Origin: an uncultured Bacteroidota bacterium
GTDB taxonomy: Bacteria; Bacteroidota; Bacteroidia; B-17B0; Aurantibacillaceae
Direction of reading: 5' to 3'
NCBI GenBank assembly: GCA_937868545.1
Contig: CALMMX010000031.1
Span: forward strand, 1 to 38,799
Length of the DNA stretch: 38,799 bases
In this document: positions 1 to 38,799 of the stretch, one piece after another
Position numbering within the stretch: position 1 is the stretch's first letter
Layout of the letters: every line of letters begins with the position of its first letter
Made by a program: the position numbers and the translations under genes
The notes under the pieces: model-generated
Database searches by the model: none
The model's input: only the letters and a program-made list of their open reading frames with translations
What the model was told of the DNA's origin: nothing

Positions 1-182
1 GGACAAAAGCTGAAAAACTAAACACTGTAGAGTAATGAAACTCTCTAAAAAATAAGTAATGGTCCTGTGGCCGAGTGGTTAGGCTTCCCGAGCTTCGGGA
101 CAAAAGCTGAAAAACTAAACACAGTAGAGTAATGAAACTCTCTAAAAAATAAACTTTGGTCCTGTGGCCGAGTGGTTAGGCT
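1..182 (+). repeat. Tandem repeat holding a 5' tRNA-Cys fragment
   Basis: Positions 1-85 and 98-182 are near-identical direct copies with a period of 97 bases. They differ by one base in the spacer and by about five bases just before GGTCCTG. Each copy ends in the first 25 bases of the tRNA-Cys gene. In the second copy the tRNA continues intact; in the first it is interrupted. Because the window opens inside the repeat (GGACAAAAGCTG, the same as 98-109), at least one further unit probably lies to the left. The spacer contains a small AGAGT/ACTCT hairpin of unknown role. Confidence 0.85.
61..109 (+). pseudogene. tRNA-Cys pseudogene with palindrome in anticodon arm
   Basis: Bases 61-85 are identical to the first 25 bases of the intact tRNA-Cys at 158. 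Then TCCCGAGCTTCGGGA (86-100), a perfect 6-bp stem with a 3-nt loop, stands where the tRNA has CAGCTCTG. The tRNA sequence resumes as CAAAAGCTG (101-109), the 3' half of the anticodon loop and stem, and then diverges completely. The 5' anticodon strand, variable loop, T arm and 3' acceptor strand are missing, so it cannot fold into a working tRNA. The palindrome looks like a small interspersed palindromic element, but that is inference. Confidence 0.8.
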
Positions 183-228
183 CAGCTCTGCAAAAGCTGC
201 TACTCCAGTTCGAACCTGGACGGGACCT
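158..228 (+). tRNA. tRNA-Cys (anticodon GCA)
   Basis: A complete 71-nt cloverleaf can be drawn. The acceptor stem GGTCCTG pairs with CGGGACC, with one G-U pair. The D stem is GCC/GGC. The anticodon stem CAGCT/AGCTG encloses the loop CTGCAAA, giving anticodon GCA. The T stem TCCAG/CTGGA encloses TTCGAAC. The discriminator base is T, as expected for cysteine tRNAs, and CCA is not encoded. A damaged tandem copy lies just upstream and a hairpin terminator just downstream. Confidence 0.95.
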
Positions 229-230
229 CT

Positions 231-268
231 AAAAAACCCTTAATAGTTAATTCTATTGAGGGTTTTTT
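231..268. terminator. Bidirectional rho-independent terminator
   Basis: AAAAAACCCT-AATAG pairs with CTATT-AGGGTTTTTT around a short AT loop, giving a long stem flanked by A and T tracts. It lies between the tRNA-Cys (plus) and the convergent TPR-like gene (minus), so it can end transcription from both sides. Confidence 0.85.
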
Positions 269-292
269 GTTTATAGATCGTTTTTTATTGAA

Positions 293-2350
293 TTAAATAG
301 GGTTTTCAAATTTTACACAGCCTCCTTTTCCAAATAAACGTGTGGCTAATTCTTTTCCAACACCATTAGATTGGGTAAATAAAAACTCACCATTGCTTAC
401 AATAGGATTTCCTTCAGCATCAAATACATTAATAATAACCTGATACGTTTTTCCTTTTTTATAAAATTGGATTTCAGCTTGTGGTACATCTCTACGTTTG
501 ACTATTTCAATATCACAATCTTTTATATCCTCAACTACCGTTTTAACAACATCATCATCTTGTAAGCCCACAAAATTTAAATTTATTTTAGTTGTCATAC
601 CAGAAAACAACATAAGTTGAGGAAACGACTCAAAACATTTGTTTTCGTAATTACTAATTCTTAAATCATCATTACTAGATTGCGCTAATATTTCATATAA
701 GCGATACTGAAATAGTTTTTCATAATTAGGATCGATTTTACCTTCATTATTACTATCATTATTAGGGTCAGTTTCTTTTAAAATTTTCTCCGCTCTAAGC
801 AAAGCGGCATCTTCATCACCATCTTCTAAAACAAATTTTGCAGCAAATAATTGGTAGTATTTAATTAAGTTTTTACGTGTATCGTACTTTGCATAATCAT
901 CGTATTTCTTAATAAAAAAAGATAAGCAAAAATCTTTTAGCAAATACATTGACTCATCATAACTTACTGTAGCTTCAGAACAAAATAAAACATATACTAA
1001 TTTATCTCTTTCAGGATTATTAACCATTGCATTGGCAATAGCATATTCTAAAGTTAATTTTTCAATTTTTAAACCTATAATATCAAATAATGAAGATGGA
1101 CTATACCACCATCCTGTATTATAAAATTTAATTAGCGTTTGTTTTTTATCAATAAGTTGTAATTGCAATATATTAATTGTAAAGTCGTATTGAGATTGTG
1201 TAAGCGTTGTTCCTATATGTAATTCCTTAAAGTTTGAAGCTTTATTTAAAAACAATTCGCAACTGTCTAATTGTCCATCATATAAATAACTTCTTGCTAA
1301 TGATATATTATACCAGCCAAAACCGGGAGTTGATCCACTTTCATTAATCTTTGTTTGAGCCAAATTAATTGCTTCCTTAGTGTGAGCACCATACACAAAA
1401 ATGATTGGCAAAAAATAATCGGGCTCACTTAATGCAAATTTCCTAACCTCTTGTCGCTTTGCATAATTTTCTACAGCACCTGCAAAATCACCAGTTTCAT
1501 GCAACATGTTTGCATAATTACTCCATAAAACTCTTCCGCCATCTATTAACAGTTGATAGTAATATTTTGAACTATCATAGTTTTGATTGTAATCATGTAA
1601 AATTGCTAAATAGTGGTATGTAGTAAGTAAGTCATCATCGCTTTGATTAGCGCCATACCAATAATCATTAATTGATTTGTTTTTTTTGATGTAAGCTATT
1701 TGCTTATAGCATTCTTTAAATGCCATATCTTCGTTTTCTTTTATTGAGTTTTTTAAAAATGCGTATTTAGTAGAAGTGAAAAAACGGTTACGATGATATT
1801 GCCAGGCCTTTATACTACCAATGTTAAAAAAATCTCTTTGTAACTCATACGATTCAACTCTACTATACATTGCCATTGTAGAGTCTGGCATTTCAATATT
1901 GTTATAACATTGCTCAAGCGTATTTATGAGTGCGTAAAAATCTTCATATCGTTTAGCGTTTTGAGTGAAAGCATTAATAGAAGAAAATATGTTTTTTATT
2001 TTTGGTTCATAGTCTTTTTGAAGCAAACGCAATGCTTTTTGCAAAGGAACTAATGCTTGTTTGTATCCAATATAATCGCTAGACCTATCAAACTTATATA
2101 AACCTTCATACATCCAACCAACGTAGTAAGTACTATCTAATCTTATAAATTCTCTGCTGCGAGGTAAAGCATCTTTATCTTCAGGATTAACTCCAATACG
2201 CTTTGCATCAATTTCATACCTAGCTTGCTCATTTATTTGGGCAATAGTTTTTTGTGGTACTAGAAACAAGCACCAAATAAGAAGCAAACAAACCACACTA
2301 CCTTGCAATTTGTTCAAACAATAAATAGTACATTTATTACTTTGCCTCAT
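293..2350 (-). CDS. Secreted TPR-like protein of unknown function
   Basis: The 685-residue product has an N-terminal hydrophobic segment (about residues 18-38) ending in a Sec-type signal peptide, so it is predicted to be exported. The body is alpha-helical, with tetratricopeptide-like stretches such as YHYLAILHDYNQNYDSSKYY and a NYANMLHETGDFAGAVENY unit. The C-terminal ~90 residues look like a separate beta-rich domain (KTYQVIINVFDAEGNPIV). I recognise no enzyme motif. It is the last gene of the DUF58 - transglutaminase - MoxR operon and its ATG overlaps the end of the MoxR gene by 14 bases, so the two are probably translationally coupled. TPR proteins commonly accompany MoxR/DUF58 (Bat-like) clusters, so a role in the same envelope complex is plausible but inferred. 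Confidence 0.8.
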   Translation of the reverse strand: MRQSNKCTIYCLNKLQGSVVCLLLIWCLFLVPQKTIAQINEQARYEIDAKRIGVNPEDKDALPRSREFIRLDSTYYVGWMYEGLYKFDRSSDYIGYKQALVPLQKALRLLQKDYEPKIKNIFSSINAFTQNAKRYEDFYALINTLEQCYNNIEMPDSTMAMYSRVESYELQRDFFNIGSIKAWQYHRNRFFTSTKYAFLKNSIKENEDMAFKECYKQIAYIKKNKSINDYWYGANQSDDDLLTTYHYLAILHDYNQNYDSSKYYYQLLIDGGRVLWSNYANMLHETGDFAGAVENYAKRQEVRKFALSEPDYFLPIIFVYGAHTKEAINLAQTKINESGSTPGFGWYNISLARSYLYDGQLDSCELFLNKASNFKELHIGTTLTQSQYDFTINILQLQLIDKKQTLIKFYNTGWWYSPSSLFDIIGLKIEKLTLEYAIANAMVNNPERDKLVYVLFCSEATVSYDESMYLLKDFCLSFFIKKYDDYAKYDTRKNLIKYYQLFAAKFVLEDGDEDAALLRAEKILKETDPNNDSNNEGKIDPNYEKLFQYRLYEILAQSSNDDLRISNYENKCFESFPQLMLFSGMTTKINLNFVGLQDDDVVKTVVEDIKDCDIEIVKRRDVPQAEIQFYKKGKTYQVIINVFDAEGNPIVSNGEFLFTQSNGVGKELATRLFGKGGCVKFENPI

Positions 2351-3326
2351 CTAATTTTAGTTTTCTTAATCTATCTAATTCCTTAGCAACTATTCCATTT
2401 AAAGCGTTTTGTTTAGCGTCTTTGTTTCTATAAATTAAACGGTGATCTAATACAGCGCGGGAAATTTGTTTTAAATCATCTTCTGTAACAAAAGTTCTTC
2501 CGTTTACTAATGCAAAAGCCTTTAAACATTTTAAAAATGTTATTCCGCTTCTGGTAGATGCTCCTAAACTAATTTCAGAATGATTACGAGTATCACTTAC
2601 TATATTTCTAACAGCAGTTATAATTTCATCATGTATAAACACTTTTTCTGTTTCTTTTTGCAAGAACAAAATTTCGCTCATACTTAAAACTTGTTTCACA
2701 TTGTTTAAACTACTTTGTATTCCTAAGTAATCTCTGTATATTTCCAACTCTGTTGCTTCATCTACATAGCCAAAATAAATTTTAATATAAAAACGATCGA
2801 GTTGAGCATTTGGTAATGGATAAGTACCTTCTGTTTCAATAGGGTTTTGTGTGGCAATAGTAAAAAATAATTTTTCTAATGGATAGGTTGTTTCGCCAAT
2901 AGTGATTTGGTTTTCGGCCATACACTCTAATAAAGCAGATTGAACTTTAGGAGAGGCTCTGTTAATTTCATCTGCCAATAATAAATTACAAAACAAAGGT
3001 CCTTTTTTAAACACAAAATCTTTTTTTACATCATCAAAAATATGAGAACCAATTAAATCCATTGGTAATAAATCAGGTGTAAACTGTATACGTTTAAAAG
3101 CCACACCATGTGCATCATTACTACTCGAAATACTTTGAGCAAGCGTTTTAGCCAAAACAGTTTTTCCAGTTCCAGGATTGTCTTCCATTAAAATATGGCC
3201 TTTTGCAAGCAAAGCAGTAAGCACAAATTGTATTTGCGAACGTTTGCCTTTAATAACCGTTTCAATATTATCAACTAATTTTTGAATGTTTGTAAGCGCT
3301 TGTTCTATTTGAATAGTATCTTCCAT
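2337..3326 (-). CDS. MoxR-family AAA+ ATPase
   Basis: This 329-residue ATPase belongs to the MoxR branch of AAA+ proteins, chaperone-like ATPases that act on partner proteins, often DUF58 or VWA proteins. Visible motifs are Walker A EDNPGTGKT (residues 48-56), Walker B LLLADE (115-120) followed by INRA, and the sensor-1 region TIATQNPIETEGTYPLPNAQLDRF typical of MoxR. The C-terminal lid (AAA_lid_2) contains the GASTRSG element. Length is normal for the family. The gene lies one base downstream of the transglutaminase gene and overlaps the TPR gene behind it. The DUF58-TGase-MoxR grouping is a classic conserved neighbourhood, so the assignment is secure. Its client is unknown. Confidence 0.95.
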   Translation of the reverse strand: MEDTIQIEQALTNIQKLVDNIETVIKGKRSQIQFVLTALLAKGHILMEDNPGTGKTVLAKTLAQSISSSNDAHGVAFKRIQFTPDLLPMDLIGSHIFDDVKKDFVFKKGPLFCNLLLADEINRASPKVQSALLECMAENQITIGETTYPLEKLFFTIATQNPIETEGTYPLPNAQLDRFYIKIYFGYVDEATELEIYRDYLGIQSSLNNVKQVLSMSEILFLQKETEKVFIHDEIITAVRNIVSDTRNHSEISLGASTRSGITFLKCLKAFALVNGRTFVTEDDLKQISRAVLDHRLIYRNKDAKQNALNGIVAKELDRLRKLKLDEAK

Positions 3327-3327
3327 A

Positions 3328-5955
3328 TTAATTAATTTTAGGTTTTGAGAAATAATTTAAAGTATTATATAAATTAAAAAAATGTTTCATTCGTTTTGAA
3401 AAAGAAATTTGTGATTTTACTTTCTTAATAAAAGAATCATAAAAACTTTGTATATCGTCAGCTTCGGTAGAAGACAAAGGCGCTTTACTGTATTTAATTT
3501 TTTGATACATAGTATTAAATGTTACCAATGAAGTATTAAACTGTTTATCAATAAACTCAGCATATTCTTTTGATCCCATTTGTTGATAAGAATAACCCAT
3601 TTGATTAAGGTAATATAACATTGCTCTATAAGAATGATACGCTTTTATTTTTGTAATTGGCCGTTGCTTTTTTGCTTTAGCATTTAACCATAACCAAATT
3701 AACCAAGGGCTAAAAACTAACAGTAATAAACCTAAACACACAGCTATTAAAATCCCATATAATACATTTAGCCAATTGATGGGTTCATCTTCTTTTTGTT
3801 TTTCATCTTTTGCCAATTTATTTTTATCCTCTTTGGTAATAATTTTTACTTCATCAATTGGAATTGGGATAGGTAATTTTTTAATTACTGATTGTAATGA
3901 ATCATGAGGTTTTGCAAAAATAGTTTTTAAAACCTCGGCATGAGAAATAGCTGTAACGTGGGTGCCTTTAACTAATAATTTTAATTTAACCTCTCCCGTA
4001 TCACTTGTAATTCTAGCTAATGAAACATCATTTAAAGTTATTGTTTTTGATAATGATACAAACTCACTATCGTGATACAGGATTTTTCTAGTACTTATAG
4101 TTACTAATTTTTTAATGGTGTCAGTATTTTCAACTTCCCCATCAATTACTAAATAGGTTGCTGGTACGTCTGTTGGAGGTGTGCCATCTGGTTGAGAGGC
4201 TTGTTGAGTATTAATATCAGGAACAGTGGTATCAAAATCTATCCAACCGTACCCTTGAAAATACACTTGAACCCATGCATGTGCTTGATCTTGATAAAAC
4301 CAATACCAACCAGGATTTTTACTACTTCTATCAGTAATAGAATAACCTGCTACTAACCTAGAAGGAATACCTAATGAACGCAACATAAATAATGTTGCTC
4401 CAGCAAAATAAGCACAATACCCTTTTCTGTTTTCAAATAAAAAATAGTTTAATTTGCTAGCACTCGGAATACCAGGTACACCAGGGTTATCAGAGTATTT
4501 ATACAAAGGTTGGTTAAACTCGTCTTTACTTAAAAAATAATCTCTTAAGGCTATTATCTTATCAATTGGTGCTAGCTCGTTGTGCGTAATAGAATCGGCC
4601 AATTCATAGATTTTATTATACTCAGTATTTGTAGGCATATAAGTATAGTAATCCATAAATTTCTTATCTGGACCAACAATTTTCTTTACCTGACGCAGTT
4701 TTTCAAATCTCAGTTCTTGAAACATTTCTAAATCTCTGTTACCCGCAGGATTATAAATAAAATATGCACTGTTTAATTCGCTAACCCACATTTTAGCAAC
4801 ATACGCACTTTTATACTGTTCCTTAAATTCTATTGGTACCGAAATTGGCTGACAATAATAAGCAGTAGAAGGCGCTAAAAAACTTTCGGGAGAAAGATTT
4901 ACTGCATAAACTTCGGCCGTTACAACCTTTCTGTTTTCGGTAGCCAACGATTTTTCAATAATTGTATTATCCGTTTTTTTGAAGTAGAGTGGGATTTGCG
5001 AAGGGTCAACATTAAACAAATCGTTATAAGGCATTTGATCATCAATTTCAAATGTTTGAGTAGCAGTGTCAAATTTAGTATAGTAATGTGATGTAAAATA
5101 AAGTGGATTTGGAGTAGTACTATTTTCGAAATAATTATCAAGCTTGGCAACAAAAATTAGTTGTTTATCCTTACTTAAAGAACCAGATAATTTTGATTGA
5201 TCTTTGTTTGAAACTCCACCACCTTTCCCTTTTTTGGTCATAGATTCTCCACCACCCTTACCTTTATTTTCAGAAGATTTTGCTCCACCCCATTCTTTTT
5301 CAATTGCTTTAAAATTTCCTTTTAATAAAGTGAGTACAGCAATAAATAATATGAGTAAAACTAATGCAAAAGCGCCTAATCTTTTTGTTATAAACCAAGT
5401 AAAACGCGTTTCGTTTTCATTTATATTTCTAATAAGTTCTGTAGTATAAATAATATAAAACGAATAAACCAAAATAGGTACTATTCCTCCTAACAATGCA
5501 TTAACAGTAACATCTGCAGTTTTACTTATAAGTATTATTTCGCAAATAAGTAAAAGCACACTCCAACCAATGGTAATGTATTTTGAACGACTAAAACCAA
5601 AACCTACTACCCAACCTATTGTAAATAATAAACTAAAAATGTAAAACTTAACTGATACATAAAAACTATCAAACTCGCCTATACTAATGTTTTGAAGAAC
5701 TTGATAGATTATATAGTTAACTGCAATAACAATGGCTGTAGTAGTTATAAATCTAATACGGTATTGGTATATTATTACTGATAAAAAACAACCTATTGAA
5801 AAATAAACTCCTTGTGATATCCATTCGTTTTGAAGAATAGAATAGAAATTATTTAAACGCCATATTACAAAACAAGCAAATACAGCAGTTGGAACAGCTA
5901 ATAATATTAGTTGAAACAGTGCTTTTTTTAAACTATGTTTTTTTGCTATGCCCAT
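3328..5955 (-). CDS. TgpA-like membrane transglutaminase-family protein
   Basis: An 875-residue integral membrane protein. Residues 1-215 hold about six hydrophobic segments. A Gly/Lys-rich linker (about 222-250, with GKGGG repeats) precedes a large extracytoplasmic region containing a transglutaminase-like core. That core has the Cys-His-Asp triad: C514 in RKGYCAYFAG, H559 in QAHAWV and D575 in WIDFDTT. One more transmembrane segment follows (about 735-760). The cytoplasmic tail resembles the DUF4129 domain usually found at the C-terminus of TgpA proteins. TgpA-type proteins are thought to act on envelope proteins or peptides; the substrate here is unknown. It lies between the DUF58 and MoxR genes, 6 bases and 1 base away, so all are probably co-transcribed. 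Confidence 0.9.
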   Translation of the reverse strand: MGIAKKHSLKKALFQLILLAVPTAVFACFVIWRLNNFYSILQNEWISQGVYFSIGCFLSVIIYQYRIRFITTTAIVIAVNYIIYQVLQNISIGEFDSFYVSVKFYIFSLLFTIGWVVGFGFSRSKYITIGWSVLLLICEIILISKTADVTVNALLGGIVPILVYSFYIIYTTELIRNINENETRFTWFITKRLGAFALVLLILFIAVLTLLKGNFKAIEKEWGGAKSSENKGKGGGESMTKKGKGGGVSNKDQSKLSGSLSKDKQLIFVAKLDNYFENSTTPNPLYFTSHYYTKFDTATQTFEIDDQMPYNDLFNVDPSQIPLYFKKTDNTIIEKSLATENRKVVTAEVYAVNLSPESFLAPSTAYYCQPISVPIEFKEQYKSAYVAKMWVSELNSAYFIYNPAGNRDLEMFQELRFEKLRQVKKIVGPDKKFMDYYTYMPTNTEYNKIYELADSITHNELAPIDKIIALRDYFLSKDEFNQPLYKYSDNPGVPGIPSASKLNYFLFENRKGYCAYFAGATLFMLRSLGIPSRLVAGYSITDRSSKNPGWYWFYQDQAHAWVQVYFQGYGWIDFDTTVPDINTQQASQPDGTPPTDVPATYLVIDGEVENTDTIKKLVTISTRKILYHDSEFVSLSKTITLNDVSLARITSDTGEVKLKLLVKGTHVTAISHAEVLKTIFAKPHDSLQSVIKKLPIPIPIDEVKIITKEDKNKLAKDEKQKEDEPINWLNVLYGILIAVCLGLLLLVFSPWLIWLWLNAKAKKQRPITKIKAYHSYRAMLYYLNQMGYSYQQMGSKEYAEFIDKQFNTSLVTFNTMYQKIKYSKAPLSSTEADDIQSFYDSFIKKVKSQISFSKRMKHFFNLYNTLNYFSKPKIN

Positions 5956-5961
5956 TTAAAT

Positions 5962-7320
5962 TTATATCACCATTGATTTAGATGATTGTTTCATTAATTT
6001 TTTTAAATTGTTTTCGTTCTCTACTATTTTAAAGCGTAAAGTGGATAAATTCCATTTTGTTTTATACGCTTCCATTTTATCGTTTTCATTTTCTAAAAAC
6101 ACCCACTTAATCCAATCTTTAAGCTTGTTTTCATCTAAACTATCCGATAATTTAATAAATAGAATAGAAATATCTGATCCAAAATTTTCAACAAACTCTT
6201 TTACTTGATCACTATTACTTAAAGATGAAACTATAAGCACTGATGTGTTTTGCGTTTTTACAAAATCTTTTATTTCAACACCATTTTGCCAATTGCTTAC
6301 TGCAATATTATAATTAACTCGCTCTGTTTCTTCAGTAATTTCGGTATGAGGCATTACCACTTGATCAGATAGGTATTTAACTTCAAATCCTTTTTTTGAA
6401 AGCTCTTGGTAAACCGACCAACACATGGTTTTATAATAATTTAAAAAATGATCCTCAATTATATCATTTCCAGCAATATTAAAATCACAAAAAAACGACG
6501 TATACAAATAAACATGAGAAGCATAAGGATCCATTATTTCTGGAATACGAACAACAAGCTCTTTGTTTTTTGCATATATTTTCCAAACAATGCGCCTTAC
6601 ATCATCATTGTTTTCAAAGTTTTTGTAATTTATTAATTCTCCTTCTACACGTTTTAATTCATCAATTCTAATGCTTGTGTCTTCAGTTTTTCGTGGGGAA
6701 AAAGACATAGTACTTAAATTTTCTTGAACCGGTTTTACATAAAACCTATTAGTAGTATTTACCGAAGTGGCAAACGAAAAAAATTGAAAAAAGTCTTCGA
6801 AATAAATTACAAGTTTCTCAACTTTATACTCTCGTATTTGTGGTAAATTCCAATTGAACTCTCCGTCAAACGCTAAATTAAACAAACTGTTTTTGTTTGA
6901 AATGGGCGCAAATTTATCTGAATAAAATTCTTTATCGTATAATACCCTTACTTTAACAAACCCCATTAATGGGCGTAATAGTGGGTTTATATGAATTGAT
7001 AATAATTTGCTTTTAAAATTAGATTGTGTCTTATTAGAAGTTTGAATATTAATTTCAACTTGTTGCTTTTTTATTTTATAATAGAAATATACAAATGAAA
7101 TTAAAACCGATACAAATCCTAAACACAAAATAGCTACACAAAAAATAATTACAATATATAATATAAGGCTTAAGATGTCTTTGTAAGCAGAATCAGGAAG
7201 CTTGGTTAAACTTTTTAACCAAATATATCCTGGAATTACACAAGCTATAAATACAAGCAAATAAAATGTAATGGGAATAAAATACCCAATTTTTTTTATG
7301 CCTTTAAGTAATTTATTCAT
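5962..7320 (-). CDS. DUF58-domain membrane protein
   Basis: The N-terminus has two transmembrane segments (about residues 10-32 and 48-80). The DUF58 signature follows at about 225-260, reading YKNFENNDDVRRIVWKIYA and then KELVVR, which matches the family pattern of a Y-x-x-G/E-D-D-x-R-x-I-x-W-K block. DUF58 proteins are VWA-like partners of MoxR ATPases. I chose the ATG at 7320 (MNKLLKG). A GTG fifteen bases upstream (7335, MEYKHMNK) is an in-frame alternative. It is the first gene of the four-gene operon running to 293. The 3' neighbour starts 6 bases after its stop. Confidence 0.9.
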   Translation of the reverse strand: MNKLLKGIKKIGYFIPITFYLLVFIACVIPGYIWLKSLTKLPDSAYKDILSLILYIVIIFCVAILCLGFVSVLISFVYFYYKIKKQQVEINIQTSNKTQSNFKSKLLSIHINPLLRPLMGFVKVRVLYDKEFYSDKFAPISNKNSLFNLAFDGEFNWNLPQIREYKVEKLVIYFEDFFQFFSFATSVNTTNRFYVKPVQENLSTMSFSPRKTEDTSIRIDELKRVEGELINYKNFENNDDVRRIVWKIYAKNKELVVRIPEIMDPYASHVYLYTSFFCDFNIAGNDIIEDHFLNYYKTMCWSVYQELSKKGFEVKYLSDQVVMPHTEITEETERVNYNIAVSNWQNGVEIKDFVKTQNTSVLIVSSLSNSDQVKEFVENFGSDISILFIKLSDSLDENKLKDWIKWVFLENENDKMEAYKTKWNLSTLRFKIVENENNLKKLMKQSSKSMVI

Positions 7321-7634
7321 GTGCTTGTATTCCACTAAATTTAATTATAAATTACATACAAGCCAAATAATCATTTCAAAAATTAATGATCAGAAATTAC
7401 AGCAGTTTTTTCTACTTTCTTATGGCGAATTAATAATACAAAAGTGTTCTTAGTATTGTGTTTTTATTAATACTGCTCTACAATAAGCAAAGAAATAAGT
7501 AAAAAGCTCGTTGATAATAAAATCAATCTGAAAAACAAATAATTTTGTTACATAAAAATGTATTTGTTTTATATTATTATACAAAAAATGACAAATGTTT
7601 GCTTTATGGTTTAATTATGATATACCTTTGTAGT
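7321..7634. promoter_or_regulatory. Divergent intergenic region, DUF58 operon and exporter operon
   Basis: This 314-base stretch has no convincing gene. On the plus strand it carries two Bacteroidota-type -7 boxes: TAATTTTG at 7540-7547, and TACCTTTG at 7623-7630 with TTTG at 7598-7601 upstream. On the minus side I see no good TAnnTTTG box for the DUF58 operon. An upstream in-frame extension of the adaptor gene to 7545 exists but is unlikely to be translated, because the signal peptide starts at 7635. Confidence 0.5.
7598..7630 (+). promoter_or_regulatory. Bacteroidota-type promoter for the exporter operon
   Basis: TTTG at 7598-7601 is followed after 21 bases by TACCTTTG at 7623-7630, fitting the -33 TTTG and -7 TAnnTTTG consensus of the Bacteroidota primary sigma factor. 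The -7 box ends only 4 bases before the ATG at 7635, so transcription would begin at or next to the start codon. Confidence 0.6.
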
Positions 7635-8711
7635 ATGGCAATTAAGCATATTTCATTTATATTATTATTGGCTTTAGCTAGTTGTAAATCTAAAACCGAA
7701 AAAACCAAACCAACAACTGAAACTATTTCAGAGTCTATTTATGCCTCAGGAATAGTAAAAAGTAAAAATCAATACCAAGCTGTTTCAACAGTTAATGGTA
7801 TTATAGAAACCATTTATGTTACAGAAGGTGACTCTATAAAAATTGGAACCCCCATTTTATTAATTTCAAACGAAGCACAACGTTTAAATAAAAACAATGC
7901 CATTTTGGCTTCAGAATATGCAGATGCGAATGAAAACAAAGGAAGATTAAACGAAGCGCGCTTGTTTATTGACCTAGCAAAAAACAAAATGAAAAACGAC
8001 TCGCTTCAATTTTTTAGACAAAAAAACTGATGGCAACAAATAATTGGAACACAAGTAGAACTTGAACAAAGAGAATTAGCCTATCAAAACTCGAAAACAA
8101 ATTACCTTTCTTCTATTGAAAAATACAATGAGTTAAAACGACAAATAGATTTTAACTCTTCACAATCTAAAAACAACCTGCTATTATCAAATAAACAAGA
8201 AAACGATTTCATTTTAAAAAGTGAAATTAATGGCGTAGTTTATAGCTTACCTAAAAACAAAGGTGAAATGGTAGGGCCGCAAACACCTATAGCAGTAATT
8301 GGTGATGCAAAACACTTTATTTTAGAAATGCAAGTTGATGAATATGATATACTAAAAATAAAAAAAGGATTGCCTGTTGTTGTAACATTTGATAGTTACA
8401 GAGATCAAGTTTTTGAAGCTAAAATTTCGAAAATAAATCCTATAATGAATGAAAGAAGTAAAACATTTTTAGTAGAAGCTGAATTTGTTAAACAACCCGA
8501 AACACTGTATCCAAACATAAATTTTGAAGCAAGTATTGTAATTACAACTAAAAGTAATGCCTTACTAATTCCTAGAGCCTATTTATATAAAGATTCTATT
8601 GCAATAAAAAGTAATGGCGATAGTGTAAAAGTAAAAACTGGCTTAAAAGATTATCAAAAAATTGAAATTCTTTCAGGCATAAACGCTACTGATGAACTTA
8701 TAAAACCATAA
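7635..8711 (+). pseudogene. MacA/HlyD-like lipoprotein adaptor, interrupted by in-frame TGA
   Basis: This would be the periplasmic adaptor (membrane fusion protein) of a tripartite ABC exporter. It starts with a lipoprotein signal peptide whose lipobox is LASC. A biotinyl-lipoyl-like half-motif follows (VNGIIETIYVTEGDSIKIG), then a coiled-coil hairpin, the second lipoyl half (SEINGVVYSLPKNKGEMVG) and beta-barrel domains (QVDEYDILKIKKGLPVVVTF). The frame is open from 7635 to 8711 except for one TGA at 8028-8030, inside the hairpin between KN and WQQ. One base change (for example TTA to TGA) would explain it, and the downstream part shows no further damage. It could be a recent nonsense mutation, a sequencing error or read-through. 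The permease gene starts one base after the stop, so the operon is otherwise intact. I chose ATG 7635 because it opens the signal peptide. Confidence 0.85.
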
Positions 8712-8712
8712 A

Positions 8713-9972
8713 ATGAATTATAAACTCGTATTTAGCGTTTCACAGTCACTACTACTTGCACGTTGGAAACAAACGTTAGTTGCTGCTATTGGCGTTACGT
8801 TTAGCATTACCATGTTTATAACGCTTCTTAGCTTTATGAGTGGTTTAAATGATTTACTAGATGGGTTAATTTTAAACAGAACACCCCATATACGATTGTA
8901 TAATGAAATTCTTCCCTCTAAAAAACAACCCATAGAAAAAGATGAACATTATAAAAAACAATATAATTTTATTAGTTCCGTAAAACCTAAAAGCGAACGA
9001 CTAGAAATTTACAATAATGCTAGTATTATTAAAACTCTAAAAAAAGACGCGAGAGTATTGGGTGTTGCGCCGCGTATTACAGCACAAGTATTCTATAATG
9101 TAGGGTCAATTGATTTAACAGGTGTAATTAATGGTGTAGATGTAGAAGCAGAAAACAGATTGTTTTCCTTTAAAGATTACGTAACCAACGGAAACTTTAT
9201 TGATTTAAAAAATATTCCTAATAGTATTATTCTTGGTAAAGGCGCGGCTCAAAAGATGTTGGCTAACATTGGAGATGTAATACAAGTTACAACAGTAAAA
9301 GGAGAGCGTATGCAGCTAAAGGTTGTTGGTTTTTTTCAATCGGGCTTACAAGACATTGATAACATACAAAGTTATTCATCCATAAACACTACTCAAAAAT
9401 TACTTGGAGAAAGCAATAGTTACGTTACCGATATTCAAATAAAATTAAAAGATATTTTACTTGCACCCCAATTATCAAAAGAATATGCAAACATTTTTGA
9501 TGTTGAGGCAATAGATATTCAAACAGCAAATTCGCAATTTGAAACAGGTAGCTCTGTGCGATCTCTTATTTCTTATGCGGTTGGTATTACTCTCTTAATT
9601 GTAGCTGGTTTTGGAATTTATAACATCTTAAATATGATGATTTACGAAAAAATGGATTCCATTGCTATTTTAAAAGCAACAGGGTTTTCGGGCAAAGACG
9701 TAAATTGGATTTTTATAACAATAGCATTAAGTATAGGAATATTTGGGGGCATACTCGGCCTCTTGTTCGGTTTTGGCGTGTCATCCTTAATAGATCAAAT
9801 ACCTTTTAATACTGCAGCCCTGCCTACAATTAAAACCTATCCAATAAATTATAATCCAAAGTTTTATATGATTGGCGGAATATTTTCAATTGTAACAACT
9901 TATTTTGCTGGGTATTTCCCATCGCGCAAAGCAAGCAAAATTGATCCAGTAATAATTATTAGAGGAAAATAA
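8713..9972 (+). CDS. MacB/FtsX-type ABC transporter permease
   Basis: A 419-residue permease of the FtsX/LolE/MacB class. One transmembrane helix lies near residues 20-42. A large periplasmic domain (about 45-280) follows, then three helices near 285-310, 330-357 and 385-405, ending in the typical FPSRKASKIDPVIIIRGK tail. The loop IYEKMDSIAILKATGFSG matches the cytoplasmic coupling region of FtsX-domain proteins. It is flanked by a lipoprotein adaptor and an ATPase with 1-base gaps, the standard arrangement of a MacAB-like exporter. The substrate (drug, peptide, lipoprotein or siderophore) cannot be told from sequence. No TolC-like outer membrane gene is present here. Confidence 0.9.
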   Translation: MNYKLVFSVSQSLLLARWKQTLVAAIGVTFSITMFITLLSFMSGLNDLLDGLILNRTPHIRLYNEILPSKKQPIEKDEHYKKQYNFISSVKPKSERLEIYNNASIIKTLKKDARVLGVAPRITAQVFYNVGSIDLTGVINGVDVEAENRLFSFKDYVTNGNFIDLKNIPNSIILGKGAAQKMLANIGDVIQVTTVKGERMQLKVVGFFQSGLQDIDNIQSYSSINTTQKLLGESNSYVTDIQIKLKDILLAPQLSKEYANIFDVEAIDIQTANSQFETGSSVRSLISYAVGITLLIVAGFGIYNILNMMIYEKMDSIAILKATGFSGKDVNWIFITIALSIGIFGGILGLLFGFGVSSLIDQIPFNTAALPTIKTYPINYNPKFYMIGGIFSIVTTYFAGYFPSRKASKIDPVIIIRGK

Positions 9973-9973
9973 T

Positions 9974-10654
9974 ATGAGCAATATAATATTAGAGGCTAAT
10001 AATATCACTAAGTTTTTTCATGATCCTATAAGTATTCAGGTATTAAAAGATATTAGTTTTTCAATTAATAAAGGAGAGTTTATTTCTGTTATTGGAAAAT
10101 CAGGTTGTGGAAAATCAACCTTGCTATACATCCTATCAACAATGGATACTGATTATGAGGGTGATTTAATAATTGATGGCATCAGCATGAAATCAAAAAA
10201 AGAATCAGAACTAGCAAAAGTTCGTAACGAAAAAATTGGTTTTGTTTTTCAATTCCATTATTTATTAAACGAATTCTCTGTATTAAAAAATGTAATGTTG
10301 CCAGGTTTAAAATTAGGCAAACTCTCAGAAAAAGAAGTTGAACACAGAGCTTACGAAAAACTCAAAATTTTAGGCGTTGAAAACGAAGCGCTTAAAAAAC
10401 CAAACCAATTATCGGGTGGACAAAAACAACGTGTAGCAATTGCTCGTGCACTTATTAATGACCCCTTAATTATTATGGGTGATGAACCAACAGGAAATTT
10501 AGATAAAAAAAACAGTGAAATAGTTTTTCATACATTTCAAGAATTGGCACAAACATACAATCAATCATTACTTATTGTTACACACGATAACGAGTTTGCA
10601 GCTAAAACAAATCGTATTATTGAAATGGAAGATGGAAAAATAATTAAAATGTAA
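9974..10654 (+). CDS. LolD/MacB-type ABC transporter ATPase
   Basis: A 226-residue nucleotide-binding subunit with Walker A GKSGCGKS (residues 41-48), a Q-loop at [17 protein letters not shown], signature LSGGQ (146-150), Walker B LIIMGDE (165-171) and the H-loop VTHD. The motif set and length place it in the LolD/MacB/FtsE group that pairs with FtsX-type permeases. It starts one base after the permease gene and is the last gene of the export operon. All key residues are intact, so the ATPase itself should work even though the adaptor gene upstream has a nonsense codon. Confidence 0.95.
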
Positions 10655-10674
10655 TTCAATTTACATTATTTTAT

Positions 10675-10682
10675 TATCTTTA
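10675..10682 (+). promoter_or_regulatory. -7 box (TATCTTTA) for the Crp/Fnr-type gene
   Basis: TATCTTTA differs from TAnnTTTG only at the last base and ends 3 bases before the ATG at 10686. I see no clear -33 TTTG. If used, it would give a leaderless transcript. Confidence 0.35.
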
Positions 10683-10685
10683 AGT

Positions 10686-11246
10686 ATGCCGCTTTTACAA
10701 CATCTATCAACAATAATTTCTGTTTCTGATGAATTAAAAAAACAGTTAAACACAATTGCCAAACACATTGAGGTTGCAAAAGGAAAACATCTTTTAGAAA
10801 TTAATGAACGTTGTGACTGCATTTACTTTATTAAAAAAGGTTTACTGCGCGCCTATTACTTTGATGATGGAAAAGAAATAACCAATTGGTTTGCTCAAGA
10901 AAACGAGTTTGCAACTTGTTTTTACTCATTTATAGCCAGTAAGTCTGCCTTTGAAAACATTCAAACCATTGAAGACTGTGAACTAATACAACTATCACAT
11001 AATGATTTACAAAAACTATATATTTCATTTCCTGAAACAGAACGCGTAGGTAGAATTATTACAGAAAACTATTATATAAAACTTGAAGAACGTATCTTAA
11101 GTTTACAATTCAAAACGGCAAAAGAACGTTACGAAAAACTCACAAAATCCAAACCAACTTTAATTCAACGTGCCCCTTTGGGACAAATTGCGGCGTATTT
11201 AGGTATTACTCAAGAAACCTTAAGTCGCATTCGTTCCGAAGTGTAA
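10686..11246 (+). CDS. Crp/Fnr-family transcriptional regulator
   Basis: A 186-residue regulator with an N-terminal cyclic-nucleotide-binding-like beta roll (about residues 10-115), a long dimerisation helix (about 118-145) and a C-terminal winged helix-turn-helix (about 160-186). The recognition helix ITQETLSRIR has E177, S180 and R181 spaced as in FNR, where E-x-x-S-R reads the TTGAT half-site. The N-terminal cysteine cluster of FNR is absent, so oxygen sensing through a 4Fe-4S cluster is not supported. An exact TTGAT-N4-ATCAA palindrome lies 24 bases after its stop, in front of the next genes, which are the obvious candidate targets. The effector is unknown. Confidence 0.85.
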   Translation: MPLLQHLSTIISVSDELKKQLNTIAKHIEVAKGKHLLEINERCDCIYFIKKGLLRAYYFDDGKEITNWFAQENEFATCFYSFIASKSAFENIQTIEDCELIQLSHNDLQKLYISFPETERVGRIITENYYIKLEERILSLQFKTAKERYEKLTKSKPTLIQRAPLGQIAAYLGITQETLSRIRSEV

Positions 11247-11269
11247 ATAAATGTTAAAGCATTTCTTTT

Positions 11270-11283
11270 TTGATATATATCAA
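11270..11283. promoter_or_regulatory. FNR/CRP-type operator TTGAT-N4-ATCAA
   Basis: TTGATATATATCAA is a perfect match to the FNR consensus TTGATnnnnATCAA and sits in a longer perfect palindrome (11267-11286). Its centre is about 41 bases before the start predicted from the -7 box at 11306-11313, the spacing of a class II activator site. The regulator gene ends 23 bases upstream and its recognition helix has the residues that read TTGAT. Confidence 0.7.
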
Positions 11284-11305
11284 AAAGCATGTCCCCTACC
11301 CTTTC

Positions 11306-11313
11306 TAATTTTG
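11306..11313 (+). promoter_or_regulatory. -7 box (TAATTTTG) for the yiaA-like operon
   Basis: TAATTTTG fits TAnnTTTG exactly. No TTTG is present at the -33 position, as expected for a promoter that relies on an activator bound at the FNR-type palindrome. The predicted leader is about 20 bases. Confidence 0.55.
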
Positions 11314-11338
11314 TCCTCATAATTTTAAACAACTAATT

Positions 11339-11779
11339 ATGAATCAAACAACACAAAAACCCTCAAACGCATTTATTGGTGCATCATGGGTTGCTTTATT
11401 AGCAGGTACAATTTCTTATAATGTAGGCTTATGGAATGCCGATATGCAATTAAATGAAAAAGGTTATTACTTCACCGTTTTAATGTACGGCCTCTTTTCA
11501 GCTGTTTCGCTACAAAAAGCTGTGCGAGATGATTTGGAAGGAATAAAAGTAACTTCCATTTATTTTGGTATTAGCTGGTTCTCCGTTGTACTTTCAATTT
11601 TACTATTAGTAATTGGTTTGTGGAATGCCGAATTAATGCGCAGCGAAAAAGGGTTTTATGGAATGGCTTTTACACTTAGTGTGTTTGCCGCTATTGCAGT
11701 ACAAAAAAACATTCGCGACTCTCAAAATTCGAAACAAGAAAACATAACACATCAATTAAACGAACAAATTATTAATTAG
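11339..11779 (+). CDS. YiaA/YiaB-family inner membrane protein
   Basis: A 146-residue membrane protein with two copies of the YiaAB two-helix domain, at about residues 10-65 and 75-130. Each copy has the pattern of hydrophobic helix, LWNAxxxxxEKGFY/GYY, hydrophobic helix, then QK..RD. That gives four transmembrane segments. The function of the family is unknown. The gene follows an FNR-type operator and promoter and is separated from the CREST-family gene by 3 bases, so the two form an operon that is probably controlled by a Crp/Fnr-type regulator. Confidence 0.88.
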
Positions 11780-11782
11780 TTT

Positions 11783-12553
11783 ATGCAAATGAACTCTTCT
11801 CAAAAAAACAAACTCCTTTTATTTATTGCACTTGTAATAATAACTGGGGTTTGTTTTTTAAACCCAATCTCTCAAAGTCAAGAATACCATAACTTTTCTG
11901 ATGATAGAATCTTTTGGTCTATTCCAAATTTTTTCAATGTTATTTCAAATTTACCTTTTGTAATTAGTGGAATGGTTGGATTGTATTTTACTGTTATTAA
12001 AAATAAATTAAATACAAACCCTGTTTATAAATCATACATAGTGTTTTTTATAGGTATTCTATTTACAGGGTTTGGCTCTGCATATTATCACCTAAACCCA
12101 AATGATAATACACTAATATGGGACAGATTACCTATGACCATTTCCTTTATGTCATTTTTCTCTTTAATAATTGGTGAGTGTGTAAGTGCAAAACTTAGTA
12201 AACAAGTTTTGTTTCCGTTTTTATTAATTGGTTTTTCATCTATTATTTACTGGCAAATTACCGCCAACTATGGACATGATGACTTACGCTTTTACATACT
12301 GATACAATTTTTGCCCATTGTTTTAATTCCAATTATTTTATTACTCTACAAGCCACAAAAAGATTTACAGCTATATCTATGGCTCATTATACTTTCTTAT
12401 TTAATTGCCAAAATTGGTGAAGCGTTCGATAATAGCATTTATCAGAAACTGCAAATTATTAGTGGACATACTATTAAACATTTGTTTGCATCATTGGCGC
12501 CAGTATTACTAATATTTAGTCTTTATAAAAGAAAAGATTTTACTATAAATTAA
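11783..12553 (+). CDS. CREST/alkaline ceramidase-like membrane protein
   Basis: A 256-residue protein with about seven transmembrane segments and the CREST hydrolase signature. S99-x3-H103 lies in GFGSAYYH, D114 in LIWDRLP, and H229-x3-H233 in SGHTIKHLF near the C-terminus. In alkaline ceramidases the corresponding Ser, Asp and three His residues bind zinc and form the active site. NFFNVISNLPFV near residue 50 matches the conserved N/S-N block of the family. The substrate is uncertain. Bacteroidota make sphingolipids, so an amide lipid is possible, but other CREST activities cannot be excluded. It is co-transcribed with the YiaA-like gene. Confidence 0.8.
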   Translation: MQMNSSQKNKLLLFIALVIITGVCFLNPISQSQEYHNFSDDRIFWSIPNFFNVISNLPFVISGMVGLYFTVIKNKLNTNPVYKSYIVFFIGILFTGFGSAYYHLNPNDNTLIWDRLPMTISFMSFFSLIIGECVSAKLSKQVLFPFLLIGFSSIIYWQITANYGHDDLRFYILIQFLPIVLIPIILLLYKPQKDLQLYLWLIILSYLIAKIGEAFDNSIYQKLQIISGHTIKHLFASLAPVLLIFSLYKRKDFTIN

Positions 12554-12612
12554 TTCATAAGTATTTCCATAACATTTACAATTAAAATCTTACTTTAGTT
12601 CACATATAAAGC

Positions 12613-13380
12613 ATGGATTTTTTACATAGTATACTCGGCTCTGATTTAAACAAGGCGTTTTTCACAATCCTAAATATAATTTTTATTGAGGGGTTACTTT
12701 CGGTTGATAACGCTGCCGTATTAGCTACTCTTGTTATGGATTTACCCGAAAAACAAAGAGGAAAAGCTTTACGCATAGGCTTAATTTTTGCATATATATT
12801 TAGAGGGGCTGCGCTTTTATTAGCTGGCTATTTATTACAAATAGGCTGGGTAAAGCTAATTGGAGGGGCATATTTACTGTTTCTTGCTTTAAAATTTTTT
12901 TACGAAAAAACTATTAAGCATAAAAACATATTGGAAGAAGTTGCTGATGAAGTAAAAGAAATTTTACCGACTAAAAAATTAATTTTTGGATTAAATCAAT
13001 TTTGGTCTACTGTTTTTATGGTAGAAGCAATGGATCTTGTTTTTTCGTTAGACAATGTATTAGCAGCTGGTGCTTTTTCAAAAAACATTTATATAGTTTG
13101 TATTGGCGTATTTATTGGAATTATTACCATGCGCATTGTTGCAAATTATTTTGTAAAATTAATGGCCAGATTTCCATTTTTAGATTTTGCCGCATTTATT
13201 GTAATTTTCATGTTAGGAGTAAAATTGATATACGAATACTTTTACCCAGAAAATATTAATGCTATTGAAGAAGGGCATTCAAACATTAAAGCATATGGTT
13301 TTTCCCTAGCAACCATAGCTGTTTTTGTTATACCAGTTATTACATCTCTATTATTCAATTTTCCAAAAAACAACAAATAA
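12613..13380 (+). CDS. TerC-family integral membrane protein
   Basis: A 255-residue membrane protein with about seven helices and both TerC signature repeats: EGLLSVDNAAVLA (about 26-38) and MDLVFSLDNVLAAGAF (about 140-155), whose acidic residues lie in membrane helices. Family members (TerC, Alx, MeeF/MeeY-like) are linked to tellurite resistance, pH response and manganese or other metal export during protein secretion. No other ter genes are present, so a metal-handling role is more likely than tellurite resistance. It starts 59 bases after the CREST gene and could share its operon or use a weak box (TACTTTAG) of its own. Confidence 0.92.
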   Translation: MDFLHSILGSDLNKAFFTILNIIFIEGLLSVDNAAVLATLVMDLPEKQRGKALRIGLIFAYIFRGAALLLAGYLLQIGWVKLIGGAYLLFLALKFFYEKTIKHKNILEEVADEVKEILPTKKLIFGLNQFWSTVFMVEAMDLVFSLDNVLAAGAFSKNIYIVCIGVFIGIITMRIVANYFVKLMARFPFLDFAAFIVIFMLGVKLIYEYFYPENINAIEEGHSNIKAYGFSLATIAVFVIPVITSLLFNFPKNNK

Positions 13381-13409
13381 GAATTGTAATTTTTCTGTAT
13401 ATTAATTCA

Positions 13410-13535
13410 TCAATGGTTTCAAAACCTTTTGGGCGTTTCCCATTTGCCTTTCTAAAGCCCTGCTAATGGGCCAGGCTTTTCGTTGCAATCATTTTGCTCA
13501 TGCTTCTCAAAATGGATTTTCACTGCAATCCTTAA
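13410..13535 (+). repeat. Possible interspersed intergenic repeat element
   Basis: This gap holds a relatively GC-rich block with GGGCGTTTCCC, GGGCCAGGCTTTTCG-TTGCAATC and a second TGCAATCCTTAACGC. From memory, similar blocks (GGGCGTT..CCC, GGGC.GGGCTTTCCGCT.CAATC, CAATCC.TAACGC) recur between genes in many Bacteroidota. I cannot verify copy number here. It is not protein coding in any convincing frame. Confidence 0.35.
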
Positions 13536-13642
13536 CGCAAAAAACTACGTACTTTTTATACAAATACATGACGTAAAAAATTTTAACAAATTATTTTGTC
13601 ACTTTTTTAATTGCTCTAGTTATAATACTAAAACTAAACATT

Positions 13643-14515
13643 ATGAAAAGTTACAAAACCGCGCTAATACTATTATGTTTAATTGGAGTGTTTACTTCTT
13701 GTAAAAAGCTGGGGCAATTACAAGAAAAAGCGCTTGATCCTAACAGTAAACAAACACTTTACAACATTGAATATGGCGACCATTGGCGAAATAAAATGGA
13801 TATTGCCCTTCCTAAAAACAGAACAGTAAATACTCCTGTAGTAATTTTTATTCATGGTGGTGCTTGGGTTATGGGTAATAAAGGTGTGTTTTTACAAGAG
13901 ATAGATAAATTTGCTAATGCTGGTTTTGCATGCGCAACCATTAACTACAGATATGCTTCAGATATTTCTAGCATCCATCATCCAGATTTAATGTTAGATA
14001 TAAGAAAAGCAATTGATTTTATTTCTACTAAATCTGAAGATTGGCTAGTTGCATCAGATAATTTTGGCTTAGTTGGTCAAAGCGCTGGCGGTCACTTATC
14101 AATGATGGCAGCTTATACTTATAATTCGGATCACAAAATAAAGGCATGCGCATCTTGGGCTGGCCCAGTAAACTTTATTGACAATGAGCAGCTAAAAATA
14201 ACAGGCTCTCACGAAGTATTTAAAATTTATGTAGGCAAAAGTTTAAATAATACGGATGATACCTTGTCTTACAAACAATGTTCTCCATATTGGAATACAG
14301 TAACAGCAGTTCCAACATTAATGATTCATGGAACAAAAGATATAGGTGTTCCCTACTCTAACATTGTGTCTTTTAAAAACCAATTAGATGGAGCTAACAT
14401 CAAAAACTCATTTATAACTTTTGATGATGGCGGACACCTTTGGATTGGCGACAATTTAAACAAAGCTAGAAACTATACATTAGATTGGTTTAAACAGGAA
14501 CTTGGGTTTAATTAA
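13643..14515 (+). CDS. Alpha/beta hydrolase (esterase/lipase family) lipoprotein
   Basis: A 290-residue secreted lipoprotein; the signal peptide ends in the lipobox FTSC (C20). The hydrolase core shows the oxyanion-hole motif HGGAW (71-75), the nucleophile elbow GQSAGG with S147, the acid D233 in HGTKDIGVP and H265 in DDGGHLW. This arrangement fits the BD-FAE/carboxylesterase group of alpha/beta hydrolases, which cleave acyl esters. The natural substrate is unknown. It stands alone on the plus strand and converges with the phospholipase D-family gene. Confidence 0.9.
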   Translation: MKSYKTALILLCLIGVFTSCKKLGQLQEKALDPNSKQTLYNIEYGDHWRNKMDIALPKNRTVNTPVVIFIHGGAWVMGNKGVFLQEIDKFANAGFACATINYRYASDISSIHHPDLMLDIRKAIDFISTKSEDWLVASDNFGLVGQSAGGHLSMMAAYTYNSDHKIKACASWAGPVNFIDNEQLKITGSHEVFKIYVGKSLNNTDDTLSYKQCSPYWNTVTAVPTLMIHGTKDIGVPYSNIVSFKNQLDGANIKNSFITFDDGGHLWIGDNLNKARNYTLDWFKQELGFN

Positions 14516-14858
14516 TAATAATTCTATTTAGTGACTACTGAGTAATTAAAAAAACATTTTTAGGTGTTTTGAAGGTTTTTCAAAAATTAAAGATTATTAG
14601 TAAACTACTATTTGCCTTTTAAAATGTTTTTGCATCATGCATTAATCTAACGCATACGTTAGTAATAGTGCGGCTGACTTGGACGAAAGGAGCGAAATTT
14701 TATTTTTATAGCAATTAGTGGGTAGGCTTTTCGAGCGAATAAAAAGAAAATATGGCTTTCGTCCTTGACTTTTTTTGTCTCATTTTTTTTCGTCAATGAA
14801 AAAAAGAGAAGTTGGGTTTATTTGAAATTTAGGTTTGATTAATATCCTTTGAATTTAA
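14516..14858. other. Convergent intergenic region with hairpins
   Basis: This 343-base gap separates two convergent genes and holds no gene. It contains CTAACG-CATA-CGTTAG (14647-14662), an 84-base element with 9-bp inverted ends (14681-14764), and a T-rich/A-rich hairpin at about 14779-14808 (CTCATTTTTTTTC against GAAAAAAAGAGA). The last could act as a terminator for either gene. Confidence 0.5.
14681..14764. repeat. 84-bp element with 9-bp inverted ends
   Basis: GGACGAAAG at 14681-14689 is perfectly repeated in inverted orientation as CTTTCGTCC at 14756-14764. The interior is AT-rich and includes TTCGAGCGAA. No coding capacity is visible. It could be a small non-autonomous repeat or a structured RNA; no second copy lies in this window. 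Confidence 0.45.
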
Positions 14859-16382
14859 TCACAAAATCTCTTTAGGTACTAATCTTCTAGTCCAAGTATT
14901 CACTTGTTTCTTTTTGCCAGCAAACTTATCTGGGTTAGATGTAAGGGTTGTTTCCCAAGAATTTTCTGGTTTAAACTCCGTTTCCATACCATTTAAAACA
15001 CCATCTGTAATTTTCTTTGAATGAATAATTGCAATACACTCTGTATTAAAATTAGCGCTTCTTGGGTCTAAATTAAACGTTCCAATTACTGTAATGTTGC
15101 CATCTATAACCATTGATTTTGCGTGTAATCCAAAGGTTGGCGTATAGTTTAACTTTTTTTGAAGTGCGCCTGTCATAATCTTAAATCTATCTGCAGCATC
15201 TGGTCTAAATTCAAAAATACGGACTCCTGCTTCTAATAGTTTTTTCCTACATTTTTGATAACCTGCAAATGCCTCCAAATTATCAGTAGAAGACAAACTA
15301 TTAGTTAATACTCTTATTTTTATTCCTCTTTGAGTAGCCTCTTTAAATAATGCTTCACCCAATTTTGTAGTTATTAAATAAGGAGATTGTATATCAATAC
15401 TGTATTTTGCTTTCTTAACTAATTTTATCAAAGCTTCTGTAGTTAAACCACCACCAATTCCTTTTTCTTTATTATACTTACCAGGAAAGTCAGAAACAAA
15501 CTCAACACTATCCAACCAAACTAAATCTCCCGATTGTTGTATTGACTTGAATGCTGATGGTAATAGTTTTATTTTTTCTCTAACCTGTGGCCAAAAATTA
15601 TCAGGATTACAAGCATATTGATGCAATCTTTCAAAACGCAAGGAATCTTCAAAATTTGTTTCTGGTTCTTCTATCAAGGTTGCTACTGATACACTAAGCG
15701 TATCATTCCAAAATTGCTGAAACGAATTTTGTATGGTATTAGCCGTTTTTCCAAGTAATAAAACGTCTCTATCTCTAAAATTATACTCATGGTCATAGTC
15801 AAAATATTCATCTGCTATGTTTCTACCACCAGTAATACTAACCTTTCCATCAACTGTAAAGGTTTTATTATGCATTCGTTGGTTAGCCCCTGCAAAATCG
15901 GTGTTGAATCTTTTAAGCTTTTGAAATAAATTTTTACCCAAATTCACTCCAGGATTATAGACTTTAATTTCTATGTTTTTGTGCGAATCCATTGTTAATA
16001 TATCATGGATGCCAGCATCAACCATTATATCATCCACTAATATTCTCACTTTTACTCCTCTGTCTGCAGCTCTAACTAAATAGTCACAAGCTATTAAACC
16101 TACGTTATCTGTACTAAAAATAAAATATTGAATGTCAATTGTTTTTTCGGCATACTCGCTTAACCAAGCTCTTGTTACCATGGAACCATCACCATCTTCT
16201 AACACATAAACTCCTGTTTTATGCTTCATTAATTCTGAAACATTCGCTAATTCATTAGTTAAAGAAATGGAATCGTTACGGTGAATACTAGAACAAAAAT
16301 CTTTTTCCTGTTTTGGAATTTCATTTTTAGGTTCAGAGCAGGAAATTAAAATTAAAAATGGTACTAGTAAAAGTTTTTTCAT
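14859..16382 (-). CDS. Phospholipase D-family lipoprotein
   Basis: A 507-residue protein starting at the ATG at 16382 (MKKLLLVPF). It has a lipoprotein signal with lipobox LISC (C15), so it is anchored in the envelope. Two complete HKD motifs are present: H171-x-K173-x4-D178 (HNKTFTVDG) and H420-x-K422-x4-D427 (HAKSMVIDG). They are followed by GGRN and GTFNLDPRS blocks typical of the cardiolipin synthase/PLD superfamily. It could hydrolyse or transfer phosphatidyl groups; cardiolipin synthase-like and nuclease-like activities cannot be separated by eye. An in-frame TTG at 16400 adds six residues before the signal and is unlikely. A TACATTTA box lies 4 bases upstream of the ATG. It is the only full gene here that clearly ends in TGA. 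Confidence 0.9.
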   Translation of the reverse strand: MKKLLLVPFLILISCSEPKNEIPKQEKDFCSSIHRNDSISLTNELANVSELMKHKTGVYVLEDGDGSMVTRAWLSEYAEKTIDIQYFIFSTDNVGLIACDYLVRAADRGVKVRILVDDIMVDAGIHDILTMDSHKNIEIKVYNPGVNLGKNLFQKLKRFNTDFAGANQRMHNKTFTVDGKVSITGGRNIADEYFDYDHEYNFRDRDVLLLGKTANTIQNSFQQFWNDTLSVSVATLIEEPETNFEDSLRFERLHQYACNPDNFWPQVREKIKLLPSAFKSIQQSGDLVWLDSVEFVSDFPGKYNKEKGIGGGLTTEALIKLVKKAKYSIDIQSPYLITTKLGEALFKEATQRGIKIRVLTNSLSSTDNLEAFAGYQKCRKKLLEAGVRIFEFRPDAADRFKIMTGALQKKLNYTPTFGLHAKSMVIDGNITVIGTFNLDPRSANFNTECIAIIHSKKITDGVLNGMETEFKPENSWETTLTSNPDKFAGKKKQVNTWTRRLVPKEIL

Positions 16383-16386
16383 TTTA

Positions 16387-16394
16387 TAAATGTA
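16387..16394 (-). promoter_or_regulatory. -7 box (TACATTTA) for the PLD-family gene
   Basis: On the minus strand TACATTTA ends 4 bases before the ATG at 16382. It differs from TAnnTTTG only at the last base. No clear -33 TTTG is seen, so support is weak. Confidence 0.3.
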
Positions 16395-16762
16395 AAACAA
16401 AAGCTGTTTATATAAAAGAATGGTATTTCTAAATAACTAAAATCATTCAGCCAAAAGTCGTTTTGAAATCACAACTGGGTGTAATTAACAATAATAGAAT
16501 ATTATTAAAGCATTACAAAAAAGTTCTACTGAATACTAGGAGTAAGCTATGCTTTTTACTATAGAACAAGCAATTTATAAAAGAGATATCATAAACGGAA
16601 GTTCTTGATAGTATTAGTCTGTCATCAACTACAATATTTCCAAATACAGATTTTACTTTGTTATTTCCACCAAACTCATTAACATAATACTATTAATGTA
16701 ATATTATAAATAAGAATCTAAATAAGTTTTCGCAAAAGTTATTTCTTTACAATTAAATCTTT
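16395..16762. other. Intergenic region with a start-less minus-strand open frame
   Basis: No complete gene is seen. On the minus strand about 57 codons stay open from near 16689 to a TAA at 16513-16515 (containing KVKSVFGNIVVDDRLILS), without an ATG. The composition looks coding-like, but I cannot assign a family. It may be the tail of a decayed gene or chance. Confidence 0.3.
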
Positions 16763-18478
16763 CTAAGGTTTTTGTAGTTTCTTGAATAAGTTTACAAATA
16801 AAGGATAAGCGCCTTTTACTTGGCTGTTTTTATCACAAAAAAAATTCGGATTCCATTCAGTGATTGCATAGTTTGGATCTGAAAAATAACGATATCTATA
16901 ACCTGTTTTACCTGGCTTACATTTAAACACAATTAGATAGTCTTGGGCATTTTTGTCTAAAACAGGCATTTCCAAATCTTCTATCCTATAATAAAATTTT
17001 TCGTTTTTATCACTTGAAGTAATAATTAAAAAACCTTTATTTATTTTAAAATTTAAGGCATGTATACATTTTGATTTACAATAACTCACAAGCTCATTTA
17101 ACTCGTTATAATAAACATCATTAGCTGTTGTATAGGTAGGAAAACCAATGTTTTCAGCAACATTTCTTAATTCCTCAGAAAGATTACCTCTATACGTTAA
17201 TTCATCCATTGTTGTTGATAGAGTAGTTGTACTGCTGGATTCAATAGATTTATTATCTGTATATGGTTTTAATAATCTCTCACAATGAAGTACTTCGCCA
17301 GCATAATACCTAACTCCTTGTGCATCTTTACTATCCGTATAAACATTTGCTAGCATCTCAATATCTAACAATGTAGAAGATGGGAAAATAGTGCTATCAA
17401 CAGCTGTTCTTATATTGCTAGCCATGTTAGCGGTTATTAAACTTAACAGTTTTTGTTTTTCATTTATTTTAATACTACTGTTTGCATTATAAATACTAAA
17501 AGCTTCTGTATCATTACCCCGAATAAAATTTAGTAGAACTAATTTGTTTAGGTATTCTATCCTAACTTCATTTGTTAAATTTAGTTTTATGTGTCTATGA
17601 TATAACTCAGACAGCACATCATACTTCTTGTTAAGAAACAGTGAATAAGCAAATAGATTAACAGTATTTGAATCCAATTTATATAAATAAGCAGCTCTTT
17701 CCATAAGTTTCTCTGTAGGGTAAGGTAAACTAAGTAAACCGGCATATACTGTCTGCTTAAGGTAAAAGAGTTGTTGTAAATTATCTAATCTTTCTTCTAT
17801 TAATACTTTCTCAGAGAGATCGTGAGCAGCTTTGTAATTATGTTGCTGAGCATGAAAATTAACTTTATGTGCTAATAATTTTATTTTATTATCATTCATT
17901 TTTTCTAATGTCTTCTTTAATTCAACCGTTTTATAATAATCATAATCATTTTTTACTACTCGGTACGAGCTGTCCATAAAAGATATCAAATTTCTAAAAG
18001 CCGACTCTCTGATTTTTGAATCATACAACTGACTTGTAGCAATTTCAAAATTTTGTTGAAATTGGTCTTTTAGCTTGGCAAATTTATAATCTTCTTGTCT
18101 TTTTAATTCAAGTTTTTGTGCATTATCATATTCAAGTTTTTTTCGATAAGCAGCCATATTCTCTTGAATTTTTTTTCCAGCTTCTATCTCTTCTAATGTA
18201 GGTATACGTGCTGCTGTATTCTTGCCATACATTCTATTTAGTCTATCAAAATCCCACTGTGTCATAGGGGCACTATTGTTACCAACTGAATTTGTTTTAT
18301 AATTACTTGAACTTTTTGAAGAAACAGAAGCGTGATGACTTTCATAATTTTGCCACTCCCTTGTTGCCTGTGATCTACCATAAGTATCATAAACTTGGGC
18401 TAGGAAATTATTATAATTTAATACTAGAAAAATAAGTGCTAGTAGTTTATATGGCATTCCTTTTATTAAACTCTTCAT
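16763..18478 (-). CDS. Secreted protein of unknown function, helical
   Basis: A 571-residue protein with an N-terminal signal peptide (hydrophobic about 10-27, ending FLAQ). A Ser/Asn-rich stretch (about 40-75) leads into a charged helical, probably coiled-coil region (about 95-140). TPR-like helical repeats (about 200-350) include NYKAAHDLSEKVL and KKYDVLSELYHRHIK. The C-terminal ~130 residues are a separate domain rich in aromatic residues with several cysteines (YCKSKC, FKCKPGK, FFCDKNSQ). I recognise no enzyme motif. It is monocistronic, with a 1.6-kb gene-poor region upstream. No consensus promoter box is visible near its ATG. Confidence 0.75.
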   Translation of the reverse strand: MKSLIKGMPYKLLALIFLVLNYNNFLAQVYDTYGRSQATREWQNYESHHASVSSKSSSNYKTNSVGNNSAPMTQWDFDRLNRMYGKNTAARIPTLEEIEAGKKIQENMAAYRKKLEYDNAQKLELKRQEDYKFAKLKDQFQQNFEIATSQLYDSKIRESAFRNLISFMDSSYRVVKNDYDYYKTVELKKTLEKMNDNKIKLLAHKVNFHAQQHNYKAAHDLSEKVLIEERLDNLQQLFYLKQTVYAGLLSLPYPTEKLMERAAYLYKLDSNTVNLFAYSLFLNKKYDVLSELYHRHIKLNLTNEVRIEYLNKLVLLNFIRGNDTEAFSIYNANSSIKINEKQKLLSLITANMASNIRTAVDSTIFPSSTLLDIEMLANVYTDSKDAQGVRYYAGEVLHCERLLKPYTDNKSIESSSTTTLSTTMDELTYRGNLSEELRNVAENIGFPTYTTANDVYYNELNELVSYCKSKCIHALNFKINKGFLIITSSDKNEKFYYRIEDLEMPVLDKNAQDYLIVFKCKPGKTGYRYRYFSDPNYAITEWNPNFFCDKNSQVKGAYPLFVNLFKKLQKP

Positions 18479-19163
18479 TGTAATTAATATTATAGTTCAA
18501 ATTTTTTGAATAAAATGGTCAATTATTTTTAATACGCAGTTATTCTTTAAAAGTAAATTTTAATTTAAAGATACATTGTTGTAAAATAATCCCAAAGTAA
18601 AAAAGAAGAACTTTTATACTTCACAAATTGCTTCAGCTGTTTGTTCCAAGATTTTAGAAAAAATTAAGTATGAAAACCAAACATTAAATTAAACTGCGCT
18701 AATAGTTGGTGTTTTATAAACCAATTATGAAGCATAACTATCTGTTTTTCAACACATTATAATTATGGGCGATTAAAATAAATTAAAAACAGCTAACAAT
18801 ACTTAAAAAAATGTGATAATCAATTTCAAAGTAATTTAATAAGTTAACTATTATACCTATATCATATTACAGAATATTAATTATACCAAACATGGGCACG
18901 ATAATATCAAACATTAAAAAACAAGTAACTCTCTTTTTATTTCAAATTACAACAAGGCAATCTATAAAATCAAGACATAATTAGTAATTAGTTTAGACGA
19001 ATAGACAAATAAATATCAAGTTATTTCTAAGTGTACAGTAAATACTAATTAGTCGTGCTTCAATTTATTTACAAGAATTGGTATATAGGATTTACTTTAA
19101 AATCATTGTGATAAAATCTACACGAAAAACAATTTAAAAGTTAAAGAATTAGTGATTTAATTT

Positions 19164-19330
19164 TAAAGAGGGGGGGCGGTTCTGGCAAAAGGGTTTGAAA
19201 TCTTAGTTCTTGAGGAAAAGCATATTGTTGGTGGCAATGTGAGCAAGCATGCTCTTAGAAAGTAGAGGAAGTGGGATGTTCTGAAATTTCAATTATATAC
19301 CACCAAAACAAAAAACCGTCTTTAGAAACA
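19164..19330 (+). pseudogene. Fragment of a phytoene dehydrogenase-like FAD oxidoreductase
   Basis: A GC-richer island in very AT-rich sequence. From 19176 the plus strand reads AVLAKGFEILVLEEKHIVGG, then NVSKHALRK, a TAG at 19263-19265, and RKWDV. This matches the N-terminal FAD-binding region of CrtI/retinol-saturase-like oxidoreductases: the helix after GxGxxG, the beta strand ending in an acidic residue (VLEE), then GG and a WDV-like block. The GxGxxG itself is collapsed into a G run, there is no start, and the rest of the gene is missing. It is a fossil, not a gene. Confidence 0.55.
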
Positions 19331-19536
19331 ACAACACATAGTTAACGATTTATACATAAATAGACCAATTAATAAAATGATAGTTAAACTATATGTTTCA
19401 CTTAACATATTAATTAAAAATCATATAACATACTTCGTTATTAATAAAGCTTAAATTATTAAAAGTATCAATCTAATTAAGTTAAATCAAATACATAAAA
19501 TAAAGTATGCTATTATATTAAAAAATAAACATCGAA

Positions 19537-19745
19537 AAAAAACTACCGAAATCAATAGGACTTTTAACACTGTTCCACATGAAACAATTTGGGTATAAAC
19601 ATATAATCTATATTATTTAGAGGTAAGGCCTTTGAGTTTAAACCTTAAAACACACGAAACCATTAATGCCTTAACCAAGTAACTTCAGGTTTACAGCTTT
19701 TATAATATTTTTCTCATGCTTTTTACAAAACAGAATGAATGAAAT
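19537..19745 (-). pseudogene. Decayed copy of terminator, parS and methyltransferase 3' end
   Basis: Sequence from 19537 aligns with 20041-20240. Both have an A run, CTACCGAAA-C/T-C-RATAGGACTTT, then TGTTCCAC-TG-AAC and ATTTG-GT-TAAA-ATATAA. Weaker similarity continues (CTTTTATAATATTTTTCTCA against CTTATATTTCTCA). In the copy the terminator stem has lost symmetry and the reading frame is destroyed, so it looks like an old tandem duplication of the end of the methyltransferase gene. Confidence 0.5.
19571..19586. promoter_or_regulatory. Degenerate parS-like site
   Basis: TGTTCCACATGAAACA differs from the hybrid site at 20678 only by CA instead of CG at the centre. It lies in the decayed duplicate. 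Loss of the central CG probably weakens ParB binding. Confidence 0.5.
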
Positions 19746-20038
19746 AAACCGAGAGACGTTTAGTTTACTCCCACAGCTAATCAACTACAAAATGGTAAAT
19801 ACTCAAACCATTTAATAAGAAACAAAAGATTAAAATCCATAAGATATAAATGTTACTGTTATGCAAACTAAATAATTACACTACATATATACAGAAACTT
19901 ATATCGACACATAATACAAAAAGAATAGTGAATAACAACCTATACTGATTTGAAGCAAAATGTTTACTGTATAAACGTAAGACAAACAAATAATAAATAA
20001 AGTGGTTAAACAATCTATACATCAACAGTTAAAGGGCA

Positions 20039-20071
20039 CAAAAAAAGTCCTACCGAAACCGATAGGACTTT
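20039..20071 (-). terminator. Terminator of the mnmG-methyltransferase operon
   Basis: On the minus strand AAAGTCCTATCG pairs with CGGTAGGACTTT (one G-U pair) around GTTT and is followed by seven T residues. It begins 22 bases after the methyltransferase stop codon, with a parS site in between. Confidence 0.85.
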
Positions 20072-20078
20072 ATAAAAA

Positions 20079-20094
20079 TGTTCCACGTGGAACT
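20079..20094. promoter_or_regulatory. parS centromere-like site
   Basis: TGTTCCACGTGGAACT contains the perfect 14-bp palindrome GTTCCACGTGGAAC, the known ParB-binding core (the same core as Pseudomonas parS). It overlaps the TAG stop codon of the methyltransferase gene. Confidence 0.8.
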
Positions 20095-20977
20095 ATTTGT
20101 GTCTAAATATATAAATTGTACTAGAGTAGGTGCTAGAGTCTTTTGCTTTAAGGTTAGATCTTAAACCAACCCAAAAGGCTTTAAATAAATTAACAGAACC
20201 TGTCTTATATTTCTCACTTAACATACTAACATAGAAACTATCAAACTTCATAGGTTTAGTTTCAATAAGTTTAAAACCAGCGGTATCTAATAACTGAGTC
20301 ATTGTTTTAGCTTCAAAGTGATGTATGTGTCTTGGCACATCATAAGCCGCCCAAAATTCTTTGTAATACTGAGCATCAAATGAAATGTGATTTGGAACAG
20401 CAATAATTAATACACCATCCTTATTTAATCTATTCTTAAAGAAAGATAAAGTCTCCGGCATATCTGTAACATGTTCCAATACATGCCAAAGAGTAATGGC
20501 ATTAAACTTTTTATCTGTTATATAAGTTTGTATTCTGTCTTTGTCAGAAAACACATTATCTGCATTTTCCTTTGCAATAGTTCGAGCATCATCATCGGGC
20601 TCCATACCATATGTTTCCCAACCAACTTTTTTAATGGCTCCTAAAAACATTCCTGTTCCGCAACCATAATCTAAAATTGTTCCACGTGAAACATAAGAAG
20701 AAACTAACTTAATCTTAGACTTTAATGTATAGTTTCTAACAGCATGGTAAAGCTTATTTACTATACCTTTTTTAGAATTTGTATGTGACACATAAGATTC
20801 GGCTTTGTAATAATTCCCTAAAACAGAATTGTCGGGGCGAGGATTAGTAAACTTAAAGCCACACGATTTACAAGACACTATATTAAAACTTTCCTGGCTA
20901 ACTGTGTAATCTTTACAAACTAAAAATGGTTCGAAATGAGAAGAACCACAAACAATACATTTTTCTAAATTTAACAT
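20093..20977 (-). CDS. Class I SAM-dependent methyltransferase with zinc-ribbon
   Basis: A 294-residue protein. Its N-terminus has two Cys pairs, C7-x2-C10 (CIVC) and C36-x2-C39 (CKSC), forming a likely zinc ribbon. It is followed by a Methyltransf_23/UbiG-like fold: motif I ILDYGCGTGMFLGAI (about 101-115), the acidic end of strand 2 at MEPDDDA, and WHVLEHVTDM at motif IV. Proteins of this build often modify sugars or polyketide-like substrates, but the acceptor here is unknown. It starts 2 bases after the SRPBCC gene and ends the mnmG operon. Unusually, a full 16-bp parS site lies inside the gene (20678-20693), where it encodes Y-VSRGT just before motif I, and another overlaps the stop. Confidence 0.88.
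   Translation of the reverse strand: MLNLEKCIVCGSSHFEPFLVCKDYTVSQESFNIVSCKSCGFKFTNPRPDNSVLGNYYKAESYVSHTNSKKGIVNKLYHAVRNYTLKSKIKLVSSYVSRGTILDYGCGTGMFLGAIKKVGWETYGMEPDDDARTIAKENADNVFSDKDRIQTYITDKKFNAITLWHVLEHVTDMPETLSFFKNRLNKDGVLIIAVPNHISFDAQYYKEFWAAYDVPRHIHHFEAKTMTQLLDTAGFKLIETKPMKFDSFYVSMLSEKYKTGSVNLFKAFWVGLRSNLKAKDSSTYSSTIYIFRHK
20678..20693. promoter_or_regulatory. parS site inside the methyltransferase gene
   Basis: TGTTCCACGTGAAACA combines the two half-sites known from bacterial parS: TGTTCCAC as in Pseudomonas and GTGAAACA as in Bacillus. It lies wholly within coding sequence (codons about 95-100), as bacterial parS sites often do. Confidence 0.8.
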
Positions 20978-20979
20978 AG

Positions 20980-21393
20980 CTAGTTTAATTCGGTATAAGA
21001 TTTAAAATTATTTAATATAGACTGCCAACCTTGCTGTTGTAAATCTAATGGGTTTTGATTTTCTGGCTCAAACATTTCTGCTACTTTAACACCATCATTA
21101 ACTGATTCGAATATAATAGAAACCTTTCTGCCATCTGCCAAGGAATAATCTATTTGTTTATTGAGATCAACAAAAGAATAACTTCCCTCTAAATCAAAAC
21201 CAAACGATTTATCTTTAGCTTCCATACGAATACTAAATTTACCATCAACTTTTAAATCATTAATTGCACTAGGACAATGCCAATCTTCTGAAGCAAAATA
21301 CCAATTTACAATATGTGTTGGATTTGTAAAATAATCCCATACTTTTTCAATAGGGCTATTAATTATAACATTACAATTTAAATAATTACTCAT
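20980..21393 (-). CDS. SRPBCC/AHSA1-family protein
   Basis: A 137-residue protein of the START/Bet v1-like superfamily, with the N-terminal signature VIINSPIEKVWDYFTNPTHI-NWYF and the C-terminal helix QQGWQSILNNFKSY. Members bind hydrophobic ligands or act like Aha1 domains; no specific role can be given. I start it at the ATG at 21393 (MSNYLNC). An in-frame GTG at 21423 lies within the parS palindrome and would add ten residues outside the fold, so it is unlikely. It sits between mnmG and the methyltransferase gene and is probably co-transcribed with them. Confidence 0.85.
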   Translation of the reverse strand: MSNYLNCNVIINSPIEKVWDYFTNPTHIVNWYFASEDWHCPSAINDLKVDGKFSIRMEAKDKSFGFDLEGSYSFVDLNKQIDYSLADGRKVSIIFESVNDGVKVAEMFEPENQNPLDLQQQGWQSILNNFKSYTELN

Positions 21394-21415
21394 ACTATTA
21401 ATAAATTTTATTGAA

Positions 21416-21431
21416 TGTTCCACGTGGAACT
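21416..21431. promoter_or_regulatory. parS site at the mnmG stop codon
   Basis: TGTTCCACGTGGAACT has the same perfect 14-bp core as the site at 20079 and overlaps the TAG of mnmG in the same way. It fills much of the 36-base gap between mnmG and the SRPBCC gene. Confidence 0.8.
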
Positions 21432-23325
21432 ATCTACCTAAATGGACTAACAATACAGAAATATCAGCTGGATTAATTCCTGAAATTCTACTTGCTTGAC
21501 CAATTGTTTCCGGTCTTAATTTTGTTAATTTATCTCTTGCTTCTAATGATAAACTGTTTACAGTTTTAAAATCAAAATCTGGTTTAATTTTATAATTATC
21601 TAGTTTAGCCACTTTTTCAGCTCCTTCTTTTTCTCTTTCAATATACCCTTCATACTTCATTAATATTTCTGCTTGCATTACTGTATCGGCATCCATATTA
21701 GAAACTACATTTTTTAAATCAGAACAATGTTTAGCCAAATCAGAAATAGTAACATCGGGGCGAGATAGCACATTAAAATATCTGATTTTTTGATTAAGTG
21801 GTGCGGAATTTATACTCTCTAAGTAAGCATTAGTTTCTGAAGGTTCAGCACTAGTATTCTTGAAAAACTTAATTAGCTCCTCGTAATTTTTAATCTTACT
21901 ATTAACGGCAACCAAACGATTATCTTTTGCTAAACCAATAGAGTGGGAGAGAGGTGTTAAACGAACATCTGCATTATCTTGTCTTAATAACAATCTATAT
22001 TCTGAACGTGAAGTAAACATTCTATATGGTTCATCAGTTCCTTTTGTTACCAAATCATCTATTAAAACACCAATGTATGCCTCGTGCCTTTTTAAAATAA
22101 ATGGATTCTTTTCATTAATTTTTAGGTGGGCATTTATCCCTGCCATTTGTCCTTGGCAAGCAGCTTCTTCGTAACCAGTAGTACCATTAATTTGACCTGC
22201 AAAATATAAGTTGTCTACAAGTTTTGTTTCTAAAGAAAGTTTTAATTGAGTAGGTGGAAAATAATCGTATTCGATAGCGTAACCTGGACGGAACATTTTA
22301 GCGTTTTCGAAACCAGGAATTAATTGCATAGCTTTTTGTTGAACATCTACTGGCAAAGAAGTTGAAAATCCGTTTACATAAATTTCAACAGTGTTCCAAC
22401 CTTCTGGCTCTACAAATAATTGATGTCGATCTCTTTCCGAAAATCGAGTAATTTTATCTTCTATACTTGGGCAATAACGTGGTCCTAACCCTTGTATTCT
22501 ACCTGAGTACATTGGTGATTTTTCGAAACCAGTTCTTAAAACATCATGTACATCTTTATTAGTATATGTTATATGACAAGGTAATTGTTTTTTTAATGGG
22601 CTTCCATTATTTGAAATAAATGGTGAGGTATTTTCTAAATAAGAAAACTTATCAATTGCCACGTCACCTTCCTGTTCTTCCATTTTGGAATAATCAAGTG
22701 TTCTAGAATCTACACGAGGTGGTGTGCCTGTTTTCATTCGGCCATTTTCGAAACCTAATTTTACTAATTGTTCGGTAATCCCGTAACTTGCTGATTCTCC
22801 GCTTCTTCCGCCTCCAATTTGTTTTTCACCTAAATGAATAAGTCCGTTTAAGAAAGTTCCATTTGTTAATACAACTGCTTTAGATTTAAACTCAAGTCCC
22901 ATTCCAGTAACAACACCTTCAACACGTTTTCCATCTTTTGAAATAATTAATTCGCGACACATGTCTTGCCAAAAATCGACATTAGGTGTTTGTTCTAACA
23001 TTTCTCTCCAGGTTTGAGCAAATAGCATTCTGTCATTTTGAGAACGTGGGCTCCACATTGCTGGTCCTTTTGAGCGGTTTAGCATTCTAAATTGAATGGC
23101 AGATTTATCAGAAACAATTCCGCTATAACCACCAAGTGCATCAATTTCACGAACTATTTGTCCTTTTGCAATACCACCCATTGCAGGATTACAGCTCATT
23201 TGAGCGATGGTTTGCATATTCATGGTAAGTAGTAAAACTTTACTTCCCATATTAGCGGCTGCAGCTGCGGCTTCGCAACCAGCATGACCAGCACCAACTA
23301 CTATAACATCATATTGTGTTTGCAT
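21430..23325 (-). CDS. mnmG: tRNA uridine-5-carboxymethylaminomethyl modification enzyme MnmG
   Basis: MnmG (GidA), the FAD-binding subunit of the MnmEG complex that makes cmnm5U34 in tRNAs reading split codon boxes. The 631-residue protein has the dinucleotide motif VVGAGHAGCEAA at the N-terminus, the family blocks CNPAMGGIAKGQIVREIDA, GRSGESASYG, RMKTGTPPR, GPRYCPSIEDK and GYEEAACQGQMAG, and the C-terminal helical MnmE-binding domain (SGINPADISVLLVHL). I start it at ATG 23325. The longer frame to 23334 would begin with a TTG that is part of the -7 promoter box. In many bacteria this gene lies near oriC, consistent with the parS sites that follow it. Its usual neighbours rsmG and parAB are not here. 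Confidence 0.97.
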   Translation of the reverse strand: MQTQYDVIVVGAGHAGCEAAAAAANMGSKVLLLTMNMQTIAQMSCNPAMGGIAKGQIVREIDALGGYSGIVSDKSAIQFRMLNRSKGPAMWSPRSQNDRMLFAQTWREMLEQTPNVDFWQDMCRELIISKDGKRVEGVVTGMGLEFKSKAVVLTNGTFLNGLIHLGEKQIGGGRSGESASYGITEQLVKLGFENGRMKTGTPPRVDSRTLDYSKMEEQEGDVAIDKFSYLENTSPFISNNGSPLKKQLPCHITYTNKDVHDVLRTGFEKSPMYSGRIQGLGPRYCPSIEDKITRFSERDRHQLFVEPEGWNTVEIYVNGFSTSLPVDVQQKAMQLIPGFENAKMFRPGYAIEYDYFPPTQLKLSLETKLVDNLYFAGQINGTTGYEEAACQGQMAGINAHLKINEKNPFILKRHEAYIGVLIDDLVTKGTDEPYRMFTSRSEYRLLLRQDNADVRLTPLSHSIGLAKDNRLVAVNSKIKNYEELIKFFKNTSAEPSETNAYLESINSAPLNQKIRYFNVLSRPDVTISDLAKHCSDLKNVVSNMDADTVMQAEILMKYEGYIEREKEGAEKVAKLDNYKIKPDFDFKTVNSLSLEARDKLTKLRPETIGQASRISGINPADISVLLVHLGR

Positions 23326-23331
23326 TGTTTG

Positions 23332-23339
23332 CAAAGGTA
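23332..23339 (-). promoter_or_regulatory. -7 box (TACCTTTG) for mnmG
   Basis: TACCTTTG on the minus strand matches TAnnTTTG exactly and ends 6 bases before the ATG at 23325. No convincing -33 TTTG is visible. Transcription would start at or next to the ATG. Confidence 0.5.
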
Positions 23340-23401
23340 GTGCAAATAAATTTATTTAGAGGTAGAATAAATACTGTTTTAAAAAAGAAATTAAACTTAC
23401 G

Positions 23402-23417
23402 TTGGTGATAACACCAA
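23402..23417 (-). terminator. Possible weak terminator after the signalling operon
   Basis: TTGGTG-ATAA-CACCAA forms a perfect 6-bp hairpin 14 bases beyond the stop of the small secreted protein. A T run follows only about 15 bases later on the minus strand, so termination is uncertain. Confidence 0.35.
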
Positions 23418-23430
23418 TATTGGCGGAAAA

Positions 23431-24162
23431 TTAAGGGATAGAAATTTGTTTTGTAGTTTTATAAATATCAATTAATAATCTACCAGTATTATAATCTAAA
23501 TTGTAAAAGGTTTCAAAACTATGTAAATTATACTTATTATTTAAATACCAAATAGCATAAGGGATTCCTCCAGATATGTAATTTTTTTTTGCACCTAAAC
23601 ACATAAAATAAGCATCATTATCAGTTTTAAAATTTTTTTCAATTAACTGCTCACTTAATTTTGATGTCTTTAAAACAATTTTCCGATTATTTAATAGTGC
23701 TAAATTAAAAACAGAATCTTGATAAAGATTAACTTCAAAATCATTAATTGAAATTTTCCTTATAATAGAGTCAAAACTACTATGAAATATATATAAATTA
23801 TTTTTTACTCTTTGTGTTTTTAAAGTTTTTACTTGAGGCTCATTAATAAAATAAGCATCAAATATCATTGAAAGTGTTGTATCAACTACTTGAAATGATT
23901 TCAATTTATATGAATTAGCATTAATTTCCTTACATCTATACTCTATTCTTTGAAGTGCTGATTTTATCGTTAGAGCTTTTTTACCAGTAATTAACCTTAT
24001 TTCGCCAGCAAATAATAACCTTGAAATATCTGTTTCTTGTTCTAAAATATAAACAGTTCCAACAGGGTAATTATGCTTCAAGTTTTTGTTAACTAAAATT
24101 TCACTTTTTTGTGAAAATCCATTCAAACAACAAAATAATAATAATAATAAAATTTTAGCCAA
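23431..24162 (-). CDS. Small secreted protein of unknown function, TTG start
   Basis: A 243-residue protein with a clear signal peptide (hydrophobic residues 3-15, ending GFSQ). It begins with TTG at 24162. No ATG is in frame near the signal peptide, and a TAA lies two codons upstream, so TTG is the only start that keeps the signal. The leucine run comes from a short TTA triplet repeat (about 24136-24150). The mature part looks beta-rich (SFQVVDTTLSMIFDAYFI) and I do not recognise it. It starts 8 bases after the LytTR regulator gene and ends the operon, so it may be an output or accessory of that two-component system. Confidence 0.7.
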   Translation of the reverse strand: MAKILLLLLFCCLNGFSQKSEILVNKNLKHNYPVGTVYILEQETDISRLLFAGEIRLITGKKALTIKSALQRIEYRCKEINANSYKLKSFQVVDTTLSMIFDAYFINEPQVKTLKTQRVKNNLYIFHSSFDSIIRKISINDFEVNLYQDSVFNLALLNNRKIVLKTSKLSEQLIEKNFKTDNDAYFMCLGAKKNYISGGIPYAIWYLNNKYNLHSFETFYNLDYNTGRLLIDIYKTTKQISIP

Positions 24163-24170
24163 GACTTAAT

Positions 24171-24932
24171 CTATATCAAATTTATTTTATTCAATAATTC
24201 TTCGCGATAAGAACCCCCTACAGGAATTACTTTTTTATTTTCTTCAAGCACTACTGTTTGATTTTCGATAGTTTGAATTTTATCAATACGAACTATAAAC
24301 GAGCGGTGAACACGAATAAAATCACCATTATCCAATTTTTTTTCAATGTCTTTCATTGTAGAATGGATGGTGTAACGAGTATATTGAGTATTTAAAACAA
24401 CGTAATCTTTTAATGCTTCAACATAAAAAATATCTTTTAAATTAACTTTAACTAAACGGCTATTAGATTTTACAAATAAAATATCTTTTGCCGTTTCATC
24501 TTTATTATCAACTAATGAATACAGGAAATCACGTTCTTTTTGAATCTCTGTATCTTTTTTGTGTTTATAGATTGCCATTTCTATTGTAGAATGTAAATCT
24601 ATTTCTTTAAAAGGCTTTAAAATATAGCCGTAAGGTTCAGTAATCTTTGCTTTAGAAAGGGTACTTTCATCAGCATAAGCAGTTAAAAATATTACAGGAA
24701 TATTATATTCCTTTTTTATTTTTTCAGCAACATCAATACCTGTTAAAGGGCCTTTAATCATTATATCCATTAACACAATGTGTGGTTCTAAATCTACAAT
24801 ATTCTTTATTGCATCTGCACCATTATTACTAATTCCCAAAACATTATAGCCTAACTTTTTTAAGCTGTTTTGAATATCTTTAGCTACAATACTTTCGTCT
24901 TCTACAATGTAAACGTTTGTAATATTTTCCAT
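24171..24932 (-). CDS. LytTR-family response regulator
   Basis: A 253-residue regulator. The N-terminal receiver domain has the acidic pair E11-D12, phospho-acceptor D56 in IVLMDIM, T/S at IFLTAY and the lysine in ILKPF. After a linker comes a C-terminal LytTR DNA-binding domain (about 150-250) with DIFYVEALKDYVVL and FIRVHRSFIV. It is therefore a DNA-binding output partner for the histidine kinase, whose stop lies 3 bases upstream. Target sites are not visible. The operon also holds two exported proteins of unknown role. Confidence 0.95.
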   Translation of the reverse strand: MENITNVYIVEDESIVAKDIQNSLKKLGYNVLGISNNGADAIKNIVDLEPHIVLMDIMIKGPLTGIDVAEKIKKEYNIPVIFLTAYADESTLSKAKITEPYGYILKPFKEIDLHSTIEMAIYKHKKDTEIQKERDFLYSLVDNKDETAKDILFVKSNSRLVKVNLKDIFYVEALKDYVVLNTQYTRYTIHSTMKDIEKKLDNGDFIRVHRSFIVRIDKIQTIENQTVVLEENKKVIPVGGSYREELLNKINLI

Positions 24933-24935
24933 TTT

Positions 24936-27614
24936 TTATATATTAAATTCTATTAAAAATTTAGTTCCGTTAACTCTATGTAATGTTAAAGTGCCATTAA
25001 TTTGTTCTATTAGCGTATCAACTAATTGTAATCCTAATGTTTGACTTTCTTTAATATTTAAATCATTTGGTATACCAACACCATTATCACCAATTTCAAG
25101 ATTTACTGTTTTATTTTTGATAGTCAAATTTACAAAGATTATTCCAGCCTTTTTATGAGGAAATGCATATTTTAATGAATTTGATATAATTTCATTAATA
25201 ATTAGCCCACAAGGTATTGATAAATCAAGATTTAGGTATAAATCGCATACATTTAATACAAGTTTTACATTTTTTATATTAACAGAATATGTATGAACTA
25301 AGTTTTTAGTTAATATGCTTATATATTCTGAAAAATTAACCTCTTCAAAATTCTTTGTTTGATATAAACTTTCATGAATAAAGGCCATAGACTTTATTCT
25401 ATTTTGGCATTCCTTAAGTAAATCTAAAGCATATTGATCTTTTACATATGAAGATTGAAGGCTTAAAATACTAGTAATAACTTGCATATTGTTTTTTACA
25501 CGATGATGCACCTCTTTTAATAAAATTTCTTTTTCTTTTAGTGACTGGGAAATTTTTTCTTCATTCTTCTTATTTTCAGTAATATCAAAACCAATTCCTG
25601 AAACCTCAATAATTGTATTTTTTGCATCAAAAATTGGATATAAAAATATTTGGCGAATGATGTTTTTTCCTGATAATGTAGTTCTTTCTGAAATAAACTC
25701 TACCTGCTTTCCACTAAATGCAATATCATAATTTTTATCCCAAATAGAATGAAAATTTTTTGTTTTACTACTTCGCATTGATTTACCAACTTCAGGATAA
25801 TATTCATACAAATCGTAAATAGAATTAGCGTAATTTTGATTAAATGAAGTAAGAACTCCATCTTTTGTTATTGTCCACATTAATTGATCACCACTTTCGA
25901 AAATAGCTTTTAGTTTTGCAGACTGTTCTAATAATTGTTTTTCAAATAATTTATTTTCAGTAATATCATGCGCTAAGCAAGCAATTTCTATAATTTCATT
26001 ATCCTTATTTCTTACAGGGTTTAAGTAAATTTCTTTTACACTTTGCTTACCTTCTTTATCAAATTGAGTTCTTTCAAATTTTAAAGAATTCCCTTTAAGA
26101 ACTTTATTATATAAATTATACCAATATAAAACGTATTTCTCTTGCTTATCTTTAGGTAATAATAAATGCAATTGCTTATTTAATATAGGGCAAACTTGAT
26201 TATTAAATTTAAAGGTTTTAATAAAATTATTATTGCAAGAAGTAAGTTTAAATTCTTTATCTACAGTCCAAATTAAATGGCTGCTGCTTTCGAATATTGA
26301 TTCTAATTTTTGAGTTTGATTTAATAATTTTTGTTCAATACTGTTTCTGTATTCAATTTCCTTCTTTAATAATTTATTTGCTTGTTCTACTAATTCTGTC
26401 TTAATTGTCTGCTCTTGTAACTTTTTTTCAGCTGTAATATTGGTAATGATAGTTTGCACACAACTAATATTATTAAAAATAAGATGGCTTGTTTTTAATT
26501 CAACTTCTATTTTCTTTTTCTTAGCAGTTACTATTGTATATGTTTTATAATCTAAATATTCGCCTTTTAAAGCGCTTTTCATTCGTTTAATAGCCGATTT
26601 CCTTTGTTCAGGAACAATAAAATCAATTAGATTTTTATCAATTAATAAATCAGGGTTTTTTACTTGAAGAATTTTACAAGCTTCAATATTAGCAAATAAA
26701 CAAGTACCAGCTTGATGAATAAAAATACCAATTGGTGCAGAATTAATAAGGTTTTTATAACTATTATTTATCCGTTCAATTTCAATATTATTTTCTTTTT
26801 CTTTAGTAATATCTCTACTTATACCTAGAATGTACTTTATATTTCCTTCACTATCGTATATAGGTGAATATCTATCCTCTAACCAAATTAAACCTTTATG
26901 TTTAGTTTTATATTGAAATACAGAAGTTGTTGTTGTAAATTTTTTAGATTTTTGATGAGTTATTAATTTATTTTCATTTTGTAAAAAGTCATTTTTATTT
27001 TTTACTAATGAAGAACCAAAATTTGGATTTTTATAAAATTCTTTTTCGGAATAACCTAAAACATTATTTACTGAAGGACTAATAAATAAATATTTAGGTT
27101 CAGGATAATATGAATAATAATAAATAATATCATTAGCATTTTGAGTTATATGATCAAACTGTATTTTAGTATTTTCTAACTCTTGTTTTGTAACCTCTAA
27201 TTGAGTGCGGTATTTTACTCTTTCAGAAACGTCAGTAAATACAGTTTGTATAGCTTGTGCTCCTTTAAAATTAATTGCATTAGATTTTACCTCAATATCA
27301 ATTACTTTGTTTTTAAAGTTTTTAATTTTTAATTCTAATGGAATAAATTCTTCCTTGTTTAAAATTTTAATATTATTTTCTTTAATTCGCTGATGATACT
27401 CTGGTAATAAAAAATCGAAAATAGAACTTTTATAAATTTCTTTTTCCAATTTTTGACTAACATTTAAAATTTTTAATGCAGCCTTATTTATAAAAAGTAT
27501 ATTAGTTGCAGAAAAAATAATTACACCTGTAGGTAAATTTTGTAAAACAGAAATAATTGCATTATCATCTACTTCACTATTTTTAGTATTTATAGGATAA
27601 TGTTGAGAGGCCAT
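24936..27614 (-). CDS. Multi-PAS sensor histidine kinase (HisKA_2)
   Basis: The 892-residue product has no transmembrane segment, so it is probably cytoplasmic. Five PAS-like domains lie at about 17-130, 150-275, 285-400, 435-555 and 567-682; several end in a D-I/V-T-E/K or D-V-S-E motif. A HisKA_2 dimerisation domain follows with H704 in EVHHRVKNNMQV. The HATPase domain shows an N box (INEIISNSLKYAF) and a G1 box (GDNGVGIP). I start at ATG 27614 (MASQHY), 4 bases after the upstream stop and preceded by AAGGAG, one of the few Shine-Dalgarno-like sequences here. An ATG at 27641 would overlap the MORN gene by 23 bases. The ligands sensed are unknown. Confidence 0.93.
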   Translation of the reverse strand: MASQHYPINTKNSEVDDNAIISVLQNLPTGVIIFSATNILFINKAALKILNVSQKLEKEIYKSSIFDFLLPEYHQRIKENNIKILNKEEFIPLELKIKNFKNKVIDIEVKSNAINFKGAQAIQTVFTDVSERVKYRTQLEVTKQELENTKIQFDHITQNANDIIYYYSYYPEPKYLFISPSVNNVLGYSEKEFYKNPNFGSSLVKNKNDFLQNENKLITHQKSKKFTTTTSVFQYKTKHKGLIWLEDRYSPIYDSEGNIKYILGISRDITKEKENNIEIERINNSYKNLINSAPIGIFIHQAGTCLFANIEACKILQVKNPDLLIDKNLIDFIVPEQRKSAIKRMKSALKGEYLDYKTYTIVTAKKKKIEVELKTSHLIFNNISCVQTIITNITAEKKLQEQTIKTELVEQANKLLKKEIEYRNSIEQKLLNQTQKLESIFESSSHLIWTVDKEFKLTSCNNNFIKTFKFNNQVCPILNKQLHLLLPKDKQEKYVLYWYNLYNKVLKGNSLKFERTQFDKEGKQSVKEIYLNPVRNKDNEIIEIACLAHDITENKLFEKQLLEQSAKLKAIFESGDQLMWTITKDGVLTSFNQNYANSIYDLYEYYPEVGKSMRSSKTKNFHSIWDKNYDIAFSGKQVEFISERTTLSGKNIIRQIFLYPIFDAKNTIIEVSGIGFDITENKKNEEKISQSLKEKEILLKEVHHRVKNNMQVITSILSLQSSYVKDQYALDLLKECQNRIKSMAFIHESLYQTKNFEEVNFSEYISILTKNLVHTYSVNIKNVKLVLNVCDLYLNLDLSIPCGLIINEIISNSLKYAFPHKKAGIIFVNLTIKNKTVNLEIGDNGVGIPNDLNIKESQTLGLQLVDTLIEQINGTLTLHRVNGTKFLIEFNI

Positions 27615-27618
27615 TTTT

Positions 27619-29358
27619 TTACTCTCCTTCTTCTGTTTCATTTTTAACTTTATCTTTCTCTAAAATAATAGTTTTATCAGGCTTTTTAGAGTTAATTGAT
27701 GAATAATCTCTCAAACTTTCTTCAAAAGTAGGTGTAACTTTTACGCCTTGAAATTTTACTTCAATATCATTTTCGTAAAAAATAGTAAGGTAATTATACT
27801 GTGCTTCATCATAAAATTTCCAATCATTTTGTTTCATTCCACCACTGTAGCTGCCTTCTACCATTTTTCTTCCGTTTTCCCAATACCAAGTTTGTTTACC
27901 ATCTTCATCTCCATTTAAAAATTTACCTACATAACGTAAATTTTCCTTAGGCATATAAAAACTTTTCCAAACGCTATCAGGTTTATCATTTACGTATTTA
28001 CCAATTTCTTTATATTCTGGAGTTTCATAAAACCACATACCTTCTTGCAAATCATCAATATATTCGCCTTTAGTAATAATTTTTCCATCTTCGGTATATT
28101 CTGTCATTAAACCATTTCTAAGATTATCAATGTAAAATTCTTCTCTTAATAATGATCCATTTTCATAAAACCATTTCCATTCTCCTTGAGCTCTGCCCTT
28201 TTTATCGTATTTACCTTTTTGTTCAACTTTACCATTTGGATAATAAAATACCCAATCACCAATACGTTTATCATTAGAATACAAGCCTTTACCTTTAAAC
28301 TCTCCGGTATTATGATATTCATTCCAAATACCAATTCTATTACGCATACTATCAACTGCACCATATTCTATTTTTACTCCTTCAAGGTATGTAATGGCAG
28401 AATCTGGAACTGGGCGGTTACGACAAACTAATTTTTTAATCATAACATCGCTTGTATCATCACGAGCTACAGGTAAACTATCGCACATGTATTTTTGTTT
28501 ATAATGATAATGCGTTCCAACTGGCATTCCATTAATATAACCGCCTTCGTATTTTAAAGTACCATCACCATAAAAATCTTTATAAACATCTAATTTTGCT
28601 AACTCTGGAGCATTTTTAATTTGTTTGCCATTATTAAATTTTTCGGTATTAGTTAAATTACCTTTTTTGTCATATGACTTAACATAGCCATCAACCAAAT
28701 CGTCTTTATACTTTTTTTCTTCTTTTAATTTTCCATCTTCATAAAAATCTTTAAATACACCTTGCTTTTTACCCTGGTTATCTTTACGATTAATACGTTC
28801 AATATTTGCTAAAATGCCACCTTGGTATTTTATTATAGAAATAATAGTAGAATCTTCAGAAAATTCATAGGCATAACCATCGGGCTTACCTTTTACATAT
28901 GGCGTAACTTGTTTAGTTTTTCCTGATGGATAATACCAATAAGAATTACCTTGTTTAATATCATTTACAAAATTTTCTTTACTTGTAACACGTTGATTTG
29001 TATCATAATTTAAAGTGTATCCATTTTTTTTACCCTCTAAATAATTTACGGCTTTTGTTATTTTTCCTTTTTCAGAATAAAATTTCCAAATACTATCTAA
29101 TACAAAATTTTTACGATTACCCTCAATTTTTATTTGACCATTTTTATAATAGTTTTTCCAATAGCCATCTGCTTTGCCATCACGCATAGTACCTTCAGAC
29201 GAAGTAGCACCATTATCATACTTAAAAATATTATAACCGTTGGGATTTGTTGTTTGAGATTTAGTAATAAAACTAATAATTACTAAACCACAAATTATTA
29301 AAAATTTGAATTTAGGAAATAAGAATATATTAATAGATTTTCTCATAAAATCGAACAT
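27619..29358 (-). CDS. Secreted MORN-variant repeat protein
   Basis: A 579-residue protein with a signal peptide (hydrophobic about 17-34, then SQTTNPNG). The whole body is made of MORN_2/YwqK-like repeats of about 23 residues, such as YYKNGQIKIEGNRKN, WYYPSGKTKQVTPYVKGKPDG and WFYENGSLLREEFYIDNLRNG. They form an elongated beta structure. In other proteins such repeats mediate lipid or protein contacts; here the role is unknown. A second ATG (29346, MRKSIN) is an equally reasonable start. The gene is immediately upstream of the histidine kinase, suggesting an envelope partner in the same pathway (inference). Confidence 0.88.
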   Translation of the reverse strand: MFDFMRKSINIFLFPKFKFLIICGLVIISFITKSQTTNPNGYNIFKYDNGATSSEGTMRDGKADGYWKNYYKNGQIKIEGNRKNFVLDSIWKFYSEKGKITKAVNYLEGKKNGYTLNYDTNQRVTSKENFVNDIKQGNSYWYYPSGKTKQVTPYVKGKPDGYAYEFSEDSTIISIIKYQGGILANIERINRKDNQGKKQGVFKDFYEDGKLKEEKKYKDDLVDGYVKSYDKKGNLTNTEKFNNGKQIKNAPELAKLDVYKDFYGDGTLKYEGGYINGMPVGTHYHYKQKYMCDSLPVARDDTSDVMIKKLVCRNRPVPDSAITYLEGVKIEYGAVDSMRNRIGIWNEYHNTGEFKGKGLYSNDKRIGDWVFYYPNGKVEQKGKYDKKGRAQGEWKWFYENGSLLREEFYIDNLRNGLMTEYTEDGKIITKGEYIDDLQEGMWFYETPEYKEIGKYVNDKPDSVWKSFYMPKENLRYVGKFLNGDEDGKQTWYWENGRKMVEGSYSGGMKQNDWKFYDEAQYNYLTIFYENDIEVKFQGVKVTPTFEESLRDYSSINSKKPDKTIILEKDKVKNETEEGE

Positions 29359-29361
29359 CTA

Positions 29362-29385
29362 ATTTATGATTTAAAAATCATAAAT
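29362..29385. promoter_or_regulatory. Perfect 24-bp palindrome between nadA and the MORN gene
   Basis: ATTTATGATTT and AAATCATAAAT are perfect inverted repeats separated by AA. The site fills the 37-base gap between nadA and the MORN gene, both on the minus strand. It has no T tract of terminator type, so it may be an operator for the signalling operon or an mRNA hairpin. Confidence 0.5.
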
Positions 29386-29395
29386 CATAACTAAA

Positions 29396-30373
29396 TTACA
29401 ATCCAAATTTAGCAGATAATTCAAGCATTTTAGTAATAGGCAATTTTGATTTTTCAATCATTTCATCACTCATTAATAATTCGGGTTGTTCATATTTTAG
29501 AGCTATGTATATTTTCTCTAAAGTATTTAATTTCATGTGCGGGCAATCATTACAAGCACAACTATTATTTGGTGGAGCGGGAATAAACGTTTTTGTAGGA
29601 CTTGCTTTTTGCATTTGATGTATAATACCAGTTTCGGTTAATACAATAAATTCTTGAGCATCCGATTTTTTACTATAATTTAAAATTGCTGTGGTACTAC
29701 CAATAAAATCGGCATATTCTAAAATATGAGCTTCACATTCGGGATGAGCTAAAATTAAAGCTTTTGGATGTTGAGCTTTTAACTTTATTAATTTTTCTGC
29801 ACTAAAAATTTCATGAACCATACAGCTACCGTTCCATAAAACCATATCACGACCAGTAATTTTATTAATGTAAGCCCCTAAATTTTTATCAGGTGCAAAT
29901 ATTATTTTTTGATCTTTAGGAAATGACTCTACAATTTGAACCGCATTTGTGCTTGTTACAATCACATCTGAGAGCGCTTTGATATCGGCAGTACAATTTA
30001 TGTAGGTTAACACAATATGATCGGGGTGAGCAGCTTTAAAAGCCGAAAATTCGTCAGCCGGACAAGAATCTGCTAAAGAACAACCAGCCTTTAAATCGGG
30101 TAATAGTACTTTTGTTTTTGGATTCAAAATTTTTGCGGTTTCTGCCATAAAATGAACACCGGCAAATAAAATGATTTTTGCGGTGGTTTTTTCGGCCTGT
30201 TGAGCGAGCCCTAAACTGTCACCAATATAGTCTGCAATATCTTGAATATCAGCATCTTGATAGTAGTGAGCAAGGATGATTGCATTCTTCTCTTTCTTAA
30301 GATGCGCAATTTCTTTGAACAAATCAAGCGATGAATCAATTTTTTTTTCGAGATAACCTTTTTCTAAATTCAT
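29396..30373 (-). CDS. nadA: Quinolinate synthase A
   Basis: NadA condenses iminoaspartate with dihydroxyacetone phosphate to quinolinate, the second step of de novo NAD synthesis, using a 4Fe-4S cluster. The 325-residue protein has the family blocks [33 protein letters not shown] and [15 protein letters not shown]. Likely cluster ligands are C98 (AGCSL), C184 (GSCMVHE) and C277 of the CACNDCPHM motif. The length is normal. nadB and nadC are not in the window, so the gene is separated from its pathway partners. It is followed by the signalling operon after a 37-base gap with a palindrome. Confidence 0.96.
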
Positions 30374-30894
30374 AATATATTAATAAAGATTTTTAAAAAT
30401 TTTAAAATTATAGTTATAGTATATAAGCTGTTAATACGGTGTAAAAATACTATTTAGTTTACTTGCTTTATAACTTATTATTGGTCTATTAACAAATATT
30501 AAACATGGTTAAATTTTTTAAGCTACTGATTTTAAATATTATACTACTTAATGAACAATTGTTTAATAAAGATGTGATTTAATAACTAAATATAAAAGTA
30601 CATGCTTTTTAATGTGTGTAAAATTGTACAATCAACTATAAAATTGTTAAAAGTAAATTTTGTGTTTCGTAAAAATTATATAAGTAAATAAGCTATTAAC
30701 AAATTGCTATTTATTTTTGGATACTTATTAACCTAAACTTTATTTATACACTTTATAATTGTTAATTACCCTAGTATGTAAGTATCTTAAAATCAGTAGT
30801 AGTTGTTATGAGTGTTAATTAACGTTGATTACTAGATTTTAACATTATTAGGTTATTAAACTTTAATAGTATATAAAAATGGTTGGTTATTTTA
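30374..30894. other. AT-rich intergenic region, no feature recognised
   Basis: These 521 bases between nadA and the nfuA-like gene (both minus) are extremely AT-rich with frequent stops in all frames. I see no gene, tRNA, terminator with a clear stem or TAnnTTTG box. GTTAATTAAC near 30814 is a simple palindrome. The region must hold the nadA promoter, but I cannot place it. Confidence 0.5.
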
Positions 30895-31515
30895 CTATAA
30901 AGCTTCGCTAACTACTTCTTTAACAGCATCAGGTAATAAACGTTTTAATAGAGCTTCTATTCCAGCTTTTAAAGTCATAGTGCTGCTTGGGCAACCACTA
31001 CATGCACCGCGCATTTGAACGGTTACAACGCCATCTTTTAAATCTTTAAATGTTATTAAACCACCATCTTGCTCTACAGCTGGTCTAATATATTGATCCA
31101 ATACTTCAATAATTTTTGCTTCCACATCATTTTGTGGAGCCATGTGTTGAGTATTAATAGTTTTAGTTTCGGTAAAGGTATTATCAATAGCTACTTCTTG
31201 TTTTGGCAGAGCAGTAATAATTAAATTACCAGCGTTTAAGTATTCTGTTAAAAAGGTTCTTAATTCTAAAGTAATATCATCCCAATTTACAGAGTCTGTT
31301 TTAGTAATAGTAATGTAATTAGCTGTAACAAAAACTGTTTTTACAAATGGGAATTGAAATAATTTACTTGCAATAGGAGCTGTAAGAGTTTCTGAAGCGT
31401 TTTTATATTCAGCACTAGCGCCTTTTTGGGATATTAAAAGTTTATTAGCAACAAATTTTAATGATGCAGGATTTGGTGTTCCTTCGGCATATATTATATA
31501 AGGTATGTTTTCCAT
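30895..31515 (-). CDS. NfuA-like iron-sulfur cluster carrier
   Basis: A 206-residue two-domain protein. The N-terminal Nfu_N domain (about 1-95) starts with YIIYAEGTPNPASLKFV, the family hallmark. The C-terminal NifU-like domain (about 125-200) has the Fe-S binding motif C172-x2-C175 in RGACSGCPSSTMTLKAGIE. Such proteins carry and deliver Fe-S clusters to client enzymes; NadA, encoded nearby on the same strand, is a 4Fe-4S enzyme and a plausible client, though the 521-base gap argues against a shared operon. It is transcribed divergently from clpP. Confidence 0.93.
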   Translation of the reverse strand: MENIPYIIYAEGTPNPASLKFVANKLLISQKGASAEYKNASETLTAPIASKLFQFPFVKTVFVTANYITITKTDSVNWDDITLELRTFLTEYLNAGNLIITALPKQEVAIDNTFTETKTINTQHMAPQNDVEAKIIEVLDQYIRPAVEQDGGLITFKDLKDGVVTVQMRGACSGCPSSTMTLKAGIEALLKRLLPDAVKEVVSEAL

Positions 31516-31645
31516 GGTTTATTATTTTGTGTTGTAAATATCGACAACTAAATCGAAAGGAAATGAATTTGATTTAATTAATATACTGACGTATTGACGT
31601 TAAAAACTTTTTGGCATTTATTTCGCTTTATTGTTATCCAACAAT

Positions 31646-31653
31646 TACATTTG
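31646..31653 (+). promoter_or_regulatory. -7 box (TACATTTG) for clpP
   Basis: TACATTTG matches TAnnTTTG exactly, 24 bases before the clpP ATG, giving a leader of about 20 bases rich in A. No TTTG lies at the usual -33 distance. Confidence 0.5.
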
Positions 31654-31677
31654 TTTAACAACTAAAAAAAACACATT

Positions 31678-32361
31678 ATGTTTGATGAAAATGAATTTAA
31701 AAAATATGCTACAAAACATGTAGGTATTAATAGTTTAACGTATGATAGTTATGCATCTATTATATCAAAAGGAATTAGAAATTTAACTCCAAATATTATT
31801 GAAGAGCGTCAATTAAACGTTTCGGTATTAGACGTTTTCTCTCGTTTAATGATGGATAGAATTATATTTTTAGGAACAGGTATTAACGACCAAGTTGCTA
31901 ATATTGTTCAAGCTCAATTATTGTTTTTAGAATCAGTAGATCCTAAGAAAGATATTCAAATTTATTTAAATTCTCCAGGAGGATCTGTATATGCTGGTTT
32001 AGGAATTTATGATACTATGCAAATTATTAAGCCAGATGTGGCTACAATTTGTACTGGTATGGCAGCAAGCATGGGTGCGGTATTACAATGTGCAGGTACT
32101 AAAGGAAAACGTACCGCATTAAAACATGCACGTGTAATGATTCACCAACCATTAGGTGGTGCTGAAGGACAAGCATCTGATATTGAAATTACTGCTCGTG
32201 AGATAGGTAAATTGAAAAAAGAATTATACGATATTATTGCTACACATAGCGGACAAACTTATGAAAAAGTGTGGGCTGATAGTGATAGAGATTACTGGAT
32301 GACAGCTCAAGAAGCTAAAGATTATGGTATGATTGACGAAGTGTTAATGAAAAAGCCCTAA
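31678..32361 (+). CDS. clpP: ATP-dependent Clp protease proteolytic subunit
   Basis: ClpP, the tetradecameric serine peptidase that works with ClpX or ClpA/C to degrade proteins. The 227-residue protein has the catalytic triad S131 (GMAASMGAV), H156 (VMIHQPLGG) and D200 (KVWADSDRD), and the LNSPGGSVYAGLGIYDTMQ oxyanion region. An N-terminal stretch of about 35 residues precedes the core. tig and clpX, the usual neighbours, are absent here. The gene stands alone on the plus strand and ends in a strong terminator. Its ATG follows an A-rich leader rather than a Shine-Dalgarno sequence. Confidence 0.97.
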   Translation: MFDENEFKKYATKHVGINSLTYDSYASIISKGIRNLTPNIIEERQLNVSVLDVFSRLMMDRIIFLGTGINDQVANIVQAQLLFLESVDPKKDIQIYLNSPGGSVYAGLGIYDTMQIIKPDVATICTGMAASMGAVLQCAGTKGKRTALKHARVMIHQPLGGAEGQASDIEITAREIGKLKKELYDIIATHSGQTYEKVWADSDRDYWMTAQEAKDYGMIDEVLMKKP

Positions 32362-32381
32362 TTAATTAAATTATAAAATAG

Positions 32382-32413
32382 AAAGACGTGTCGGTTATGA
32401 CACGTCTTTTTTT
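32382..32413. terminator. Terminator after clpP
   Basis: AAAGACGTGTC pairs perfectly with GACACGTCTTT around GGTTAT and is followed by a T run on the plus strand. It touches the stop codon of the convergent 2H phosphoesterase gene and could serve it too. Confidence 0.9.
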
Positions 32414-32954
32414 ATGAAGTAAACTTAAATGTTTTATAAACTTCCCAGTTTAAATTACCTTTTTTTAGCAAAGCAATTTCTGAAGTTTGAAAGGTGGCTT
32501 CATAATTTTTTGATTTAAATTCTTCCCAAACTTTATAAAAAGTTTGCTTTTTTAAATCTCTAAAAGCAATGGTAACATGAGGATGAAAGCCTCTTAAATC
32601 ATCAGATTGATTAAAAATATTTAAGTTAGATTTAACGTGTTGTACTAAGGATTTTTGTAATTGAAATAAAAGCTGGTTTTCTATCACATTTATAAAAATA
32701 ACTCTAGGCTCAAAACAATTAAAATTTTTAAGCTGTATTGTACAATCTTTGCTAAACTTAAAATTCTGTAAACAGGTTAATAAAACATCTTCTTTATTTT
32801 CTTCAAATGAAAAAGGCATGTGTAAAGTAATATGTGGTGGCGATTGTAAAGCACCATGTGAATTAAAGGTTTTGGAAATGTATTCTTTAAAAGAACTAAT
32901 TTCTTCGCATTGCAATTGAGGAGGTATAATGGCTATAAAATATTTTTGTAACAT
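32412..32954 (-). CDS. 2H phosphoesterase (2'-5' RNA ligase family)
   Basis: A 180-residue protein of the 2H superfamily with both H-x-T motifs: H41-I-T43 (PPHITLHMPF) and H126-V-T128 (FHPHVTIAFRDL). Members cleave or form 2',5' or cyclic phosphodiester bonds in RNA or nucleotides; the physiological substrate is usually unknown, as here. The fold starts at KYFIAIIPP. It is monocistronic, with TAGCTTTG (a -7 box) 10 bases upstream that overlaps the terminator of the preceding operon. Confidence 0.88.
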   Translation of the reverse strand: MLQKYFIAIIPPQLQCEEISSFKEYISKTFNSHGALQSPPHITLHMPFSFEENKEDVLLTCLQNFKFSKDCTIQLKNFNCFEPRVIFINVIENQLLFQLQKSLVQHVKSNLNIFNQSDDLRGFHPHVTIAFRDLKKQTFYKVWEEFKSKNYEATFQTSEIALLKKGNLNWEVYKTFKFTS

Positions 32955-32964
32955 GTTAAAAAAA

Positions 32965-32998
32965 CAAAGCTATCTGTTTAATTTAAACAGATAGCTTT
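32965..32998 (-). terminator. Terminator of the channel operon with embedded -7 box
   Basis: On the minus strand AAAGCTATCTGTTT pairs with AAACAGATAGCTTT (14 bp) around a 5-base AT loop, and is followed by GTTTTTTT. The distal arm plus the next base reads TAGCTTTG (32972-32965), an exact TAnnTTTG box placed 10 bases before the 2H phosphoesterase ATG, so the same bases may end one transcript and start the next. Confidence 0.8.
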
Positions 32999-33018
32999 TA
33001 ATATGAGTTAAGTAAATT

Positions 33019-34923
33019 TTAATCTTCAGCAACTACTATAATAAAATCTTCCTCGTTATAAGTAATTGTACTTGATTTTGTAGGGTTAATATTTACTCCA
33101 AAATGTTTATCAGAATCTGCGCTTAATGATGAAATACGGTATCCTATAGCGGTTTCACCTAATTGAGCAGCACTTTCTAATACAGTATAAAAATTAACAG
33201 GTTGGCCCGTTTTTACATAATGGCTAACTGGTTTTAAATAAATTTCAGAACCTTCAGCTTCGAATAAAATGTCGTATACTTTTTTCAAGTCTTTATTTTC
33301 ACTTAATTGACTTAGCATAAGTGATATTAAATTATCGCTTACAATAAAATCGTCGGCCTTAGCAACTACGCCTAAATCACGGTTACGAATGTCAAGCATT
33401 TCAGATACAATACTATAATCTTTGTTTGCCAACTCACTTAAGTTACGAAGGTGTAACAAACATATTAATGTTTTAGCATCACTTTCTTGTACATCAATAT
33501 CTTTATAGCTTAATAAAATTATGTGATCAAACGTTTCGGTTTTTAAACTAACTAATGTGGCTTTGTCATTAATATCACCTGTTAAAAAACTAATTTTTTG
33601 CTTTTCTAAAGACGCACTTAATTCTTTTACTTCGTCAGCTATAGTATCACCTTCAGCTAAAATTGTAACACTAGATCCGGTAGCAACATAATTATCTAAT
33701 TCCTCAATAATACGAGAACCTCTTTCGTTCCAACCAAGTATAAGAGTTTTTTCAACGGTTGCATAAGTTTGCGAAACACGATTAAATAAGGCTTCTTTAA
33801 TATCAAATGTTTTTTTCCCACTTAATTTAATTGTATCATCGTCTTCAGAAATAGCAATAACACGATCACCAACGTTAAAAACAGTATCCATACTTGGATT
33901 AATTAAGGCTTCTTCCCCTTTAGTTAAAATACCTAAAACAGCAGAGTTTTCATACGAGAAAACAACATCTTTATAAGTTCTTCCTGTTAGTTTTGGTTCT
34001 GATTGAAAATAAATTTCATCACCTTCAAACTGTAAAATTTCGCTATAAACAACACTTAACCCAGACTGACGACAAGTTTGCGCAGTAATACGAGAAATTA
34101 AATCAGATGATAAAACAAAAACCGTTTCGTTGTTACCAACTAAATCTGCAGCCTCCATATTTTTTGGGTCTTTTATTTCGGCAACAATATTAAACTCTTC
34201 TTTTTTACGATTTTTACCGTTAGTTAATGCTAATACGGATTTAATTACATAAGTATCTGCATTTGCTTCATCGTTAGCTAATACAATAATAGAGCGTGCG
34301 CCATTAGGATTAACAACTGCAATAGCAGAAGACTCTAAAGGATTTCCACTTCTTACAATTATTTTAGTGTTTTTAAAATTATCAATCTTAGATCTAATCT
34401 CATCTTCCATTTCGCCTTTATCTCTATCGGCTAAAATAACAATGCTTGGTTTTTTTTGATTAGAGTTTGCTTCAATTATTTCTAATATAATAGAAAACAC
34501 CTTTTCTGACCAACCTAAAATTAATGTATGGTTGCTTTCTAATACGCGAGAACGACCTTTTTTTAATTCATCTAACTTTTCGTCGATACCAGAAGAAATA
34601 GTACCAATTAAAATTGATATTAAAAATATACCACCTAGTGTAGCTATAAATCTAACTGAACGAAAAGCCCAGCCTTCATCGCCACCCATAGTTCCAGAAT
34701 CTAAAGTTGCCATTAAACTTTGCCACGCACCTTCTATAAATCCTAAATTTTCGGCATCTGCTTCTGGTGAACTTTTAATTCCAAATATTAGGATTACAAC
34801 GCCTAATACTAATACCATAAATAAAGAAATTAGTGCTAGCCACTTAATAACACCCGCTGGACCAGCAGACATTGTATTTTCGAAATAATAGCGAACTTTT
34901 TCGCCAAAGGTTGGTTTTTGCAT
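33019..34923 (-). CDS. CASTOR/POLLUX-like ion channel with RCK domains
   Basis: A 634-residue membrane protein. The first transmembrane helix (about 25-48) and a pore-like re-entrant region (AWQSLMATLDSGTMGGDEGW, 66-85) are followed by a second helix (about 90-110). Two tandem RCK/TrkA-N-like cytoplasmic domains begin at HTLILGWSEKVFSIILEI (132) and at KTLILGWNERGSRIIEEL (about 392). The sequence around the pore and the first RCK domain matches plant CASTOR/POLLUX and their bacterial relatives. RCK domains bind nucleotides or ions and gate the channel. Ion selectivity cannot be given, because the pore lacks a classic TVGYG filter. It is 22 bases downstream of the Spo0M-like gene and probably co-transcribed with it. 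Confidence 0.88.
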   Translation of the reverse strand: MQKPTFGEKVRYYFENTMSAGPAGVIKWLALISLFMVLVLGVVILIFGIKSSPEADAENLGFIEGAWQSLMATLDSGTMGGDEGWAFRSVRFIATLGGIFLISILIGTISSGIDEKLDELKKGRSRVLESNHTLILGWSEKVFSIILEIIEANSNQKKPSIVILADRDKGEMEDEIRSKIDNFKNTKIIVRSGNPLESSAIAVVNPNGARSIIVLANDEANADTYVIKSVLALTNGKNRKKEEFNIVAEIKDPKNMEAADLVGNNETVFVLSSDLISRITAQTCRQSGLSVVYSEILQFEGDEIYFQSEPKLTGRTYKDVVFSYENSAVLGILTKGEEALINPSMDTVFNVGDRVIAISEDDDTIKLSGKKTFDIKEALFNRVSQTYATVEKTLILGWNERGSRIIEELDNYVATGSSVTILAEGDTIADEVKELSASLEKQKISFLTGDINDKATLVSLKTETFDHIILLSYKDIDVQESDAKTLICLLHLRNLSELANKDYSIVSEMLDIRNRDLGVVAKADDFIVSDNLISLMLSQLSENKDLKKVYDILFEAEGSEIYLKPVSHYVKTGQPVNFYTVLESAAQLGETAIGYRISSLSADSDKHFGVNINPTKSSTITYNEEDFIIVVAED

Positions 34924-34945
34924 TTTTTTTGTTTTTATTGATTAC

Positions 34946-35371
34946 TTATAAAATAAAAAGGTCATTAGTTTTAGATGGGTCTAAGCCTGGTACATCTATA
35001 GATACTTTTAGTTCGTGTTTATATGGATGTCCAGTATTCATTGCACTTGTAGAAACGGGCAATTCAAAATCAAATTCCATTGTTGTACCTGGTTTTAATA
35101 ATTCATCATTTTTTTGAATTTGAATTTTATTAACCGTGTTTTTAATTTCTTTATCTACCATTTTGTTTAATGTATCACTCCATTCTCTTCGAGTTAAAAC
35201 TTCAACATGTTCAATTAAGAAAAACTTTACTGGAGTTTCTTTTGTGCCAGCAGTTGCAACTACACGACCTTTAATTGATTCGCCTCTCTTAATTTGGTTA
35301 CTTTGTAAAGTAAAATCTACTTTAGGTTGACCTATACCAACCGCTGCTTTAATTTTGTCGAATAATCCCAT
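34946..35371 (-). CDS. Spo0M/arrestin-like protein
   Basis: A 141-residue protein that looks like the N-terminal arrestin-fold half of the Spo0M family. MGLFDKIKAAVGIGQPKVDF at the start and the beta-sandwich strands (GESIKGRVVATAG, TTMEFDFELPV, HELKVSIDVPGLD) fit that family. The protein is about half the length of Bacillus Spo0M, so it would be one arrestin lobe, as is common in Bacteroidota relatives (from memory). It has no signal peptide and should be cytoplasmic. Its job is unknown. The close pairing with a channel gene suggests that it regulates or localises the channel (inference). Confidence 0.75.
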   Translation of the reverse strand: MGLFDKIKAAVGIGQPKVDFTLQSNQIKRGESIKGRVVATAGTKETPVKFFLIEHVEVLTRREWSDTLNKMVDKEIKNTVNKIQIQKNDELLKPGTTMEFDFELPVSTSAMNTGHPYKHELKVSIDVPGLDPSKTNDLFIL

Positions 35372-35415
35372 CTCTTTTTTTTAATAAAATTGTTAAATTA
35401 ATTATGTTATTTAAC

Positions 35416-35423
35416 CAAAAATA
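35416..35423 (-). promoter_or_regulatory. -7 box (TATTTTTG) for the arrestin-channel operon
   Basis: TATTTTTG on the minus strand fits TAnnTTTG and lies 44 bases before the Spo0M-like ATG. The -33 region has a T run but no exact TTTG. It is the best candidate in this short intergenic region. Confidence 0.4.
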
Positions 35424-35524
35424 GCTTTTTTATGGTAATTTAAAAACGGAAATGACTAAACGCTTGAATAAATTTATTAAATGTTGGGTTTTTGAGGAAA
35501 TTCGTTTTAGTTTTTTTAAACCCA

Positions 35525-37816
35525 TTAAATTTTTACTCCAATAATCAACACATCATCTACTTGTTCTAAGTTACCTTTCCAAGAAATGAAAGTTTGTTCT
35601 ATTTCATTTTTTTGACTCATTAAATCTAAATCTACATTATTTAACAATAATTCATTTAGTGATTTATATTTAAACTTTTTTCCTTTTGGCCCACCAAATT
35701 GGTCTGCATAACCATCAGTATATAGAAATAAAGTATCATTCTTTTCTAACTCAATTGTATAAAGTGTAAAATCTAAGTTTTTTTCACCTTTTCCAACAGG
35801 CATTCTGTCCTTTTGCAATTCTATAATTTCATTTTTTTTAATTAAAACAGGAGCGTTATTTGCAGCAGCATATTCAATTGTTCTATTGTTTTGTTCTAAA
35901 CAAATTAAAATTCCATCCATACCATCTTTTTGACCACCCTCACTTATTGTAGAAATTAATCGATTTCTAACATAATTAAAAATTTCATTTGGTTTTTCAA
36001 TGTTTTTCTCTTTGATTGCCTCACTTAAAAAACCCATGTTTAATAAACTCATAAATGCGCCAGGAACACCATGGCCGGTGCTATCACAAACCGCTAAATA
36101 AAATTTATTATTATGTTTTGTTGCCCAATAAAAATCACCACTTACAATATCTTTTGGATTAAAGTAAATAAGATTATTAGATATATTAGAATTTATAAAA
36201 TCGGAGTTGGCTATTAATGCATTTTGTATTCGTTTAGCATAGTGTATAGAGTCTAGGGTTTCTTTTTGATGTTCTTCAACTATTTCTTTTTGTTTTTGTA
36301 GTTCTGATTTTTGTAGTTCAATTAATAGATTTTGTTTCTTAGATATTTTTAATCTGTTATACAAAAATGCTCCAAATAAGCCTATTAACAAAATCCCTCC
36401 ATATAAGGCAAAACGTTGTGTTTTTTCTTGTTTTAATTGGGCATTTGTTACCTTCTTTTCTTCAGCAACTTTTACACTATCAGCAGTAGATTTTTTTTCG
36501 TATTCATATTTTACCATAGTTTGTATACTTGCCTTTTCATTTGCATTATTATACACACTATCCGACATTTGTTTAAATACTACTTGCATTTCAAATGCTT
36601 TTCTAAAATCATTTTGTTTTGAATAAATGTGGCTTAATATTTCACTTGAATTTTTTATTAATAAAGGATAACCTATAGTATTTGCAATTTTAAAACTTTC
36701 TTCTGCATTAGTTTTAGCAGTTTGTAGATCCCCAGTTTCAAATTTTAGGTTAGCAATTTTATTTAAAATATCAACAACTCCATTTTTATTTTCTATTTTT
36801 CTATTAATATTTAAACTTAAATTAAAAAAATTTAGCGCTTCTTTAGTTAGTGAATCTTTGAATTTTATGTTGTTTTTTGTTTTAGATAATATTTCATAAA
36901 GGCTTCCTAAATTACTATAAGTATTACTTATTCCTATATTCTCTTCATACTCAATTTGAGTTATGAGTACTTTTTTATAATTGTTTTCAGCGGTTTTTAA
37001 TAAGACAGCAGCCTCATCGTATAATTTTTCTTTTTCTTTTTCTTCTGCTTCTTGAATTAAAATAGAATTAATGTTATTTAATGAAGTAAGTGAGCCAATA
37101 ATATCGTTACCTTCAATTTGAAGTTTATTGCTTTGATGGTAGTATTCTTTGGCTTTTTTATTGTTACCTTGTTTTTGGTAAAGCTTAGCAATATTATTAA
37201 GACAAGCCGCAACACCTATCTTATCATTTATTTGGTTTCTAATATTTAAACTTTTATGAAAATATTCAAGTGCTAATTGAATATTACCTAAATCGTCATA
37301 TATGTATCCAAGATTATTATACGATCGGCCAATACCAACTTTATCTTTTAATTCTAAATATATTTTTAAACTTTTATTATGATATTCAAGTGCTTTTTGA
37401 ACATTTCCAATGTTTAAATATACTGTTGCAATGTTGTTATAAATTGTGGCTATTCCGTTTAAATTATTAATTTTTTTTTGGAGTTCTAAGCTTTGTAAAT
37501 ATAAATTTAAGGCTTTATCTGATTCATTATGCATGTTAGCTAAATAACCATCATTATTTAATGTTTCGGCTAAATATTTAATAAAAATGGGGTTGGATGT
37601 TTTTTTAAGATTATCTAGAGTTATTACTTTTAGTTTATTATTATAAATTGGCCAAATTTTATCGTCGTATTCAGATTCAATAAGCAAAAAGAGTATTCGG
37701 CATTTAACAGAATCTTGATTTGCTTTTTTTAATTGAATTTTTAAAGAATCAAGGTAAGGTAATTGAGCATAACAATTAAAATATATAAAAATTAAGGCAA
37801 GTACAATTCTCCTCAT
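35525..37816 (-). CDS. TPR and SpoIIE-family phosphatase, membrane bound
   Basis: A 763-residue protein with a signal peptide (1-17, ending CYAQ). A periplasmic TPR array (about 80-410) has canonical units such as ATVYLNIGNVQKALEYHNKSL and GYIYDDLGNIQLALEYFHKSL. One transmembrane helix (about 470-486) and a coiled coil (about 490-520) follow. The C-terminal PP2C-like SpoIIE domain carries the metal-binding acids SGDFYW, CDSTGHGVPGAFMS, YTDGYADQFGG and VDDVLIIGV. It should dephosphorylate a cytoplasmic serine/threonine phosphoprotein in response to a periplasmic signal. The next gene upstream encodes a paralogue with the same C-terminus and is only 4 bases away. No anti-sigma or STAS partner is in the window. 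Confidence 0.93.
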   Translation of the reverse strand: MRRIVLALIFIYFNCYAQLPYLDSLKIQLKKANQDSVKCRILFLLIESEYDDKIWPIYNNKLKVITLDNLKKTSNPIFIKYLAETLNNDGYLANMHNESDKALNLYLQSLELQKKINNLNGIATIYNNIATVYLNIGNVQKALEYHNKSLKIYLELKDKVGIGRSYNNLGYIYDDLGNIQLALEYFHKSLNIRNQINDKIGVAACLNNIAKLYQKQGNNKKAKEYYHQSNKLQIEGNDIIGSLTSLNNINSILIQEAEEKEKEKLYDEAAVLLKTAENNYKKVLITQIEYEENIGISNTYSNLGSLYEILSKTKNNIKFKDSLTKEALNFFNLSLNINRKIENKNGVVDILNKIANLKFETGDLQTAKTNAEESFKIANTIGYPLLIKNSSEILSHIYSKQNDFRKAFEMQVVFKQMSDSVYNNANEKASIQTMVKYEYEKKSTADSVKVAEEKKVTNAQLKQEKTQRFALYGGILLIGLFGAFLYNRLKISKKQNLLIELQKSELQKQKEIVEEHQKETLDSIHYAKRIQNALIANSDFINSNISNNLIYFNPKDIVSGDFYWATKHNNKFYLAVCDSTGHGVPGAFMSLLNMGFLSEAIKEKNIEKPNEIFNYVRNRLISTISEGGQKDGMDGILICLEQNNRTIEYAAANNAPVLIKKNEIIELQKDRMPVGKGEKNLDFTLYTIELEKNDTLFLYTDGYADQFGGPKGKKFKYKSLNELLLNNVDLDLMSQKNEIEQTFISWKGNLEQVDDVLIIGVKI

Positions 37817-37820
37817 AAAC

Positions 37821-38799
37821 TTAAATTTTTACTCCAATAACCAACACATCATCTACTTGTTCTTGTTTTCCTTTCCAAGTTCTAAATGCCTTGTCTAAAC
37901 AATCTTTTTGCTCTTCAATTTGTAGATGTGAATTTGCAATTAAAACATCTTTTAGTTGATTGTATTTAAATTTTTTTCCTTTTGGGCCTCCAAATTGATC
38001 TGCATAGCCATCAGTATAAATAAACACACAATCATCTTTTTGTAATTGTATAGTGTGGTTTGTAAATACATCGGCTAAACCATCAGTATTACTTCCAATA
38101 GCGAGTTTGTCTGATTTTATTTCAAGTAAGTCGTTATTATAAAATGTTTCTTTAGAACTAGTGATGGCATATGTATTTGCGATGTTTTTTCTTACTACTA
38201 ACATTGAATTAAATGCCCCGGAATATTGTAATGTAAGAGTTTTATAATCTAAATTACAAACCGCTAAATCCATACCATCCTTTACCGCACTTGGGTCGTA
38301 AGATTGGCGTAAGGTAGAGTTTACACCTATATCTAAGTATTGTAATATTTCTGATGGAACACTTAATCCCTTATCTTGAACCGCTTGATTTAATAGTTTT
38401 AATCCAATAACACTCATCATAGCACCAGGAACACCGTGGCCAGTGCAATCCACAGCTGCAAATAGAACTGAACCATTAATTTCATCAACCCAATAAAAAT
38501 CACCACTTACAATATCTTTTGGCCTGTAGTAAACCATACTTTTTGGAAGTAATGATTTTACATGGTTATTAGTAGGAATTATTGAAAGCTGAATTCTTAA
38601 GGCATATTTAATACTATCTGTAATTTCTTGTTCTTTATGTTTGAGTGCCGCGGTTCGTTCTTCAACAATTTTTTCGAGCTCAATTTTTGCGTTTTTTAAA
38701 CGTCGGTTATTTATTTTAAAACTTAATACAATTGATAAAAAAATCAGGCAAGCCATACCAACAATTAAAAAGAAGTTAGAATACGATATGGTTAAAATA
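37821..38799 (-). CDS. SpoIIE-family phosphatase, 5' end beyond window
   Basis: The frame stays open to the right edge, so the gene is partial: the visible part lacks the true start. It encodes a transmembrane helix (IVGMACLIFLSIVLSF), a short coiled coil (NAKIELEKIVEERTAAL) and a complete SpoIIE/PP2C phosphatase domain with SGDFYWVDE, DCTGHGVPGAMMS, YTDGYADQFGG and VDDVLVIGV. It is a close paralogue of the next gene (35525-37816); their 3' ends are almost identical at DNA level. The missing N-terminus is probably a sensory or TPR region. The two genes lie 4 bases apart and likely form an operon. Confidence 0.9.
   Translation of the reverse strand, partial: ILTISYSNFFLIVGMACLIFLSIVLSFKINNRRLKNAKIELEKIVEERTAALKHKEQEITDSIKYALRIQLSIIPTNNHVKSLLPKSMVYYRPKDIVSGDFYWVDEINGSVLFAAVDCTGHGVPGAMMSVIGLKLLNQAVQDKGLSVPSEILQYLDIGVNSTLRQSYDPSAVKDGMDLAVCNLDYKTLTLQYSGAFNSMLVVRKNIANTYAITSSKETFYNNDLLEIKSDKLAIGSNTDGLADVFTNHTIQLQKDDCVFIYTDGYADQFGGPKGKKFKYNQLKDVLIANSHLQIEEQKDCLDKAFRTWKGKQEQVDDVLVIGVKI

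Follow-up and report, generated by a model that had tools for sequence, protein, structure and literature searches.

The window, by which we mean the whole 38,799-nucleotide stretch of DNA analyzed here (an uncultured Bacteroidota bacterium, contig CALMMX010000031.1), carries on its minus strand an arrestin-fold gene directly ahead of an ion-channel gene. The arrestin-fold gene, of the Spo0M N-lobe type, occupies positions 34946-35371 (141 aa, ATG start; ORF reading and PF07070). An intergenic gap of 22 bases (34924-34945) separates its stop from the start of a CASTOR/POLLUX-type channel gene at 33019-34923 (634 aa, ATG start; PF06241 and CASTOR RCK matches). Open reading frames, the shared strand and Pfam matches bear out the preliminary description of a 141-residue arrestin/Spo0M-like gene 22 bases 5' of an RCK channel gene, and both family assignments rest on scores above the curated cut-offs. 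An intrinsic terminator, consisting of a hairpin and a T run, lies 3' of the channel gene (32966-32998, minus strand); it is as strong as had been described, with a 15-pair hairpin of -18.4 kcal/mol (z -5.7) that none of 200 shuffled sequences equals. The proposed promoter box did not hold up in the same way. TATTTTTG, a possible Bacteroidota -7 box, is present at 35416-35423 on the minus strand, 44 bases 5' of the arrestin ATG, but the TANNTTTG pattern is at chance level (55 occurrences in the window against 82 expected), and none of its three matches with an upstream TTTG element in the window lies ahead of the arrestin gene; the box is weak and not above chance. On the same strand, 153 bases upstream of the arrestin gene, lies a gene for a TPR-SpoIIE (PP2C-type) phosphatase of 763 aa (35525-37816; Pfam TPR_12 5.1e-42, SpoIIE 1.2e-18). 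It is the first, TPR-bearing member of two tandem SpoIIE-phosphatase-like genes on this strand (35525-38798), the second of which is similar by sequence reading and reaches the window end. Searches with a phage-protein library gave no match, and in a defence library the channel alone had a single, weak hit (E 0.005).

The small protein scores 38.6 bits against the Spo0M family PF07070 (curated cut-off 23; E 1.2e-9), and this match spans profile positions 1-100 of 213 only. A profile of the window arrestin and its relatives (A3) matches the Spo0M structure 5cl2 at E 3.9e-6. The AF2 model, computed from a five-sequence alignment and of moderate confidence (mean pLDDT 62), predicts an all-beta lobe; the short helix placed at its N-terminus is of low confidence. 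Its top fold match is to residues 13-133 of 5cl2 (Z 12.4, rmsd 2.7, 119 aligned); further matches are the N-lobes of VDUP-1/TXNIP and ARRDC3, and chain J of the ARRD-6/TMC-1 structure 7USY is also among them (Z 10.5). At this pLDDT the comparison with 5cl2 indicates an arrestin beta-sandwich lobe. A second (C) lobe was not found: the protein has 141 residues against 246 in the structure, of which only 13-133 are matched. The half-length profile match and the fold match together thus identify the window protein as one arrestin lobe, and since the C lobe is lacking we class it as a one-lobe relative of Spo0M rather than as Spo0M itself. Spo0M of Bacillus subtilis (PF07070, 5CL2), the best fold and profile match through its N-lobe, differs in having two lobes and about 250 residues; the partners reported for it in the literature consulted are division and signalling proteins. 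The function of bacterial arrestins is little known, and PMC2515105 offers no more than a guess at a transmembrane signalling role for Spo0M.

The channel matches Castor_Poll_mid (PF06241) at 106.6 bits (curated cut-off 26.7; E 7.9e-31) and, also above curated cut-offs, Slo-like_RCK and TrkA_N. It matches solved CASTOR/DMI1 RCK structures with a best E of 3.5e-63 (6o6j) and aligns with plant CASTOR over both gating-ring halves, in stretches 121-496 and 502-600, so that PF06241 and a tandem RCK arrangement occur in the same protein. Hydropathy gives two hydrophobic segments (19-residue windows 20-38 and 87-105). The pore motif LDSGTMGGD places the filter Asp at D75, which corresponds by motif to CASTOR D265, and the filter is of the non-TVGYG kind with the conserved Asp that marks CASTOR/POLLUX channels (ADS/AGNHA). 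D-x-G was found in 25 of 32 channel loci by a pattern that demanded an acidic residue and G and did not catch the remaining 7. Residues D252, E303, E360, D361 and D362 align with the CASTOR Ca2+ ligands D442, E493, E552 (backbone), D553 and D554, and K254 stands in place of D444; this comparison covers these six of the ligands named in PMC6697748, which also lists A342, S345 and further Ca(I) ligands, and it uses a shift of 309 in chain numbering that we derived from the residue pattern. According to the same study, nodulation was abolished when D442 or E493 was mutated, but not when D444 was. Judged by these residues, the window channel is probably Ca2+-regulated and Ca2+-permeable. CASTOR, POLLUX and DMI1 of legumes share with it the tandem RCK gating ring, the filter aspartate and several of the named Ca2+ ligands, but they belong to the plant nuclear envelope, whereas the window protein is bacterial and has K254 for D444. 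The literature consulted on them mentions no arrestin partner.

Across 87 genomes of the window's order, we found the arrestin-channel adjacency in the window genome only. The channel is matched in 14 of these genomes and is full-length or nearly so in 10, the window included; the nearly full-length channel of G057 ends at residue 598 at a contig end, the channel of G001, outside these ten, stops at residue 455, again at a contig end, and G066, G070 and G081 hold fragments or remnants. A single-sequence search found the arrestin in 2 of the 87 genomes and a five-row profile in 10; the candidate in G017 was dropped as unconvincing (E 1e-3, inside a 1513-residue frame). Directly before the channel, the order's other genomes never have an arrestin gene but varied genes instead, which in six of seven g3 genomes read, by sequence, as a DPP4-type peptidase. 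Six g3 genomes have both genes, with channel and arrestin on different contigs. Their arrestins end in the tail GNDPDSGW and group in the tree with other such rows at 100/99 support. We rejected this co-occurrence as support for the pair because it involves another arrestin type, other contigs and near relatives; the g3 arrestins are counted only in the co-occurrence figures given below for the class and by genus, which take all arrestin types. Being adjacent in 1 of 87 genomes, the two genes are not a fixed two-gene unit.

Two genomes of the window's genus, G070 and G081, match channel residues 1-162 and 599-634 only. Their decayed channel genes (L018 in G070, 1489-2043; L019 in G081, 1501-2065) both lack the middle, which suggests a shared deletion. 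As read from ORFs, the remnant has a clpP-like gene on one side and, on the other, a methyltransferase-like and a LigT-like gene; clpP-like and LigT-like genes adjoin the channel in the window too, in a different order. Since the remnants sit amid the same neighbour genes, the channel seems, on this sequence comparison, to be old at this place and decaying in the sister genomes. An arrestin beside the channel at this place is known from the window genome only.

In a class-wide survey of 395 genomes, the channel occurs in 24 (E 1e-30; one of them, G333, carries a fragment), the arrestin in 17 (profile A1) and both in 9. With any arrestin type counted, CASTOR genes are present in 9 of the 17 arrestin genomes versus 15 of the 378 others (p 4e-8); by genus the co-occurrence is 6/13 versus 8/184 (p 5e-5). 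Divergent arrestin/CASTOR-type pairs, 198, 202 and 207 bases apart, were found in G099, G142 and G178, which are all three genomes sampled of their family and form one genus. These three are the only ones with an adjacent arrestin among the 30 channel loci beyond the window (L008-L017 and L033-L052), as searched with arrestin profiles on ORFs of at least 70 residues in all frames within roughly 1.5 kb to either side, or as far as the contig reached; this count leaves out the channel fragments L053 and L054 (G333 and the second G178 piece) and the fragments or remnants L018-L023. The arrestin itself is sporadic, with 13 of 395 genomes in the phylum sample, 1 of 3 in the order of G116, 6 of 46 in that of G452 and 1 of 45 in that of G291, and a plasmid search with the G818 arrestin gave no match. 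At a separate locus (L114 in G050, 7481-10102), a gap of 27 bases separates a CASTOR-type channel gene from the co-directional Ion_trans/Ion_trans_2 channel gene behind it.

Related arrestins also adjoin voltage-gated channel genes (PF00520, E 3e-40 to 1e-54) in four genomes, G291, G116, G818 and G452, which represent three genera because G452 and G818 share one. All four pairs are co-directional. The channel comes first in G291, with the arrestin 47 bases on; the arrestin comes first in G116 and G818, followed by the channel gene after 108 and 13 bases, respectively. The arrestin is also first in G452, where its frame is broken and the channel intact, so that it may be dispensable there. Broken arrestin frames occur at L095 (G452, 5850-6318) and L122 (G817), and no voltage-gated channel was seen beside the latter. 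In G116 a CLC gene lies 123 bases before the arrestin, so that three genes, for a CLC chloride channel, the arrestin and a voltage-gated channel, follow one another on one strand (L093, 4994-8392). The adjacency is thus not confined to the window genome, with CASTOR-type pairs in three further genomes and voltage-gated pairs in four; the neighbourhood survey that the preliminary description called for shows recurrence outside the window's order and no second instance among its 87 genomes.

The filters of the four arrestin-linked voltage-gated channels read TLEDWTD in three cases and TGEDWTD in one, so EDWTD is found in 4/4 linked channels versus 2/8 comparable channels without an arrestin neighbour. 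We take the linked channels to be prokaryotic one-domain voltage-gated channels of the BacNav/CavAb class, and their acidic EDWTD-type filters presumably resemble those of Ca2+-selective bacterial channels. Among the matches listed, 11 Ion_trans matches span at least 714 bases (picked by eye); three of these (G452, G116 and G291) adjoin an arrestin and the other eight have none beside them. The Ion_trans genes at L133, L134 and L138 likewise have no adjoining arrestin and no match to the filter pattern. Ion_trans genes are not enriched in arrestin genomes (9/17 versus 158/378, p 0.25). Unlike the genomes with voltage-gated pairs, the window genome (83% complete) has no PF00520 match at E 1e-10 among the matches listed.

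The window-like and EYTTGRG arrestin types together make up 16 loci beyond the window (G068, G047, G291, G116, G162, G452, G099, G142, G178, G201, G818, G808, G814, G812, G817 and L001); a channel gene adjoins the arrestin in 7 of them, versus 0 of the 22 loci whose arrestin is of another type. All seven channels detected in the arrestin-centred stretches are direct neighbours, out of 118 ORFs, other than the arrestins, that reach 100 residues; the 22 other-type loci have no channel among 189 ORFs. These searches used three query channels only and would miss other channel kinds, and the stretches differ in length, some ending at contig ends. The arrestins of G047, G452 and G817 were counted from profile searches, ORF calling having taken an antisense ORF or the frame being broken. 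No channel neighbour is present in 9 of the 16 loci, including four of the six from the G452 order. By genus, with G452 and G818 taken as one, 4 of 10 lineages are channel-adjacent; G818 is not an independent draw, since the G452 and G291 orders were chosen for searching on the strength of pairs already known from those two genomes. The binomial chance of 4 in 10 genera is about 3e-8 at 5 channels per 3000-gene genome and ranges from 4e-11 to 4e-7 for 1 to 10 channels, which is no more than a guide, since it treats the genera as independent and assumes the gene number. By this rough estimate, arrestin-channel adjacency recurs beyond chance across two channel superfamilies. On the arrestin tree the channel link needs four changes, and the well-supported branches alone permit one origin. 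The window arrestin is only 22-29% identical to the linked arrestins aligned with it; in the tree it pairs with L001, but the branches are long and the grouping is weakly supported (84/62), which leaves its closeness to the linked arrestins unsure.

Our preferred reading, which we put forward tentatively, is that the small protein is an accessory regulator of a cation channel and that its partner in the window is the CASTOR-type, probably Ca2+-regulated and Ca2+-permeable channel; we infer their binding from the genes. Animal arrestins bind the cytoplasmic faces of membrane proteins. A one-lobe arrestin in the cytoplasm would most likely dock on the cytoplasmic side of the channel, at the gating ring or the membrane face, and with its predicted N-terminal helix it could rest either against the RCK ring or next to the pore at the membrane. 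Once docked, it would tune the gating or the placement of the channel. Related arrestins would serve the EDWTD-filter voltage-gated channels in other Bacteroidota, and the signal might be supplied by a TPR-SpoIIE phosphatase or by a TPR histidine kinase with a LytTR regulator. In favour of this reading are the channel-adjacent arrestin loci with partners from two unrelated channel superfamilies, the EDWTD filters of the linked voltage-gated channels, the co-occurrence of CASTOR genes with arrestins, the filter Asp and Ca2+ ligands kept in the window channel, and a worm parallel. Against it count the single adjacency in the window's order, the nine comparable loci that lack a channel neighbour, the sporadic spread of the arrestin, the low identity and unsure tree position of the window protein, the absence of Ion_trans enrichment and the broken arrestin frame in G452. 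A bolder version, which we regard as unlikely, makes the bacterial arrestin an auxiliary subunit that Ca2+-type channels of two unrelated superfamilies (RCK/CASTOR and voltage-gated) can use interchangeably. It would link signalling by TPR-phosphatases or TPR-kinases with the entry of Ca2+, in a prokaryotic module that predates or parallels the animal TMC-1/ARRD-6.

The nearest known case for a bacterial arrestin-channel pair is this worm complex. According to PMC9605866, C. elegans TMC-1 carries the arrestin ARRD-6 as an auxiliary subunit (7USY); ARRD-6 sits on CALM-1, a cytoplasmic subunit, and one of its edge loops putatively enters the membrane. The idea in common is an arrestin-fold protein as ion-channel accessory; the worm complex differs in being eukaryotic, in its two-lobe arrestin, in binding via CALM-1 and in a channel unrelated to that of the window. 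A bacterial precedent was not found in the open-access literature (most subscription journals lay outside its scope), in keeping with the earlier impression that such a unit was undescribed. The adjacency of related arrestin genes to channel genes in several other bacteria suggests that arrestins may partner ion channels in bacteria, as in a worm. Because arrestin genes lie repeatedly beside genes for channels whose filters are of the Ca2+ type, these channels offer a concrete candidate partner for bacterial arrestins; if true, arrestin control of ion channels would extend to bacteria, and Ca2+ signalling in bacteria could be approached through a small, soluble protein.

The arrestin might instead serve the upstream signalling proteins, or general membrane or envelope stress, the channel being a mere co-member of the regulon, an explanation that we find doubtful. 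It draws on the TPR-SpoIIE gene upstream of the arrestin in the window and, at 103 bases, in G162, on the TPR histidine kinase and LytTR regulator upstream of the arrestin in G068 (L089), on the LytTR response regulator upstream at L001, and on the TPR-kinase/LytTR pair divergent from the arrestin-channel unit in G818 (L135). It also agrees with the binding of division and signalling proteins by B. subtilis Spo0M, in a paper whose main text does not use the word "channel". Against it stand the seven channel-adjacent loci outside the window, and the arrestins of G291, G116, G452 and G099/G142/G178 have no direct signalling neighbour as far as their ORFs are readable. TPR-SpoIIE, TPR-kinase and LytTR genes are common in Bacteroidota, and for that reason the signalling-neighbour link is the weaker half of the picture.

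It strikes us as rather improbable that a rearrangement brought the two window genes together by chance, with no functional link. Such an origin would fit the single adjacency in 87 genomes of the order, the separate contigs in the six g3 genomes and the same-genus remnants in G070 and G081, which have a methyltransferase-like gene, not an arrestin, beside the decayed channel. The close co-directional spacing and the intact frames of the two genes speak against it, as does the fact that arrestin and channel genes are neighbours again in four other genera. A role in general membrane-protein trafficking or clustering, akin to a septum role of Spo0M, with the channel as one cargo among many, is very improbable: Spo0M is reported at the poles and septum of B. 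subtilis and co-precipitates with FtsZ and ZapA, but the recurrent genes among the arrestin neighbours listed are cation channels, one CLC gene (G116) and signalling genes, with no division genes.

One further arrangement concerns another arrestin type. At L066 (G283), L070 (G397) and L068 (G225), its gene lies close to a gene for a protein of about 160-170 residues, which starts with MTDLIALDE in two of the three and possibly forms a separate conserved pair with the arrestin.
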